Shown here: in pieces, positions 1 to 64,000 of the stretch
Layout: every line of letters starts with the position of its first letter
Position numbering within the stretch: position 1 is the first letter of the stretch
Assembly (NCBI RefSeq): GCF_001894885.1
Contig: NZ_BCXB01000001.1
Span: 1-64,000 of the forward strand
Origin: Rhodococcus marinonascens NBRC 14363
GTDB taxonomy: Bacteria > Actinomycetota > Actinomycetes > Mycobacteriales > Mycobacteriaceae
Length of the DNA: 64,000 nt
Reading direction: 5' to 3'
The notes under the pieces: generated by a model
The model's database searches: none
Told to the model about the DNA's origin: nothing
The model's input: only the letters and a program-made list of their open reading frames with translations
Program-made: the position numbers and the translations under genes

Positions 1-155
1 ATACGGTAGCGCTCGGGTCACGCAGATGGTCGAAAGTTCTGCGTTCCTTCGGTCGACTGGGTAAGGTTGCCCCGCGAATCTGGTTGGTGGGATCGTGCTA
101 CCGAGGTAGTGCCGATCCTTCCGATTCTTCGTGGATCGATGAAGGGGAATCTCGA

Positions 156-1052
156 GTGTCGAAGGCATTGACGAAAAATGGCTCCGCAGTACGAGTTGCA
201 GCAATATTCATGGGTGTTGCCGCGACCGCCGCTTCGGTGGCGGGCTGTAGTACGACGGACACAGCTAGCGAGGGGTCGCTCCTGGAGCAACTCCAAGCAG
301 AGGGTGCGGTAACTGTTGGGTTCGCCGGCGAAGCGCCGTACAGCTTCGAGGAGAACGGACAGTTGACCGGTGCGACGGTCGCGCTCCACCGCGAGATCTT
401 CAAGAATCTCGGAATCGATAACGTTGAAGGTGTGAACACCGACTTCGGTGCGCTGATCCCGGGGCTGCAGGCCCGGCGTTTCGACGTGGTCAGTGCCGGG
501 ATGTCGATCCTCCCGCAGCGATGCCAGCAAGCCGCGTTCAGTGAACCCGAGTTCAACTACACGACTGCGCTGATGGTTCCGGAGGGCAATCCCGAGGGCC
601 TCACCGATATGCAGTCGGTAAACGACAGCGGTGTACGGTTGGCCACCATGACCGGTGCTATCGAATCGGACTACGCGCAGGCGCTGGGTATCGATGCCAT
701 GCAGGTGGCGTCACCGCAGGACGGAATGGACGCCGTTGCCAACGGGAGGGCCGACGCGTTCGCCCTTACGGGCATCTCGTTGAACTGGCTGGATAAGAAC
801 AGCCCCACGGTCCCCGTGGATGTCACCGAATCCTTCGTCGCAGTGATCGACGGCGTCCCCCAGGTCGGCGCCGGTGGTACGGTGTTCCGCACCGAAGACA
901 CGGAACTGCGCGATGCCTACAACGAGGAGCTAGCAAAGATTACCTCTGACAAGGGCAAGTACCTGTCTATCGTCGGCGAGTTCGGGTTCACCGAGGCAGA
1001 GTTGCCCGACCCGGCATTGACGACCGCCAAATTGTGCGACGGAGTCAGCTGA
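156..1052 (+). CDS. ehuB: Ectoine/amino-acid-type ABC transporter substrate-binding lipoprotein (EhuB-like)
   Basis: Extracytoplasmic solute receptor of a polar amino-acid/compatible-solute importer. With the GTG start at 156, preceded by the ribosome site GAAGGGGA at 141-148, the protein is 298 aa. It has a lipoprotein signal ending in SVAGC, with Cys31 as the lipidation site. The rest is one bacterial periplasmic binding protein family 3 domain, including ALIPGLQARRFDVVSAGM and ILPQRCQQAAFSEP, which resemble EhuB of hydroxyectoine transporters. An upstream in-frame ATG at 84 exists, but its extra residues lack signal-peptide character. It is the first gene of a four-gene importer operon running to 3228. 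The family is clear; the ectoine specificity rests on remembered motif similarity, and glutamate, cystine or another solute is possible. Confidence 0.85.
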   Translation: MSKALTKNGSAVRVAAIFMGVAATAASVAGCSTTDTASEGSLLEQLQAEGAVTVGFAGEAPYSFEENGQLTGATVALHREIFKNLGIDNVEGVNTDFGALIPGLQARRFDVVSAGMSILPQRCQQAAFSEPEFNYTTALMVPEGNPEGLTDMQSVNDSGVRLATMTGAIESDYAQALGIDAMQVASPQDGMDAVANGRADAFALTGISLNWLDKNSPTVPVDVTESFVAVIDGVPQVGAGGTVFRTEDTELRDAYNEELAKITSDKGKYLSIVGEFGFTEAELPDPALTTAKLCDGVS

Positions 1053-1074
1053 GGTCGCCCGGAGGCTTAGGTAA

Positions 1075-1806
1075 GTGAAGGACAATTTCGACGCTCTCCT
1101 GGATGCCTGGCCAGGCATCTGGGAGGGCCTCGTCGTTACGCTCGAACTGACTGTCGGTGGCGCGCTCGTCGCCTTCGTACTGGCCGTGGTCCTCGGACTG
1201 GCGGCCCGCGCACACAACGTGCTGATCAGAGGGTCCGCTAGGGCCTTCATCGAGTTCTTCCGCGGGACTTCCCTGTTGGTTCAGCTCTTCTGGCTCTTCT
1301 ACGTAGTACCGCTGTTTGGCGTCCTGATTGAGCCCCTCGTCGTGGGGATCTTGGCCTTGGGGCTGAATTACGGCGCGTATGGCGCGGAAGTGGTACGTGG
1401 CGCGGTGAATTCGGTTCCTCAGCCACAGTGGGAGGCGGCAACCGCGCTCGATTTCAGTCACTGGCAAAGACTTCGGCGAGTTATCCTGCCGCAGGCATGG
1501 GCCGAGATGATCCCGTCGCTGACGAATCTCTTGATTCAGCTCCTCAAGGGCACGGCCTTGGCAAGCTACATCCTTCTGCAGGACCTGACATTTGAAATCG
1601 ATCAGCTCCGGCGAACCACTGGAAATACACTTTTCGCATTCGGCGTCGGACTCGTCATCTACTTTGTCGTCGGATATCTCCTCACGCTGTTGATGAACGC
1701 ACTAGAGGTGCGGGCAAAGAACCGTCTGGGAATCGGGCCGTCCTTGCGTGAGGTCTTCAGCCTCGCACCGAGTGATCCTCGCGGAATGGAGGTCGCGGAA
1801 CGATGA
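1075..1806 (+). CDS. ehuC: ABC transporter permease, EhuC-like
   Basis: Integral membrane permease of the His/Glu/Gln/Arg/opine type (243 aa). About five hydrophobic segments are visible, and the cytoplasmic EAA loop is seen as QWEAATALDFSHWQRLRRVILPQA, slightly diverged. The N-terminal part carries the usual FFRGTSLLVQLFW stretch. It starts with GTG at 1075, with GGAGG at 1061-1065, 22 bases after the binding-protein gene, and its stop overlaps the start of the next permease by four bases (ATGA). It should form a heterodimeric channel with the following permease and be energised by the ATPase at 2437. The substrate is inferred only from the neighbouring EhuB-like receptor. Confidence 0.85.
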   Translation: MKDNFDALLDAWPGIWEGLVVTLELTVGGALVAFVLAVVLGLAARAHNVLIRGSARAFIEFFRGTSLLVQLFWLFYVVPLFGVLIEPLVVGILALGLNYGAYGAEVVRGAVNSVPQPQWEAATALDFSHWQRLRRVILPQAWAEMIPSLTNLLIQLLKGTALASYILLQDLTFEIDQLRRTTGNTLFAFGVGLVIYFVVGYLLTLLMNALEVRAKNRLGIGPSLREVFSLAPSDPRGMEVAER

Positions 1807-2444
1807 CCGCTCAATGGAGTTGGGACCGTGCGTTCGAGGCTTTGCCGATGCTCCTCGACGGATTTAAGATCACATTGCTGGCAACTGTCCTTGGGTTTGC
1901 CATCGCCGCGGTCCTCGGACTCGCGATCGCGCTGATCCGGCAGTCAGCCCCGTGGTGGGTCAGCGCACCGGTCCGTGCAGTCAGCGAGTTCATCAGGTTG
2001 ACACCGCTGGTGGTGCAACTGTTGTTCGTCTACTATCTGCTCACGGACTTGTCCGCCCTCCAAATCGGTGTCGTGGTTCTGGGGATTCACTATTCGACAT
2101 ACATGGCCGAGGTCTACCGGGCGGGAATCGATGCCGTACCGGTCGGGCAGTGGGAAGCGGCCCGCGCGCTGTCTCTTGCTCCGGCCCGAACATGGCGTGC
2201 GATCGTGTTGCCCCAAGCTATTCGGCGGGTGGTTCCAGCACTGGGCAACTACGCGGTGTCGATGTTCAAGGACACCCCCTACCTATTCGCGATCACCGTG
2301 GTGGAAATGGTCACGGCGGCCCAGCAGTTCGGTGCGAGGAACTTCCAATATCTCGAGCCGTTGACGTTGGCCGGTGTGATTTTTCTGATCGCCAGCTATC
2401 CGACCTCTCTGTTGATACGGCGATTGGAGAAACGCCTTGCCTGA
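1803..2444 (+). CDS. ehuD: ABC transporter permease, EhuD-like
   Basis: Second membrane permease of the importer (213 aa), with five predicted helices. The FIRLTPLVVQLLFVYYLL region and the EAA loop QWEAARALSLAPARTWRAIV are typical of polar amino-acid permeases. The ATG overlaps the stop of the previous gene as ATGA, implying translational coupling. The 3' end overlaps the ATPase gene by eight bases. It pairs with the 1075-1806 permease. Confidence 0.85.
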   Translation: MTAQWSWDRAFEALPMLLDGFKITLLATVLGFAIAAVLGLAIALIRQSAPWWVSAPVRAVSEFIRLTPLVVQLLFVYYLLTDLSALQIGVVVLGIHYSTYMAEVYRAGIDAVPVGQWEAARALSLAPARTWRAIVLPQAIRRVVPALGNYAVSMFKDTPYLFAITVVEMVTAAQQFGARNFQYLEPLTLAGVIFLIASYPTSLLIRRLEKRLA

Positions 2445-3228
2445 TGATCTGAGTACCGATATGCCGATGATCCAATTCGACAATGTTGTGAAGCAATTCG
2501 GGGATCACGTCGTCCTCGACCACCTGAAGTTCGAGGTTGCGCGCGGCGATCGTGTCACCTTGATCGGGCCGAGTGGGTCAGGAAAGACCACGATTCTGCG
2601 CCTGCTGATGACGTTGGAGACAGTGAACCAAGGAGTCATCTGGATCGAGGGCGATCGGCTGACGCACGAACAGAAGGGAAGCAGACTCGTTCCGGCTTCG
2701 GAGAAGTATCTTCGGAAAGTTCGACGTCGGATCGGTATGGTCTTCCAGCAGTTCAATCTGTTTCCGAACATGAACGTGATCGAGAACATCACCGAAGCGC
2801 CCATCCATGTCCTCGGTCTCGACAAGGCAGCGGCGACGAAGCGTGCCCGCGAACTGCTCGATATGGTCGGACTCTCCGACAAGGAGACCGCTCATCCGAC
2901 GCAACTGTCTGGCGGACAGCAGCAACGGGTCGCGATTGCCAGGGCGCTGGCGATGGACCCCGACATCCTGTTGCTTGACGAGGTCACGTCCGCGCTGGAT
3001 CCGGAGTTGGTTGCCGACGTCCTCGATGTATTGAGGAATGTCGCTGAAACGACAGACATCACCATGCTGATCGTGACCCACGAAATGCAGTTCGCAAGGG
3101 ACGTCTCGAACCGCGTAATGATGTTCGATAAGGGCCGGATCGTGGAAGAAGGCGATCCCACAACGATTTTTACCTCACCGCAGAACGAGCGGACCAGAAC
3201 CTTCCTGAAGGCGGTGCTGGCCGACTAA
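2437..3228 (+). CDS. ehuA: ABC transporter ATP-binding protein, EhuA-like
   Basis: Cytoplasmic ATPase that drives the importer (263 aa). Walker A GPSGSGKTT, Q-loop VFQQFNLFP, signature LSGGQQQRVAIARAL, Walker B ILLLDEVTSALD and the switch His in IVTHEMQFAR are all present, so it should be active. The TTG start at 2437 is chosen because GGAGA lies at 2427-2431; an ATG at 2461 is an alternative. It is the last gene of the ehuBCDA-type operon and is followed by a strong hairpin. No ectoine catabolic (eut) genes are visible nearby, so the system may serve osmoprotection only, or a different solute. Confidence 0.88.
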   Translation: MPDDLSTDMPMIQFDNVVKQFGDHVVLDHLKFEVARGDRVTLIGPSGSGKTTILRLLMTLETVNQGVIWIEGDRLTHEQKGSRLVPASEKYLRKVRRRIGMVFQQFNLFPNMNVIENITEAPIHVLGLDKAAATKRARELLDMVGLSDKETAHPTQLSGGQQQRVAIARALAMDPDILLLDEVTSALDPELVADVLDVLRNVAETTDITMLIVTHEMQFARDVSNRVMMFDKGRIVEEGDPTTIFTSPQNERTRTFLKAVLAD

Positions 3229-3236
3229 TTCTAGTT

Positions 3237-3263
3237 GCTAGACGGTCACTCATACCGTCTAGC
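3237..3263. terminator. Bidirectional hairpin between convergent genes
   Basis: Perfect 10-bp inverted repeat GCTAGACGGT/ACCGTCTAGC separated by a 7-nt loop, between the end of the ABC operon and the convergent symporter gene. It overlaps the symporter stop codon. No T-tract follows, as is common for terminators in actinobacteria. Confidence 0.7.
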
Positions 3264-4260
3264 GGGATGCTGTCGCGAGTTCCGCCTCGGCGGCGGCCCT
3301 GCGGCCCAGTCGGCCCGCCATCCATGCGCACACCATCAACTGCAGTTGATGAAACAGCATGAGCGGCAGCACTATCAAGCCAATCGGCTGGCTGGCGAAA
3401 AGTACCGTCGCCATCGGAAGTCCGGTGGCGAGGCTCTTCTTCGAGCCGCAGAAGGTGATAGTGACCTGGTCTTCTCTACTGAACCCGAGACGCTTCGATC
3501 CGAACCAGGTGACAGACAGGACGATCGCGAGCAGTATCGCGCAGACGGCGAGCAGCGCAAACAGTCGGCCGACAGACAGCGTGCCCCAGATCCCTTCGTT
3601 CATTCCTTCGCTGAACGCGACATAGACAACCAGCAGGATCGATCCACGATCGACGAACTTGAGGGGTGCGCCGTGTTCCTTTATCCAGGTGCCGATCCAA
3701 CGTTGTACCACCTGGCCGGCGATGAAGGGGAGTAGCAACATGAAGAGGATGCCGACCACTGCGGACGTGTCGAAGCCAGACCCCTCACTTGTCATCAGTA
3801 ACGCCACGAGCAGTGGCGTGACGAAGATGCCGAGGATGTTGGAGAACGAGGCGCTGACTATTGCGCCTGGGATGTTGCCGCGGGCGATGGACACGAAGGC
3901 GATCGAGGACTGGACCGTTGACGGCAAGAGGCAGACGTACAGGATTCCCAAGTACAACGGTTGGGTCAGGATCGATGGGACCAGTACACGGGCCGCGATT
4001 CCGAGGATCGGGAAGAGCACGAACGTTGCCGCGAGAATGGTGATGTGCAGACGCCAGTGGCGGAGTCCGTGAAGTGCCTCCCGTGAGGACAGCCTTGTTC
4101 CGTAGAGGAAGAACAGGAATCCGATGGCCACTTTGACGGCCCATCCGAACGCCGTCAATGCTGTACCGTCTGCGGGCATCAGGCTGGCAATCGCGACGGT
4201 AATCAGGATCCCGAGAATGAAGGGGTCGAGCCTTCCGAGTAGCGGGATCTTTGTCAGCAT
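3259..4260 (-). CDS. Bile acid:sodium symporter family membrane protein (YfeH/SBF-like)
   Basis: Putative sodium-coupled organic anion transporter of the inner membrane (333 aa). About ten hydrophobic helices are visible, with family-type stretches KVAIGFLFFLYGTRLS near the N-terminus, ILYVCLLPSTVQSSIAFVS in the middle and the helix-break region GSKKSLATGLPMA near the C-terminus. These match the SBF-like group of bacterial, plant and yeast proteins rather than the classical bile-acid group. The ATG start at 4260 faces the divergent LysR gene, and an 8+3+8 bp dyad lies between them, so the regulator probably controls this transporter. The substrate is unknown. Confidence 0.85.
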   Translation of the reverse strand: MLTKIPLLGRLDPFILGILITVAIASLMPADGTALTAFGWAVKVAIGFLFFLYGTRLSSREALHGLRHWRLHITILAATFVLFPILGIAARVLVPSILTQPLYLGILYVCLLPSTVQSSIAFVSIARGNIPGAIVSASFSNILGIFVTPLLVALLMTSEGSGFDTSAVVGILFMLLLPFIAGQVVQRWIGTWIKEHGAPLKFVDRGSILLVVYVAFSEGMNEGIWGTLSVGRLFALLAVCAILLAIVLSVTWFGSKRLGFSREDQVTITFCGSKKSLATGLPMATVLFASQPIGLIVLPLMLFHQLQLMVCAWMAGRLGRRAAAEAELATASR

Positions 4261-4277
4261 GGTTCGACAGTATGGAA

Positions 4278-4296
4278 CTTTCGGATATTCCGAAAG
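4278..4296. promoter_or_regulatory. Candidate LysR operator (T-N11-A dyad)
   Basis: Perfect dyad CTTTCGGA-TAT-TCCGAAAG in the 82-bp divergent intergenic region. It contains TCGGATATTCCGA, which fits the T-N11-A form of LysR-type sites. Assignment to the adjacent regulator is inferred from position. Confidence 0.6.
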
Positions 4297-4342
4297 GCGA
4301 TATTCGCGTTTACTGTGATTCGAAATTGTGATAACAAGAGGT

Positions 4343-5203
4343 ATGTTCGATCCCGTTCATCTTCGAAGTTTTCTCGAGGTCGCACGAAGCCGAAGTTTCA
4401 CAGCGGCGGCCCGGCGACTGAATTTGCGGCAATCGACCGTCAGTCAACATGTGGGAAAGCTGGAACTCGCCGCCGGACGCCGTCTGTTTCTACGTGATAC
4501 ACACTCGGTGGAGTTGACCTCGGACGGTTCCGTCATGGTCGGTTTTGCCACCTCGATACTCGAGCGGCACTCGGATGCCGAACGCTACTTCACGCAGTCC
4601 GGTGTCCGAGGCAGGGTGCGGTTCGGTGCGTCGGAAGATCTGGTTCTACACGAACTGCCTCGAATCCTCTCCGAGTTTCGCCGTAGCCATCCGCTCGTCG
4701 ATTTCGAACTCACCGTCGGCTTGAGTGAGGTGCTGTTCCGTCAACTGCATGACGGGAAATTGGACTTGGTCTTCGGGAAGCGTCGTACAGGCGAACGCCA
4801 CGGGGAACCGGTATGGACCGATCGGCTGGCGTTCTTCGCGGCGCCCGATTTCGTCCTGGATGCCGGGGGTCCGGTTCCGTTGGTGACGTATCCGCCGCCG
4901 TCGATCACGAGGGAAGCGGCACTAGATGCTCTGGAAAAGTCCGGCCGCGGCGCGCACGTGGCCTGCGTGACGGGCAGTTTGAACGGATTGCGGGCAGCTT
5001 GCCTTGCCGGTCTGGGCGTCGTATATCACGCCGAGACGCTTCCACCTGCTGGATTGGTGCCGGTACGGACTCGGTTGCGCGAAGAATTAGGTCCTGCGGT
5101 AGATGTCGAATTCGTGCTGGAACCCCGGCGCAGTGTCCTCAGCGAACCGGAGCAGGCGCTGCGCGCGGTCATCCTCGAGAATGCGGATCGATTGCGCGCG
5201 TGA
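4343..5203 (+). CDS. LysR-family transcriptional regulator
   Basis: DNA-binding regulator of about 286 aa. The N-terminal winged helix-turn-helix is seen in FLEVARSRSFTAAARRLNLRQSTVSQHVGKLE, followed by a LysR substrate-binding domain with the GRVRFGASEDLV beta strand and GLGVVYHAETLPP near the end. The ATG at 4343 gives the standard N-terminus MFDPVHLRSFLEV; a GTG at 4328 would add five residues, and neither has a well-spaced ribosome site. It is divergent from the SBF symporter and probably represses or activates it. The GGT gene follows on the same strand about 200 bases later and could be part of the regulon. Confidence 0.88.
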   Translation: MFDPVHLRSFLEVARSRSFTAAARRLNLRQSTVSQHVGKLELAAGRRLFLRDTHSVELTSDGSVMVGFATSILERHSDAERYFTQSGVRGRVRFGASEDLVLHELPRILSEFRRSHPLVDFELTVGLSEVLFRQLHDGKLDLVFGKRRTGERHGEPVWTDRLAFFAAPDFVLDAGGPVPLVTYPPPSITREAALDALEKSGRGAHVACVTGSLNGLRAACLAGLGVVYHAETLPPAGLVPVRTRLREELGPAVDVEFVLEPRRSVLSEPEQALRAVILENADRLRA

Positions 5204-5402
5204 CCTGTTGGTCTTGCCGTCTACCTCCACCGCTGGACTGAGGCATACCCTGAAGAGGCAGATGATCGAGAAGGCTATGGAGCCACGGGTCTCAATGGGA
5301 AGGTATCCGGTCGATGAACGAAACGGTCAGAACTTCGACGAGATCGACCCGGACGGCACCAGTTCGTTTCCGCGCCGGCGTGCCGCGCGGTGGTGCGCGA
5401 AT

Positions 5403-6995
5403 ATGAACCAGCGGCCTGTGACACTCTCCGTCGACGGAATGGTCTCGTCGAGTCATCCAGCGACGAGCACGGTGGGAGCCCGAGTACTGACCGACGGAGG
5501 CAACGCGATCGATGCAACCCTGGCCATGGCCTCCATGGGCTGGCTGACTTTGCCGGGGCGATGCGGAATCGGCGCCGACGCTTTTGCCGTCGTCCGCGAG
5601 CCCGATGGCTCGGTGTGGACAGTCAGCGGCAGCGGCTTCGGGCCTGATGGCGGCGATATGGGGTTCTTTGCGGATCGGGGTATTCGGTCGATCCCGCTCG
5701 ACGGCGCACTGGCCGTAACTGTTCCCGGTGCCCCGGCTGCCCTGGGTGCGCTCCACGCTGGTGGGGCTAGTCGCCCGCTCATCGATCTCTGGGCACCGGC
5801 GATTCGGGTCGCGGAGCGCGGTCTGCCGTGCTCCGCCAGTACCCGGGCGGACATCCGAGAAGCAGAGAGGGCCATCTCCGCCGATGCCGAACTTGGCGCC
5901 GCCTACCTACCGGGTGGGCGGTTGCCCCAGGTAGGGCAGTTGCTGCCGCTTCGCGAACTGGCCGAGTCGATCCGCGCGCTGGCCCGTGACCCCCTAAGCT
6001 TCTATTCGGGCTCTTTCGCCGAGCGAGCTGTCGACGCATTGTGCGCGGGCGGTGCACCGTTCAGTGGTGACGAGTGGGCGGCCGGTGCGCAGGTGCAACC
6101 AGAAGCCGCGATCAGCGGACACTACGCGGGTGCGGTGATCCATCAAACCCCCCTGCCTGCACCCGGGTGGATGGTGCTGCAGCAAGCAGCGCTGTGTGAC
6201 GGAGTGGTGGGCGCTTCGCCGTGGCTTACGGCGCCGGCCATTGATCGGATGGCCTGCGCGGCACGGTTGGCCTTCGAGGATCGGTTCGCGACCTGCGGCA
6301 CGAGCAACGACGCCTGGAAGAAAGTTCTCGAGCCCGCTGCGATCAAGGCGGCGAGAAACACGCTCGACGGACGTGTGGCATCGACGGGCACCTTCGGTGT
6401 GAGTGACGGGGACACCACGTCGACCGTCGCAGTCGATTCGGAAGGCCGGGCGGTGAGTTTCATTCACTCGCTCGCTTTCACCTTCGGTTCCAAGATGACC
6501 GTCCCTGGCACCGGGGTGGTTCTGAACAACCGATTCGGACGAGGGGCATACCTCATTCCGGGGCATCCCAACTCTGTAGCTCCGAGGCGTAAACCATTGA
6601 ACACGCTCAATGCCTGGGTAATCACCGATATGTCGGGGAATCTGCTGCACGTCGGGAACACCCCGGGCGGCGACGGTCAGGCGCAGTGGAACATGCAGCT
6701 GATCTCACATCTCCTCGACCACGGTCTCGACCCAGCCGAGGCTGTTGCGGCGCCGCGGTTCACAGTGTTCCCCGGCAGTGACGCCAATGTTGTGGGTAGT
6801 CCGGCCGAACTGCGATGCGAGTCGAGGATTCCGGAACGTGTGCGTGGCGAACTGCGCACCCTCGGACACGACATCGCCGTGCAGGGTGCGTGGGAGGCAG
6901 GAGGAAGCGCGCAGATCATCTCGGTCGACAACGCGCGCGGTGTGCTGTCCGGTGCCGCCGATCCTCGTCAAGAAGGAATAGCTCTCGGTGTCTGA
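5403..6995 (+). CDS. Gamma-glutamyltransferase family protein
   Basis: N-terminal nucleophile hydrolase of the gamma-glutamyltranspeptidase family (531 aa from ATG 5403). It starts with the family-typical GMVSSSHPATSTVGARVLTDGGNAIDA. The autocleavage/catalytic threonine is expected in GDTTSTVAVD (Thr338), followed by the small-subunit signature VPGTGVVLNNRFGRG and the PGGDGQAQWNMQ glycine loop. The open frame extends upstream to 5103, inside the LysR gene, with ATGs at 5277 and 5295; the residues before 5403 look non-coding, so I take the later start, though its ribosome site is weak. No signal peptide is visible, so it may be a cytoplasmic acylase-like member. Substrate unknown. Confidence 0.8.
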   Translation: MNQRPVTLSVDGMVSSSHPATSTVGARVLTDGGNAIDATLAMASMGWLTLPGRCGIGADAFAVVREPDGSVWTVSGSGFGPDGGDMGFFADRGIRSIPLDGALAVTVPGAPAALGALHAGGASRPLIDLWAPAIRVAERGLPCSASTRADIREAERAISADAELGAAYLPGGRLPQVGQLLPLRELAESIRALARDPLSFYSGSFAERAVDALCAGGAPFSGDEWAAGAQVQPEAAISGHYAGAVIHQTPLPAPGWMVLQQAALCDGVVGASPWLTAPAIDRMACAARLAFEDRFATCGTSNDAWKKVLEPAAIKAARNTLDGRVASTGTFGVSDGDTTSTVAVDSEGRAVSFIHSLAFTFGSKMTVPGTGVVLNNRFGRGAYLIPGHPNSVAPRRKPLNTLNAWVITDMSGNLLHVGNTPGGDGQAQWNMQLISHLLDHGLDPAEAVAAPRFTVFPGSDANVVGSPAELRCESRIPERVRGELRTLGHDIAVQGAWEAGGSAQIISVDNARGVLSGAADPRQEGIALGV

Positions 6996-7068
6996 ACGGC
7001 TGACGCAGATCGCTCCGAATGCGCAGGTGTGCAGAGAAATCACGAGAAATAGCTGCAGAAGTGCGCAC

Positions 7069-8406
7069 TCAGCGGGGAGCGACGGGAAGGGTCTTCTCGC
7101 CCAGCCAGGTGTCCCAGAGGTGGCGCAGCGAGTCATCGGTGTAGTGGGCGGCCAGGTCCGTGAACTGCTCGGCCGTGACGGTGGAGTGCAGATGAGTCTG
7201 CGTCCACTCACGTAGGAGAGCGAAGAAGTGGTCGTCGCCGAGTCGGCGACGCAGCGCATGCAAGGTGAGCGCGCCGCGCTTGTAGACGCGGTCGTCGAAC
7301 ATCAACTGTGGCCCCGGATCCCCGACAATCAGATCCTGCGGTTTGCGGGCCAGACCCTGATGTGCCTGTAGGGCGAGTTCGTGTGCAGAGGGCCCGCCCG
7401 AGTTCTCGGACCAGATCCATTCGGCGTAGCAGGCGAAACCCTCATGCAACCAGATGTCCTTCCAACGGCCGAGCGTCAGGCTGTTGCCAAACCACTGATG
7501 GGCGAGTTCGTGCGCAACCAGACGCTCGGATTCGTGCTGACCGCTGCAGTGGTTGGCGCCGAAGATCGAGAGTCCTTGTGCCTCGAGCGGGATCTCCAAC
7601 TGGTCATCGGTCACGACCACCGTGTACTCGGGGAACGGGTATGCACCGAACAGTCGGCTGAACACATCCATCATCTGAGGCTGCCTGCCGAAGTCCACGT
7701 CGAACGCCGATCGCAGCCGCGGTGGGTGGACGGCGAACATCGGAACGCTTCCGGAACCGATGTCGCGGCGCTCGTACGGTCCGATCTGGATGGTTGCCAG
7801 GTAGCTCGACATCGGCTCGGTCTGCTCGTACACCCACGTCGTCTGGCTTGCCCGAGTCCGCTTGCTGACCAACGCACCGTTTGCCACTGCGTAGTACGGC
7901 GAATCGGCGGTGATCGAGATGCGGTAGCTGGCTTTGGAACTCGGGTGGTCGTCGCACGGAAACCAGGAAGCTGCGCCGTTCGGCTGATTGGCAACCAATG
8001 CGCCCTCGGTCAGTTCCTCCCAGCCCACCTCGCCCCACATGCTGTGGATCGGTTTCGGAGATCCCCCATATTGGACGGTGAGAACCAGCGCTCCGCCCAC
8101 GGGGATCTTCTGCGCAGGCGTGACGATCAGTTTTCCGCTCCTGTGTAGCCACTTGGTGTTGCGGGAACCGTTGGTGACAACCTTCGTCACGTGCAGGTTT
8201 GACGCCAGATCGATTGTGAACCGGGAGCGCGGCTCAGTGGTGACCGTCGTGATCGTGGCCTTACCTGTCAACCGGTTGCTGTGCACCTTGTAGGTGAGGT
8301 CGAGTTCGTACCGCGACACCCGGTATCCCCGATTGCCGTTCTCGGGGAGGTAGGGGTCGATTGGGTCATCGTCGATCCCCTTGCTGGACTTCACGTCGAT
8401 GCCCAC
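7069..8406 (-). CDS. M1 family metallopeptidase (aminopeptidase N-like, short form)
   Basis: Zinc aminopeptidase of the gluzincin M1 family (445 aa). The zinc motif HELAH has His299 and His303, with catalytic Glu300 and the third ligand Glu322 in WLHEGFACYAEW. The N-terminal beta domain is present (RYELDLTYKVHSNRLTGKATIT). The GXMEN-type exopeptidase motif is replaced by a region around LEIPLEAQGLSIFGANH. It lacks the long C-terminal helical domain of full-size PepN, as other short actinobacterial M1 enzymes do. The start overlaps the 3' end of the upstream NRPS-like gene by 16 bases, so the two are probably co-transcribed and coupled. Confidence 0.85.
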   Translation of the reverse strand: MGIDVKSSKGIDDDPIDPYLPENGNRGYRVSRYELDLTYKVHSNRLTGKATITTVTTEPRSRFTIDLASNLHVTKVVTNGSRNTKWLHRSGKLIVTPAQKIPVGGALVLTVQYGGSPKPIHSMWGEVGWEELTEGALVANQPNGAASWFPCDDHPSSKASYRISITADSPYYAVANGALVSKRTRASQTTWVYEQTEPMSSYLATIQIGPYERRDIGSGSVPMFAVHPPRLRSAFDVDFGRQPQMMDVFSRLFGAYPFPEYTVVVTDDQLEIPLEAQGLSIFGANHCSGQHESERLVAHELAHQWFGNSLTLGRWKDIWLHEGFACYAEWIWSENSGGPSAHELALQAHQGLARKPQDLIVGDPGPQLMFDDRVYKRGALTLHALRRRLGDDHFFALLREWTQTHLHSTVTAEQFTDLAAHYTDDSLRHLWDTWLGEKTLPVAPR

Positions 8407-11400
8407 GGTGCGATCGGGTTGCCCTGCCAGCGTGTGGACGGTGGCACGGTATCGCCGCGCATGACGAGTGAGGCCGGACCGACTGTGCCGCCCGCACCTA
8501 TTCCGGCGGCAGGCAGCGCGACGCAGTGCGGGCCGAGTGTCGCGCCGGCTCCCAGAGTGACGGTGTCCATGGACATGATCCGATCATGGAACAGGTGAGT
8601 TTGCACTACGCACCCCCGTTCGACGGTCGCGCCGTCTCCCAGCGTCACGAGATCAGCCTCGGGGAGCCAATAGGTTTCACACCACACACCCTTGCCGATG
8701 GTTGCGCCGAGTCCGCGTAACCAGAGGTTCAGAACGGCGGTCCCGGTGGCTGCGCGGGCGAACCACGGGGCGGCGACGGTCTCGACGAAAGCATCCGACA
8801 CCTCGTTGCGCCACACGAACGAACTCCACAGCGGATACTCGGTCTTGCCGATACGGCCGACCACAACCCATTTCGCGATCACGGAGACCAAGCCCGCGAC
8901 AGCCCCAGCGAGCAGGAGGACGATTCCGCCGGTCAGCGCCGCGAGCCAAAAGCCTACGCGGCCGGCCATCACTTCCAGGGTGAACAGCACACCGAGTCCG
9001 ATCCCGAACGTCACCATCACAGGGAGCAAACGGCAGGTCTCCACGAGCGCCCGCGCTACCTTGAGCCGAGACGGCGGACGGAACGTGCGGGAGGCGTCCG
9101 TGTTCGTGGGGGCCCGGCGCAGCCGAACCGGTGGACTGCCCAGCCAGGATGAGCCGGACTTGGCCTTCGAAGGCGTCGCCGAGAGCACTGCGACCAGGCC
9201 GTTCTTCGGGACTCGACGACCCGGGCCGGTCATCCCGGAGTTTCCGAGGAAGGCGCGTTTGCCGATCTTGGCGTGCTCGATGTGCATCCAGCCGCCGCCG
9301 AGTTCGTAGCTCGCCACCATCGTGTCGTCTGCGAGGAACGCGCCGTCCGCCACGGTGGTGTACTTCGGCAGCAGCAGGACCGTCGACGCCTCCACGTTCT
9401 TGCCAATCTTGGCGCCGAGTAGCCTCAACCATCCCGGCGTCAGCAGGCTGGCGTAGAGCGGGAATAAGAATGTACGCGCGGAGTCCATGAGCCGTTCCGT
9501 CGCCCACACCTGCCAGCCGATGCGACTGCGGACGGGGTGATATCCCTCGCGCAGCCGGAAAGACAGCAGTCGAACGGCGGCGACGGTCAGGATGGCGAAC
9601 ACGCCAAGACTGACGACAGTGGCGACAGGGAGGATCACCAGCGACGCCGTGATTGCGGCGCCGATCGTGTCGGCGTTGCGGATCCACCAGCCGATCACGG
9701 AGATGCCGGCGACGAGCGCGACGATCGGTAGTCCGGCCAGCAACATCGACGTCACGCCGAATGTAGGCACCCAGTAGGAGGCACGGCGGGGAGGTTCGTC
9801 CGGCCACGGATGAGCGGCCTTTCCGACCTTCACGGCCGGGGAACCGGCCCACTGTTGTCCGGACTTGACCCGGCCGAATACCGCCGAGCCGGCCACGACC
9901 TCGGCGTTGCGTCCGATGCGGGCCCCGGGCAGCAGTGTGGACCGCGCGCCGACGGTGGCTCCGGCGCCGATCTTGATCTCGCCGATGTGCACGACATCGC
10001 CGTCGATCCAGTGCCCGGACAGATCGACCTCTGGCTCGACCGAGCAGCCGTCGCCGAGTTCGAGCATGCCGGTGACTGGCGGCAGTGTGTGCAGGTCGAC
10101 GGCCTTGCCAACCGTCGCGCCGAGCGCTCGGGCGTAGTAGAGCATCCAGGGCGCACCCGACAGGTTGGCCGCACCGCTGGCCTCGTTGAGCCTCAGCGCC
10201 ACCCACAGTCGAAGGTGCTCGCTGCCGCCGCGGGGATACGTGCCGGGCTGGAGGCCGCGGAGGAGGATGCGCGAACCCGCCACCGAAATCGCCATCCGTC
10301 CTACCGGGCTGATAAAGGCGACGAATGCGATCAGGATCCACCACCATGACACGGTCGGCGCCCAGGGAACGTGCGTGAACCACGAGAAGACGTTGTTCGC
10401 GATCGCCAGCCACGTGACCCACTGGAGTCCGGTGAGCGTTGTGAGCGGAACGGTGGCCGCGATCTGCAGTAGTTGGCTGCTGCGCGGTGTGGGCGCGACG
10501 ATGCGAGGTTCGACCGTGTCGGTAGGGGCCAACTCGTCGAGGTAATCGGCGAGGGAACCGAGTCGGGGATGGTCGTAGAGTTGCGCGACCGTCACTTCGG
10601 GGAACCGCTCGCGTAGAGCCGTCACCAACTGGGCGGCAGAGAGGGAACCGCCGCCCAGTTCGAAGAAGTCGTCAGTCGAATTCGTGATCCGAGCACCGAG
10701 GATCGACGCCCACAACCCCGCCACCCACGCGGTCGTACCCTCGAGCCCGAGTTTCTCCGCGGCGTCGTCCACTCCCGGCGGAGGCCAGGGGAGAGCATTC
10801 CGGTCGACCTTGCCTGACGTGCGGGTGGGAAGGTCCTCGACGAGGACGAGACGCGGAACCAACGCCGCCGGAAGCTGTTCGGTGAGCGTCGCGTGCGCGG
10901 CCCTCAGGTCGAAGTCGGGTTGGGTACCGGCCAGGTAGCCGACGAGGATCTGTTGTCCGGCACCGGACCTGCGCACGGCCGCGGCCGCGCCGCCGACGCC
11001 GGGAAGGTTCTGGAGCGCGTTGTCGACCTCGCCGAGTTCGATCCGCCGGCCGCCGAGCTTTACCTGGTCGTCGGCGCGGCCCTGAAACAGCAGGCCACCC
11101 GGGTCGAGTCGGACGAGGTCGCCGCTGCGGTAGGCGCGATCCCAGCCGAGCGTCGGCATCGGCGCGTACTTCTCGGTGTCCTTCACGTGGTCGAGGTAGC
11201 GGGCCAGACCGACACCTCCGATCACCAGTTCGCCCACATCACCCTCGGTGACGGGTGCACCGGAACCGTCGACCACCGCGAGATCCCACCCGTCCAGCGG
11301 CAGGCCGATGCTGACGGGACTCTTCCCGTCCAACAACGCTCCGCAGGCGACGACCGTGGCTTCGGTCGGTCCGTATGTGTTCCACACCTCGCGTCCGTCG

Positions 11401-12281
11401 ACGGCCAAGCGTTCCACCAGTTCGGGTGGGCAGGCCTCACCGCCGAAGATCAACAGGCGCACGGCCTCGAGTGTCTCTGCGGGCCAGAGGGACGCGAGGG
11501 TCGGTACCGTCGACACGATGCTGACGTCGCGTGCGACGAGCCACGGGCCGAGGTCAGTTCCGCTGCGGACCAGGGACCGGGGCGCGGGAACGAGGCAGGC
11601 TCCGTGACGCCAGGCAAGCCACATCTCCTCGCAGGATGCGTCGAATGCCACCGACAACCCGGCCAGTACCCGATCACCGGGCCTGATGGGGTCTGCCTGC
11701 AGGAACATCCGGGCTTCGGCGTCCACAAAGGCTGCGGCGCTGCGGTGACTGACCGCGACACCCTTGGGGGTGCCGGTAGATCCGGAGGTGAAGATGATCC
11801 AGGCGTCGTCGTCGACTGTCGGTGGACGTGTGGTGGGAGACTCAGCTCCGGCTGGGGCGGTGCCGGCAATGACTCCAGTCCCGGTCACCACGCATCGAAC
11901 CTGAGCCTCTCCGAACACGAGTTCGGCGCGTTCCTCGGGGTCGTCCGCGTCGACTGGCACGTAGGCGGCGCCGACTGCGAGAGTCGACAAGATGGCTACG
12001 TACAACGAGCAAGATCCGGAGGGCATGCGGATGCCGACGCGGTCACCGGCCCCGACTCCCGACTCCACCAGGACCTCGCCCGTACGCCGGATCTCCTCGA
12101 CTAGTTCCCGGTAGGTCAGCGATGTCGTTCCGTCGTCGATCGCCGGAACGTCCGGGTGCGCGTCGGCGGTCGTGAGCAGAATGTCGACGAGCGTGCGTGG
12201 CGCCGGTGCAAATTCGCGGCGGAGGTGTTCCCGGGGGATGCGGAGCGAGATGTCCGTATTCGTCGGTGACTGGAGAGGCAA
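8391..12281 (-). CDS. Pls/PosA-family NRPS-like protein (adenylation-carrier-membrane acyltransferase)
   Basis: Single-module enzyme of 1296 aa. Residues about 25-500 form an AMP-binding adenylation domain (IIFTSGSTGTPKGVAVSH core, NTYGPTEATV, YRSGDLVRLDPGG, GKVDRNALP). A phosphopantetheine carrier domain follows with DFFELGGGSLSA, the modified serine being Ser546. The remaining about 700 aa contain several membrane segments alternating with left-handed beta-helix (hexapeptide) acyltransferase stretches such as GAGATVGARSTLLPGARIG. This architecture matches the Pls/PosA proteins of epsilon-poly-L-lysine and related homopolymer or short-chain synthetases. There is no condensation or thioesterase domain. 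The start is ATG 12281. The downstream M1 peptidase overlaps it. The amino acid activated cannot be read reliably here. Confidence 0.85.
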   Translation of the reverse strand: MPLQSPTNTDISLRIPREHLRREFAPAPRTLVDILLTTADAHPDVPAIDDGTTSLTYRELVEEIRRTGEVLVESGVGAGDRVGIRMPSGSCSLYVAILSTLAVGAAYVPVDADDPEERAELVFGEAQVRCVVTGTGVIAGTAPAGAESPTTRPPTVDDDAWIIFTSGSTGTPKGVAVSHRSAAAFVDAEARMFLQADPIRPGDRVLAGLSVAFDASCEEMWLAWRHGACLVPAPRSLVRSGTDLGPWLVARDVSIVSTVPTLASLWPAETLEAVRLLIFGGEACPPELVERLAVDGREVWNTYGPTEATVVACGALLDGKSPVSIGLPLDGWDLAVVDGSGAPVTEGDVGELVIGGVGLARYLDHVKDTEKYAPMPTLGWDRAYRSGDLVRLDPGGLLFQGRADDQVKLGGRRIELGEVDNALQNLPGVGGAAAAVRRSGAGQQILVGYLAGTQPDFDLRAAHATLTEQLPAALVPRLVLVEDLPTRTSGKVDRNALPWPPPGVDDAAEKLGLEGTTAWVAGLWASILGARITNSTDDFFELGGGSLSAAQLVTALRERFPEVTVAQLYDHPRLGSLADYLDELAPTDTVEPRIVAPTPRSSQLLQIAATVPLTTLTGLQWVTWLAIANNVFSWFTHVPWAPTVSWWWILIAFVAFISPVGRMAISVAGSRILLRGLQPGTYPRGGSEHLRLWVALRLNEASGAANLSGAPWMLYYARALGATVGKAVDLHTLPPVTGMLELGDGCSVEPEVDLSGHWIDGDVVHIGEIKIGAGATVGARSTLLPGARIGRNAEVVAGSAVFGRVKSGQQWAGSPAVKVGKAAHPWPDEPPRRASYWVPTFGVTSMLLAGLPIVALVAGISVIGWWIRNADTIGAAITASLVILPVATVVSLGVFAILTVAAVRLLSFRLREGYHPVRSRIGWQVWATERLMDSARTFLFPLYASLLTPGWLRLLGAKIGKNVEASTVLLLPKYTTVADGAFLADDTMVASYELGGGWMHIEHAKIGKRAFLGNSGMTGPGRRVPKNGLVAVLSATPSKAKSGSSWLGSPPVRLRRAPTNTDASRTFRPPSRLKVARALVETCRLLPVMVTFGIGLGVLFTLEVMAGRVGFWLAALTGGIVLLLAGAVAGLVSVIAKWVVVGRIGKTEYPLWSSFVWRNEVSDAFVETVAAPWFARAATGTAVLNLWLRGLGATIGKGVWCETYWLPEADLVTLGDGATVERGCVVQTHLFHDRIMSMDTVTLGAGATLGPHCVALPAAGIGAGGTVGPASLVMRGDTVPPSTRWQGNPIAPWAST

Positions 12282-12542
12282 TCCAAGATTCCTTCTCTGA
12301 GCGGGTGGTGGTGCGTACTGCTGGCTATCTCACGATCGAGTGACCAGACGTTTCCATCATTCTTCCCCAGTCGTGTCGAAGTTGTCCGGGCCTGGAGGCT
12401 TTCGGTGTTTCCTGGCCAGTTCGAGTGCACCCATCGCCGCACCTTCTCACGTACGAACGGTCGTCGAAGGCGCGCGATCCTGGCTCTGCCGCTCAGCGTG
12501 ACGTTCTCCGCGTGTTCGAGCATCAGGCGTAGTGTCTTCGCG

Positions 12543-12656
12543 ATGGCGATGAATGATCTCGCCGACAAACTCGGTGAGATCATCGACGGACTCATCGATC
12601 GGATCGCGGTTGCCGAGATCATCGAGGCTGCGGCCGGAGAGGACACGCTTCGTTGA
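12543..12656 (+). CDS. Candidate small protein coupled to the GNAT gene
   Basis: 37-codon ORF from ATG 12543 (or ATG 12549), beginning MAMNDLADKLGEII and ending AAAGEDTLR. Its codons show the GC-rich third positions of real genes here, and the product is acidic and amphipathic. Its stop TGA overlaps the TTG start of the acetyltransferase as TTGA, suggesting translational coupling. No clear ribosome site is visible before the ATG. I do not recognise a family; it may be a short partner protein or a spurious frame. Confidence 0.4.
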   Translation: MAMNDLADKLGEIIDGLIDRIAVAEIIEAAAGEDTLR

Positions 12657-13396
12657 CGAGCGCTCTGACAGTTCTGGACGACGAACGCTGTTCGTCGGGT
12701 GAACCGAGCGAGAACGGTGACCTCTTCCGCGAGTGGTCGGCCGACCGATCGGAGTGCCGGGTCGTCTTCGTCGTCGCGAAAGAAGCAGGGGTCGCGGCCA
12801 TGGTCGAGCGAGAGATGTGGCTCGCCGAGGCCGCCGGGTACGGGTTGGAGTGGAAGACCTACGCACACGACAAACAGGCGGACGTCGAGGCCGCTCTGAT
12901 CCGATGTGGATTCGAAGCGGAACCGATTGAGGCGGTTCTCGTCCGGACCGATCCGATTGCGCAGGCTGGCCTGCTGCCGGATCACCGACTTCGGGTGGTG
13001 GCCGACTCCGACGCCGATCTGTCCGACATCGTCGACATCTGGACGGCAACCGGCCGCGGCAACATCGACACTGCAACCGACGCTCTGCGCGCGCAGCTCG
13101 ACGCGGGGACGGTCACGACCCACGTCGCCTATGTCGACGATGTCCCTGCGTCATGCGGCCGTCTACTCCGCGGAACGACGCAGGGTTTCGCCGAGCTCGC
13201 GGGCGGTGTCAGCAAGCGGGAGTTCCGCCGCCGTGGCCTGTACACCGCGTTGGTGAGTTCGCGGCTCACCGCGGCGTTCGCGCGCGGGGACACGCATGTC
13301 TTCGTCGACGCGCTGCCCACATCGGCACCGATCCTGGGCCGGCTCGGCTTCCGCGCGGTCACGCAGACCACTCCGTACACCTATTCACCGAAGTAG
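12653..13396 (+). CDS. GNAT-family N-acetyltransferase
   Basis: Protein of 247 aa with a C-terminal GNAT fold. The acetyl-CoA binding region is recognisable as GGVSKREFRRRGLYTALVSSRL, followed by VFVDALPTSAPILGRLGFRAV. The N-terminal ~100 residues (FREWSADRSECRVVFVV onward) look like a degenerate companion domain. It starts with TTG at 12653, overlapping the stop of the small upstream ORF. Substrate unknown. The downstream 400 bases hold a promoter and a SAM-IV riboswitch belonging to the next gene. Confidence 0.72.
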   Translation: MTSALTVLDDERCSSGEPSENGDLFREWSADRSECRVVFVVAKEAGVAAMVEREMWLAEAAGYGLEWKTYAHDKQADVEAALIRCGFEAEPIEAVLVRTDPIAQAGLLPDHRLRVVADSDADLSDIVDIWTATGRGNIDTATDALRAQLDAGTVTTHVAYVDDVPASCGRLLRGTTQGFAELAGGVSKREFRRRGLYTALVSSRLTAAFARGDTHVFVDALPTSAPILGRLGFRAVTQTTPYTYSPK

Positions 13397-13599
13397 TTAT
13401 CGGCCTTCGCTACTGCTCTGGCGCAAAAAATGTAGTACGCACGCGGCCTCCTTCGACACCGTCCATGGACGAACTCACCGGTGAGGACGGGCTTCCCGCT
13501 CACCCGCACCACATCCCGGCTACCCACCTGTGAACTGAGGGTCCGCTTCTCACGCACCGCTCTTCGAAGACAACGAGGTCGGACGCAAGGAGGCTCGGG

Positions 13600-13628
13600 T
13601 TGACAACGACGCCTCGATCCTGCAATCT
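13600..13628 (+). promoter_or_regulatory. Promoter candidate for the SAM-IV riboswitch transcript
   Basis: TTGACA at 13600-13605 is separated by 17 bases from CAATCT at 13623-13628. Transcription would start close to 13635, exactly where the riboswitch begins. The -35 is perfect and the -10 is weak. Confidence 0.5.
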
Positions 13629-13634
13629 TCGGAA

Positions 13635-13760
13635 CAGGTCACGAGTACCAGCGTCAAGCCCCGGCTTGCTGGTCGGCAACCCTCCACTGCGGCGGGGTGC
13701 TCCGGGTGACGACCAGGCTGAGGTTCGATACCGGAACCGGCAAGCGCGGACTCCGAGGGC
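13635..13760 (+). ncRNA. SAM-IV riboswitch
   Basis: The segment GGTCACGAGT...CAGCGTCAAGCCCCGGCTTGC...GGTCGGCAACCCTCC...GGGGTGCTCCGGGTGACGACC matches the SAM-IV aptamer as I recall it. P1 pairs GGTC at 13637-13640 with GACC at 13711-13714. The inner hairpin AGCCCCGGCT and the conserved GGCAACCCTCC are intact. A following hairpin (GGTTC...GAACC, 13722-13738) fits the downstream pseudoknot part. It should sense S-adenosylmethionine and repress the class V aminotransferase gene whose ribosome site lies about 30 bases further on. The outer boundaries are approximate. Confidence 0.88.
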
Positions 13761-13801
13761 ATCCACCCTGTGATGAGTCCCTGACTACGAGGGATATCGT
13801 A

Positions 13802-15121
13802 ATGACTGCTGTATTGACCGCTGGCGAATGTGTCGCTCCCCTGGCCCGGGTTTCGGGCTCCGACTTGCGGGTTCCGCTGGTTCAGGGTGGTGACCGTACT
13901 TACGTCAACTTCGACTGTGCGGCCAGCGCACCGGCCTTGTCGCAGGTGACCGACCGCATCGAGGCCTTGCTGCCGACGTACTCCAGCGTCCACCGCGGCG
14001 CCGGTTACGCGTCCCGGGTGTCGACCGACTGCTATGAGAAGGCCCGCGAGTCGGTTGCCAGGTTCGTCGGAGCGGGTGACGAACAGGTGGTGGTGTTTAC
14101 CCGGAACACCACGGACTCGCTGAATTTGCTCGCCGGCTGTGTTCCCGGCAGTACCGTTGTTCTCGATATCGAGCACCACGCGAATCTACTGCCTTGGAAG
14201 AACTCTCGTGTGGTCCGCGCCGCGGACACGCTCGCCGAGACCGTCCGGCTCCTCGTTGCCGAACTGTGCTCGAGACCCTCCGCTCTGCTCGCGGTGACGG
14301 GTGCATCCAATGTCACTGGCGAGGTGCTGCCGATTGCTGCCCTCGCGGAAGTTGCACATCGTTGCGGCGCAAGGATTCTCGTTGATGCGGCCCAACTCGC
14401 ACCGCACCGTCGGATTGACCTCGAGGCGTGGGGTGTCGACTATCTGGCGTTCTCCGGGCACAAGCTGTATGCCCCGTTCGGGGCCGGTGTGTTGGTGGGC
14501 CGCCGGGACTGGCTCGACGACGCAGAGCCATACCTGGCGGGCGGCGGCGCGGTCCGAAACGTGACTGTCGAATCCGCCCAATGGGTTTCTGCCCCTGCCC
14601 CAGAATGGGCGTCAGCGCCCGCGCGCCACGAGGCGGGAACACCCAATGTGCTCGGGGCCGCGGCCTTGGCCGCGGCGTGCGATGCGCTGTCCGATCTGGA
14701 CTTCGACCGGGTTGCCGAACACGAGGCCGTTCTGAGGTCACGGATCCTCGATGGACTCGAGTCAGTCGATGGACTGGAGTTTCTCAGGCTGTGGTCGGAT
14801 GCGCCCGACACGGTCGGGATCGTGACGTTCACGATCGACGGATTCGAACCGGGGGAGATCGCCGCCTATCTGTCCGCAGAACACGGAATCGGAGTACGCG
14901 ACGGTCGTTTCTGCGCGCACCCGTTGCTGGAACGACTCGGCCGGCCCGACGGTGCGGTGCGCGTGAGTCTGGGGCTGGGGAGTTGTTCCGAAGACGTGGA
15001 TCGACTTGTCGACGCCGTGCGCACTCTCGTGGGCGGCAACCGGACGTGGATCTACGCCAAGGAGGGCGGTCAGTGGAATCCGGTGCCAGAGAGACGATTC
15101 TTGTTGGATGCGCAGAGATGA
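13802..15121 (+). CDS. Class V aminotransferase / cysteine desulfurase-like PLP enzyme under SAM-IV control
   Basis: Fold-type I PLP enzyme of 439 aa resembling cysteine desulfurases. YVNFDCAASAPALSQV is at the N-terminus and VDAAQLAPHRRID holds the PLP-pairing Asp and Gln. AFSGHKLYAPFGAGVL carries the Schiff-base lysine (Lys221), and GVRDGRFCAHPLLERLG carries a cysteine at the position of the SufS-type active loop. The ATG at 13802 follows GAGGGA at 13789-13794. The SAM-IV riboswitch directly upstream indicates a role in sulfur or methionine metabolism, perhaps release or recycling of sulfur from cysteine-type substrates. It is convergent with the flavin reductase gene. Exact substrate unknown. 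Confidence 0.85.
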   Translation: MTAVLTAGECVAPLARVSGSDLRVPLVQGGDRTYVNFDCAASAPALSQVTDRIEALLPTYSSVHRGAGYASRVSTDCYEKARESVARFVGAGDEQVVVFTRNTTDSLNLLAGCVPGSTVVLDIEHHANLLPWKNSRVVRAADTLAETVRLLVAELCSRPSALLAVTGASNVTGEVLPIAALAEVAHRCGARILVDAAQLAPHRRIDLEAWGVDYLAFSGHKLYAPFGAGVLVGRRDWLDDAEPYLAGGGAVRNVTVESAQWVSAPAPEWASAPARHEAGTPNVLGAAALAAACDALSDLDFDRVAEHEAVLRSRILDGLESVDGLEFLRLWSDAPDTVGIVTFTIDGFEPGEIAAYLSAEHGIGVRDGRFCAHPLLERLGRPDGAVRVSLGLGSCSEDVDRLVDAVRTLVGGNRTWIYAKEGGQWNPVPERRFLLDAQR

Positions 15122-15154
15122 CCACAGGTCGCCCGTTGGGAGCACAATGATTGG

Positions 15155-15721
15155 TCACAGTGGGCTGGGCCGGTAGTAGCGGCCCTCATGGTAAAGCAAC
15201 GGAGACGAAGCGGAGTCGTCGTCGTCGGCCTCGGCGTGGACTCGGGTGACGAGGCCGATCACGAGTGTGTGATCCCCGACGGGAATCAACTGGTCCATGG
15301 TGACCCGAAGCCAACTAGGCGTGCCGTGCAACACCGGTTCACCCGTGTCGAGCCTCGCCCAGAGCGACTTGTCTGCGAACCGTTGGTCGGCGCTACGAGC
15401 GAACCGCTGAGCCAGGTGTCGTTGATGTTCGCCAAGTAGGTGGATCACCAGCGAATCCGCGGAATGCAGAGCCGTGATGCTGGACGAGGAGTGCGCGATG
15501 TTGAACGACACCAAGGGCGGGTCCAGTGAGAGGGAGGCGAAAGAGGTGGCGGTGAAGCCGACAGGGCCGGACCCCGAGTCGAGAGTCACGATCGTGACTC
15601 CCGCAGGGTGACGGCGCAGGGCAGCGCGATAGTCCACCGCGCTGATGCCGGGCGAGAGTTCGGGGTCGCGGGGGAGACCCGAACGGTGGATGGTGTCGGC
15701 ATTCTCGACTGAGTCGGACAA
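15155..15721 (-). CDS. Flavin reductase family protein
   Basis: FMN-binding split-barrel NAD(P)H:flavin oxidoreductase of 188 aa, the usual size for the small reductase component of two-component flavin monooxygenases. Family features include [38 protein letters not shown] and the C-terminal [12 protein letters not shown]. The TTG start at 15721 has GGAGAG four bases upstream. No monooxygenase partner is adjacent. Proximity to the SAM-regulated desulfurase-like gene raises the possibility of a sulfur-scavenging role, but the two genes are convergent. Confidence 0.82.
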
Positions 15722-15792
15722 AATACTCTCCGGATCGGCCCGTGCATTGGTTCACGAGATCTGCAGTCAACTATAGAAGGCGGATGCAGGAT

Positions 15793-16260
15793 TCAGTCGA
15801 CGTCGATCGCGAAGCCGGCGGTGATACGCACCAACTCCGAGAACGACGTGCGGAAGACGGCATTCGGTTGTCCCGCCGCCGCCCACAGTTCGGGGTACTC
15901 GGCCAGGGCGTTGTCGACGTAGGTCGGCAGATTCGTGGGATGTCCGAGCGGCGCGATACTCCCGATTGGCTGACCGGTCGCGATCTGCACCATATTCACG
16001 GGCGCGTGAGTCAGATTTCCCTGCAGTCGCTTGCCGGCGTTCGCGAGATCCACCTCGTGGGCTCCCGACACAAGGAGCAGGATCGGGTCATCGTCCAGCA
16101 TGAAAACGAGAGACTTGGTGATGGCTCCGATATCTACCTCGAGAGACTCCGCTGCCATGGCGGCGGAGTGAGTGGACCCGGGTTGAGTCACGATCACCCC
16201 GTGATGTCCTCTCGCGATCAGGGTTTCGGCGACGTGCGCGGCGTGGGGATGCAGGGACAT
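15793..16260 (-). CDS. YbaK/EbsC-type aminoacyl-tRNA deacylase
   Basis: Small single-domain protein of about 155 aa with the YbaK/ProX fold. Key stretches are ITKSLVFMLDDDPILLLVSGAHEVDLANAGK (with the conserved lysine in ITKSL) and GQPIGSIAPLGHPTNLPTYVDNAL. Members hydrolyse mischarged aminoacyl-tRNAs such as Cys-tRNA(Pro). The open frame extends to 16518, but residues before MSLHPHAAHVAETL are shadow of the neighbouring gene; ATG 16260 or ATG 16266 is the likely start. It lies about 40 bases downstream of the membrane protein gene on the same strand. Confidence 0.82.
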   Translation of the reverse strand: MSLHPHAAHVAETLIARGHHGVIVTQPGSTHSAAMAAESLEVDIGAITKSLVFMLDDDPILLLVSGAHEVDLANAGKRLQGNLTHAPVNMVQIATGQPIGSIAPLGHPTNLPTYVDNALAEYPELWAAAGQPNAVFRTSFSELVRITAGFAIDVD

Positions 16261-16300
16261 CGGCATGAACCAAGAGTAGGGCGATTCACCGCGAAGGACT

Positions 16301-17398
16301 TCAAGAAGCGCCGTTCGATACGAGATCGGAACGGGGCGTACTCGATTCCGACTTCCGGTCGCGCCGGGCGGTGGAACCGAAGAGCAGTCCGAGTCCGATG
16401 AGCGAGTAAAGGGTGAGGGCAAGGGCCGGTTGACCCAGTCCGACGTGGTCGAAGTACAGGATGCTCCGGATTCCTTCGGTGCCGGCACCAGGTGTGATCC
16501 AACGTCCGATGGTCGCATAGAAGGAGGGGATGACGTTCGAACCGAACGCGCCGCCGGCGCTAGGGTTGCCGAGGATCACAAAGACGGCGATTGCCAGGGG
16601 AACGGCAACGATGCCGACCGCTGCGCGTAGCCCGAGTGTGAACATGGCGGTGCCGAAGACGACGCCGGTCCCAAGGAGCCATAGCGGGAACCAGTGCCCT
16701 GAGAACGTACCGAGCACGTATGTCGTGATCAGGGCGCCCAGGGCGCCTGAGAGAACGGAGTAGCCGAAGAGAACGGCTGCGTGGGCACCCGCTTGGCGCA
16801 GGGTCCGCGGTGCGCCGATGAACAGGCCGATTGCCGCCGCGAGGAGGTAGCCGCCGACCACCCATCCGACTGCCAGGTAGAAGCCGGACAGTCCGCGGTT
16901 GTCGTGCACGCCGACGGGGATCTCGTCCCGAACCGTGAACTGGTGCCCTCGCTCGTTCTCCACCTGCGTGAAGACCGTTTCGAGCGCGCTCGAGATGGAG
17001 CTACCGCCCGCACTTGCCGTGACGAGGATGTCGGTACCTGTGGGATCGACAACGAACGCACCCTGGATCTCGCGATCGCGGAGAAGTTGGCGCGCTTGCG
17101 CCGTGTCCATGACGACACGCGCGTCGAGCGGACGACCCTCGATCGCATTGAGCCGGTCGGCGATCTGCTGATCCATGCCGGCAGGTAGTCCTCTGGCCGC
17201 GATGACTGCGATCTCGATTTCGCGGGGAGTGGGCTGATGGAACGCGGCCACGTAGCTGAGGATGAAGCCGAGCTGGAGGAGTAGGACGCCGAACACCAGC
17301 ACAACCATCTTCATTGTGGGGCCGTACTTGGACACCGGGCGGTCGTGATGCTCAGGAGTCGGGGTGGTGGTTTCGCTGTCGGTGAAGGTCATGGTCAT
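16301..17398 (-). CDS. YhgE/Pip- or DUF3533-like membrane protein
   Basis: Membrane protein of 365 aa. One helix lies near residues 30-52, then an extracytoplasmic domain of about 120 aa containing ALETVFTQV, followed by five or six helices in the C-terminal half. This layout is seen in ABC-2-like/YhgE and SNG1/DUF3533 families, linked to export of lipids, drugs or secretion. The last about 25 residues are polar and charged. The ATG at 17398 is divergent from the TetR gene, and the 13-bp twin operator between them suggests direct repression, as in many drug-efflux pairs. Confidence 0.7.
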   Translation of the reverse strand: MTMTFTDSETTTPTPEHHDRPVSKYGPTMKMVVLVFGVLLLQLGFILSYVAAFHQPTPREIEIAVIAARGLPAGMDQQIADRLNAIEGRPLDARVVMDTAQARQLLRDREIQGAFVVDPTGTDILVTASAGGSSISSALETVFTQVENERGHQFTVRDEIPVGVHDNRGLSGFYLAVGWVVGGYLLAAAIGLFIGAPRTLRQAGAHAAVLFGYSVLSGALGALITTYVLGTFSGHWFPLWLLGTGVVFGTAMFTLGLRAAVGIVAVPLAIAVFVILGNPSAGGAFGSNVIPSFYATIGRWITPGAGTEGIRSILYFDHVGLGQPALALTLYSLIGLGLLFGSTARRDRKSESSTPRSDLVSNGAS

Positions 17399-17420
17399 CG
17401 GGCGTTCTCAATCCTTGTCG

Positions 17421-17449
17421 ATACCGGAGGTATTGAATACTCTAGGTAT
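17421..17449. promoter_or_regulatory. Twin operator of the TetR/membrane-protein pair
   Basis: Two copies of a 13-bp palindromic box, ATACCGGAGGTAT (17421-17433) and ATACTCTAGGTAT (17437-17449), spaced 16 bp start to start. The second ends one base before the TetR ATG. Their position between divergent genes makes them likely TetR binding sites for autoregulation and for control of the 16301-17398 gene. Confidence 0.65.
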
Positions 17450-17450
17450 C

Positions 17451-18101
17451 ATGACTGATGATCGTCAACCTGACAGTGGTCACACCGAATGGACGCCGAC
17501 GCCGCGTCCAGGCCGTGATGTCGTGCGTCAGCGACTGCTCGATGCGGCGGCGGAGGAATTCGCCGAACGCGGCTTCAGCGCCGCGAGGCTCGCGGAGGTC
17601 GCGCGGCGGGCCGGGTTCACCAAGGGGGCCGTCTACTCGAATTTCGAATCGAAGCAGGATCTGTTCGCCGAACTCTTCGCACAGCGCTCACTCGATCTTG
17701 CGGGACGAGTCCTCGCCGAGATTGCCGGGATGAGTCCTTCGGATGCAGCAGGAAAGGGAGGGGAGGCGATCGCCTCGTGGATGGTTCGTGAGCCGGGGTG
17801 GGCAATGTTAGTGCTCGAATTCGGTGTCCTCGCGGTGCGAGATCCACAGATCGCCCAGGCCTACCTGAGGGAGCGGCGGCAGTTGCGCGGCCGGCTCATC
17901 GAATTGATCGGCGAGCGGGCTCGCGAGTGGGGCGTCGAAGACAGGTTCGACGTGCGCACGACGGCCATTTCGCTGATGGCGCTCATCTCAGGCCTAGTGC
18001 TCGAATACTGGGTTGATCCAGAGGAAGTGGATCAGCCGACGATGGGTGCCGCGGTCACGGCGCTGTTCGCGGGCGCCGTCGCCACGGCCGGTCTGGCCTG
18101 A
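17451..18101 (+). CDS. TetR/AcrR-family transcriptional regulator
   Basis: Repressor of 216 aa. The N-terminal HTH is canonical: VVRQRLLDAAAEEFAERGF then RLAEVARRAGFTKGAVYSNFESKQDLFAELF. The C-terminal ligand domain is variable. The ATG at 17451 is chosen over an upstream in-frame GTG because a palindromic operator ends just before it. It likely controls the divergent membrane protein and itself. The gene ends two bases from the convergent hydrolase gene. Confidence 0.88.
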   Translation: MTDDRQPDSGHTEWTPTPRPGRDVVRQRLLDAAAEEFAERGFSAARLAEVARRAGFTKGAVYSNFESKQDLFAELFAQRSLDLAGRVLAEIAGMSPSDAAGKGGEAIASWMVREPGWAMLVLEFGVLAVRDPQIAQAYLRERRQLRGRLIELIGERAREWGVEDRFDVRTTAISLMALISGLVLEYWVDPEEVDQPTMGAAVTALFAGAVATAGLA

Positions 18102-18103
18102 AT

Positions 18104-19171
18104 TCAGGCGGTTCGGGCTACGACCCCGCCGAGAAAACGGTCGATGTGTGTCCAGGTGGAATCCTTCGCCTTGGGGCCGGCGACCAGACCCAGATGACTG
18201 CCCGGCACGGTTTCGAACTGCACGGCCGGCGAACCCGTCAGCACGTCCGTGGCAGCTCGGACTGATTCGATCGGCGCGATGACGTCCTCTGTGCCACCGA
18301 TCGCGAGAACCGGGACCGTCAGATCGGGGAGGTGGACAGTTCCGCTCCGAGTCTGGAAACTGCCTGCGGCAAGAGCGTTCCCGAGGATCAATTGCGTGCA
18401 GACCTGGTGGAAGAAGCGCGCGGGGTATCCCGGCATGTCGGCCATGAACCGGTCGATCGATTCCATGCGGGCGAGGGTCTCGGTGGCGTGTAGGTTCTTC
18501 GCGATGAACCAAGGCTTGATCAGTTCGCGCTGCAACGCGGTGAAGCGGTAGCTGGCCTGCACCAATGGTGCGGGAAGGCCGCCCATCGCACCAGTTGCAA
18601 TGGTCAGGGGGCGATCCCCGGTAAAACGACCGACGGCTCGCAGTGGGGCGAGGACTGAAATTGCCTCGTAGTCGATCGGTGTGCCGATCGCCGTCACAGA
18701 GCCGATTGGGAGGTCGTTTCGAGCGGCCGCCGTGAGTAGCGACAGCGTCCCGCTGAGGCTCCAGCCGATCAGGTCGACGGGTGCGCCGTGGTGGCGCCTG
18801 GACACGCGCTCGATGGATGCGGGAATGATGCGTTCGATCCAGTCCTCGAATCCGAGACCGCGGTCTTCGTAGCCCATCGTGCCGTAGTCGACGAGATAGG
18901 TCGCCTTGCCGGTACCGGCGAGATGCGCGGCCAGGCTTTGTCCGGGCCGGAGATCGAAACACCGAGAGGGCACCGCCAACGGGGGCACGAGGAGGACGGG
19001 CCGATCACCGCGGGACTTGGCGGTGTCGAACCGATAGAGGTTCTGGTGGGGTGCTTCGTCGATGAGGGTCGACGGGGTCCGCTGGACCGGTGCGATTCCG
19101 CCGCCGAAGGACAATCGCCAGGCATTGCGGGTCAGTGTGTTCAGTGTCGGGCTCCAAGCAATGTCGAGCAC
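18104..19171 (-). CDS. Alpha/beta hydrolase, PHA-synthase-like with serine nucleophile
   Basis: Protein of about 355 aa with PhaC-type features: PVLLVPPLAVPSRCFDLRPGQSLAAHLA, YLVDYGTMGYEDRGLGFEDW, and the late Asp and His in GGTEDVIAP and PGSHLGL. The nucleophile motif reads GWSLSG, so it has serine where true PHA synthases have cysteine. It is therefore more likely a depolymerase, lipase or acyltransferase than a polymerase. I prefer GTG 19171 (GAGAGGG four bases upstream); a TTG at 19231 would extend it by 20 residues. The monooxygenase gene lies upstream on the same strand, suggesting one operon. Confidence 0.72.
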   Translation of the reverse strand: MLDIAWSPTLNTLTRNAWRLSFGGGIAPVQRTPSTLIDEAPHQNLYRFDTAKSRGDRPVLLVPPLAVPSRCFDLRPGQSLAAHLAGTGKATYLVDYGTMGYEDRGLGFEDWIERIIPASIERVSRRHHGAPVDLIGWSLSGTLSLLTAAARNDLPIGSVTAIGTPIDYEAISVLAPLRAVGRFTGDRPLTIATGAMGGLPAPLVQASYRFTALQRELIKPWFIAKNLHATETLARMESIDRFMADMPGYPARFFHQVCTQLILGNALAAGSFQTRSGTVHLPDLTVPVLAIGGTEDVIAPIESVRAATDVLTGSPAVQFETVPGSHLGLVAGPKAKDSTWTHIDRFLGGVVARTA

Positions 19172-19246
19172 AGTACCCTCTCGTGGCGGCGCAGATCCCT
19201 CCAGGTATCTGTTACGCAAATATATAGGCAATCCTGCGCGCGGAAG

Positions 19247-20542
19247 TCAGTGGGTGCCGGGCCGATCGGCCAGCAATACCCGCAGCACCGTCGACGGTCG
19301 GAGCAACTTGCGCGGACGGTCGAGAAGATGTGTCACTCGGAGGAATGCCGATCCGACGACTGGGTCGACGGCCGCAGCCCGGTCGAGTCGGGACGCGTAG
19401 GCGTTGGCGAACCGGACACGCACCGATCGTCTGCCGGGGACCGCTGGGAGTCGGAGGTCGTTGTCGACAGTGAGGTTCCAGGCTGCGTCGATGCACCGAT
19501 TCGCCTCACGCAGAAACTGCCGGGGGAGGTTCGTCGTCGATTGCAGGCAGTTCCGCAGGATTGTCGCCTCCACCGCGGCGACGCTCATACCCTGGCCGTA
19601 GATGGGGTTGAAAGAGCAGATGGCGTCAGCGAACGGCACGTAGTTCGACGGTAGGTCATCTGCCGAATAGTGGTGGCGGATCGTGGTTGGAATCCGATAA
19701 CGGACTCCGTCGCCCAGGGGTTGCGCGGTGGCCAGCGCGTCGTAGATGTCCGGGGTGGGGAACGACCGCGCGAAGTCGAGGAACCCGTCCGGGTCGAGCG
19801 GCGGTACGTCGTCGCCGTATCCGGCGAGAGTGACAATCCAGTTGCCGTCCTCCTGTATGCCCATGAATCCACTTCGCGGGCTCGACGGTCCCGGTGCCAT
19901 CCCAATACCGGAGTCGCCGTCCAGGCGAGATGCGTCAAGGCGGAAGTGCCGCGTTGCGTAGGTGACGTCGACGGCCAGTTGCGACTCGCGTGGGGGTGTG
20001 AACCCCAACCTGCCGAGCCAGGCAAGGCTCTGCGAACTCCGACCCGACGAGTCCACGACGAAATCGGCGGGTACGACCTCGGTCGGGGGGCCACCGGACC
20101 GGTGCTGAACGCTCACACCCGTCACCGCGTTACCGTCGGCGATCAGCCCGGTGACATCGCTGCGGTCTAGTATTCGAACATTTGGCAAAGCTTGAACACG
20201 TTGCCGCACATGCCATTCAATGAGATCTCGACTCGCAAGGATACCGGGTACTCCGCTGATGCCGCCAGCCAACCGGTGCCCGTCGACGACCCACCGGATG
20301 TCGCCCAGCGCGTCTCCCGCAATGGCGCCGAGCTCGAGCAGTTGGTCGACGAAACCGGGGAGAAGATCATCCATCGCCGCTTGCCCACTGGCGAGCAGGG
20401 CGTGCACGTGGCGAGCCTGCGGCACGCACTTGCGGGCGGTGGCAGTCGCTGGCAGGATATCGCGCTCGAGGACGAGAACACTCCGGAAGGTCTTGCTGAG
20501 AGCAGCGGCTGCCAGAAGGCCACCCATTCCGGCGCCGACCAC
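19247..20542 (-). CDS. FAD-dependent monooxygenase-like oxidoreductase
   Basis: Flavoprotein of about 431 aa of the PHBH/UbiH-like superfamily. The dinucleotide fold VVGAGMGGLLAAAAL is at the extreme N-terminus, VVDSSGRSSQSLAWLGRLG is mid-protein, and the second FAD motif is VPFADAICSFNPIYGQGMSVAAVEA. The only canonical start downstream of the in-frame stop is GTG 20542, placed inside the first beta strand of the Rossmann fold with no ribosome site. The true start may be a rare codon further up. It is probably co-transcribed with the hydrolase gene and is divergent from the EchA21-like gene. Substrate unknown. Confidence 0.75.
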   Translation of the reverse strand: MVGAGMGGLLAAAALSKTFRSVLVLERDILPATATARKCVPQARHVHALLASGQAAMDDLLPGFVDQLLELGAIAGDALGDIRWVVDGHRLAGGISGVPGILASRDLIEWHVRQRVQALPNVRILDRSDVTGLIADGNAVTGVSVQHRSGGPPTEVVPADFVVDSSGRSSQSLAWLGRLGFTPPRESQLAVDVTYATRHFRLDASRLDGDSGIGMAPGPSSPRSGFMGIQEDGNWIVTLAGYGDDVPPLDPDGFLDFARSFPTPDIYDALATAQPLGDGVRYRIPTTIRHHYSADDLPSNYVPFADAICSFNPIYGQGMSVAAVEATILRNCLQSTTNLPRQFLREANRCIDAAWNLTVDNDLRLPAVPGRRSVRVRFANAYASRLDRAAAVDPVVGSAFLRVTHLLDRPRKLLRPSTVLRVLLADRPGTH

Positions 20543-20645
20543 TGTGGCGTTGCTGCCAAGGGGCTTCGAGTGTGTCCGTTCGCAGGCAGTACAGATACCT
20601 TGAGCCTACTTCGTCGGGCCGTCGGGCAGGGGTTACTCTCTCGTA

Positions 20646-21476
20646 ATGGCAGAGCAGAAGACATGGAATGCATTTACCGTCGAGCACAAGGATCACGTTG
20701 CGCAGGTAACGCTCGTCGGACCCGGTAAGGGCAATTCGATGGGCCCGGATTTCTGGGCTGAACTCCCGGAGATCTTCCGTGATCTCGACGCCGACCCCGA
20801 GGTGCGGGCGGTCGTGATCGCCGGGGCGGGCAGGCACTTCTCGATCGGGCTGGACCTGGCCGCCATGAGCGGCGACTTGGGCGCCGTCCTCGCCGGCACC
20901 GCACTGGCCGGGCCCCGCACAACGTTCCACGGCAAGATCAAGCTGCTGCAGTCTGCGATCACTGCGGTTGCCGACTGCCGTAAGCCCGTGATCGCGGCCG
21001 TGCAGGGTTGGTGCATCGGCGGAGGCGTCGACCTGATCTCCGCCGCCGATATCCGGTACGCGAGTACCGACGCGAAGTTCAGCATCCGGGAGGTCAAGGT
21101 TGCGATTGTCGCGGATGTGGGCAGTCTCGCGCGCCTGCCCGCGATCATCAGTGACGGGCACCTGCGAGAGCTTGCCCTCACGGGTAAGGATATCGACGCG
21201 GCGCGTGCCGAGAAGATCGGACTCGTCAACGAGGTCTTCGAAGATGCAGACGCTGCATTGGCCGCAGCGCACGCCGCCGCGGCGGACATTGCCGCGAACC
21301 CGCCTCTCGTGGTGCAGGGGATCAAGGATGTCCTCGACCACTCCCGCTCGGCCGCCGTCGCCGACAGTCTTCGCTATGTTGCCGCATGGAACGCTGCGTT
21401 CCTGCCTTCGCAGGACCTGACCGAGGCGATCACCGCCGTCTTCGAGAAGCGCACACCCGAGTTCAAGGGTGAATAG
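20646..21476 (+). CDS. Crotonase-family dienoyl-CoA isomerase (EchA21-like)
   Basis: Enoyl-CoA hydratase/isomerase family protein of 276 aa. The oxyanion-hole regions AGRHFSIGLDLAAM and GWCIGGGVDLISAADIRYAS are present. REVKVAIVADVGSLARLP carries the Glu and Asp pair characteristic of delta(3,5)-delta(2,4)-dienoyl-CoA isomerases rather than of hydratases. Overall it closely resembles the M. tuberculosis EchA21 sequence as I remember it. Likely role: moving double bonds during beta-oxidation of polyunsaturated fatty acids. ATG at 20646; it is divergent from the monooxygenase gene. Confidence 0.85.
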   Translation: MAEQKTWNAFTVEHKDHVAQVTLVGPGKGNSMGPDFWAELPEIFRDLDADPEVRAVVIAGAGRHFSIGLDLAAMSGDLGAVLAGTALAGPRTTFHGKIKLLQSAITAVADCRKPVIAAVQGWCIGGGVDLISAADIRYASTDAKFSIREVKVAIVADVGSLARLPAIISDGHLRELALTGKDIDAARAEKIGLVNEVFEDADAALAAAHAAAADIAANPPLVVQGIKDVLDHSRSAAVADSLRYVAAWNAAFLPSQDLTEAITAVFEKRTPEFKGE

Positions 21477-21583
21477 CCGAAACCTTTTCGGAAAGTAAAC
21501 CACTGTTCAGCAGTTGCCCCGGTCCGCGATGCGCTCGCATACTTAGTGAGTACAAATAAACTCTTAGGCGCATCGAGGACACA

Positions 21584-23401
21584 GTGTCGCATTCGGTTGA
21601 AACGCCGGTGGCTTACTCCCACCGGCAAATTCTTGTCATTATTAGCGGTTTGATGCTCGGCATGTTCCTTGCTGCGCTCGATCAGACCATCGTGTCGACG
21701 GCGATCCGCACGATCGCCGACGATCTCGATGGCTACTCGCTGCAGGCGTGGGCCACCACCGCCTACCTCATCACCGCGACCCTGGCAACGCCGCTTTACG
21801 GCAAACTGTCCGACCTCTACGGGCGCAAGCCGTTCTTCATGTTCGCGATCTCGGTGTTCGTGATCGGCTCGTTCCTGTGCACGTTCTCGACGTCGATGTA
21901 CATGCTCGCGGCCTTTCGTGCGCTGCAGGGACTCGGTGCGGGCGGTTTGTTCTCGTTGGCGCTCACCATCGTCGGTGACATTGTCTCCCCGCGTGAACGC
22001 GCCAAGTATCAGGGATACTTCCTGGCGACGTTCGGCACGTCCAGCGTCATCGGACCTGTCCTCGGAGGTGTGCTAGCGGGGCAGGACACGATCCTCGGAA
22101 TCGCTGGCTGGCGCTGGGTGTTCTTGGTGAACGTGCCGGTCGGACTCATCGCGCTGGTGGTAGTTTTCAAAGTTCTGAACCTCCCGAAACGCCCGATCGA
22201 TGACCAACGGATCGACTGGTGGGGCGCAATCGCCCTTGCGGTTGGTGTGGTGCCGTTGCTCGTGGTCGCCGAGCAGGGGCGCGAGTGGGGATGGGGTAGT
22301 CCGCAATCGTTGGTGTGTTATATCATCGGCGTGATCGGGGTGCTGGCATTCGTCCTGGTGGAAGTGGCGATGAAGGACGCCGCTCTCATCCCGATGCGCT
22401 TCTTCCGCAACAGCACCTTCACGCTCGGTGTTGTCATCAGCGTTGTCGTCGGCGCAGCTATGTTCGGCGGCCTCATCCTGCTTCCGCAGTACCTGCAGGT
22501 GGTGAAGGGCTCGAGCCCCACTATCGCCGGATTCCAGATCTTGCCTATGGTTCTCGGTCTCATGGTGGGCTCGGTGGTCAGCGGTCAGATTATTTCGCGG
22601 ACCGGGCGGTACCGGTACTTTCCGATCGTGGGTACGGCCCTGGTCGTGATCGGTGGGTTCCTGTTACATACGGTGGCCGCTGATACGCAGATGCCCCTCC
22701 TCATGGTCTACATGTTGATCGTTGGCCTCGGGCTCGGGAACTTGATGCAGCCGTTGACTCTCGCCATTCAGAACGCGCTGCCGCCCCAGGACATGGGAGT
22801 GTCCACCGGCGCGGCGACGTTCTTCCGGCAAATCGGCGGAACTGCGGGGGTTGCGATCTTTCTGTCGATCCTCTTCTCCAAACTGACCCCGGCCATCGGC
22901 GAGCGCGTGACCGACGCGGCGGGTACTCCCGAATTTCAGCAAGCCGTGGTGACGGCCGCACAGAGCAATGACCCGGCTGAAGCTGCCCTGGCTCAGGGCA
23001 TACTCAGCCCGGATCATGCCGCCGTGGGCGGGGTGCTCTCAGACAGTTCGATTATCGGCAGACTGAGTGACGTCTTGGCGCTGCCGTTCCGCGAAGGATT
23101 TGCCGACGCCATCGGGTCGGTCTTCCTGATCGTGTCGATTCTCGCGGTCTTCGCCTTCCTCTTGACCCTGGTGTGGAAGGAAATGCCACTCCGGACCGAG
23201 TCCGGTCTCCAGTCCTCGGCGCGCGAGCAGTCGGACCCAGCACAAGAGGATGAAGCGCAAGACGACGAAGCGCGGGAGGAGGCGCGCGTTTCCGCGAAGA
23301 CCATCTCAGGGACCTCGCAGAGCCTAGGGACCTCGCAGAGCCTAGGGACCTCGCAGAGCCCAGGGACCTCGCAAAGCCATAGGGCCCGTCACAGGGCATA
23401 A
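21584..23401 (+). CDS. DHA2-family MFS drug exporter (EmrB/QacA type) with repeat tail
   Basis: Proton-driven multidrug efflux protein of 605 aa with 14 predicted helices. Motifs include LDQTIVSTAIRTIADDL in helix 1 and PLYGKLSDLYGRKPFFM for the motif A loop. The family helix-5 stretch ATFGTSSVIGPVLGG is also present. The C-terminus is extended by an acidic stretch (SDPAQEDEAQDDEAREEA) and four GTSQS-type hexapeptides encoded by an 18-bp tandem repeat. GTG start at 21584; a strong terminator hairpin follows. Substrate not predictable. Confidence 0.88.
   Translation: MSHSVETPVAYSHRQILVIISGLMLGMFLAALDQTIVSTAIRTIADDLDGYSLQAWATTAYLITATLATPLYGKLSDLYGRKPFFMFAISVFVIGSFLCTFSTSMYMLAAFRALQGLGAGGLFSLALTIVGDIVSPRERAKYQGYFLATFGTSSVIGPVLGGVLAGQDTILGIAGWRWVFLVNVPVGLIALVVVFKVLNLPKRPIDDQRIDWWGAIALAVGVVPLLVVAEQGREWGWGSPQSLVCYIIGVIGVLAFVLVEVAMKDAALIPMRFFRNSTFTLGVVISVVVGAAMFGGLILLPQYLQVVKGSSPTIAGFQILPMVLGLMVGSVVSGQIISRTGRYRYFPIVGTALVVIGGFLLHTVAADTQMPLLMVYMLIVGLGLGNLMQPLTLAIQNALPPQDMGVSTGAATFFRQIGGTAGVAIFLSILFSKLTPAIGERVTDAAGTPEFQQAVVTAAQSNDPAEAALAQGILSPDHAAVGGVLSDSSIIGRLSDVLALPFREGFADAIGSVFLIVSILAVFAFLLTLVWKEMPLRTESGLQSSAREQSDPAQEDEAQDDEAREEARVSAKTISGTSQSLGTSQSLGTSQSPGTSQSHRARHRA
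23309..23380 (+). repeat. 18-bp tandem repeat, four copies, inside the MFS gene
   Basis: Four consecutive 18-bp units of the form GGGACCTCGCAGAGCCTA. The first two are identical, the third has one change and the fourth has several at its end. They encode GTSQSL-type hexapeptides at the exporter C-terminus. The unit length keeps the frame, so copy number can vary without disrupting the protein. Confidence 0.9.
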
Positions 23402-23428
23402 GCCCCGTCACAGAGCATTAGGTGCGAG

Positions 23429-23472
23429 AACGGCGCCTCTCTCACCCCATTTTCGGGGAGAAGGGCGCCGTT
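23429..23472. terminator. Bidirectional terminator between the MFS gene and ppa
   Basis: Long hairpin with outer arms AACGGCGCC (23429-23437) and GGCGCCGTT (23464-23472), perfectly complementary, and an inner CCCC/GGGG pairing around ATTTTC. It is located between two convergent genes. Confidence 0.8.
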
Positions 23473-23511
23473 GCCGCGAATGTCGTCGAACGCTGCTGAA
23501 TGCCGTTCTAC

Positions 23512-24003
23512 TCAGTGGCTGCTGCTGTCCTTCAGGCGCTTGATCGAAGCCTCGATCTCTGCTTTCGCCTCGGCAACACCGACCCAGTCGGCGCCTGTGA
23601 CGTGCTTGTTCGGCTCGAGGTCCTTGTAGTGGACGAAGAAGTGCTCGATGGCGTCCAGTTCGAACTTGGGGACGTCCGCAATATCCTGGATGTGGTCCCA
23701 GCGCGGGTCGCCCGCGGGCACGCACAGCACCTTGTCGTCGCCGCCGGCCTCGTCGACCATCTTGAACATGCCGACCGGGCGAGCCTCGACGATGACGCCG
23801 GGGTAAACGGACTCGGGGAGCAGCACCAGCGCGTCCAGCGGATCGCCGTCTTCGCCGAGGGTGTTCTCGATGAAGCCGTAGTCGGCCGGGTAACCGAACG
23901 AGGTGTAGAGGTAGCGGTCCAGCTTCACGCGGCCGCTCACGTGGTCGACCTCGTACTTGTTTCGCTGTCCCTTGGGGATCTCGATGGTGACGTCGAACTC
24001 CAC
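23512..24003 (-). CDS. ppa: Inorganic pyrophosphatase
   Basis: Soluble family I pyrophosphatase (163 aa) that hydrolyses PPi to drive biosynthesis. The signature [14 protein letters not shown] carries metal-binding aspartates; [14 protein letters not shown] at the N-terminus and [11 protein letters not shown] further on are typical. GTG 24003 gives the standard start [10 protein letters not shown], with GAGGA upstream; in-frame codons up to 24084 are ignored. It is divergent from the carboxypeptidase gene, as in mycobacteria (Rv3628/Rv3627c). Confidence 0.95.
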
Positions 24004-24115
24004 GCCGATTCCTCGCTGTCGTGTCGATGATGATTCTCCTCCGAGAGGATATCGGGTCGAGGATAAGGTTGGTTGTCTGACCACCCACGAACAGCACAGT
24101 GAAGGCGGAGGCGCA

Positions 24116-25519
24116 TTGCCGGGCCAGGGAAAGAAGAAGATCGGCTCGTTGGCCGAACGTCATCGTCGGAACAGGCGCCTGCTGGTCGCCTCGATCGTGG
24201 TGGTGTTTGCGATGGCGGGAGGCTTCGTGATCGTGGTGTCGACGCAGGCCGCATCGGCGGGCCGTGATCATCTGACGAGAGCCCCAGAACCTGCCCGGAT
24301 CACTGCCGCGCCGAATCTCATACCGGTCCCGGACGACGCACCGATCCCGACCCCGCAGGGGATTGCTGCGGCGTTGGGTCCGGTAGCTGCCAACCCGGGT
24401 TTGGGCGTTTTCAGTGGAACGGTGGCCGACGCCCTCACCGGGCAGGTGCTGTGGAGTGTCAATCCACAGGTGCCGGCGACACCCGCTTCCAGCACTAAAA
24501 TCCTCACGGCGGGGGCCGCATTGCTGTCGCTGCCGTCCGACCATCGTGTGACGACCAGGGTGGTGCGAGGCGCTCCCGGCGAGATCGTGCTCGTCGCCGG
24601 TGGTGATCCCACCCTCACTGCCATGCCGGTCGGCGAGAGCGGGTACTACCCGGGTGCGGCACACATATCGGAGCTTGTCGATCAGATCCGTAAGGCCGGG
24701 ATCCAGGCGACGAGAATAGTGGTCGACACCAGCATTTACTCCGGCGCAGCAATGGCGCAGGGGTGGTATCCGGACGACATCGGTGCGGGATTCATCACGC
24801 CGACCGAGCCGATCATGATCGACGGTGGACGAGAGGACCCGTTGGTGGACGAGTCACCGCGCAGTGCCACGCCCGCGATCGACGCCGGTCGGGTGCTCGC
24901 CGCTGCACTTGGTGTGGACCCGTCTGCGGTCAGTCCCGGAGTCGCATCGCCTGATGCGGCCACGGTCGCGAGTGTCCGGTCCGCGCCGTTGCGCGACCGG
25001 CTGCGGCAGATGATGGAACACTCGGACAATGTGCTTGCCGAAGCAATCGGACGGGAGGTGGCCATGAATGCCGGCGCGGAAGCATCGTTCGCGGGAGCCG
25101 TCGCGGCCATTTCCCAGAAACTGACTGCGGCTGGATTCGACCTGTCGGGACTGACTCTGCACGACGCGAGCGGGTTGTCCGTCGACGACCGCATCGCTCC
25201 ACAGCTGCTCGACCAGGTATTGACGTCGGCAGCCGGAGTCGGCATGCCCGTTCTGCGCCCGATGCTCGACTACTTGCCAGTGGCCGGTGCCACGGGCAGC
25301 CTGTCCGACCGCTACGCCTCCGGCACCCGGGCGGGCGCCGGGTGGGTGCGCGCGAAGACCGGCACCCTGGACATAGCCAGCGCTCTGGCCGGCTATGTCG
25401 TGGATCAGGACGGGCGTGTCCTGACCTTTGCGCTGATGTCCAACGACAGCCCGCCGGAGGTCAGTCGCCCCGCACTCGACGCGCTGGCGGCAACGCTCCG
25501 CACATGCGGGTGTCAGTGA
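24116..25519 (+). CDS. dacB: D-alanyl-D-alanine carboxypeptidase / class C PBP (DacB type, S13)
   Basis: Penicillin-binding carboxypeptidase of 467 aa anchored by one N-terminal helix (about residues 18-40, [20 protein letters not shown]). Active-site motifs are complete: SSTK (Ser125, Lys128), HSDN, and KTG in [11 protein letters not shown]. It trims or cleaves peptidoglycan stem peptides outside the membrane. The TTG at 24116 is selected because GGAGG (24107-24111) lies four bases before it, and the open frame upstream overlaps the ppa gene. The stop overlaps the ATG of the next gene (TGATG), indicating coupling. Order matches the Rv3627c locus. Confidence 0.9.
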
Positions 25520-26556
25520 TGGCTACCGAGGGAAGTGCTTTCAGCGGTGCAGTCGACTGGGACCTAGCCGCCAGGACAGGCGTGAAACTGGTTCGCAGCG
25601 GCCCGGCCACATCGCGGTATACGGCGGAGACGGTCGTTGCGGAACTGTCCGAGGCGTCGATGCGGGCAGAGGTTCCTGTCCGGGAGGTGACCGGACTCGC
25701 CGACGGACTACCGGTGCCGACAGCGCAGATCCTCGACCGGAGTGGGTGGATTCACGCTGCCGCGCATTCGATGGAACAGCTCACCGGTGGTGGTGCCGCA
25801 ACGGGGCTTCTGACCGGCAAGCCCGCAGGCATTCAGGTGGGTGCGATGCTCGCCTACCTGTCTTCGGCGATTCTCGGCCAGTACGACCCGTTCACCGGTG
25901 ACAACGGAACCCTGCTGCTGGTGGCACCCAACGTGGTGGCCGTAGAGCGTGCGCTGAGAGTGCGTCCCAGCGACTTTCGGCTCTGGGTGTGCCTGCACGA
26001 GGTGACGCACCGGGTGCAGTTCTCGTCGTCACCGTGGCTCACGGGATACATGCAGGAATCCGTGGAAACCCTCGGATCCTCGGTCGACGAATCGGTCTCG
26101 GACCTCGCCGGACGGCTCTCGTCGGCACTGCGGGACCGCGGCCGGAGCGAGTCGGACGTGCCCGGCGGCCTCGTCGGGTTGATGCGTGCGACACAGGCAG
26201 AACCGCAACGCGAGGCGCTCGACCGTTTGCTGGTGCTCGGAACTTTGCTCGAGGGTCATGCGGATCACGTGATGGACGCGGTCGGGCCGACTGTCGTGCC
26301 GTCGGTGACAACGATTCGCGCAGCATTCGACAGTCGGCGTCGCCGCAAGAGCAACCCGGTGCATCGACTGATCCGGGCTCTTCTCGGAATGGACGCCAAA
26401 ATGGCGCAGTACGTGCGTGGCAAGGCGTTCGTCGATGCTGTTGTAGAGAGGGTGGGGATGGACGGGTTCAACACGATCTGGACCGGCCCCGACACCCTGC
26501 CCAGGCTCGCCGAGATCGACCGGCCCGAAGCCTGGGTGTCGCGGGTGCTGGGCTGA
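25519..26556 (+). CDS. Zinc-dependent metalloprotease family protein (Rv3626c-like)
   Basis: Protein of 345 aa of the actinobacterial zinc-metalloprotease/'F420-associated' family. The zinc motif HEVTH sits in WVCLHEVTHRVQFSSSPWL. It is preceded by NVVAVERALRVRPSDFRLW and followed by GHADHVMDAVG, which may supply a third ligand. The ATG at 25519 shares its A with the previous stop codon. In-frame codons upstream lie within the dacB gene and are ignored. Biochemical role unproven; the conserved position between dacB and tilS supports orthology with the mycobacterial gene. Confidence 0.85.
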   Translation: MATEGSAFSGAVDWDLAARTGVKLVRSGPATSRYTAETVVAELSEASMRAEVPVREVTGLADGLPVPTAQILDRSGWIHAAAHSMEQLTGGGAATGLLTGKPAGIQVGAMLAYLSSAILGQYDPFTGDNGTLLLVAPNVVAVERALRVRPSDFRLWVCLHEVTHRVQFSSSPWLTGYMQESVETLGSSVDESVSDLAGRLSSALRDRGRSESDVPGGLVGLMRATQAEPQREALDRLLVLGTLLEGHADHVMDAVGPTVVPSVTTIRAAFDSRRRRKSNPVHRLIRALLGMDAKMAQYVRGKAFVDAVVERVGMDGFNTIWTGPDTLPRLAEIDRPEAWVSRVLG

Positions 26557-26578
26557 CGGCAGAGAGGCGGAGTCGGCG

Positions 26579-27556
26579 ATGTTGCTTCCCGAGGAACCGG
26601 CGATCCTCGACCTCCGTCACGCCGTGCGGCGCTGGATCGCTGCGCACCGCCCGGATGGTGATGTCGCGGTGGCGTTGTCGGGTGGCGCGGACTCACTGGC
26701 GTTGGCGGCGGCGGCTGCCGCCGAGGCGCGCACGGTCCGAGCGCTGGTCGTCGACCACCAACTACAGTCCGGGTCGGCGGACGTGGCTGAGGCGGCAGCA
26801 GAGCGGGCCCGTGCGCTGGGCTGTGCGAACGCCGAGGTGCTTCCAGTCGATGTGAACGGATCGGGTGGACTCGAGGCGGCCGCTCGCCAGGCCCGCTACA
26901 CAGCACTCGACCGCGCGCGCGGCAACCGCCCGGTGCTGTTGGGCCACACGCTCGACGATCAGGCCGAGACAGTGCTGCTGGGGCTCTCGCGCGGGTCGGG
27001 TGGTCGATCGATCTGGGGTATGAGTGAGTACGAAAGCCCTTGGGGGCGACCATTTCTCGAGGTGCGACGCGCGGTGACACATCAGGCCTGCGAGGAGCTA
27101 AGGCTGAGCCCACACGAAGATCCGCACAACGCGTCGCCCGACTTTGTTCGGGTGCGGTTGCGCACAGAGGTGCTGCCGCTACTCGAGGAGGTTTTGGGCG
27201 GTGGCGTCGCCGGAGCCCTCGCCCGTACCGGGGAGCAGTTGCGGGAGGAAGGGGCTGTCCTCGATGCGGTGGCGGCGGATGCCGGATCGGAGGCGGTGGT
27301 GGACCGAGAGATCGATGCGGTAGTTCTCGCCCTATCGGCTCCACCCGTCCGACGCCGGGTGTTGCGTGGTTGGCTTCTCGCCGCGGGTGCGCGGGGGCTC
27401 GGCAACAGACAACTGCGGGCCGTGGACGACCTCGTTGCGCGGTGGCGTGGGCAGGGGCCGGTGGCGATCGGTGGTGGAACACCGGATGCGAGGTTGGTGG
27501 TCTGGCGTAGACGTGGCAGGCTGAACGTCGGATTGGACGACCAACGAAGGGTTTGA
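26579..27556 (+). CDS. tilS: tRNA(Ile)-lysidine synthetase
   Basis: Cytoplasmic ATP pyrophosphatase (325 aa) that converts C34 of the CAU-anticodon tRNA-Ile to lysidine, letting it read AUA. The PP-loop SGGADSLAL is near residue 38, and [19 protein letters not shown] is the family-specific follow-on. The C-terminal part is short, as in other actinobacteria. Start ATG 26579, 22 bases after the metalloprotease gene; hpt begins four bases after its stop. Confidence 0.93.
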
Positions 27557-27560
27557 TCGC

Positions 27561-28115
27561 GTGTACGAGGGCGACATCGCATCGGTACTGATCTCCGAGG
27601 ATGAGATTCGTCGACGTACCGTGGAACTGGCCGAGGAAATCGCCAAGCGTTACCCGGAGGGTGCTCCGGAAGGAGATCTGCTCCTGATCGGCGTCCTCAA
27701 GGGTGCGATCTTCTTCATGACCGATTTCGCACGGGCCCTGCCCATCCCCACTCAGCTGGAGTTCATGGCCGTCAGTTCCTACGGTTCGTCCACGTCCTCC
27801 TCAGGCGTCGTACGTATCCTGAAGGACCTCGACAAGGACATCGCCGGCCGCCACGTGCTTATCGTCGAGGACATCATCGACTCCGGTCTGACGTTGTCCT
27901 GGTTGATGCGGAACCTCTCGACACGTAACCCGGCGTCGCTCGATGTGGTCACACTGTTGCGCAAGCCCGACGCGGTCAAGGTCGACATCAACGTCGCGAA
28001 CGTGGGCTTCGATATTCCCAACGAATTCGTGGTCGGGTACGGCCTCGACTACGCGGAGCGCTACCGCGACCTGCCATACATCGGAACCCTCGAACCATCC
28101 GTCTACGGCGGCTGA
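27561..28115 (+). CDS. hpt: Hypoxanthine(-guanine) phosphoribosyltransferase
   Basis: Purine salvage enzyme (184 aa) converting hypoxanthine or guanine plus PRPP to IMP or GMP. The PRPP-binding motif [17 protein letters not shown], the flexible loop [16 protein letters not shown] and [20 protein letters not shown] near the C-terminus are complete. GTG start at 27561, immediately downstream of tilS. The convergent kinase gene ends about 30 bases beyond. Confidence 0.94.
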
Positions 28116-28147
28116 ATCTCGCGGGAATCGCTGGTCGGCGTTTCCGG

Positions 28148-30211
28148 TCAGTGGGCGGGCTTGTGCGACACCGCGAGTTCGAGCGCCCGTAGGTCCTTCT
28201 CGAACTGGCGGAACAGCCAGAAGATGCCGATGAACGCGAAGATCGACCCGACACACAGGATGCGGACCGCGATGATGACGAGGGTGATCTCGTCCGGCGA
28301 AAGAAACGTCACCCCGGCCACCCCGGCCAGCGGAACGGACGCGGCCAACGCGAGATAGAACGTGCTACGGCGATCCAAGCCGCGAAGCTTGTGCGCATCG
28401 GCGCTGCTGGCGATGTCCTGCGGTAGCAGGGCGGGGTAGATGTAGCGCACTGCGAAGAAGGCGACCACGAAAAACGGGTACGCCACCGACATCGCACCGC
28501 ACACTATGAGTGACGCGATGAAGTGCACGTACGCGCCAGGGGGCACGTTCCCCGCCGCAAGTTGCAGGGAGATCGGATAGGCGACTCCCGCGACGAGCCA
28601 CAACCCGAACACCACCAGCACCACGCGGTCGCCGAGCAGCAACGTGTCGGAGCGGGCGCGGGCGAGAAGGTGACGGTCGTACGTCCGCCCCTTGCGCAGA
28701 CCCCACGGTACGACTAGCGGATAGCGACACCAGTAGAGCAGCACGATCGCGCCCAGCGGGAATGCGATCGAGTTGATCACCATTTGGATATTGCCGAACG
28801 AGTGCTGGGCTTCCGGCGTCAGTGCGCTGATGATCAGTATCTTGTTGAGGTTGTAGTTGTAGGCTCCTGCGAGAGCGTTCGGCACCGCGATTCCCGCGAC
28901 CAGGATGGGGAGCGCCCAGCGACGGAGCCGCATTCGCGTGCTGTTCGGCGGTGGATCGACCAGGTCGCGGGCCCGAGTGTTGAGGCACAGGTCGAACTGC
29001 TGGGCCAACTCGGTTCCGGAGGACCAGCGGTCCGCGGGCTTCGGTGAGAGACACTTCAGCAGAACTCGTCGCAGTGACGCCGGGCAGTCGTCCGGCAGTT
29101 GGTCGAGGAACTCAGCGTCGATGTCGCGGCTTCGCCGATCGATCATCGCTTCGAGCGAGGCGAGAGACTCGCCCGGAACTTCGTCGTCGTCGTACGGCCG
29201 TCGGCCACACATCAGCTCCCACAGCATCACTCCGAGCGCGAAGATGTCGCTACGGGTGTCGAGATCCGCGGCCGTCCCTGGCTTCTCGCGGTGACACGCC
29301 TCGAGTTGCTCAGGGGACATGTAGGCGAGGGATCCGCCGAAGTATGCCAGCGGTGACGCACCGGCGACGGTATCGCTGAAACTGATGTTGAAATCTGCCA
29401 GCTTGGGCACCCCCTCTGCTGTCAGCAGGATGTTGGCCGGTTTTATGTCACGGTGCAGGACGCCGCGCTTGCCCGCGTAGCCGAGGGCTTCGGCGAGTCG
29501 TCGCCCGAGCCACGCGATCGTCTCCGGCCACGTCAGCGACGCGATCTCGTCGCGAACACTCGAATCGGTGGGCCTGATCTCGCCCTTCTCCCGCATTTCC
29601 TCGTCGATGACGTCCAGCAGGAGGCTCCCGGTTCGTTCGCGTTCCGGCGTGACGCGGACTCGGCGCAGGACCCGCAGCAGGGTGCCGCCCGGTAGGTACT
29701 GCATGTAGAGCAGCCGTAGTTTGCGATCCTCGAGCAACCGCTGGTCGAACACCCTCACGATGTAGTTGTGGTCGAGTCGAGCGAGGGTTTGTGGTTCGTT
29801 TCCATGATCGCGCGAGATCTTCACAGCGACGAGTCGCTGCATCGACCGCTGGCGCGCCAGGAACACCCGGCCGAACGCTCCGCTGCCCAGACCCATCAGC
29901 AGATCGAAGTCGTCGACCTGCTGTCCGACCTCGACGTCGTCGAGGTCGGCGCTCGGTGGTTTCGTTACGAGCGTGTCCTGCTGCCGGGCGGTCGCAGTCG
30001 GCCCAGCCGCCGCGGTCTGCTCCGTACTGATTGTCGCGGTCTGCTCCGTGTTGACCGTCGGAGCCAAGACCGTGCGATCAGCATTTGAGACTGTGTGATT
30101 TGGGCTGACCGCGAGTGCCGGGTCGCTGCTCCCGTGGACGGAGGTCGGCGCTCCGCCGGTTCGTTCGGCAGAGTCCGATTCGTTCTTACCCGACCTGATA
30201 CGTCTGGTCAT
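28148..30211 (-). CDS. Membrane serine/threonine protein kinase
   Basis: Signalling protein of 687 aa. The N-terminal ~85 residues are Ser/Thr/Ala-rich and probably disordered. A kinase domain then follows with glycine loop GLGSGAFGRVFLA, VAVKIS lysine, catalytic loop HRDIKPANIL and MSPEQLEAC. The metal-binding motif reads DFN rather than DFG (KLADFNISFSDT). After residue about 430 there are at least five hydrophobic segments, so the C-terminus is membrane-embedded rather than a PASTA sensor. ATG 30211; transcribed toward hpt. It sits inside an otherwise conserved housekeeping block between hpt and ftsH. Targets unknown. Confidence 0.88.
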   Translation of the reverse strand: MTRRIRSGKNESDSAERTGGAPTSVHGSSDPALAVSPNHTVSNADRTVLAPTVNTEQTATISTEQTAAAGPTATARQQDTLVTKPPSADLDDVEVGQQVDDFDLLMGLGSGAFGRVFLARQRSMQRLVAVKISRDHGNEPQTLARLDHNYIVRVFDQRLLEDRKLRLLYMQYLPGGTLLRVLRRVRVTPERERTGSLLLDVIDEEMREKGEIRPTDSSVRDEIASLTWPETIAWLGRRLAEALGYAGKRGVLHRDIKPANILLTAEGVPKLADFNISFSDTVAGASPLAYFGGSLAYMSPEQLEACHREKPGTAADLDTRSDIFALGVMLWELMCGRRPYDDDEVPGESLASLEAMIDRRSRDIDAEFLDQLPDDCPASLRRVLLKCLSPKPADRWSSGTELAQQFDLCLNTRARDLVDPPPNSTRMRLRRWALPILVAGIAVPNALAGAYNYNLNKILIISALTPEAQHSFGNIQMVINSIAFPLGAIVLLYWCRYPLVVPWGLRKGRTYDRHLLARARSDTLLLGDRVVLVVFGLWLVAGVAYPISLQLAAGNVPPGAYVHFIASLIVCGAMSVAYPFFVVAFFAVRYIYPALLPQDIASSADAHKLRGLDRRSTFYLALAASVPLAGVAGVTFLSPDEITLVIIAVRILCVGSIFAFIGIFWLFRQFEKDLRALELAVSHKPAH

Positions 30212-30689
30212 TGCACATTGAAGGTTCTACTAGGCGATTGTCTGAATGCATAGTGGGTTGCCTGGAGCTGCGTCATCTGGAGTTGGGCGAAAAGTCCCAT
30301 TCGGGGATATGTGAATCGTAACCCGGCAGACCTATCGTATCCAGCACAAATGCTCGAAATGGTTGGGACGAGCGCCGCACCGAAGGGACTCGACCTGAGG
30401 CAACTGCAATCGAGGCCCCGGCGTTGCCCCGAGGTGAGGTGCGGCGCGGGCCGGTCTGTCGCGCCCGTAGTTCAACTCCCGTACATTCGGCCTGATCGTA
30501 GGCTGGGGGAACCGATAGACCCCCGCAGGCGTTGACAGAGAAGAGACCGCTCCCACGGGCGGTTGGCTGCTAGCTGGAGTAGCCGGAGTAGCCGGAGTGC
30601 CCTCGCGGTAACCTGGTATGTCCGGTTTGCAGCCGGAAGGCCCGGAAGACCCGCACTCTCGAAAGGACCGGCCATCTCGGTCGACCTGT
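30212..30689. other. Intergenic region between the divergent kinase gene and ftsH
   Basis: About 480 bases without a convincing gene. It should hold promoters for both divergent genes. Visible structure: a short hairpin ACCGC-TCCCACG-G-GCGGT at 30546-30563 and three near copies of CCGGAGTAG (30574-30598). No riboswitch is recognised. Confidence 0.5.
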
Positions 30690-32963
30690 ATGAACCGTAA
30701 GACTGTGTTTCGAAACCTGGCGATCGTTGCCGGCATTCTCTTGGTGATCTATGCCTTCAGCTACTTTGGCAATGACACGCGCGGATTCAAGGGTGTCGAC
30801 ACGTCGGTAGCGATCGCGCAACTTGATGCGAACAACGTCGACAAGGCGCAGATCGACGACCGGGAACAGCAGGTGCGCCTGTGGCTGAAGTCGGGCAACG
30901 ACGCTACCGAGGGCCAGACCGAGATCCTCGCGAAGTATCCGGAGTCGGCATCGGAGACGATCTTCAACGAGGTCTCCAGCAAGGGTCTCGAGAGCTACAA
31001 CACCACTGTCACGCAGGAGAGTTGGCTCAGCTCGATCCTGCTGTTCGTGCTGCCGATGGTGATCCTCCTTGGCATCTTCTTCTTCGTGATGAGTCGCATG
31101 CAGGGCGGCGGGCGCGGAGGCGTCATGGGCTTCGGCAAGTCGAAGGCCAAGGAGTTGACGAAGGACAGGCCGAAGACGACCTTCGCCGACGTCGCGGGTG
31201 CGGACGAGGCCGTAGAGGAGCTTTACGAGATCAAGGACTTCCTCCAGAGTCCGGCGCGTTACCAGGCTCTGGGCGCAAAAATTCCCAGGGGCGTCCTGCT
31301 CTACGGTCCCCCCGGAACCGGTAAGACCCTGCTCGCCCGCGCGGTGGCAGGTGAGGCTGGTGTCCCATTCTTCACGATCTCAGGTTCCGACTTCGTCGAG
31401 ATGTTCGTCGGCGTGGGTGCATCCCGCGTGCGCGACATGTTCGAGCAGGCCAAGCAGAACAGCCCTTGCATCATCTTCGTGGACGAGATCGACGCAGTCG
31501 GCCGCCAGCGTGGCGCGGGCCTCGGTGGCGGACACGACGAGCGCGAACAAACTCTCAATCAATTGCTCGTCGAGATGGACGGCTTCGGCGACCGCACCGG
31601 CGTCATCCTGATCGCAGCCACGAACCGGCCCGACATTCTGGATCCCGCTTTGCTGCGTCCCGGCCGCTTCGACCGGCAGATTCCGGTCGGTGCCCCCGAC
31701 CTCGCCGGTCGCCGCGCCATCCTGAAGGTCCATTCCCAGGGCAAGCCGATCGATCAGAACGCGGACCTCGAGGGACTGGCCAAGCGCACCGTCGGGATGT
31801 CGGGCGCCGACCTCGCCAACGTCATCAACGAGGCCGCGCTGCTCACTGCGCGCGAGAACGGCACCGTCATCACAGAGGTCGCGCTCGAGGAGTCGGTCGA
31901 TCGCGTTGTCGGTGGTCCGCGCCGCAAGAGTCGCATCATCAGCGAGCACGAGAAGAAGATCACTGCTTACCACGAGGGCGGGCATACGCTCGCGGCGTGG
32001 GCGATGCCCGACATCGAGCCCGTCTACAAGGTCACCATCCTCGCCCGCGGCCGCACCGGCGGTCACGCGATGACGGTGCCCGAGGACGACAAGGGCCTGA
32101 TGACGCGATCCGAGATGATCGCTCGCCTCGTGATGGCGATGGGCGGCCGCGCGGCCGAAGAACTTGTCTTCCACGAGCCGACCACCGGCGCTTCTTCGGA
32201 CATCGACATGGCGACGAAGATCGCCCGGTCAATGGTCACCGAGTACGGAATGAGCGCCAAGTTGGGTGCGGTGCGATACGGACAGGAGGGGGCAGACCCG
32301 TTCCTCGGCCGGACGATGGGTCAGCAATCCGACTACTCTCACGAGGTCGCTCGAGAGATAGACGAAGAGGTCCGGAACCTCATCGAGGCCGCTCACACCG
32401 AGGCGTGGGCCATCCTCGACGAGTACCGGGACGTGCTGGACATCCTGGCCACCGAACTCCTCGAACGTGAGACTCTCACACGCAAGGACCTCGAGAAGAT
32501 CTTCCACAGCGTCGAAAAGCGTCCGCGTATCACCGCATTCAACGACTTTGGGCAACGGACCCCGTCTGACAAGCCGCCGGTCAAGACTCCGAGGGAACTA
32601 GCAGTCGAGCGCGGCGAGCCGTGGCCGAAGCAGCCCGAACCGGTGTTCACTCAGCAGCAGTCGCAGCCGGCGCCCGCCAACGGCTATCCGCAGCAGGCAG
32701 CGTCTCGCCCGCAGGGTGGGCCTGTGCAGTCGAGGCCGGACTACGGTGCGCCTGCGGGATGGTCGGCTCCGGGTTGGCCACCACGTGACCCGGGGAACCA
32801 GAATCCAGAGGGCCAGTTCTCCGGTAGTCAGGGTCAGGGTGGTAGTCAGGGTCCGAGTAGCCAGTGGAACCAACCGCCGTACGAGCAGCGTGGCACTGGG
32901 GACGACGACGCACAGTCAGATGCACAGTCAAGGGCCTGGAAAGGACCGGACGGATCGAACTGA
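30690..32963 (+). CDS. ftsH: ATP-dependent zinc metalloprotease FtsH
   Basis: Membrane-bound AAA+ protease (757 aa) that degrades misfolded membrane proteins and regulators. Transmembrane helices lie near residues 9-27 and 110-130. The AAA domain carries Walker [14 protein letters not shown], Walker [12 protein letters not shown], and the arginine-finger [24 protein letters not shown]. The M41 peptidase zinc motif is HEGGH. The C-terminal ~120 residues are Gln/Pro/Gly-rich and presumably disordered. ATG 30690 gives MNRKTVFRN, like the mycobacterial start; the frame is open to 30618. It precedes the folate operon. Confidence 0.95.
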
Positions 32964-33022
32964 TCCACCGGGCACTAGGTTGTTGCTTCGGGACGGTTGG
33001 TCTCGGTACTGGAGGAGTTCGG

Positions 33023-33640
33023 TTGTCGGTGAATCATCTCGATAGTGAGCTTGTGGCACTCAAGACAGGCCGGGTGTTCGATCAGCCCCGTGCCGAGGCT
33101 GCTGTGCGCGAACTCTTGATCGCTGTCGGTGAAGACCCGGACCGCCCGGGACTTCTCGACACGCCCGCCCGGGTGGCGCGCTCGTACCGCGAGGTCTTCG
33201 CGGGCCTCTATACCGATCCTGACGCCGTACTGAACACGACGTTCGACGAGGGGCACCAGGAACTTGTGGTGGTGCGCGACATTCCGCTGTACTCGACCTG
33301 TGAGCATCATCTCGTGTCTTTCCACGGGGTCGCGCATGTCGGGTACATCCCCGGTGTGACCGGCAGGGTGACGGGGCTGTCGAAACTGGCCCGGGTGGTC
33401 GATCTCTACGCCAAGCGCCCGCAGGTTCAGGAGCGTCTGACCAGCCAGATTGCCGATTCCATCATGCGCAGTCTCGATCCGCGCGGAGCGATCGTGGTGA
33501 TCGAGGCCGAGCACCTGTGCATGGCGATGCGAGGGATCCGCAAGCCGGGCGCGAGCACTACAACTTCCGCGGTGCGCGGTCTGCTCCAGTCCAGTCCCGC
33601 CTCACGTTCGGAGGCTCTGGACCTCATTCTGCGGAAGTGA
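33023..33640 (+). CDS. folE: GTP cyclohydrolase I
   Basis: First enzyme of tetrahydrofolate synthesis (205 aa), GTP to dihydroneopterin triphosphate. Zinc-binding and catalytic residues lie in [20 protein letters not shown] and [16 protein letters not shown]. The TTG at 33023 is chosen because GGAGGAG (33011-33017) lies five bases upstream; GTG 33029 is an alternative. The stop overlaps the folP start (GTGA). First gene of folE-folP-folB-folK-DUF3180. Confidence 0.94.
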
Positions 33641-34494
33641 CCGTGATCCTGCTTCCTTCACCCGGTCGAACCGTGGTGATGGGCGTACTGAACGTCACCG
33701 ACGATTCCTTTTCCGACGGTGGACAGTTTCTCGATCGTGACGCAGCGCTGCAGCGCGGTCTCGACCTGTTGCGTCTCGGTGTCGATATCGTCGACGTCGG
33801 CGGTGAGTCCACGCGGCCGGGCGCGACGCGAGTCGACCCCGATGTCGAGGCGGGGCGGGTTGTGCCCGTGATCGCGGACCTGGTGGCCGAGGGCATTTGT
33901 GTCAGCGTCGACACCATGCGGGCATCCGTCGCGAAGGCCGCGATCGCGGCGGGCGCGTCGATAATCAACGATGTCGCCGGTGGCCGTGCGGATGCGGCAA
34001 TGGCTTCGGTGGTCGCGGAAGCGGGTGTTCCGTGGATTCTGATGCATTGGCGTTCGGCCGGCGATTTCGTGCATCGCGGCACCGTCGATCACTACGACGA
34101 CGTGGTCCGTGAGGTTCGGGACGAGTTGATGGCGCAGGTCGATCTTGCAGTGAAGGCCGGTGTCGATCCAGGTTCGCTCGTGTTGGATCCGGGTCTGGGT
34201 TTCGCGAAGAACGCCGATCACAATTGGGCCTTGCTGAAGGCGCTGCCCGAATTCACCGAACTGGGCTTCCCCGTCCTCATCGGCGCTTCGCGCAAACGTT
34301 TCCTGGGTTCGCTGTTGGCGGATGTGGAGGGCGTGAGTAGGCCACCGGCGGGGCGCGAAGTGGCGACCGCCGTCGTCTCGGCGCTCGCGGCGGCGCACGG
34401 CGCCTGGGGTGTTCGGGTGCACGACGCGCAGGGATCCCTCGACGCCATCGCGGTGGCCGAGGCTTGGACGAAGGGTGTATCGGGACGTGAGTGA
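33637..34494 (+). CDS. folP: Dihydropteroate synthase
   Basis: Folate enzyme (285 aa) that condenses the pterin pyrophosphate with p-aminobenzoate, and the target of sulfonamides. The loops [33 protein letters not shown] and [12 protein letters not shown] are conserved. GTG 33637 overlaps the folE stop; GTG 33643 is a possible alternative. The 3' end overlaps folB by eight bases. Confidence 0.94.
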
Positions 34495-34849
34495 CCGAAT
34501 CGAATTGCGAGGATTGCGGGTTCGCGGAAATCACGGTGTCTTCGACTATGAGAAGCGGGACGGCCAGGACTTCTTGGTCGATATCACCGTCTGGATGGAT
34601 CTCGCCCCGGCGGCAGACTCCGACTACCTCGAGGACACGCTGGACTACGGTGGACTGGCCGAACGTGCGGCCGCGATCATCGCGGGACCGCCGCGGGATC
34701 TCATCGAGACCGTCGCCGCGGAGATCGCGGATGGAGTGATGACCGACCCTCGCGTCGAGCGCACCGAGGTGGTGTTGCACAAGCCTTCCGCCCCTATCCC
34801 GCTTACCTTCGCGGACGTGGCGGTGGTTTCGCACAGGTCGCGGCCATGA
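34487..34849 (+). CDS. folB: Dihydroneopterin aldolase
   Basis: Small octameric folate enzyme (120 aa) converting dihydroneopterin to 6-hydroxymethyl-dihydropterin and glycolaldehyde. [20 protein letters not shown], the ETVAAEIAD helix and [10 protein letters not shown] near the end are typical. GTG 34487 lies within the folP 3' end, and the stop overlaps the folK ATG as ATGA, so the operon is tightly coupled. Confidence 0.93.
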
Positions 34850-35358
34850 GTCGCGCGGTGTTATCGATCGGGTCCAACGTCGGCGACAGCCTTGCCCACC
34901 TGCAATCCGTGGTCGATGGGCTGGGCGATCGCGTTCTGGCCCTCTCCCCGGTCTATTCGACCGCACCGTGGGGGGGCGTCGAGCAGCAGGACTTCCTCAA
35001 CGCCGTGATCGTCGTAGACGATCCGGCTGCCGACGGCTACGGCTGGCTGCGGCGCGGACAGCGGTTCGAGGCCGAAGCCGACCGCGTCCGGGTTGAACGC
35101 TGGGGACCTCGCACGCTCGATGTCGACGTCGTGACGTGCGATGAGGTCCGGAGTGATGATCCTGAACTGACGTTGCCGCACCCGCGTGCACACGAGCGTG
35201 CCTTCGTGCTGATCCCGTGGCTGGACGTGGAACCCGAGGCCGTGCTGCCGGTCGACGGGGAGATCATCCGGGTGGAGGCATTGCTGGCGTTGCTGGACGA
35301 GCACGAACGGGCTGGTGTTCACCGCACCCGACTTGCGCTGAAGCGGCGGTCGCGGTGA
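34846..35358 (+). CDS. folK: 2-amino-4-hydroxy-6-hydroxymethyldihydropteridine pyrophosphokinase
   Basis: Transfers pyrophosphate from ATP to 6-hydroxymethyl-dihydropterin (170 aa), supplying the FolP substrate. Signature [15 protein letters not shown] carries the metal-binding aspartates; [14 protein letters not shown] and [16 protein letters not shown] are conserved. Start ATG 34846 overlaps folB; stop overlaps the next gene (GTGA). Confidence 0.93.
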
Positions 35359-35846
35359 AACCGGAACCGACCGGCACCATGAAGCCCACACGCATCTGGG
35401 ATCTGCTAGTCCTGGCTGCTCTCGCTGTCGCGGTCACTTGGATTCTCGTCCGCGTGTTCTACGGATCGTTTCCGCCCATTCCGGTCTATGCGGGGGCGTC
35501 GCTGTATCCGCTTGCGGTGATCGAACTGGTTCTTGGGTTCATGGTGCGTTCCCGGATCAGCAGTCATCAGGTGGGCGACGGACCCCGTCAGCTGCACCCG
35601 ATCACCGCGGCTCGCATCGCGGCGCTGGCCAAGGCATCCGCACTGGTCGGTGCGGCGACCGCGGGTGTGTGGGGCGGATTCCTGCTGTACCTGCTTCCGC
35701 AACGGTCTGTGCTACGTGCTGCGGTCTTGGACACTCCGGGCGCGTGGGCGGGTCTCGTGGCGGCGCTGGCGCTCGTCGGCTCCGCACTGTGGCTGGAACA
35801 CTGTTGCCGAACTCCGGACGACCCTTCCGACGAGCCTGCTCTATAG
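35355..35846 (+). CDS. DUF3180 membrane protein (Rv3605c-like)
   Basis: Membrane protein of 163 aa with four predicted helices (about residues 17-35, 45-64, 91-113 and 124-143). It always follows folK in Mycobacteriales as I recall, and has no established function. GTG 35355 overlaps the folK stop; ATG 35379 (MKPTRIWDLL) is an alternative start. The C-terminus is acidic. Confidence 0.85.
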   Translation: MKPEPTGTMKPTRIWDLLVLAALAVAVTWILVRVFYGSFPPIPVYAGASLYPLAVIELVLGFMVRSRISSHQVGDGPRQLHPITAARIAALAKASALVGAATAGVWGGFLLYLLPQRSVLRAAVLDTPGAWAGLVAALALVGSALWLEHCCRTPDDPSDEPAL

Positions 35847-35914
35847 GAAATCAGCAATCGCGCGGCCTGTGCGGAATGGGCCGTGCAGCCTTCCTGCCCA
35901 AGTACCCTGGCACT

Positions 35915-36799
35915 ATGACGAATCCTGGTCGCCTCAGGTCTGCGCGCCGCAACCAGCGCAGCGCGAGCCAGATGATCGTTGCCGGTCTGCTGGCGCTCGC
36001 GGTGGTTGCGTCCCTGTTTCTGATCTTCAGCGAGAGCGTCCAACTCTTGCGAGTGGGATTGATAGCCGCACTGTGGGCCGCCACCGTGGGCGCCCTCGCC
36101 ATGACGAAATACCGGCGTGAGTCGGCGCTCGACAAGGCGAAGGTCGGCGATCTGCAGATGGTCTACGAGTTGCAACTCGAGAGGGAGATCTCGGCTCGGC
36201 GTGAGTACGAACTCACAGTCGAGCAGCGTGTGCGTACCGAGGTGCGCGCCGACTCAGACGAACTCGCAGCGTTGCGCACCGAACTCGGATATCTCCGCAT
36301 GAACCTCGAGGCTCTGTTCGACGGCAGTCTGCAGACCGAACGGATCGCGCTGCGTGCTGACTCGACGCGTGTGCAGGAACTGGGGGGTGGCTCGAACAGT
36401 AGTCATCCGCCTGCCACCCCCGATCAGCACATCCCGGGCGCGGGACACATCGCGGACAGCAGAGATCAGAGCGGCGACAACCAGTATTCCGCCGTTTTTG
36501 CTGATGAGGGTGACGATCCGGTCACCGCGGAGACGTCCATCGTGGAGTCTTCACACGTCGGATACGCTGACTACTCCCCACCCGAGGTTCAACCGGAACC
36601 AGTGCCCGCTCCCGAACCGCAGCCTGTCCAAGAGTTCGAGCCGGCGACCGTGTCGCGTCACGGTCGCCGCCGCGAATTGGAGGACGAAGAAGCATCAGGT
36701 GCCCACTCGAACGGACTCTCCGTGGCGGAGATCATGGCCAACATGGCGTCAGAGTCCGGGTCGGCCCAGCGAACAGGTCGCCGCCGTCGCGCCGAGTAG
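35915..36799 (+). CDS. DUF6779 membrane/coiled-coil protein (Rv3604c-like)
   Basis: Protein of 294 aa. A basic N-terminus is followed by two helices (about residues 17-60), an ALAMTKYRRE boundary and a charged coiled-coil-like segment (residues about 70-145, rich in Glu/Arg/Leu). The tail of ~150 residues is Pro/Ser/Glu-rich and low-complexity, ending in RTGRRRRAE. ATG 35915 is the only start giving this topology. The conserved place between DUF3180 and DUF2520 genes supports orthology with the mycobacterial membrane protein; role unknown. Confidence 0.82.
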   Translation: MTNPGRLRSARRNQRSASQMIVAGLLALAVVASLFLIFSESVQLLRVGLIAALWAATVGALAMTKYRRESALDKAKVGDLQMVYELQLEREISARREYELTVEQRVRTEVRADSDELAALRTELGYLRMNLEALFDGSLQTERIALRADSTRVQELGGGSNSSHPPATPDQHIPGAGHIADSRDQSGDNQYSAVFADEGDDPVTAETSIVESSHVGYADYSPPEVQPEPVPAPEPQPVQEFEPATVSRHGRRRELEDEEASGAHSNGLSVAEIMANMASESGSAQRTGRRRRAE

Positions 36800-36823
36800 T
36801 CGGTCGGGCACGACGAGGGAACA

Positions 36824-36883
36824 GCGCCGCGTGCGTCACGCCTGCACGGCGCCGCGTGCGTCACGCCTGCACGGCGCCGTGTG
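36824..36883. repeat. 25-bp tandem duplication forming repeated hairpins
   Basis: Two exact copies of a 25-bp unit beginning GCGCCGCGTGCGTCACGCC, plus the first bases of a third. Each unit contains CGTGC...GCACG, so the RNA can form serial hairpins just downstream of the DUF6779 stop codon. It may act as a terminator or attenuator before the DUF2520-panC operon. Confidence 0.75.
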
Positions 36884-36994
36884 AGGCATACATCACTTGG
36901 CGGGTGGATGGCGGTGTGTGTTCGCGCCAGGCTATTGTCACTCGAGAACGTCTGGTACCCGCAGAGCGGGACTGGAACGAACGAGAGGACGAAG

Positions 36995-37921
36995 GTGACC
37001 TCTGTCGGGATCACTCATGACCCTGCGCCTGCGCGTTTGGCGGTAGGAATCGTCTCCGCCGGCCGAGTCGGTACGGCTGTGGGCGCGGCGTTGGAGCGGG
37101 TGGGTCACATCGTCGTCGGCTGTTCTGCGGTATCCGAAGCGTCACGTCATCGGGCACGTACGCGACTCCCCGAGAGCGAGATTCTGCCGGTAGCGGATGT
37201 TGCAGCCCGCTCCGAACTGCTAATTCTCGCGGTACCTGACGCGGAACTCGCATCCCTGATTGCAGGGCTGGCGTCCACTCGCGCGGTCTCGGGTCGGACG
37301 ATCGTGGCCCACACGTCGGGGGCGAACGGCATCGAGATTCTAGATCCCCTCACCGAGCAGGGCGTCGTTCCGCTGGCGATTCACCCGGCGATGACGTTCA
37401 CCGGGCACGACGAGGACATCGTGCGACTCGCCTCGGCGTGCTTCGGCGTCACTGCCGCCGACGCCATCGGCTACGCGATCGCGCAGTCGTTGGTCCTCGA
37501 GATCGGTGGCGAGCCGTTCCGGGTGAGCGAGGGTATGCGGCCGCTCTACCATGCGGCCCTCGCGCACGGCAGTAACCACCTGGTGGCGCTCGTCGTCGAC
37601 GCTGTGGCCGCACTGCGAGTCGCCCTCGAAGGCCAGGAACTACTCGGTCAGGAGTTGATCGGCGACGAGCCGAACGGCCTGGCCGAACGAGTTCTCCAGC
37701 CGCTACTCTCTGCGGCGCTCGACAACGCCCTGCGGCGCGGGCCGACCGCACTCACGGGTCCGGTCGCGCGAGGCGACACGGAGGCTGTTCTCACTCATCT
37801 ACGGGTGCTCGAGGATGTCGATCCGCAGATCGCGGACAGCTACCGCGCACTTTCGCTGAGGTCGGCCCAACGCGCCGGCGCGAATTCTGAACTGCTTGAC
37901 ATTCTGGAGGACCGGAGATGA
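36995..37921 (+). CDS. Rossmann-like and DUF2520 domain protein (Rv3603c-like)
   Basis: Protein of 308 aa. The N-terminal NAD(P)-type Rossmann fold begins [23 protein letters not shown], and the C-terminal DUF2520 helical domain contains [22 protein letters not shown]. It resembles ketopantoate reductase-like dehydrogenases and sits directly before panC, so a role in pantoate supply is plausible but unproven. GTG 36995 has GAGAGG six bases upstream; the frame is open to 36881. The stop overlaps the panC ATG. Confidence 0.85.
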
Positions 37922-38865
37922 GTTCGATGAGCGAGCTGCAAGGCGGATACAAGCGCGGGGAACTGACCGTGCATCATGACCCCAAAGTACTGACCCGGGT
38001 CTCGAAGGCGTTGCGCGGCGTCGGCCGCCAGGTGGCGTTGGTGCCGACGATGGGAGCCCTCCACACCGGTCACATGGAGTTGGTGCGTCAGGCCAAGCTC
38101 ACCGGTGCGGTGGTGATCGTCTCGATTTTTGTCAACCCGCTGCAGTTCGGCGCGGGTGAGGATCACGACACCTACCCACGCACCCTTGGTGCCGACCTCG
38201 ACCTGCTGCGCGGTGCTGGGGTGGAGCTGGCGTTCGTGCCCACGGCCGCGACGATGTACCCGGACGGTCGACGGACGATGATCCATCCGGGACCGCTCGG
38301 TGCCGAACTCGACGGCGCGTCCCGGCCGACGCACTTCGCGGGCATGCTGACCGTGGTCGCCAAATTGCTGCAGATCGCCGCTTCCCACGTTGCGTATTTC
38401 GGCGAAAAGGACTATCAGCAACTGACGCTGATCCGGCAGATGGTGACCGACCTGAACGTCGATGTCCGAATTGTCGGCGTGCCCACGGTCCGTGAGCACG
38501 ACGGTTTGGCGTTGTCCTCACGGAACGGTTACCTCGACGAGGAACAGCGGAACGCGGCCACCGCACTGTCCGCGGCGTTGATCGCTGGGGCGCATGCCGC
38601 AGCCGGGGGTGCCGAGGCCATCGTGGCCGCCGCTCGCGAGGTGTTGGCCTCGACACCGGAAGTGGACGTCGAGTATCTCGAGGTGCGGGGCGTTGATCTG
38701 GGTCCCGCGCCCGGACGCGGCGACGGCAGACTTCTCGTGGCGGCGCGAGTCGGAACCACCCGCTTGATCGATAACGTCGGTGTTGCTGTCGGTACCGGCT
38801 TCCTCGAACGTGACGACCAGCCACCCGCCTCGTCCTCCGACGAACTCACTTCAGCTGGAGAGTAA
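37918..38865 (+). CDS. panC: Pantothenate synthetase (pantoate-beta-alanine ligase)
   Basis: ATP-dependent ligase (315 aa) making pantothenate from pantoate and beta-alanine. The nucleotidyltransferase HIGH-like motif is in [31 protein letters not shown] and [11 protein letters not shown] are conserved. It overlaps the previous gene (ATGA) and is followed after ten bases by panD, so beta-alanine supply and use are co-expressed. Confidence 0.95.
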
Positions 38866-38875
38866 GGACCGGAAC

Positions 38876-39322
38876 ATGTTTCGCACCATGATGAAGTCGA
38901 AGATTCACCGCGCTACCGTCACGCACGCTGACCTGCACTACGTGGGCTCCGTGACGGTCGACCAGGATCTGATGGACGCCGCCGACCTTCTCGAGGGCGA
39001 GCAGGTGTGCATCGTCGATATCAACAACGGAGCGCGGCTCGAAACCTATGTGATCGCCGGTGAGCGCGGTAGCGGCGTCATCGGAATCAACGGTGCGGCT
39101 GCACATCTGGTCCACCCCAGCGATCTCGTCATCCTCATTGCCTACGGAGTCATGAACGAGCAGGAAGTGCGCGAGTACGAGCCGCGAGTCGTGTTCGTCG
39201 ACGCCGCCAACAAGCAGGTCGAACTCGGCTCCGACCCCGCGCATGCGCCGGAGGGCTCCGGTCTGGTCACGCCGCGAATGGTCGCAACGCCCGGCGCCGA
39301 CCGCGAATCCAGTCTGGTCTGA
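38876..39322 (+). CDS. panD: Aspartate 1-decarboxylase proenzyme
   Basis: Pyruvoyl enzyme (148 aa) forming beta-alanine from aspartate. Self-cleavage is expected in YVGSVTVD between Gly and Ser, generating the pyruvoyl group. [21 protein letters not shown] at the N-terminus and [23 protein letters not shown] are conserved. The C-terminal tail of ~25 residues beyond the core is typical of mycobacterial PanD. ATG 38876; coaX starts two bases after the stop. Confidence 0.95.
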
Positions 39323-39324
39323 CG

Positions 39325-40140
39325 GTGCTCCTCGCCGTCGATGTCCGGAACACCAACATCGTTCTCGGACTGTTCACCGGGTCGGGTGAACACGCGAAGC
39401 TGGTGCAGGACTGGCGAATGCGGACCGACGCCCGGATGACCGCCGACGAGCTGGCACTGATGTTCCGAGGGTTGCTCGGCGGACACGCCGACCAAATTAC
39501 CGGTGTGTCGGCGCTGTCCACCGTGCCGTCTGTACTGCACGAGATTCGCGTGATGCTGACTCGGTACTGGGGTCACGTTCCCCACGTCGTCGTCGAACCC
39601 GGAGTGCGGACCGGTGTCCCGCTGCTGGTGGACAACCCCAAGGAAGTGGGCGCCGACAGGATCGTCAACAGCCTTGCGGCACATCATCTCTACGGCACTC
39701 TATGCATCGTGGTCGACTTCGGGACATCCACGTGCGTCGACGTCGTGTCGGGCAAGGGAGAGTTTCTCGGCGGTGCCATCGCACCAGGGCTCGAGATCTC
39801 CTCGGACGCGCTGGCGTCGCAGTCGGCGGCGCTGCGCAAGGTCGAGTTGGTGCGTCCGCGTTCGGTGGTCGGCAAGAACACCGTCGAATGCATGCAGTCG
39901 GGAGCGGTGTTCGGTTTCGCGGGACTCGTCGACGGGTTGGTTCGCCGCGTTCGAAAGGAATTGCCCGCGTTCTCAGGGTCCGACGTCGTGGTCATCGCGA
40001 CCGGCGACAGCGCGCCGCTGATTATCTCGGAAAGTGAGACCGTCGACGAGTTCGAGCCGGACCTCACGCTCGAAGGACTTCGACTGGTCTACGAGCGAAA
40101 TCAGGTGCGCCGGGGAGATCGCCGCAGTCCGCTCGGATGA
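39325..40140 (+). CDS. coaX: Type III pantothenate kinase
   Basis: ASKHA-fold kinase (271 aa) phosphorylating pantothenate, the first committed step of CoA synthesis. Motifs: [16 protein letters not shown] at the N-terminus, [24 protein letters not shown], and [16 protein letters not shown] start at 39325 directly after panD, completing a panC-panD-coaX unit. Confidence 0.93.
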
Positions 40141-40180
40141 TCGGTTCCATCTGCGCGGAAGTTATGCCAGAATGGTTGGC

Positions 40181-40222
40181 GTGAATCTCTGCACGAGTGC
40201 TCGGGAGTGTTGTCGAGGCTGA
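40181..40222 (+). CDS. Cysteine-rich leader peptide (candidate attenuator)
   Basis: Thirteen-codon ORF GTG...TGA encoding VNLCTSARECCRG, 40 bases upstream of the rhodanese gene. Three of its 13 residues are cysteine, with an adjacent Cys-Cys near the stop. No ribosome site precedes it, consistent with leaderless translation. Such peptides act as cysteine-responsive attenuators upstream of sulfur genes in mycobacteria, where leaderless polycysteine ORFs have been described. Ribosome stalling at the Cys codons when cysteine is scarce would alter downstream expression. Confidence 0.65.
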   Translation: MNLCTSARECCRG

Positions 40223-40262
40223 ATGCTGCCTTGACCAATTTTACACTCCTGGAGTCTCTCTC

Positions 40263-40709
40263 GTGTTCGAAACACATTCTTCTGCATCTGTATCCACCAA
40301 TTTCGTATCCACTGATTTCTGCTCGTCTGACCGCATGTATGCGATCGAGCTACCCGGGGCTGTGGCGCGCGGCGCGATCGTCGTGGACATTCGTCCGCAG
40401 ACGCAGCGTGCCGAGGAGGGAACGCTGCCCGGCGCACTGGCCATCGCACGCGACGTTCTCGAAAGGCGTTGTGATCCTGAGAGTTCGGCTCACCTTGCGC
40501 TGGCAGTGGACCAAGAAGTCGAGTGGATCATCGTCTGCTCCGATGGGTACGCGTCCCGCCTCGCGGCGACCGCACTTCAGCAGCTAGGTCTGCGCAAAGC
40601 CACCGATCTCGCCGGCGGGTACACGGCGATCAAGGCGGCAGGGCTACTGGGATCGCTCATCGTCGCGCAGCATTGCGCGCGGGAGTTGGCGACCGTCTCA
40701 GCCCACTGA
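40263..40709 (+). CDS. Rhodanese-like domain protein
   Basis: Single-domain rhodanese (148 aa), a putative sulfurtransferase. The acidic CDC25-type start AIVVDIRPQTQRAEEGTLPGAL and the catalytic loop WIIVCSDGYASRLAATALQQLG with its active cysteine are visible. GTG 40263 has GGAG eight bases upstream; an upstream in-frame GTG at 40197 overlaps the leader peptide and is unlikely. Its leader suggests control by cysteine availability. A 26-bp duplication overlaps its stop codon. Confidence 0.82.
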   Translation: MFETHSSASVSTNFVSTDFCSSDRMYAIELPGAVARGAIVVDIRPQTQRAEEGTLPGALAIARDVLERRCDPESSAHLALAVDQEVEWIIVCSDGYASRLAATALQQLGLRKATDLAGGYTAIKAAGLLGSLIVAQHCARELATVSAH

Positions 40710-40738
40710 CGGTGGCGACCGTCTCAGCCCACTGACGT
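40687..40738 (+). repeat. 26-bp tandem duplication at the rhodanese stop codon
   Basis: TGGCGACCGTCTCAGCCCAC plus six further bases occurs twice in a row (40687-40712 and 40713-40738), differing in the last base. The first copy holds the last codons and the stop; because 26 is not a multiple of three, the second copy is non-coding. It looks like a recent slippage event. Confidence 0.85.
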
Positions 40739-40795
40739 CGGGGTTCCCGACGCCAGAATGGGAGACTGGTGGGCCGTCGATTACGCTGGTGACCC

Positions 40796-42307
40796 GTGAG
40801 TGACGCAGCAGCCCAGCCAGTCGACGACACCCCCGAGCAGCTTCGGATCCGCAAGGAAAAGCGCGAGCGGATCCTTGCTGAGGGACGCGAGGCCTACCCG
40901 GTGTCGGTTGCGCGTACCCACTCGCTGGCAGAGATCCGGGCCAGATACCCGGAACTCGAGTCCGATACGGCCACGGGCGACGAGGTCGGCGTGGCCGGTC
41001 GAGTCATGTTCGTGCGTAACACGGGCAAACTCTGCTTCGCGACGCTACAGGAGGGTGGCGGTACCCAGTTGCAGGCGATGATCAGTCACGCCGCAGTCGG
41101 CGAGGACGCGCTCGCCTCGTGGAAGTCGGATGTCGACCTCGGCGATTTCGTGTTCGTCCACGGGGAGGTGATCAGTTCCCGCCGCGGTGAACTGAGCGTG
41201 ATGGCCGATTCGTGGCAGATCGCCTCCAAGTCGCTCCGGCCACTGCCGGTGGCACACAAGGAGATGAACGAGGAGTCGCGGGTGCGGCAGCGCTACGCCG
41301 ACCTGATCATGCGGGCCGAGGCAAGGGAAAATGCGCGCAAGCGGGTCGCTGTCGTCCGTGAACTCCGCAACGCGCTCGAGCGACGCGGATTTCTCGAAGT
41401 TGAGACCCCGATGCTGCAGACGCTACATGGAGGCGCCGCGGCCCGGCCTTTTGTGACCCGTTCTAATGCGCTCGACATCGACCTTTATCTGCGCATCGCA
41501 CCCGAGTTGTTTCTCAAGCGATGCGTTGTCGGGGGTATCGAGAAGGTTTTCGAGATCAACCGAAATTTCCGCAACGAGGGCGTCGATTCCACGCACTCGC
41601 CGGAATTCGCGATGCTTGAGACGTACGAGGCCTACGGTACGTACGACGATTCGGCTCGCATGACCCGTGAACTCGTCCAGGAAGTGGCGCAGGCGGCTTT
41701 CGGTTCGCAGGTGGTCACTCTCGCAGACGGCAGTGAATACGACTTGAGCGGCGAATGGAAGACCCTCGAGATGTATCCGTCGCTGTCCAAGGCAATCGGT
41801 GTCGAGGTAACGCCCGATACAACGGTCGACGAATTGCTGCCCCTTGCCGAGAAGGTGGGGCTGGAAGTCCCGAAGGACAAGGGGTACGGGCATGGAAAGC
41901 TCGTCGAAGAACTGTGGGAGCACCAGTGCGGTGACCAGTTGTTCGAGCCGACCTTCGTCCGTGACTTCCCGGTCGAGACGTCACCCCTCACCCGTGACCA
42001 TCGCAGCAAGCCGGGCGTTACCGAGAAGTGGGATCTGTACGTCCGCGGATTCGAGCTGGCCACGGGCTATTCGGAGTTGATCGATCCGGTCATTCAGCGT
42101 GCGCGGTTCGTTGATCAGGCGCGCCTCGCATCGGCCGGAGACGACGAGACGATGGCTCTCGACGAAGAGTTCCTCGCTGCAATGGAGCAGGGAATGCCCC
42201 CGACTACCGGTACCGGAATGGGAATCGACCGCTTGCTCATGGCTTTGACTGGATTAGGAATCCGGGAAACAATCCTCTTTCCGATTGTTCGGCCTTCGGT
42301 TCGCTGA
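40796..42307 (+). CDS. lysS: Lysyl-tRNA synthetase, class II
   Basis: Charges tRNA-Lys (503 aa). The N-terminal OB-fold includes [20 protein letters not shown]. Class II motif 2 is [18 protein letters not shown] and motif 3 is [13 protein letters not shown]. No MprF-type membrane extension is present, so this is the housekeeping enzyme. GTG start at 40796; lsr2 follows as in mycobacteria. Confidence 0.95.
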
Positions 42308-42354
42308 TTCATGCAGGTGAAAATGCACGGGTAATTTTGATCCATTCTTCATAT

Positions 42355-42367
42355 TCCAATTTGGAAG
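42355..42367. promoter_or_regulatory. Dyad in the AT-rich lsr2 upstream region
   Basis: Perfect TTCCAA-T-TTGGAA dyad followed by GAAAAGG, in a 139-bp AT-rich gap between lysS and lsr2. It may terminate lysS or serve as a binding site; Lsr2 itself prefers AT-rich DNA, so autoregulation is possible. Confidence 0.35.
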
Positions 42368-42446
42368 AAAAGGGGTTATGGTTACCTCCGGATAGCAGAT
42401 CACGTTGACGATGTGACGACGATTCATTCGAGAGGAATTTTATCCC

Positions 42447-42797
42447 ATGGCTAAGAAGGTCACTGTCACCCTGATCGACGATGTCGATCAAGAGGTGTCC
42501 GCCGATGAGACGGTCGAGTTCGGTCTCGATGGTGTTCAGTACGAGATCGACCTTTCTTCGGAGAATGCGGCAAAATTACGCGAGCAATTGGACATGTGGG
42601 TTTCCCATGCCCGCAAGGTGAGTTCACGTAAGCGTGGGAGAACTTCTGCGGTTCCGGCCGCCACCAAGTCTCGGATTTCGGTGGATCGGGAACAGAGTGC
42701 CGCAATCCGTGAATGGGCGCGCCGGAACGACAAGAAAGTTTCTGCGAGAGGTCGCATCTCTGCAGAAATTATTGATGCGTACAATACGGCTAACTGA
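42447..42797 (+). CDS. lsr2: Lsr2 nucleoid-associated xenogeneic silencer
   Basis: H-NS-like DNA-bridging protein (116 aa). The N-terminal oligomerisation domain ([35 protein letters not shown]) is followed by a basic linker. The C-terminal domain ([18 protein letters not shown]) carries the RGR minor-groove hook. It silences AT-rich and foreign DNA across actinobacteria. ATG 42447, with AGAGGAA upstream. Diagnostic for this order. Confidence 0.96.
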
Positions 42798-42895
42798 AAG
42801 ATTGCAGAGAACAGAATCCGCTGATTCGCTGCGCGGCGCAACCAACGCTGTTATCGTGCCGGACTGATTCGATATTCGGCAAATTGGGGGTAGTT

Positions 42896-43855
42896 GTGCG
42901 GCGGGGAGCAGTAGTACAGCGCTGGCGGGTCGTTTCAGGGATTCTGTTCCTGGCACTGACAATGGGGGTCGGGGTGGGTACGGCATCCGCCCAGTCCATC
43001 CTTGCTGTGCCGGATTCCTTTCTCGCAGGAGTGCCGCTGGAATTGGGGAACCCGGGTGGTTCTGCTCCCGGTTCCAACGACTGGTCCTGTCGCCCAAGTG
43101 ACGCGCATCCGGAACCGGTGGTCCTCCTACACGGAACTGGCGGCGGGCGCCAGACCAACTGGGCGGTGTATGCGCCCCTCCTCGCCAACGAGGGCTACTG
43201 CGTGTACTCCCTCACCTATGGAAACCTCCAAGGCCTGACGTGGCCGCTGAATGCGATCGGCGGTATGACGCCCATCGACGTCGGCACTGCTCAGATCTCC
43301 ACGTTCGTCGATCTGGTGCTCGCGAGTACGGGGGCCTCGAAGGTCGACATTGTGGGCCATTCCCAGGGAACAATGCAGGCGAACAACTACGTGAAGTTCT
43401 TTGGCGGTGCGGACAGGGTCGCGAAAATCGTTTCGCTCGCCCCGCTGTGGCACGGCGCGTATGGGACCGAGCAGGTCAGCGTCGGACGGTCGATGCGATC
43501 ACTGGGAATCGACGACGAGGTGCAAGCCGGCATTCCGGCATGCAAGGCCTGCGTGGAGATGATCCATGGCTCTGCATTCATCGATCACATGCGCGCGGAC
43601 GGGGTCTACGTCCCCGGAATCGACTACACGAACATCACCACCCGCTATGACGAAATCGTCGTCCCGTACACCAGCGGCATCGAACCGGGGCCGAACGCCA
43701 CCAGCATCGTCGTCCAGGACGGGTGTGAGCGGGACTATTCCGACCATCTTGCCTTGGCCGGTTCGGCCCGGGGCGCCGGTTTCGTCCTGAACGCCCTCGA
43801 TCCCGACCACCCGCGCGAAGTGCCATGCCGCTTCGTCGCACCGATTGCGGGGTAG
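42896..43855 (+). CDS. Secreted lipase/esterase (alpha/beta hydrolase)
   Basis: Exported triacylglycerol-lipase-type enzyme (319 aa). A Sec signal of about 32 residues (RWRVVSGILFLALTMGVG, cleavage near ASA) precedes an alpha/beta fold. PVVLLHGTGGGRQTNW supplies the oxyanion region and GHSQG the nucleophile Ser156; a late SDH likely holds the catalytic His. Several Cys residues could form disulfides. GTG 42896 has GGGGG five bases upstream; TTG 42884 is an alternative. A strong terminator follows. Not part of the conserved lsr2-clpC neighbourhood. Confidence 0.85.
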   Translation: MRRGAVVQRWRVVSGILFLALTMGVGVGTASAQSILAVPDSFLAGVPLELGNPGGSAPGSNDWSCRPSDAHPEPVVLLHGTGGGRQTNWAVYAPLLANEGYCVYSLTYGNLQGLTWPLNAIGGMTPIDVGTAQISTFVDLVLASTGASKVDIVGHSQGTMQANNYVKFFGGADRVAKIVSLAPLWHGAYGTEQVSVGRSMRSLGIDDEVQAGIPACKACVEMIHGSAFIDHMRADGVYVPGIDYTNITTRYDEIVVPYTSGIEPGPNATSIVVQDGCERDYSDHLALAGSARGAGFVLNALDPDHPREVPCRFVAPIAG

Positions 43856-43884
43856 TGCGCTATTCCCAGCTCAGGTGGGATGCA

Positions 43885-43919
43885 ACCACCCCGGCCAGGT
43901 GGTGTCTGGCCGGGGTGGT
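43885..43919. terminator. Perfect 14-bp hairpin terminator
   Basis: ACCACCCCGGCCAG and CTGGCCGGGGTGGT flank a 7-nt loop, 29 bases after the lipase stop and before the convergent small ORF, so it can serve both. Confidence 0.88.
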
Positions 43920-43949
43920 GTCAGGTCAGTGCGGGTATTCGGTGGGCTA

Positions 43950-44039
43950 TCACATATTCGCGCACATGTCGCACATCTGACCGCCCGCCATCATCATCTG
44001 GCAGTCCCACCAAGCCTGAAGGTTCGCCATTGGATCCAT
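43950..44039 (-). CDS. Met/Cys-rich 29-aa small protein, candidate metal-binding peptide
   Basis: Unlisted short ORF starting at ATG 44039 with an ideal ribosome site AAGGAG six bases upstream. The product is 29 aa with eight Met and three Cys; its C-terminal half reads CQMMMAGGQMCDMC followed by ANM, including one CxxC. This composition resembles copper-binding peptides, though I see no homology to MymT or other metallothioneins. It is divergent from the blaI-M56 pair, with palindromes in between, and ends 30 bases from the lipase terminator. Translation is well supported by the ribosome site; metal binding is inference. Confidence 0.65.
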   Translation of the reverse strand: MDPMANLQAWWDCQMMMAGGQMCDMCANM

Positions 44040-44084
44040 TGTGAACTCCTTGATTTCGTGTGCTCGGAGATTCTCTCGAATGAT

Positions 44085-44144
44085 CTACGGTCTCCGTACG
44101 TAGATAGTATCTGAGATTGATCAAACTGTCGTTCGGCAGCCGAA
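44085..44144. promoter_or_regulatory. Palindrome cluster between the small ORF and blaI
   Basis: Three dyads lie in the 213-bp divergent gap: ACGG-TCT-CCGT (44087-44097, inside CTACG...CGTAG at 44085-44103), AGATA-G-TATCT (44102-44112) and TTCGG-CAG-CCGAA (44132-44144). BlaI/CopY regulators bind such dyads and usually autoregulate. Which one is used cannot be told from sequence. Confidence 0.45.
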
Positions 44145-44252
44145 TACCCACTCCGACCACCGCAGACGCGTGCGGTGAAGGTATTGGGAGTGAGTGCTGT
44201 GGCGTAGCCTTGACGGGTCGACGGTGGACGAGTCGACAGTGGGAGGATTGCA

Positions 44253-44627
44253 GTGCGCGTGCGTGGATTCGGGGAACTCGAAGCGGTCGTGATGGACCGG
44301 ATCTGGGACCGTGAGGCTGCGACCACGGTCCGAGAGGTGTTCGACGAACTCAGCGAGCACCGGGAGCTGGCATACACCACGGTGATGTCGACGATGGACA
44401 ACCTCCACCGGAAGGGCTGGCTCGCCCGGGAAAAGACGGGCAAGGCGTTCAGCTACTGGCCCACGCTCACCCGCGAGGAGCACAGTGCCCGGTTGATGCG
44501 CGACGCCTTCGACGGTGGTGGGCGAACCGATCTCGTGATGGCCCATTTCGTTGAACAGATGAGTGACGAGGAGTCCGCCAGTCTCCGCGCGGCTCTGCAG
44601 CGCCTGGCTGCCGAGGATGCGGGATGA
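44253..44627 (+). CDS. BlaI/MecI/CopY-family transcriptional repressor
   Basis: Winged-helix repressor of 124 aa. LEAVVMDRIWDREAATTVREVFDELSEHRELAYTTVMSTMDNLHRKGWL is the typical DNA-binding domain, followed by a C-terminal dimerisation helix. It contains no cysteine, so it lacks the CopY metal site and resembles mycobacterial BlaI (Rv1846c), which is controlled by proteolysis. GTG 44253 follows GGGAGG. The stop overlaps the M56 peptidase start (ATGA), forming a repressor-sensor pair. Confidence 0.88.
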   Translation: MRVRGFGELEAVVMDRIWDREAATTVREVFDELSEHRELAYTTVMSTMDNLHRKGWLAREKTGKAFSYWPTLTREEHSARLMRDAFDGGGRTDLVMAHFVEQMSDEESASLRAALQRLAAEDAG

Positions 44628-45586
44628 CTGTCGCGGCTTGCCTGATTCTCTACAGCTTCGTGGTGGCGGTTCTTGCTCAACCCCTGCTGGTGCGGTTGAC
44701 GCATGGCGGCGTTGCGCCGGGTCTCGGTGTGGCGGCGTGGATGGCCGCGATCGGCAGTATTGCGTTGTCGTGGGCGACCGCAGCGGCCTTGGTCGTCGTG
44801 GAATTGGTGCGCAACGGCGGACGGCCGGCCCGGTCGCTGCTCGGATCCTGCTTCGCGAGCCTTCATGCCGTTGTCAGTGGCCGGGTCGGACTTGTCCTGC
44901 AGATGACGCTGCTGCTGTTGACGGTGTTGGCCGTGCTTGCGTTCTCGGTGGTCGTATGGCGACTGGGCGGCCGTTTGCGGCGTATGCGCAGCAAGACTCA
45001 CGGGCACGCGAAAATGACACGCATGGTCGGTCACCATGTCGCGGGAGTCGATGCGGTAGTCCTCGAGGCTTCCCAACCGGCCGCGTATTGCGTTGCCGGC
45101 AGGCCGAGCGCGATCGTGGTCACCACAGCTGCCCTCGGTGCACTCGATCGTCGCCAACTCGACGCGGTCCTGGCCCACGAACGCGCTCACCTGACCGGAC
45201 GGCACCTACAGATCCTGGCCGTGATTCGGGGACTGGCCGCGAGCCTGCCGCGGATCTCCCTGTTCACCGTCGCCGAGGCGGAGATCGCCCGACTGTTGGA
45301 GATGTGCGCCGACGACCGTGCCGCCCGGGCCCACGGCTCTCGCACCGTGCTGAGTGGGCTGATCGCGCTGTCCGCGACCAGCCCCTTGCCCAGCGGCGCA
45401 ATTGGTGCCACAGGCATCGCCGTGCTCGACCGGGCGGAACGCCTCGCCTCGCCGGCATCTGCCACCGACCGCACGCGTGTCCGAACGTCCCTCGCCGCGG
45501 TGAGCGCACTTATTGCGATCGGGCCTCTGGCCACCGGACTGCTGGCAGCCGCCGGCGTGATGCTGTGCGGACCGATCGCCATGTAG
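44624..45586 (+). CDS. M56-family membrane metallopeptidase (BlaR-like)
   Basis: Integral membrane zinc protease of 320 aa, probable partner that cleaves or inactivates the adjacent repressor. Helices lie near residues 3-20, 40-62 and 86-106, and near the C-terminus. The zinc motif HERAH is in AVLAHERAHLTGRH, followed by EMCADDRAA, which fits the third ligand region. It has no C-terminal penicillin-binding sensor domain, unlike staphylococcal BlaR1, so the inducing signal is unknown. Coupled to blaI by ATGA. Confidence 0.87.
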   Translation: MTVAACLILYSFVVAVLAQPLLVRLTHGGVAPGLGVAAWMAAIGSIALSWATAAALVVVELVRNGGRPARSLLGSCFASLHAVVSGRVGLVLQMTLLLLTVLAVLAFSVVVWRLGGRLRRMRSKTHGHAKMTRMVGHHVAGVDAVVLEASQPAAYCVAGRPSAIVVTTAALGALDRRQLDAVLAHERAHLTGRHLQILAVIRGLAASLPRISLFTVAEAEIARLLEMCADDRAARAHGSRTVLSGLIALSATSPLPSGAIGATGIAVLDRAERLASPASATDRTRVRTSLAAVSALIAIGPLATGLLAAAGVMLCGPIAM

Positions 45587-46127
45587 GGCCGGGGTGGAGG
45601 CGTCAGTTGGTCGCGGAGCGGATCCCTGACGACGATCGCCGAAGCCGCATGGGTGGCGAACTCACAGCCCATCGACTTACGCTGTTCGGACACGCAGGTG
45701 TTGCTCGAACTGGAGCGGGTCGGTCATGAAAGCCCGTCGGGCATATCGACTGATTTCACCCATCTCGACGGATACGTGTTCGACGGATCCGGATCGTCGG
45801 GTTTGCCGAACGCGAACCGGGTTGTCGCTATCGGCGCCGCCGGACCTGTTCGCTTCAGGCGTACAGCGACCGGGAAACGATTGCCAGAACTGGGGCGTTG
45901 AGTAAGGGTAAGCGGGCTTGGTCCCCACCTAAAGGGGTGGAGGGGCAGCAGCGCTATCGGCAGCCAACTAGAGTATTAGGTGGGGTCGTGGAACTTTCGT
46001 CGCTTCGGGGCTGGTGCCTTCGGAGTAGGCGTTGGCGATCTACTTGTAGTGCCGGAGCGAAAACGCGACGAATAGGGACGAGACACCCGGTCTCGTAACT
46101 GAACGTCGGAAAGTGTGAGGGAGAGCG
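45587..46127 (+). other. Gene-poor region upstream of clpC
   Basis: About 540 bases. One open frame (GTG 45653 to stop 45901, 82 codons, product with HESPSGISTDFTHLDG and SGSSGLPNANR) cannot be assigned to a family and has no convincing ribosome site, so I do not call it. The last 150 bases should contain the clpC promoter and leader. A weak CCACC/GGTGG hairpin lies at 45925-45940. Confidence 0.45.
46078..46096 (+). promoter_or_regulatory. Hairpin in the clpC leader
   Basis: Perfect 7-bp stem ACGAGAC-ACCCG-GTCTCGT located 31 bases before the clpC ATG. It may be a 5' UTR element or an operator in DNA form; no known motif is matched with confidence. Confidence 0.4.
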
Positions 46128-48665
46128 ATGTTCGAGAGGTTCACCGATCGCGCACGGCGCGTTGTCGTCCTGGCTCAAGAAGAAGCCAGGATGCTCAACC
46201 ATAACTACATCGGTACGGAGCACATCCTGCTCGGCCTCATTCACGAGGGCGAGGGTGTTGCTGCCAAGTCGCTGGAGTCGTTGGGTATCTCCCTCGAAGG
46301 AGTGCGCAGCCAGGTCGAGGAGATCATCGGCCAGGGTCAGCAGGCCCCGTCCGGCCACATCCCCTTCACCCCGCGTGCCAAAAAGGTCCTCGAGCTCAGC
46401 CTGCGCGAGGCATTACAGCTCGGACACAACTACATCGGAACCGAGCACATCCTGCTCGGTCTCATCCGTGAGGGTGAAGGCGTCGCAGCGCAGGTGCTGG
46501 TCAAGCTCGGCGCCGACCTCAACCGCGTGCGTCAGCAGGTCATCCAGCTGCTCTCCGGGTACCAGGGCAAGGAGCCCGCCGAGGCGGGCGGAACTCGTGG
46601 CGAGGCGGGCACTCCGTCCACGTCGCTGGTGCTCGACCAGTTCGGTCGCAATCTGACCCAGGCAGCTCTCGAAGGCAAGCTTGACCCTGTCATCGGCCGC
46701 GGGAAGGAAATCGAGCGCGTCATGCAGGTGTTGTCGCGCCGCACCAAGAACAATCCTGTGCTGATCGGTGAGCCCGGTGTCGGTAAGACCGCGGTCGTGG
46801 AGGGTCTCGCTCAGGCCATCATCAATGGTGAGGTTCCCGAGACCCTCAAAGACAAGCAGCTGTACACGCTCGACCTCGGGTCACTCGTGGCCGGCAGCCG
46901 CTACCGCGGTGACTTCGAAGAGCGCCTGAAGAAGGTCCTCAAGGAGATCAACACACGCGGTGACATCATCCTGTTCATCGACGAACTGCACACCCTCGTG
47001 GGTGCCGGAGCGGCCGAGGGTGCCATCGATGCTGCCTCTATCCTCAAGCCGAAGCTCGCCCGCGGTGAGCTGCAGACAATCGGTGCCACCACCCTCGACG
47101 AGTACCGCAAGTACATCGAGAAGGACGCCGCTCTCGAGCGTCGTTTCCAGCCGGTGCAGGTCGGCGAGCCGACCGTGGAGCACACCATCGAGATCCTCAA
47201 GGGTCTCCGCGATCGTTACGAGGCACATCACCGGGTATCCATCACGGACGGTGCTCTCGTGGCGGCCGCGACCCTGGCCGATCGCTACATCAACGACCGC
47301 TTCTTGCCGGACAAGGCGATCGACCTCATCGACGAGGCTGGAGCCCGGATGCGCATCCGCCGGATGACCGCACCGCCGGACCTGCGCGAGTTCGACGACA
47401 AGATTGCCGACGCCCGCCGCGAGAAGGAGTCCGCGATCGACGCGCAGGACTTCGAGAAGGCCGCGAACCTGCGTGACAAGGAGAAGACCCTCGTCGCGCA
47501 GCGCGCGGAGCGGGAGAAGCAGTGGCGTTCCGGTGACCTGGACGTCATCGCCGAGGTCGACGACGAGCAGATCGCCGAGGTCCTGGGCAACTGGACCGGT
47601 ATCCCCGTGTTCAAGCTCACAGAGGAGGAGACCTCGCGTCTGCTCCGGATGGAGGACGAGCTGCACAAGAGGATCATCGGTCAGGAGGATGCGGTCAAGG
47701 CGGTCGCCAAGGCGATCCGTCGTACCCGCGCCGGCCTGAAGGACCCGAAGCGTCCGTCCGGTTCGTTCATCTTCGCCGGTCCGTCCGGTGTCGGTAAGAC
47801 CGAGTTGGCCAAGTCGCTCGCGAACTTCTTGTTCGGCGAGGACGATGCGCTCATCCAGATCGACATGGGCGAGTTCCACGACCGCTTCACCGCATCGCGC
47901 CTGTTCGGTGCCCCTCCCGGCTACGTCGGCTACGAAGAGGGTGGCCAGCTCACCGAGAAGGTACGGCGCAAGCCGTTCAGTGTCGTGCTGTTCGATGAGA
48001 TCGAGAAGGCACACCAGGAGATCTACAACACTCTCCTGCAGGTGCTCGAGGACGGTCGTCTCACCGACGGTCAGGGCCGGACCGTGGACTTCAAGAACAC
48101 GGTGCTGATCTTCACCTCGAACCTCGGTACCGCGGACATCTCCAAGGCCGTGGGCCTGGGCTTCACCTCCGGCAAGGGCGACGAGTCGAACTACGAGCGG
48201 ATGAAGCTCAAGGTCAACGACGAGTTGAAGAAGCACTTCCGTCCCGAGTTCCTCAACCGTATCGACGACATCGTTGTGTTCCACCAGCTCACCACCGACC
48301 AGATCGTTCAGATGGTGGACCTGATGGTCGCGCGTGTCGAGGTGGCATTGAAGAACAAGGACATGACGATGGAGGTCACGGAGAAGGCCAAGTCGTTGCT
48401 GGCCAAGCGTGGCTTCGATCCGGTCCTGGGTGCGCGGCCGCTGCGTCGCACCATCCAGCGCGAGATCGAGGACCAGTTGTCGGAGAAGATCCTCTTCGGC
48501 GAGGTCGGCCCCGGACAGATCGTGTACGTCGACGTCGAGAACTGGGACGGCGAAGGCGCGGGCGAGGATGCCAGGTTCACGTTCCGCGGCGAGGACAAGC
48601 CGGTTACCGTGCCTGACGAAGTGCCGGTGGACCTGGCCAAATCCGCCGCCGTCGAATCGGAGTAG
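46128..48665 (+). CDS. clpC: ATP-dependent Clp protease ATP-binding subunit ClpC
   Basis: Hexameric AAA+ unfoldase (845 aa) that feeds substrates to ClpP. The N-terminal double Clp repeat (residues about 5-145) is followed by AAA1 with [13 protein letters not shown], a UVR-containing middle coiled coil ([20 protein letters not shown]), and AAA2 with [14 protein letters not shown]. The C-terminal D2-small domain includes a ClpP-contact region. ATG 46128 with a GAGGGAGAG ribosome site. The gene is monocistronic and ends at a strong terminator. Confidence 0.96.
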
Positions 48666-48679
48666 ACAGACAGATCACG

Positions 48680-48719
48680 CGAACGGGCCGCCGATGGAAA
48701 TCCACCGGCGGCCCGTTCG
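48680..48719. terminator. Perfect 14-bp hairpin terminator after clpC
   Basis: CGAACGGGCCGCCG (48680-48693) pairs with CGGCGGCCCGTTCG (48706-48719) across a 12-nt loop, between clpC and a convergent gene; a bidirectional terminator is likely. Confidence 0.9.
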
Positions 48720-48730
48720 TCGTATACGGA

Positions 48731-49309
48731 CTAACTCTTGCGGCCCGACCAGTTGGCGAGCCGCTCGGTTGGTCCGGCAGTCGGCAGCGGCTCGACCACC
48801 GCGGCGAACGGCATCTGCCCGCCTCGCGCTTCCGCCGGGAGCGCGTGGCGGGCGACAGCGAGCACCGACTCAGCCAGTTCGGGACGGGTCTCCGGGGGCT
48901 GGCCCGTGGCAGTTGCAAGATCCCAGCCGTGCACGAGGGTCTCGTTGATGTAGACCCAGATCGCGACCCGGCCGGGGACGGTGCCCCACGGCGCGATCAC
49001 GTCGGTGTCGAGGCCGGCGTCGGTCCAGGTGGGAAACATGCGGTCGGCGGCAGACCGATACGCGTCCGCAAAGCCGTCCTCCGGGATGCCGGTGACGACG
49101 TCTGTGATGGTTGACGGGTCGCCGCCTTCCGCGATGGCCCGAGCTACCTCCACAGTTGTCACGAGGTGGCCGAGGAGGGCGCGGACGTCGAATTCGGTGC
49201 AGGGGGTCGCCGCCGTCAACTGGTCCGGGCGAATTCCGGCGATAAGGCCGGTAGTCCAGGTGAGCGCTTCCCGGTATAGGGGGCGCGGATCTGTAGTCGT
49301 TTGGGTCAT
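48731..49309 (-). CDS. TIGR03086-family DinB/mycothiol-dependent isomerase-like protein
   Basis: Protein of 192 aa of the actinobacterial DinB-like metal-binding superfamily. ATPCTEFDVRALLGHLV contains the first metal His, and INETLVHGWDLATATGQP contains the second His region. Members are often mycothiol-dependent or of unknown function. ATG 49309 is preferred over upstream in-frame starts because the palindromic operator ends upstream of it. It is divergent from the WYL regulator, which probably controls it. Confidence 0.82.
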   Translation of the reverse strand: MTQTTTDPRPLYREALTWTTGLIAGIRPDQLTAATPCTEFDVRALLGHLVTTVEVARAIAEGGDPSTITDVVTGIPEDGFADAYRSAADRMFPTWTDAGLDTDVIAPWGTVPGRVAIWVYINETLVHGWDLATATGQPPETRPELAESVLAVARHALPAEARGGQMPFAAVVEPLPTAGPTERLANWSGRKS

Positions 49310-49324
49310 GAGACAACTATCGCT

Positions 49325-49357
49325 AGACATACATGACATCTTGTGTCATGTATGTCT
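49325..49357. promoter_or_regulatory. Perfect 14-bp inverted repeat operator
   Basis: AGACATACATGACA (49325-49338), five-base spacer TCTTG, then TGTCATGTATGTCT (49344-49357): a perfect 14+5+14 dyad in the 62-bp divergent gap. It is 14 bases before the WYL-regulator GTG and 15 bases from the TIGR03086 ATG. Almost certainly the regulator's binding site. Confidence 0.75.
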
Positions 49358-49371
49358 GACAGACTTTCTTC

Positions 49372-50517
49372 GTGCGCGCCGATCGTCTCCTCTCTCTCGT
49401 CCTGTTGCTGCGCAACAGGGGGCGTATGTCGGCTTCGGCTCTTGCCCGCGAACTCGAGGTGTCACCGCGCACGGTGCTGCGCGACATCGACGCGCTGTCG
49501 ACGGCAGGCATACCCGTCTACGCCCAACGAGGCCGTGACGGTGGCTTCGAACTACTGCCGGGATTCACCACCGACCTCACCGGTCTGACTGCCGACGAGG
49601 CCAAAGCGCTCCTGGCGGCCGCTTCGGCCGTGACGTCGGAATCACTGGGAATGGCGCCGGCCTTCGCATCGGCGATGCGCAAGGTGGTGGCGGCGATGCC
49701 GGACGCGCATCGCGTGGCGGCGACGAAGGTGGCCCAGCGAGTATTGGTCACCCAGGGGGCTTGGCTGACCGACCCGAAGCAAATCGACCCGTACCTCGGG
49801 CTGATCCAGCAAGCGGTGTTCGTGGGCCGACGGCTGAGCATCCACTACGCATCGCAGGGTAGCGGTCCCACGTGGCGGACCATCGACCCTCTCGGACTCA
49901 TCCATGCGTCTGGTCGGTGGTATCTCGTGGCAACGAACGCCGGCAGGGAACGAGCCTATCGAGTGGAGCGGATCGAGGACGCGCGCCAACTCGACGAACC
50001 AGCGGTGCGCCCGTCCGAGATCGACCTGGCCGCAGTCTGGGAGCGGCTTCGCACCGCGTTCCGGTCGCGAAGAGAACCGCTGGTGGTCGTCGTTCTCGTG
50101 CGCGTAGAGCATCGAGACGATCTTGCGGAGCGAACGTTAGGGGTGCTGTCCGAGTCGCTGTTCGACGGCGAACGGGTGCGCCTCGAGGTGGCGTTCGGCG
50201 GCGTCTCCCACGCCGGCGAAGTGTTGTGGACTATGGGTGAGGACGCCAAAGTGTTGGCACCGGAAAGTCTGCGGGACTCGCTGCGATCTCGGGCGCTGCG
50301 GATGGTCGATCGGTACGAGTACGTTCGAGACGTACCCGAACAACCACGAGAGGATGTGGCATGCCCACACGTACCGCACGGACCGCATGGAACGGAACAC
50401 TCGAACAGGGAAGTGGGCAGGTCGAACTCAGCAGTTCCGGGGCCGCCACCTTCGACGTCTCGTTCCCCAAGCGAGCAGCCGAGGACGCCGGCGGAACCAC
50501 CAGCCCGGAGGAGTTGA
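49372..50517 (+). CDS. WYL-domain transcriptional regulator (DeoR/YafY-type HTH)
   Basis: Regulator of 381 aa. The N-terminal HTH reads LLRNRGRMSASALARELEVSPRTVLRDIDAL, followed by a central WYL domain (RRLSIHYASQGSGPTWRTIDPLGLIHASGRWYLVA) and a WCX-type C-terminal domain. GTG 49372. The core would normally end near DRYEYVR; here the frame runs another ~55 codons of low-complexity, Pro/Ser/His-rich sequence and overlaps the osmC-like gene by 157 bases, which is unusual and may reflect loss of the original stop. Confidence 0.85.
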   Translation: MRADRLLSLVLLLRNRGRMSASALARELEVSPRTVLRDIDALSTAGIPVYAQRGRDGGFELLPGFTTDLTGLTADEAKALLAAASAVTSESLGMAPAFASAMRKVVAAMPDAHRVAATKVAQRVLVTQGAWLTDPKQIDPYLGLIQQAVFVGRRLSIHYASQGSGPTWRTIDPLGLIHASGRWYLVATNAGRERAYRVERIEDARQLDEPAVRPSEIDLAAVWERLRTAFRSRREPLVVVVLVRVEHRDDLAERTLGVLSESLFDGERVRLEVAFGGVSHAGEVLWTMGEDAKVLAPESLRDSLRSRALRMVDRYEYVRDVPEQPREDVACPHVPHGPHGTEHSNREVGRSNSAVPGPPPSTSRSPSEQPRTPAEPPARRS

Positions 50518-50798
50518 TCGCGGCGGCGCATTCGTCCTGCTTCGCCATGCAACTGTCCGCGCTCATCGCGGAGGCCGGCGGAACCCCTCAGAGCCTCGAG
50601 GTGAAAGCCGATGTGTCACTGGGGCCGGACAACCCAGGCTTCAAGCTCACGGGCATCAAACTGACGGTGCGCGGTGAGGTGGAGGGGCTCGACGCCGACG
50701 GCTTCGCGAAGGCGGCACACGCGGCTAAGGAGACGTGCCCGGTGAGCAAGGCCCTCACCGGCGTGGAGATCACACTGGACGCCGCGCTCGAATCCTGA
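50361..50798 (+). CDS. osmC: OsmC-family peroxiredoxin (Ohr/OsmC)
   Basis: Thiol-dependent hydroperoxide reductase (145 aa). The two redox cysteines appear in IAAAHSSCFAMQLSALI and AKETCPVSKALTG; TRTARTAWNGTLEQGSGQVEL at the N-terminus is typical of OsmC. ATG 50361 with GAGAGG upstream, inside the 3' end of the WYL regulator gene. It may be co-transcribed with that regulator. Confidence 0.9.
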   Translation: MPTRTARTAWNGTLEQGSGQVELSSSGAATFDVSFPKRAAEDAGGTTSPEELIAAAHSSCFAMQLSALIAEAGGTPQSLEVKADVSLGPDNPGFKLTGIKLTVRGEVEGLDADGFAKAAHAAKETCPVSKALTGVEITLDAALES

Positions 50799-50951
50799 GG
50801 CTCGTTACCGGCACTAGTTGTGGCCTGGAGTATCGGCGTGCTGCGATCGCTTCTCGCTCCGGGCTCGTCGTCGCGTGTGAGACCAGCCACTGAGCGCGTG
50901 GTCGTCGAGCGAGTTGGAACAGAATCCGGCACTGATCTGTTCAACTGGGCT

Positions 50952-51623
50952 GTGACGACACAACAGAACGACCACGTCGACGGCGCCATCGAGATCGAGA
51001 TCTGGTCCGATGTGGCCTGCCCCTGGTGCTACATAGGCAAGCACCGCTTCCTGTCCGCGCTCGCGGACTTCGATGGGCGTGACCGGGTGAACGTGGTGTG
51101 GCGCTCGTATCAACTGGCTCCGGATTCGCCGGTGGGGGAGCGGCGCAGTGAACTCGAGGCCCTCATGCAGCACAAGGGGATGTCGGCGGAGCAGGTACGC
51201 CAGATGTTCGGACACGTTGCGGGCCTGGGGGTCGACGAAGGCATCAAGTTCGACTTCGACAACGTGATCGCGGCCAATACCTTTGACGCGCACCGGCTGA
51301 TCCACCTCGCAGGTGAGAGTCGAGAGGCCTTGATGGAGGCCCTGTTCCGTGCGCACTTCAGCGACGGCGCGGTGATCGACGACCGGGCGGAACTGGTGGA
51401 GATCGCGTCCCAGGTCGGACTGGACGCCGACATCGTGCGGGCGTGGCTCGAATCCGACGCAGGCGCCGACGAGGTCCGCGCGGACCTCGACACTGCCCGC
51501 CAACTACGGGTGTCGGGGGTGCCGTTCTTCGTCGCCAACCGTCGCGTTGCCGTATCCGGTGCACAGCAGAAGGATGTGTTCCTGCAGTTCCTGAGTCAAG
51601 CGAGCGAAGCACCGGTGAGTTAA
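50952..51623 (+). CDS. DsbA-family oxidoreductase (FrnE-like)
   Basis: Thioredoxin-fold protein of 223 aa with the active site CPWC in WSDVACPWCYIGKHRF, plus GVDEGIKFDFDNVIAANTFDAHRLIH and the cis-Pro loop GVPFFVANR. No signal peptide is present, so it is cytoplasmic like FrnE/2-hydroxychromene isomerase relatives. GTG 50952 is the first start giving a normal N-terminus (TTQQNDHVDGAIEIEI); the frame is open to 50820. Location after osmC suggests an oxidative-stress function. Confidence 0.85.
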   Translation: MTTQQNDHVDGAIEIEIWSDVACPWCYIGKHRFLSALADFDGRDRVNVVWRSYQLAPDSPVGERRSELEALMQHKGMSAEQVRQMFGHVAGLGVDEGIKFDFDNVIAANTFDAHRLIHLAGESREALMEALFRAHFSDGAVIDDRAELVEIASQVGLDADIVRAWLESDAGADEVRADLDTARQLRVSGVPFFVANRRVAVSGAQQKDVFLQFLSQASEAPVS

Positions 51624-51714
51624 CGCGGGCCAGCCGTCGCAGCCGCGGACGTTTCTGTTCGACAAAGGTCATCTGGGAGAGCGGTCCGTGCCCTACCACT
51701 TGCCAAAACCCCGG

Positions 51715-51750
51715 ACGACAGAGCACATTGAGACGACAGAGCACATTGAG
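51715..51750 (+). repeat. Two tandem 18-bp copies before the DUF5996 gene
   Basis: ACGACAGAGCACATTGAG occurs twice in a row, exactly. If translated from upstream starts it would encode TTEHIE twice, but the preferred start lies downstream, so it is probably in the leader. Confidence 0.85.
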
Positions 51751-51777
51751 ATGGACACGTCTTCGTCAGGAGGCACC

Positions 51778-52722
51778 GTGCGCGAGCAGACACGACCTCG
51801 AGAGCAATGGCCTGCGTTGAGGGTGGACGAGTGGGCGCAGACGCGGAACACGCTGCACATGTGGACACAGATCGTCGGGAAGATCCGCATGGCCCACGAG
51901 CCCATGCTCAATCACTGGTGGCAGGTGCCGCTGTATGTGAGCCCGCGGGGTCTCGCGACGTCGACTATTCCTTATGGCACCGACTGTTTCGACATCGAAT
52001 TCGACTTCCACGACCATGAATTGGTCATCCGCACCAGCAAGGGTTCCACAGGAAAGGTCGCCCTCGAACCGAAGACGGTCGCGCAATTCTATTCCGACGC
52101 CATGGATACCCTGTCGGGACTGGGCCTGGCTACGACTATCCGGGCGCAGCCGACCGAGGTCGAGCCTGCCATCCCGTTCGCGCAGGACACCGAGCACAAG
52201 GCGTACGACGCGGAATCGGCGCATCTGTTTTGGCGGCAGCTCGTGCAAGCGGACCGGGTGATGCACGAGTTCCGCTCGCGTTTCATCGGCAAGGTGAGCC
52301 CTGTGCACTTCTTCTGGGGCGGGATGGACCTGGCATGCACGCGATTCTCGGGTCGGACCGCGCCGACTCACCCTGGGGGAGCTCCGAACTGCGGGGATTG
52401 GGTGATGGTCGAGGGCTACTCGCACGAGCTGAGCAGCTGCGGATTCTGGCCGGGCGGAGACGGCGAAGGCATGTTCTACGCGTACGCCTATCCGGAGCCG
52501 GAGGGATTCGCCGAATACCCTGTTGAGCCCGACGCCGGGCTCTACAGCAAGGAAAACGGACAGTTCCTGCTGCCGTACGAGGCTGTCCGCATGGCGGACG
52601 ATCCCGACGCGGCGCTTCTGAAATTCCTGCACAGCACGTACGAGGCGGCGGCCGACAGAGGGAAGTGGGATCGGGCCGTCCTGGAAGCAGACCCGACCCG
52701 CTGGGACCATCTCCGGAGCTGA
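51778..52722 (+). CDS. DUF5996 family protein
   Basis: Uncharacterised protein of 314 aa. Conserved-looking stretches include WPALRVDEWAQTRNTLHMWTQIVGKIRMA, HWWQVPLYVSPRGLATSTIPYG, KVSPVHFFWGGMDLACTRFSGR and SHELSSCGFWPGGDGEGMFYAYAYPEP. It is rich in aromatic residues and lacks signal or membrane segments. GTG 51778 has GGAGG at 51769-51773; ATG 51751 and GTG 51688 are in frame upstream. No function is established for this family. It ends in a hairpin shared with the convergent transporter gene. Confidence 0.8.
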   Translation: MREQTRPREQWPALRVDEWAQTRNTLHMWTQIVGKIRMAHEPMLNHWWQVPLYVSPRGLATSTIPYGTDCFDIEFDFHDHELVIRTSKGSTGKVALEPKTVAQFYSDAMDTLSGLGLATTIRAQPTEVEPAIPFAQDTEHKAYDAESAHLFWRQLVQADRVMHEFRSRFIGKVSPVHFFWGGMDLACTRFSGRTAPTHPGGAPNCGDWVMVEGYSHELSSCGFWPGGDGEGMFYAYAYPEPEGFAEYPVEPDAGLYSKENGQFLLPYEAVRMADDPDAALLKFLHSTYEAAADRGKWDRAVLEADPTRWDHLRS

Positions 52723-52741
52723 GGCAGCCCCGGAGATGGTC
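52705..52741. terminator. Bidirectional terminator overlapping both gene ends
   Basis: GACCATCTCCGG (52705-52716) and CCGGAGATGGTC (52730-52741) are perfectly complementary around a 13-nt loop. The left arm lies in the last codons of the DUF5996 gene, its stop is in the loop, and the right arm reaches the stop of the convergent transporter gene. Confidence 0.78.
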
Positions 52742-54080
52742 AGAACTCCCGGAGTGGTTTATCGAAGGTTTCTCGGACGATGAAGGCGCCGACGAGGGTG
52801 AACAGCATGGCCGCTCCGCAGTAGTAGACGACGACGAGTGAGTTCCCGGTGATGCCGACGAGCCAGAGCACCACGAAGGGTGCGGTGCCGCCGAAGAGCG
52901 CGTTGGCGAGTGTGTAGGCGACGGATAGTCCGCTCATGCGAACTGTGGTCGGGAAGAACTCCGCCAGCAGAGTGGGCACGAGGCCCATGATGGCTGCGGC
53001 GGAGACTCCGAAGAGGGACTGGCCGAGCGCGATCGCGGGCAGCGTCCCGATCTGGTCGATCAGGACGATCGGGTAGATCAGGACGAGCAGGGCGACACTG
53101 CCGCCGATGATGAACGGTTTGCGCCCGTACGTGTCCGACAGACGCCCCCAGAGCAGGGTGGACGCGGAGTAGACGACGAGACCGATCAGGTTTCCGCCGA
53201 GTGCCACGTCAAGATCGACCCCCAGTTCGGTATTGAGGAAGGCCGGGATGTAGTTGTGGAATGTGTAGGTGCTGACGGTGCCACCGGTGACAATCGCAGC
53301 GCCGAGCAGGATCATGCGCCAGTGGTGGCGCATGGCTTCGACGACCGGGACGGCGGGCTTGACCTCGAATTCCTGCTGGAGGTCCTTGACCCGCTGGTAG
53401 TCGGGGGTGTCCTCGAGCTTCATTCGCATGACCAGGCCGACCACGCCCAGGGGCAGGGCGATCATGAAGGGGATTCGCCAGCCCCACGAGTCCAGTTGCT
53501 CCTGTGAGAGGACGGTGGTGAACATCAGCACGACGGCGGTTGCGGTCGCGGATCCGAGTCCGACAGTCGCCGTCTGCCAGGACCCATACCGACCACGTTT
53601 GCCGGGTGGGGCGTATTCGACGATGAACGCAGCGGATCCGCCGAATTCGCCACCAGCGGTGAAGCCTTGCACGATGCGGATGAGCAGCAGCAGCAGCGGG
53701 GCGAGGACGCCGATCTGGGCGTAGGTGGGTAGCGCGGCGATCAGGGCCGTGCCGAGCGACATTATGAGCACGACGGCGGCGAGGACGTTGCGGCGACCGA
53801 TGCGGTCGCCGAGGTTGCCGAGGATGACGGCACCGAAAGGTCGGGCGACGAACGCTATCCCGAACGTGGCGAACGTCGCCAGTAGTGCGGCGTGGGGGTC
53901 GTCGTTGGAAAAGAAGACGCGTGCCAGGATCGGGGCGGACGCTCCGTAGAGGACGAAGTCGTACCATTCGACGAAATTGCCGATGGCGCCGGCGACGAGT
54001 GCACGTTTGGAGGCGTTCCCCTCGGATGTGACGGCACTCGGGGCGTCGAGCCCGGTCTCGGGCGGACTACTTGAGGCCAT
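52740..54080 (-). CDS. MHS-family MFS transporter (metabolite:proton symporter)
   Basis: Transporter of 446 aa with 12 predicted helices. NFVEWYDFVLYGASAPILA is the family hallmark near helix 1, and GNLGDRIGRRNVL and GRLSDTYGRKPF are the two motif A loops. RPFGAVILG and GFTAGGEFGGSAAF also match the KgtP/ProP/ShiA group. Substrates in this family are organic acids, betaines or shikimate. ATG 54080 with GAAGGGAG upstream. It lies 85 bases downstream of the beta-glucosidase gene, likely in one operon. Confidence 0.85.
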   Translation of the reverse strand: MASSSPPETGLDAPSAVTSEGNASKRALVAGAIGNFVEWYDFVLYGASAPILARVFFSNDDPHAALLATFATFGIAFVARPFGAVILGNLGDRIGRRNVLAAVVLIMSLGTALIAALPTYAQIGVLAPLLLLLIRIVQGFTAGGEFGGSAAFIVEYAPPGKRGRYGSWQTATVGLGSATATAVVLMFTTVLSQEQLDSWGWRIPFMIALPLGVVGLVMRMKLEDTPDYQRVKDLQQEFEVKPAVPVVEAMRHHWRMILLGAAIVTGGTVSTYTFHNYIPAFLNTELGVDLDVALGGNLIGLVVYSASTLLWGRLSDTYGRKPFIIGGSVALLVLIYPIVLIDQIGTLPAIALGQSLFGVSAAAIMGLVPTLLAEFFPTTVRMSGLSVAYTLANALFGGTAPFVVLWLVGITGNSLVVVYYCGAAMLFTLVGAFIVRETFDKPLREF

Positions 54081-54165
54081 GGGCGGAACTCCCTTCGGGA
54101 TTTGCAGGTAACAAGTGATCGGGCCATAGATGACGACACGAAGATCTGGCCTGCCGGGTAGGGAA

Positions 54166-55449
54166 TCAGTAGGACCAGGAGTGCGTGTGGCGCAGGTCGC
54201 TGATGCGGCCACTCGCGGCGACGCGAGCGAAGGCGTAGGCGCTGGACTTGGGGGCGCGGGCGAAGTCGCGTTTCCGGTCGACGGCGATCATCCCGAATTT
54301 AGGACCGTAGCCTTCGGACCATTCGAAATTGTCGAAGGCGGACCAGTGGATGTATCCGCGGATGTCGACGCCCTCACGGAGGGCCTGTGCGATGGCGGAG
54401 AGGTGGGACTCGATGTAGTCGATCCGCTCGTCGTCGTCCTCGGTGGCGATGCCGTTTTCGGTGACGTACAGGGGAAGTCCGGTCTCGGCGGCACGGTGCA
54501 ACATGAGCCGAAGCCCGTCGGGGAACACCGCCCACCCCATCTGGGTCGTCTGGGTTCCGGCGGGTGGCGCTGCGAACAGTGTGGGGGAGGACGGGTCGAC
54601 CCACTGCTTGCGGTAGTACTGCACTCCGAGCCAGTCACCTCTGTCCGGGCCGGTGAGGCCCTCGAGGTACAGGTCGACGATCTCGGCGCGCATGGCCTCA
54701 CAGAAGGCCCACGTCGAATCGTCGGGGCGGGCGGGAGCGAGTAACGGGAGTTGGACGACGAGACCCGACTTGGATGAGGGTGCTTCTGCGCGGACCGCGC
54801 GGACGGCGGCCTGGTGGGCTTCGAGAAGCACACGGCCGACGCGTCTCCACAGGATCGGGTTCGTCATCGCGGGCGGGTGGTATCCCTCGAGGTATCCGTG
54901 CAGGGCAATCATCTGCGGTTCGTTGATCGTGCACACATACGGCATCAGGTCACCCAACTCGGCGGTCACGACGCGGCAGTAGCGCTCGAATGTGGAGATG
55001 GCGTCAGGTGCCAGCCAACCGCCTCGCTCGGAGAACCAGGTGGGAAGCGTGAAGTGGTGCAGTGTCACGAATCCGATCAGCCCGGCGTTGGCCAGTTGGG
55101 TGAGTACCCGCCGGTAGTGTGCGATTGCCGCTTGGCTGAATTCGCCAGGGGCCGGTTCGATCCGGGACCATTCCAGTGACAGACGGTGAGTGTTGTGGCG
55201 CAGGGCCTTCAGGAGGACGAAGTCTTCGGAGTAGCGGTGGAACTGATCGATTCCGTCGCCCGAGGATTCGCGGGCCGCGGTCGAAGGGTCGTGCTCGAAC
55301 GCCCACCAGTCGTTGTTGATGTTTCCGCCCTCGACCTGGTGTGCGGCGGTCGCGCAGCCCCACAGGAAGTCAGATGGGAAATCGCGGGCCTCTGAAGCGG
55401 ACTTTGGTGTGGAAGCTTCGGGGCGGTCGAGTTCGGGGATCGCAGTCAC
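54166..55449 (-). CDS. Glycoside hydrolase family 1 beta-glucosidase
   Basis: Retaining beta-glycosidase (427 aa), predicted cytoplasmic. DFLWGCATAAHQVEGG is the family N-terminal signature. The acid/base Glu is in CTINEPQMIALHGY and the nucleophile Glu in LYVTENGIATEDD. GTG 55449 is selected for its GAGGAG ribosome site six bases upstream; the frame is open to 55545. It is divergent from a ROK regulator, which suggests induction by a beta-glucoside. Confidence 0.9.
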   Translation of the reverse strand: MTAIPELDRPEASTPKSASEARDFPSDFLWGCATAAHQVEGGNINNDWWAFEHDPSTAARESSGDGIDQFHRYSEDFVLLKALRHNTHRLSLEWSRIEPAPGEFSQAAIAHYRRVLTQLANAGLIGFVTLHHFTLPTWFSERGGWLAPDAISTFERYCRVVTAELGDLMPYVCTINEPQMIALHGYLEGYHPPAMTNPILWRRVGRVLLEAHQAAVRAVRAEAPSSKSGLVVQLPLLAPARPDDSTWAFCEAMRAEIVDLYLEGLTGPDRGDWLGVQYYRKQWVDPSSPTLFAAPPAGTQTTQMGWAVFPDGLRLMLHRAAETGLPLYVTENGIATEDDDERIDYIESHLSAIAQALREGVDIRGYIHWSAFDNFEWSEGYGPKFGMIAVDRKRDFARAPKSSAYAFARVAASGRISDLRHTHSWSY

Positions 55450-55549
55450 GGGGATCTCCTCAATGAAAGCGGCACCAGGATCGGGCCGCAGTAGCTGACC
55501 GCGGTTTTGCGCCCACTGGAACCTGACGGATATGTAGTGCATCACTCAA

Positions 55550-55572
55550 CTTACATACTTTAGGTATATAAG
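55550..55572. promoter_or_regulatory. Imperfect dyad in the GH1-ROK divergent region
   Basis: CTTACATA-CTTTAGG-TATATAAG, seven of eight arm positions complementary, in an AT-rich stretch 100 bases upstream of the beta-glucosidase start. Candidate operator for the ROK regulator or a promoter core. Confidence 0.45.
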
Positions 55573-55731
55573 CAACACCAAAAGTCATTAAAGAGATCCT
55601 TGGGTAAATGATATGTCCCAATTGAACGTCTTCCTGTTCCGGATCTCGTAAGATCGTTGCCGCCGGGAACTACCTTCAGGGTGATACCGGACCGGACTGG
55701 GCGAGCTGCCGCCCGCGGAGGAAGGAACGTA

Positions 55732-57012
55732 ATGACTCGACACCTCGGACTCGTGCCGACCGACACCGCGTTTCCGGTCCTGAACCTGTTGCGATCTGCC
55801 GGCCAGATAACACGTACCGAACTCGTCGAGCGCACCGGCCTGACCAGGAAAGTGGTCACCCAACGACTAGAGGAACTTATCCGCGCCGGCTTCGCAGAGG
55901 ACGGCGACGTCGGACGCTCCACCGGCGGCCGGGCTCCCCGCGAAGTGAAGTTCCGCGCAGACGGCGCTCACATCCTCGTCGCCGAACTCGCCGCGACCAG
56001 CATCGCTGTCGGTCTCACCGATCTGGCGGGAACCGTTCTGAGCGAGATCCGCGCAGAGGCCGACCCGCACTCGGGTCCGGATGCGACCCTCAGCCACGTC
56101 GAATCGATCTTCGACTCCTTGATTGCCGACCGGCTCGTCGACAGCCCGTCCATCTACGGCATCGGAATCAGTATCCCCGGCCCGGTTGAGATCTCCAGCG
56201 GGCGACCGGTCGGCGCACTGTCCGCCCCGGAGTGGGCCGACTACCCGGTCCGTGATCGCTTCACCGCTCGCTACAACCTTCCGGTGTGGGTCGACAACGA
56301 TGCGAATCTGATGGCCCTTGGTGAACTACGTGAGGGACTGGCCCGTGGGCTCGACGACGTTCTCTTCGTCAAGATCGGCGGCGGGATCGGTGGTGCCGTC
56401 ATCTCGTCGGGCACGCTGCAGCGCGGTTCGCAAGGTTCCGCCGGGGAGTTCGGGCACGTGTTCGTCTCCGAAGACATCACTGAGCGGTGCTGGTGCGGGC
56501 ACACCGGTTGCCTTACCCAAGTCGCCGGAGGCCCCGCGCTCGGCGAGTTCGGGCAGCACGCCGCGACTACGGGCGAGAGTCCCATCCTCGCCGCAATCTC
56601 GGCCCAAGGCCGTGCGATCGGCGCTGCTGAAGTATTCACCGCTGCTGCCGCCGGTGACCCGGTGAGCACCGACATGCTCACCCGCGCCGGACATACCCTC
56701 GGCTCGGTGGTCTCGGTCCTGGTCAGTGGACTGAACCCCGCACTGATTCTTCTCGACGCAGGGCTGGTCCGCATCGACGACCCGTACATGACCGCATTCC
56801 GAACCACCGTCCTCGACCGCTCACTTCCCAGCGCGGTAAGTGAGATTCAGTTCGCGATCTCATCCCTGGGAAACTCGGCAGGTCTGATCGGTGCGGCGTA
56901 CATGGTCGTCGACGAGCTACTCTCTCCACGTCGACTCGGCCTGTGGAGCGAACGCGGATCCCCCGTCGGCCTGGCGGATCTCATCCACCGGGCAGCAGAA
57001 CGGACCACCTGA
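55732..57012 (+). CDS. ROK-family transcriptional regulator
   Basis: Sugar-responsive repressor of 426 aa. An N-terminal winged HTH (ITRTELVERTGLTRKVVTQRLEELIRAGF) precedes a ROK sugar-kinase-like domain with GISIPGPVEISSGRPVG, VWVDNDANLMALGE and GGGIGGAVI. The zinc site CWCGHTGC is present. ATG 55732 follows GGAGGAAGG. It likely represses the divergent beta-glucosidase and transporter genes. Confidence 0.9.
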   Translation: MTRHLGLVPTDTAFPVLNLLRSAGQITRTELVERTGLTRKVVTQRLEELIRAGFAEDGDVGRSTGGRAPREVKFRADGAHILVAELAATSIAVGLTDLAGTVLSEIRAEADPHSGPDATLSHVESIFDSLIADRLVDSPSIYGIGISIPGPVEISSGRPVGALSAPEWADYPVRDRFTARYNLPVWVDNDANLMALGELREGLARGLDDVLFVKIGGGIGGAVISSGTLQRGSQGSAGEFGHVFVSEDITERCWCGHTGCLTQVAGGPALGEFGQHAATTGESPILAAISAQGRAIGAAEVFTAAAAGDPVSTDMLTRAGHTLGSVVSVLVSGLNPALILLDAGLVRIDDPYMTAFRTTVLDRSLPSAVSEIQFAISSLGNSAGLIGAAYMVVDELLSPRRLGLWSERGSPVGLADLIHRAAERTT

Positions 57013-57035
57013 CCTCTGACCAACGAGCGACGGCG

Positions 57036-57833
57036 TCAGACAGTAGTTTTCGTCGCCTTTGCCGGCGTATTCGACCTGGCGGCACGTTCGGTCAGGAATG
57101 CGAAGACCAGTCCGAGCCCGAGCCACAACGTCGCCTGGGTCGCAAGCGAAGACAGGCGGAATTCCCACAGCAGCACAGCCGGGAAATCGTCGCCCACCTC
57201 GTTGACGGTAGGAAGAACGAGGTATCCGAGCGTCACCACGACGAGAAACGTGACCACTGGCGCGACGATCCGCACCGTCAAGAACTCCTGAGCCGCGACA
57301 GCCCTCGCCGCAAACGCGGCCGCGACCACCGCGAGCAATCCGAGTGCGACGGAGGCGAGCCACAGCCACGTCCGCTGGGTCATGGTGTCAGGGTCACCGA
57401 CGGCCGGCGGGTTGGCGGGGTATTTGAAGAACGGAACGGCCTCGATCGCCAACCAACCGAACGTTGCCAACGTCAGGGCGAGCAACGGTCCGGGCAGAGG
57501 TAAGACCCTCCGCGCATAGTGCGCGACGACGGCGAAGATCGCGCCGAGGGCCATGCCCATGAGGGATGTGGCGAGGAACAGGCCGAAGCGTTGTCCGTCA
57601 CGGCTGACCAGTGCGTCTCCCTCACCATGCGAGTGATCTGTCGCTGCACCGGCCGGAGCGGCATCGTGGTGGTCCGCCACTTCGGTTGCGCCTTGCGATT
57701 CTTCGATGGCGATGGCGGCCTCTATGTGGGACTCGCCGAGAACGAACGCGACGCCTCCGGCCAGGATGCCTGCGATCAGACCTGCTAGCAGGCCACGGAT
57801 GAGGAGTTTCGCGAGGGAATCTGTCAGTGGCAT
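57036..57833 (-). CDS. cbtA: Cobalt transporter subunit CbtA
   Basis: Membrane protein of 265 aa with about six helices. It has a His-rich cytoplasmic or extracellular loop between helices 1 and 2 (HHDAAPAGAATDHSHGEGD), suitable for metal capture. GLLAGLIAGILAGGVAFVLGE at the N-terminus is typical of CbtA. It overlaps the end of cbtB by ten bases. A cobalamin riboswitch precedes the pair, so they are expected to import cobalt when B12 is scarce. Confidence 0.9.
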   Translation of the reverse strand: MPLTDSLAKLLIRGLLAGLIAGILAGGVAFVLGESHIEAAIAIEESQGATEVADHHDAAPAGAATDHSHGEGDALVSRDGQRFGLFLATSLMGMALGAIFAVVAHYARRVLPLPGPLLALTLATFGWLAIEAVPFFKYPANPPAVGDPDTMTQRTWLWLASVALGLLAVVAAAFAARAVAAQEFLTVRIVAPVVTFLVVVTLGYLVLPTVNEVGDDFPAVLLWEFRLSSLATQATLWLGLGLVFAFLTERAARSNTPAKATKTTV

Positions 57834-58018
57834 GGCAGACCCAGGAGGTGGCGACCGTCATGCATCAATTCATGCATGTACATGCCACTGCGCGAGATCG
57901 CGCCCTGGTCGAAGCCCACGAGATAGAGGGCGAGCATCGCGAAAAGAACGATCGCGAATGAGATGACGGCAAGACGGGTCGTGTCGACCGACGTGCCTGG
58001 TGCGTAAGCGAGTGCCAT
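57824..58018 (-). CDS. cbtB: Cobalt transporter subunit CbtB
   Basis: Short membrane protein of 64 aa with one helix (VISFAIVLFAMLALYLVGF) and the conserved C-terminal His motif MHELMHDGRHLLGLPCH, presumed to bind cobalt. ATG 58018 follows AGGAGGA. It is the first gene after the B12 riboswitch. Confidence 0.9.
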   Translation of the reverse strand: MALAYAPGTSVDTTRLAVISFAIVLFAMLALYLVGFDQGAISRSGMYMHELMHDGRHLLGLPCH

Positions 58019-58054
58019 GGTTCCTCCTGGGATTTCGCGTCCCCTAGGTCCATG

Positions 58055-58161
58055 CGATGGCGGTAGTATCTGGCTGTCGAGGTTGCTCCCGCTGAGGAAC
58101 TACTCCGAATTACAGTGGCGCGACCGCTCCGGCATTGCACCGGATTCCTGCCGAACCATCG
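58055..58161 (-). ncRNA. Cobalamin (B12) riboswitch
   Basis: Read on the minus strand. P1 pairs CGATGG (58161-58156) with CCATCG (58060-58055). Inside are AATCCGGTGCAATGCCGG, the conserved GCGCCACTGTAA and a CAGCCAGATACTACCGCC-type B12 box. Together these match the cobalamin aptamer. It lies 36 bases upstream of cbtB, close enough to mask the ribosome site AGGAGGA when B12 is bound. Boundaries are approximate. Confidence 0.85.
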
Positions 58162-58227
58162 CTATTGTCCTGCGAACTTTGGCATCCGGCAGGCCGTCGT
58201 GTCAATCTTCGCGCTCTCCTGCGACTC

Positions 58228-58542
58228 TCACGCCTTGTTCGTTGCGGCAACGTCGAGAACGACCTCGAACTCGAGTAGCGACGCACCAGAGGCCACTGGC
58301 TTCTTCCGCTCACCTGCGTGTGCTTCCCGGGCTGGGCCGTCGCGCCACGCCTCGAAGGCCTCTTCGCTTTCCCATTGGGTGACGACGAAGTAGCGGTTCT
58401 CGCCCTTGACCGGCCGGAGGAGTTGGAAGCCGAGGAAGCCTGGAGAATTCTCGACGGCATGTGCCCGCCCGGCGAAACGCTTTTCGAGTTCGGGGCCCGC
58501 GCCTTCGGGGATTTCGATTGCGTTGATCTTCACCACTGCCAT
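58228..58542 (-). CDS. mhuD: Heme-degrading monooxygenase MhuD-like
   Basis: Small ABM-fold dimer (104 aa) that oxidises heme to mycobilins and releases iron in mycobacteria. VVKINAIEIPEGAGPELEKRF contains the catalytic Asn, and AREAHAGERKKPVASGASLLEFEV contains the heme-ligand His. The sequence closely follows mycobacterial MhuD (Rv3592) as remembered, and the neighbour is the Rv3591c-type hydrolase, as expected. ATG 58542. Confidence 0.92.
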   Translation of the reverse strand: MAVVKINAIEIPEGAGPELEKRFAGRAHAVENSPGFLGFQLLRPVKGENRYFVVTQWESEEAFEAWRDGPAREAHAGERKKPVASGASLLEFEVVLDVAATNKA

Positions 58543-58574
58543 GCGGGCGAGGGTACTCCGCTAGCGTCGGAGGG

Positions 58575-59330
58575 GTGGTGAGTGAGAGTGCGTTGTACGA
58601 CGAGGGTGGGACGGGACAGCCGATTCTGCTGCTGCACGGTCTGATGGGCAGCGCTCGGACGTGGCGTCGGCAAGTCCCGTGGCTGCGCGAACACGGTCAT
58701 GTCCACACCTTTGACGCGGCAGGTCACGGTCGCCCCGCACCTCCCCAGCTGAGTACCGAAGCCTTTGTGCAGGACCTGGCCGCAGCACTCGAACCCTTCA
58801 CCGAGCCGTGGGTGGTGATCGGGCATTCGATGGGCGCCCTGCACGGTTGGTGTCTCGCGGCCGAGTTTCCGGAGAAGGTAGCGGCACTGGTGGTCGAGGA
58901 CATGGCCCCCGACTTTCGTGGTCGCACCGCCGACGACTGGGTGGCGATGATCGCGAGTTGGCCCCAGCCCTTCTCGACACCGGGAGACTTGTTCGAGTTC
59001 TTCGGACCCGTTGCGGGACAGTACTTTCTGGACTCGTTCGACCAGCGTGCCGATGGCTGGTATCTGCATGGGGACCTCGACACGTTTCGTGACATCTCTC
59101 AGGAGTGGGGCGGCAGACATTTCTGGGATCAGTGGGCCTCGGTGACGGTTCCGTCCCTACTGATCGAGGGCGAGTTCACGATCACCCCTGACGGTCAGAT
59201 GCAGGCAATGGCCGAGCGGCATCCGGTCGCCCACTATGTCCGGATCGAGCGGGCCGGGCATCTCGTCCATGACGACCAACCCGAGCAGTACCGAAAGGTT
59301 GTCGAGAGGTTCCTCGATGGGCTCGGTTAA
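58575..59330 (+). CDS. Alpha/beta hydrolase (Rv3591c-like)
   Basis: Hydrolase of 251 aa with the complete fold: LLLHGLMGSARTWRRQVPWL (oxyanion region), nucleophile elbow GHSMGALHGW, and the terminal catalytic His in RAGHLVHDDQPEQY. Substrate unknown. GTG 58575 and GTG 58578 are adjacent; GGAGG precedes them. Divergent from mhuD with 32 bases between starts. Confidence 0.86.
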   Translation: MVSESALYDEGGTGQPILLLHGLMGSARTWRRQVPWLREHGHVHTFDAAGHGRPAPPQLSTEAFVQDLAAALEPFTEPWVVIGHSMGALHGWCLAAEFPEKVAALVVEDMAPDFRGRTADDWVAMIASWPQPFSTPGDLFEFFGPVAGQYFLDSFDQRADGWYLHGDLDTFRDISQEWGGRHFWDQWASVTVPSLLIEGEFTITPDGQMQAMAERHPVAHYVRIERAGHLVHDDQPEQYRKVVERFLDGLG

Positions 59331-59716
59331 GGCGTAGCTGAGGTGGCTGGTAACAACCGGCAACTACGTAGGCAACCCGGTGGTCACTCAATCATCTTGG
59401 GCATCAGTGGAATCGGTGCGGGGTTCCCGCAAACTACCCGCAACTTGGGTTCGCATCCGACTGTCGAGTTGTCGAACCGGTTGGTTTCCGGGCGCGCCGG
59501 AGATTTAGCCAGAACACCCCTTGACGGGAATGTCACGAAAGCATAACTTCTTTGCGTAGCGAAAAGGCCGCTTTGACCTTTTCAGTCACTGACACGCTGG
59601 GGCGCGCGCCCGGCGGGCCATTCCTTTACCCACACGTTTTGCTTACCGCCGTCCGTTTCGGCATGCCGGTCGCAAAACACCCAGGTGCCGCGCCCTGCGC
59701 GGCTCAGGAGCAATTC
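59331..59716 (+). other. Non-coding stretch before the secreted beta-helix protein
   Basis: About 385 bases. A frame open in phase with the downstream gene starts at 59552, but its residues are not protein-like before the signal peptide, and no ribosome site supports it. AT-richer patches around 59535-59585 and a GAGCAATTC ribosome-site context near 59706 suggest a promoter and leader only. No riboswitch is recognised. Confidence 0.45.
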
Positions 59717-61966
59717 ATGAGAACCCTCGGAGCGCCGTCCCGCGGCGTGTCGTTCGCCCTTGCCGCGCTGTTGGTCTGGGGTCTGTCTGCCGTTGTGCTG
59801 ACTGCACCGGCCCAGGCCGTCCCCACTATCCCCGATGACTGGGTGACCGTCGTTGCCGAGAACAGTGGCAAGTGCGTCGACGCCGCAGCAGAAGGCACCG
59901 CCGACGGCACCGCAGTTGAGCAGAACACCTGCGCTGGGACCGCCGCGCAGCAGTGGCATTTCCAGCCGACCAGCGACGGATACGTCCGCGTTGACAATCG
60001 CAACGACGCCACCAAGTCCTGGGACATCGTCGACGTCTCCAAGGACGACGGCGCTGCGGTCCAGCTCTGGTCGTACTCCGGCGGGGCCAACCAGCAGTGG
60101 CTTCCGGTCGAGGAGTTCGGCGGGGCATTCCATCTCGTCAACCGCAACAGCGGCAAGTGTCTCGATGTGCCCGGTGCCTCGACCGACGATGGTGTTCGCA
60201 TGCAGCAGTACGCCTGCAACGGATCCGGCGCCCAGTCCTTCAGCTTCCGCTCGGTCGACGAGCCGTCGAACTCGCCGGTGCCCGCCGATCCGGCATCGAA
60301 CCCGCCGGGCACCCCAGACTTCGGCCCGAATGTCACCGTGTTCGATCCGTCGATGTCGTCCGATTCGATTCAGGGCGCGATCGACCAGATCTTCGACCAG
60401 CAGCACACCAACCAATTCGGCTCGGAGCGCTACGCCCTGCTCTTCAAACCGGGCACCTATGATGCCGATGCCAAGGTTGGCTTCTACACACAGGTTGCGG
60501 GCCTGGGTCTCTCCCCGGACGACGTGACGATAAATGGCAGTGTCCATGCCGATGCCGACTGGTTCTTCGGCCAGTCAACGAAGCCGAACGATGCCACCCA
60601 GAATTTCTGGCGCTCGGCGGAGAACCTCTCCGTGAATCCGGTGGGTGGTACCGATCGCTGGGCGGTTGCGCAGGCGGCCCCGTACCGGCGCATGCACCTG
60701 CGCGGCGACCTCGAGCTGAGCCAGGACAGTGGCTGGGCCAGCGGCGGCCTCATCGCCGACTCCGAGATTGACGGTGTGGTGAACTCTCAGACGCAGCAAC
60801 AATGGCTGACACGAAACAGCGAGATGGGTGGATGGGAGGGCTCCAACTGGAACATGACCTTCGTCGGTGACGTCAACGCACCGGCCAACACCTTCCCGAA
60901 CCCGCCATACACCACCGTCGCACAGTCCCCCGTGATCCGTGAGAAGCCGTTCCTGTACGTCGACTCGTCCGACTCCTGGAAGGTGTTCGTCCCCGCCCTG
61001 CGCACAGACACTCAGGGTGTGAGCTGGGCGGGCGGCAACCCGGCGGGCGACTCGCTGCCAATCGACCAGTTCTTCATCGTCAAGCCCGGCGCCACGGCCG
61101 GCGACATCAACGGTGCACTCGCGCAGGGCAAGAACCTGCTGTTCACCCCTGGCCTCTACCACCTCGACCAGACGCTGAACATCGACCGGCCCGACACCGT
61201 CGTGCTGGGCCTGGGACTGGCCACACTCGTCCCGGACAACGGCGTCACCGCGGTCAGCACGGCCGACGTGGACGGGATCAAGATTGCCGGCCTGCTGATC
61301 GACGCAGGCACCACGAACTCGCAGACCCTGATGCAGATCGGCCCGTCCGGCTCGACCGCGCGGCACACCGCCAACCCCACCTCCCTGCACGACGTCTACT
61401 TCCGCATCGGAGGCGCAGGTGTCGGCAAAGCTACTCAGAGCCTGGTGGTCAACAGCTCGGACGTCATCGGCGACCATATGTGGCTGTGGCGCGCCGATCA
61501 CGGCAACGGCATCGGCTGGACCGATAACACCGCCGCCAACGGCCTGGTCGTCAACGGCACGGACGTGACGATGTACGGGCTGTTCGTCGAGCACTACCAG
61601 GAGCACCAAGTGATCTGGAACGGCAACGGCGGGCGCACGTACTTCTTCCAGAACGAGATGCCGTACGACCCGCCCGACCAGGCGGCCTGGATGAACGGCG
61701 ACACCCTCGGCTACGACGCCTACTACGTCAACCCGGCGGTGACGGACCACGAGGCCTGGGGCCTGGGCAGCTACTGCTTCTTCAACGTCAACCCGTCCGT
61801 GGTCGCCGAGCACGCCATCGAGGCCCCCGCCGTGCCCGGGGTCCGCTTCCACGACATGGTGACCGTGTCTCTCGGCGGTAACGGCACGATCAACCACGTC
61901 ATCAACGACCTCGGGGGTCCGTCCACCCCCGAGAACAACATGGCCACTCTGGTCTCCGGACCCTGA
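59717..61966 (+). CDS. Secreted ricin-lectin / right-handed beta-helix (GH55-like) protein
   Basis: Exported protein of 749 aa. The signal peptide (residues 1 to about 34, FALAALLVWGLSAVVLTAP, cleavage near AQA) is followed by a ricin B-type lectin of about 140 residues with QxW-like repeats (AAQQWHF, ANQQWLPV). After a Pro-rich linker comes a ~540-residue pectate-lyase-like/GH55-type beta-helix (SIQGAIDQIFDQQ, LLFKPGTYD, LNIDRPDTVVLGLGLATLVPDNG). It closely resembles Streptomyces secreted proteins of this kind as I recall. ATG 59717 with AGGAG six bases upstream. It likely binds and cleaves beta-1,3-glucan or another polysaccharide; catalytic residues not assigned. It sits alone in a conserved region, suggesting acquisition. 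Confidence 0.82.
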   Translation: MRTLGAPSRGVSFALAALLVWGLSAVVLTAPAQAVPTIPDDWVTVVAENSGKCVDAAAEGTADGTAVEQNTCAGTAAQQWHFQPTSDGYVRVDNRNDATKSWDIVDVSKDDGAAVQLWSYSGGANQQWLPVEEFGGAFHLVNRNSGKCLDVPGASTDDGVRMQQYACNGSGAQSFSFRSVDEPSNSPVPADPASNPPGTPDFGPNVTVFDPSMSSDSIQGAIDQIFDQQHTNQFGSERYALLFKPGTYDADAKVGFYTQVAGLGLSPDDVTINGSVHADADWFFGQSTKPNDATQNFWRSAENLSVNPVGGTDRWAVAQAAPYRRMHLRGDLELSQDSGWASGGLIADSEIDGVVNSQTQQQWLTRNSEMGGWEGSNWNMTFVGDVNAPANTFPNPPYTTVAQSPVIREKPFLYVDSSDSWKVFVPALRTDTQGVSWAGGNPAGDSLPIDQFFIVKPGATAGDINGALAQGKNLLFTPGLYHLDQTLNIDRPDTVVLGLGLATLVPDNGVTAVSTADVDGIKIAGLLIDAGTTNSQTLMQIGPSGSTARHTANPTSLHDVYFRIGGAGVGKATQSLVVNSSDVIGDHMWLWRADHGNGIGWTDNTAANGLVVNGTDVTMYGLFVEHYQEHQVIWNGNGGRTYFFQNEMPYDPPDQAAWMNGDTLGYDAYYVNPAVTDHEAWGLGSYCFFNVNPSVVAEHAIEAPAVPGVRFHDMVTVSLGGNGTINHVINDLGGPSTPENNMATLVSGP

Positions 61967-61980
61967 CCAGGCTGTACCCT

Positions 61981-62015
61981 CGCCGCCCGGCGCGCCTCGA
62001 GTGCGCCGGGCGGCG
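61981..62015. terminator. Perfect 13-bp GC-rich hairpin terminator
   Basis: CGCCGCCCGGCGC and GCGCCGGGCGGCG flank a 9-nt loop, 14 bases after the stop of the beta-helix protein gene. Confidence 0.88.
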
Positions 62016-62107
62016 GCAATTCGGGGCAGGGCCGACTAAGACCACCGTGACCGATTACGCTGCAAGCCATCTCATAGTGCAAGTCGCTGACGCTGACCCC
62101 GTTTGGG

Positions 62108-62518
62108 TCAGCCGGCGAGGAAGCTGAATCGAACATGCCGAACCGGATTGTCCACGTTGGTGTCGACGAGGCATACAGATTGCCAGGTTCCTGTAACAAG
62201 GACTCCGTGGACAACAGGGACCGATGCGTACGGCGGCAGGAACGCCGGCAGCACGTGGTCGCGGCCGTGGCCGTGGCTTCCGTGCTGGTGTTGCCAGCGG
62301 TTGTCGCGAGGAAGGAGTTCGTCGATGGCCGCGATCAGGTCGGCGTCGCTCCCGGCGCCAGTCTCGATGACGGCCAGCCCGGCAGTCGCGTGCGGGACCC
62401 AGACGTGCAGCAGGCCGTTGTCGCCTTCAGCCGCCGCGAGAAACTTCTCGATTTCCCGGGTCAAATCGTGGACGACCGGTTCAGTGCCGGTGCGGATCTC
62501 GATCTCGGTAGTGAACAT
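62108..62518 (-). CDS. YjbQ family protein (secondary thiamine-phosphate synthase-like)
   Basis: Protein of 136 aa of the UPF0047/YjbQ family, some members of which have weak thiamine-phosphate synthase activity. LLHVWVPHATAGLAVIETGAGSDADL and LVTGTWQSVCLVDTN are family motifs, with His residues that may bind metal. ATG 62518 is the natural start; the frame extends to 62776 into the mutY region and is discarded there. Confidence 0.87.
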   Translation of the reverse strand: MFTTEIEIRTGTEPVVHDLTREIEKFLAAAEGDNGLLHVWVPHATAGLAVIETGAGSDADLIAAIDELLPRDNRWQHQHGSHGHGRDHVLPAFLPPYASVPVVHGVLVTGTWQSVCLVDTNVDNPVRHVRFSFLAG

Positions 62519-62664
62519 GGCCCTGACGTTAGTGCTCACCGGCAGCGTTCGCTTCGAGCGCTGCGATATGCCGTCATCTTCGTGTGAAATTTGATGTGTT
62601 GAAAAGGAAGTCGCTGTGCAATTCGCGGTTGCGCAGTCGGGCTGTTCTGTCCATGATGCGACGC

Positions 62665-63543
62665 TCAACCGCCTTCGCCCGCGAGTGCGAAGAGGCCGTT
62701 CTGGGTCTGTTCGACGAGCCCGTCGATCAGGAGCGAGTGGAGGGCGCGGTCGCGCTGGCCAGGGTCGTCGAGCCACACCTGATCGAGCCGGACGCGCTCG
62801 ACGGGGGCGGAACTCTCCCTCAGGACGGCCATCAGCTTGCCCCGCACCTGGCGGTCGGTGCCCGCGAACTTCTGCACTCTCCGGCGCTCACCGGTGTGCG
62901 CGGGACGCCCGGATTCCACCCACGCGCAACTCGGCAGCGGGCAGCGCGAGCAGTCGGGTGATCGGGCGGTGCAGACGGTGGCGCCGAGTTCCATGAGGGC
63001 CGCCGAGAACGTGGCGGCCCGTACGCGGGTGCGGGGCAGTAGCGCAGACACGTCGGCGAGGTCGCGGGCGGTCGAGGGGTTTCCCGGCTCCGCGTTTGCG
63101 TGCACGGCACGGGCGATCACCCGTCGGACGTTGGTGTCGACGACGGGGACACGCTGCCCGAACGCGAAGCAGGCCACTGCCCGTGCGGTGTAGGCGCCGA
63201 TGCCTGGCAGCCCCAGGAGGGTGTCGACATCGCTCGGCACGACGTCGCCGTGTTCGGCTGCCAGCACACCGGCGCACTGGTGCAGTCTCAGCGCGCGGCG
63301 CGGGTACCCGAGCTTGCCCCAAGCGCGCAGCACGTCAGCCTGGCTCGACGCAGCCATCAGTGAGGGGACGGGCCAGCGACGCACCCAGTCCTCCCAGATG
63401 GGTGCCACCCGGATCACCGGAGTCTGCTGCAGCATGATTTCGCTCATCAGGATGTGCCAGGCGCTCACTCCGTCGCGACGCCACGGCAGGTCCCGGGCCT
63501 CGGACTCGTACCACCTGATCAACGCGGAGGAGTCCACGGTCAC
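62665..63543 (-). CDS. mutY: A/G-specific adenine glycosylase MutY
   Basis: Base-excision repair enzyme (292 aa) removing adenine opposite 8-oxoguanine. MLQQTPVIRVAPIWEDWVRRWP and the HhH motif LLGLPGIGAYTARAVACFAFG precede the catalytic Asp in VPVVDTNVRRVIAR. The iron-sulfur loop CTARSPDCSRCPLPSC has the C-x6-C-x2-C-x5-C pattern. The C-terminal MutT-like domain is reduced, as in mycobacteria. GTG 63543 is the frame's first start; GTG 63537 has better spacing from GAGGAG. Divergent from the carbonic anhydrase gene, as in M. tuberculosis (Rv3589/Rv3588c). Confidence 0.94.
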   Translation of the reverse strand: MTVDSSALIRWYESEARDLPWRRDGVSAWHILMSEIMLQQTPVIRVAPIWEDWVRRWPVPSLMAASSQADVLRAWGKLGYPRRALRLHQCAGVLAAEHGDVVPSDVDTLLGLPGIGAYTARAVACFAFGQRVPVVDTNVRRVIARAVHANAEPGNPSTARDLADVSALLPRTRVRAATFSAALMELGATVCTARSPDCSRCPLPSCAWVESGRPAHTGERRRVQKFAGTDRQVRGKLMAVLRESSAPVERVRLDQVWLDDPGQRDRALHSLLIDGLVEQTQNGLFALAGEGG

Positions 63544-63640
63544 TTCTCCTCACGTCCTTTCGTCCCCGCGCAAACCGGATTTTCCTTTGCCGTAACTTTC
63601 CCGCGGAACGCCGTAACGATATTGGTGCACAATATATTGC

Positions 63641-64000
63641 ATGCCCCATTCCAACCCGGTTTCTGCATGGAAGTCCCTGCGACAGGGTAACGAGCGTTTC
63701 GTCAACGGAAAGTCGATCCATCCCAGCCAGGGAATCGCCGACCGGGCGAAGCTCGTCAACGAGCAGCACCCAACTGCGGTGCTGTTCGGATGCGGTGATT
63801 CGCGTGTCGCCGCCGAGATCATCTTCGACCAGGGTCTCGGTGACATGTTCGTCGTCCGCACGGCGGGCCACGTCCTCGACGACTCGGTCCTCGGGTCCAT
63901 CGAGTATGCGGTGGAGATCCTGAACGTTCCGCTGATTGTCGTGCTGGGCCACGACGGCTGCGGCGCCGTGAAGGCGACGTTGGACGCCCTCGACGAGGGC
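63641..64000 (+). CDS. Beta-class carbonic anhydrase (5' part, truncated by window)
   Basis: First 120 codons of a zinc carbonic anhydrase, CO2 to bicarbonate. Zinc and catalytic residues are present: Cys and Asp-Arg in LFGCGDSRVAAE, and His and Cys in LGHDGCGAVKA. AWKSLRQGNERFVNGKSIHPSQ is the usual N-terminal stretch. ATG 63641; no ribosome site, with an AT-rich ATATTGGTGCACAATAT dyad just upstream. The gene continues past position 64000. Confidence 0.92.
   Translation, partial: MPHSNPVSAWKSLRQGNERFVNGKSIHPSQGIADRAKLVNEQHPTAVLFGCGDSRVAAEIIFDQGLGDMFVVRTAGHVLDDSVLGSIEYAVEILNVPLIVVLGHDGCGAVKATLDALDEG

Follow-up and report, generated by a model that had tools for sequence, protein, structure and literature searches.

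The BlaI-BlaR1 and MecI-MecR1 systems pair a winged-helix repressor with a membrane protease, and the operators of their repressors are dyads of the TAC...GTA type. CopY, a copper repressor of the BlaI family, carries a metal site made of Cys residues at its C terminus, and small bacterial metallothioneins are represented by SmtA and MymT. BlaI-protease switches and small metal-binding peptides are both known kinds of system; the peptide family reported here, its operator and the coupling of the two look new, and none of the three is described in the titles or opening lines of abstracts among the open-licence literature matches listed.

The locus lies in the window, that is, the whole stretch of 64,000 nucleotides of Rhodococcus marinonascens that was analyzed. 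It resembles BlaI-BlaR1 and MecI-MecR1 in its divergent layout, its winged-helix BlaI, its membrane gluzincin with HEXXH and ExxxD motifs, and its operator, again a dyad of the TAC...GTA type; it differs in having a protease without a beta-lactam sensor and with two Cys predicted to face outward, and in its target, here a 29-amino-acid peptide rich in Met and Cys, accompanied in relatives by metal and thiol genes. Like SmtA and MymT, the product is a small Cys-containing peptide that would be expected to bind soft metals, but it is about half their size, has more Met than Cys, has an NLQAWW head, and matches nothing in Pfam or NCBIfam. Repressor fold and metal context are shared with CopY, whereas the window unit has a protease partner instead of a metal site in the repressor; the window BlaI lacks the CopY site because there is no Cys at all among its 124 residues.

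The reading that we favor, with a probability of about 0.7, is that the locus encodes a soft-metal peptide that is repressed by BlaI and freed when the M56 protease cleaves the repressor. A sequence-only reading of the same DNA had suggested that a BlaI-M56 unit responsive to metals or redox state drives a tiny chelator, and gene neighborhoods lend support to that proposal, with copper, cadmium, and thiol-redox genes lying near the unit in relatives; within it, metal binding, the signal, and cleavage of BlaI are presumptive.

A Conserved Gene for a 29-Residue Peptide

The peptide gene lies on the reverse strand at 43950-44039, stop included, and its translation is MDPMANLQAWWDCQMMMAGGQMCDMCANM. 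It encodes eight Met and three Cys, contains CQMMMAGGQMCDMC, closes with tandem stops (TGA-TAG), and is preceded by a ribosome-binding site, AAGGAG (44046-44051, reverse strand), which as read from the sequence stands six bases 5' of the ATG; ORF, ribosome site, and composition are all as the sequence-only reading had given them. Thirty nucleotides past the stop, between the peptide gene and a convergent esterase-like gene (named by eye), stands a GC-rich 14-bp hairpin (43885-43919, reverse strand; -34.1 kcal/mol, z -3.99). It had been called a strong terminator at 30 bases' distance; hairpin and distance hold, but there is no T-run, and a simple scan for T-tailed terminators lists none at this place. 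We regard it as a probable, possibly bidirectional, terminator.

The peptide had also been described as unannotated. The ORF is known from four plasmid records, those of R. opacus B4 pROB01, R. pyridinivorans DNHP-S2, R. pseudokoreensis R79, and R. rhodochrous BX2, and all four indeed lack it in the gene table, with no feature listed at its place; these tables are known to be incomplete. Curated profiles gave no family for five peptides searched against NCBIfam (E 1) or for four searched against Pfam (E 0.1), the known metallothionein and metallochaperone families of these two collections included, and a profile of the peptide family found no match among PDB sequences at E 5.

Strong copies, defined as places matching at E<=2.2e-6, number 25 and occur in 23 of the 401 genomes of the family sample, across seven genera; 34 of the 401 match at E<=0.1, the other 11 being short partial matches that were left uncounted. 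Distribution is patchy: of the 28 genomes of the genus, 10 give a match at E<=1, and eight, the window's own among them, hold a strong copy. At the level of the order (397 genomes) there are two genomes with a match, both from the same family and one of them the window's own; at the level of the class (345 genomes) the own genome is joined by G919, from another family, with one short match at which no Met/Cys-rich ORF is found. A scan of named genomes, limited by the degenerate pattern used, gave one peptide locus, in R. tibetensis. The peptide region is present on many plasmids; a tblastn search of plasmids with a 36-amino-acid relative gave no match, the low-complexity filter being the likely cause.

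Among 17 of the 25 strong copies, pN is lower than pS in 132 of 136 pairs, which are not independent of one another (mean pS 0.53, mean pN 0.21), a substitution pattern that places the gene under purifying selection. Three residues (N6, C13, and M16) are invariant in an alignment of 19 of the 25 copies, and L7, Q8, W10, W11, M17, G20, C23, and C26 are nearly so. A length of only 29 amino acids might suggest a chance reading frame, and ORFs this short are dropped by most gene callers. Against this, the protein is conserved across seven genera with pN<pS, and ribosome site, operator, and layout recur with it; we rejected a chance frame on the conservation and the pN<pS pattern and put its probability at next to nothing. 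As far as comparison of sequences can tell, the ORF is a true, conserved bacterial gene.

Stop codons or frameshifts in close relatives had been named beforehand as one outcome that would refute the sequence-only proposal. Such decay is found in the G014 copy (L014) only, where the ATG is lost and a 2-base insertion causes a frameshift, while the operator and BlaI-M56 are kept and the flanking gene families are those of the window unit. The own genome holds a second copy elsewhere (L013 6958-7047, G000:C6), whose protein is 93% identical, which lacks the operator, and whose similarity is confined to the ORF and roughly 75 bases 3' of it. An expanded form of the peptide, 53 amino acids long and with DMC-type repeats in tandem, occurs at L067 (7013-7174).

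A short ORF rich in Met and Cys codons could instead act as a leader peptide, with ribosome pausing at those codons controlling a downstream gene and the peptide itself having no job. Genes for TlpA, CcdA, or CopC-CopD do start some 40-150 bases past the peptide, on its strand, in L015-L019, L053, L065, and L066, but the peptide gene of the window has no gene after it on its strand, the strong hairpin and the convergent esterase-like gene standing there instead, and for the window a leader was rejected on this ground. The conserved residues, moreover, include N, W, and Q and thus reach beyond Met and Cys, one copy shares the ORF and the bases after it while its upstream region differs, and in L067 the Cys-Met repeats have been expanded in tandem. 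Taken with these observations, a leader is very improbable.

The Divergent BlaI-M56 Pair and a BlaI-Type Operator

Divergent from the peptide gene is an operon on the forward strand, made up of a BlaI/MecI-type repressor (44253-44627, 124 amino acids) and an M56-type membrane metalloprotease (44624-45586, 320 amino acids), the second gene overlapping blaI by 4 bases. The repressor matches Penicillinase_R (PF03965) with an E value of 4.5e-26 and 91.9 bits against a cut-off of 22.6, and its best solved relative is 2g9w, which we take to be Rv1846c, followed by MecI and BlaI. The peptide had been said to face BlaI and an M56 protease: the PF03965 repressor and the HEXXH protease are there, but the family name of the latter is divided, Pfam assigning the window protease to M48 and related plasmid records giving "M56 family."

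An account of BlaR1 (PMC9834060) describes a HEXXH + ExxxD gluzincin signature and gives the cleavage site of BlaR1 itself as Ser283-Phe284. The window protease carries this signature as HERAH and EMCADD, and all 16 aligned proteases share H185, E186, H189, E226, and D230. On the side of the repressor, the Phe of an HF or RF pair is invariant in 21 of 21 aligned BlaI proteins; we presume this to be the P1' Phe of the cleavage position, which we carry over from BlaI of S. aureus. A profile search of PDB sequences with the protease gave one match, an HtpX homolog (E 0.0017), and BlaR1 was not among the matches.

No penicillin-binding sensor domain is present, and none is possible, because nothing of the protease follows its last hydrophobic segment, the last hydrophobic windows reaching residue 320 of 320. 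This bears on the possibility that the locus is a cell-wall or beta-lactam stress switch as in staphylococci, with the peptide serving as a general stress peptide. BlaI and M56 are, to be sure, families of that pathway, and genes for M23, Lnt, and LspA occur in some islands; yet a protease of 320 amino acids has no room for the sensor, the neighbors in relatives are metal and thiol genes, and beta-lactamase is not listed in six plasmid stretches. We consider such a switch improbable here.

Given a BlaR1-like topology with both termini outside, Cys76 and Cys315 of the protease are predicted to face outward. All 16 aligned proteases have a Cys near the C terminus, and 14 of them have another between hydrophobic segments 2 and 3. 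A search for BlaI gave 39 places in the genus; at the 30 of these that were retrieved, the protease carries both Cys at 16 loci, neither at 12, and the loop Cys only at one, with one unreadable. The pair is all-or-none with one exception among the 29 readable loci. We abandoned the notion that the C-terminal Cys marks peptide-linked pairs alone, as 10 of the 16 lie beside more distant BlaI paralogs. Because it is spread in this way across the 30 loci, the Cys pair appears to be a trait of accessory M56 proteases generally; in the other BlaI-M56 pair of the own genome (L120), the protease has neither Cys.

The sequence-only reading had advised a search of relatives for a conserved Met/Cys-rich ORF next to blaI-M56, and the outcome is positive. 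In all seven genus genomes that have a BlaI of at least 75% identity the peptide stands beside it, in G014 as the broken copy, and a strong peptide occurs in one (G021) of the other 21; the hypergeometric p for this co-occurrence is about 7e-6, a hand calculation made on genomes that are related. After these, the highest BlaI identity in the genus is 54%.

Between the divergent units, 43 bases upstream of the ATG, lies a BlaI-type operator, the imperfect palindrome TACTATCTACGTACGGAGACCGTAGAT (44083-44109, reverse strand). Of the palindrome cluster reported earlier for this interval, a palindrome between the units is borne out, but as one near-palindromic site and not a cluster. By its sequence it is a candidate for the dyad operator that BlaI/MecI repressors have upstream of their own gene. 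The consensus of 30 distinct operator sites approaches a 30-base palindrome, ATCTACTATCTACGTACGTAGATAGTAGAT, and in the right half-site, which lay outside the search word, the G and T of GTA are invariant and the A is present in 29 of 30 sites.

The exact 15-base core of the operator occurs at 28 places in 25 of the 401 genomes, and a reversed control at none. Twenty-two of these places have a BlaI or M56 of this kind within 1.5 kb, and six have none so near. Operator and divergent BlaI go together among the peptide copies, both being present in 17 of 25 and neither in eight. There is one exact core site in the own genome, and allowing up to two mismatches adds none; as the reversed control gives four at that tolerance, we give weight to the exact site alone. 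With a single core in the genome, the peptide and the switch itself would therefore be the only visible targets. Counting against the favored reading are the broken G014 copy, the second own copy without an operator, the eight of 25 copies unlinked to BlaI, and the patchy spread within the genus.

The arrangement varies elsewhere. At L065 and L066 another gene, annotated with an iron-dependent repressor domain, stands between BlaI and the operator, a further point against the favored reading. At L053 (8602-8616) one island has a second BlaI-type operator directly 5' of a CcdA-like gene.

Metal and Thiol Genes around the Peptides

The neighbors of the window unit resemble, by eye, an esterase, lysX, and clpC, and since no metal gene adjoining the unit was recognized inside the window, the metal reading rests on relatives. 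There the neighbors include a CopC-CopD fusion, TlpA-type thioredoxins, ResB, and a P-ATPase of the cadmium family TIGR01512 that scores above cut-off; LspA-, CadD-, and CadR/MerR-like neighbors fall below the NCBIfam cut-offs, although plasmid records do use the names LspA and CadD. Further neighbors, on R. opacus B4 pROB01 and related plasmids, are CcdA, a multicopper oxidase, CopC, DUF305, and DUF3105. From composition and neighborhood, the peptide probably binds soft metals such as copper.

Composition varies with neighborhood. Nine distinct peptides lie within 3.3 kb of a cadmium-type ATPase (here, one of about 63% identity or more); all nine carry a CC tail, and their Cys share is higher, whereas among the other nine peptides a CC end is found in one (L021). 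The difference in Cys share has a Mann-Whitney p of 0.0005, for groups that were set by hand and without correction for phylogeny. The split is blurred in places: L015, with no CC tail, lies 6.4 kb from CadD and has a P-ATPase beyond that, L019 has a 39%-identical P-ATPase at 5.1 kb, and L021 has its CC tail without CadD or P-ATPase. If real, such a division of ligands, Met-rich by copper and thiol genes and Cys-rich with a CC tail by the cadmium-type ATPase, would make the choice of metal in minimal peptides directly testable.

In a second class of copies (L020, L060-L064) BlaI is absent, and the peptide is adjoined by an ArsR gene, in divergent orientation, and by a cadmium-type P-ATPase. 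The ArsR protein of L020 has 2jsc (Rv1994c) as its best solved relative, with the Cys-x3-Cys of that protein aligned; we take Rv1994c to be CmtR, the cadmium/lead repressor, so that the likeness to CmtR concerns the regulator of the second class and not that of the window copy. Between the peptide and the divergent ArsR gene in L060-L064, and in variant form in L020, there is a conserved imperfect palindrome, TCAATCGTCATACGGCGATGAT, likely a second metal-responsive operator.

We propose the following course of events for the window unit, in which the steps past the operator sequence are ones that we infer, as they are based on analogy and neighborhood. BlaI would bind the near-palindromic operator between the divergent units and keep both repressed. 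Soft-metal stress, or metal-driven thiol stress, at the cell envelope would activate the M56 protease, which would sense it without a beta-lactam domain and may do so through the two Cys predicted on its outer face. The active protease would cut BlaI on the inner side of the membrane, and the peptide, then made in quantity, would chelate or shuttle cytoplasmic metal, in cooperation with any efflux and thiol-repair genes that are present. The metal bound by the Met-rich window form would probably be Cu(I).

Instead of buffering as a chelator, the peptide might be a metallochaperone or ligand that passes a soft metal to a partner (the P-ATPase, CopC-CopD, or TlpA) or feeds back on the switch. 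Its ligand number is very low (three Cys, eight Met), its conserved non-ligand residues N6, Q8, W10, and W11 suggest a binding face, and transporters and thiol oxidoreductases recur among the neighbors. No partner is visibly co-regulated, however, given the one operator core site in the own genome, and an HMA domain was not detected in the peptides; we find this alternative unlikely.

Related Loci in Sister Genera

Beyond the genus, the same operator occurs near BlaI, M56, TlpA, or small secreted-protein ORFs in genomes of other genera in which the family search gave no match to a window-type peptide. One sister genus (g23, L123-L142) has a separate family of Met/Cys-rich peptides of 21-25 amino acids, MNPMKMLCDWMCSMMASCCQM and its relatives; 17 of 98 genomes have a match (E<=0.01), with up to four copies per genome, some of them beside BlaI. 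In this family pN is lower than pS in 65 of 66 pairs (12 sequences). At five of the seven loci scanned the neighbors include a multicopper oxidase, an HMA-bearing P-ATPase, or an HMA protein, alone or together with a cupredoxin-like gene; L131 and L124, also scanned, have no such metal genes. By their family names, these neighbors would be copper proteins.

A broader interpretation, which we offer tentatively, at somewhat less than even odds, is that a branch of BlaI-M56 switches has turned from beta-lactams to outward sensing of soft metals or metal-thiol stress by way of the Cys pair, which would stand in for a sensor domain, and drives unannotated micro-metallothioneins of 20-55 residues in Rhodococcus and sister genera. 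If true, it would give a function to orphan BlaI-M56 pairs without a beta-lactam sensor and a simple Cys-based trigger, testable by mutation, and it would make peptides of 20-55 residues, under the limit of most gene callers, part of actinobacterial metal defense.

In two Mycolicibacterium plasmid stretches with BlaI-M56 (L118 and L119), the filter used gave no Met/Cys-rich ORF. At L070 (genome G108, genus g29) an exact operator core (1501-1515) and a BlaI of 75% identity (2168-2491) stand about 650 bases apart, and no window-type peptide was found in the G108 genome. Small secreted-looking ORFs, several of them His-rich, lie just past the operator or near BlaI at L073, L079, L124, L129, and L076.
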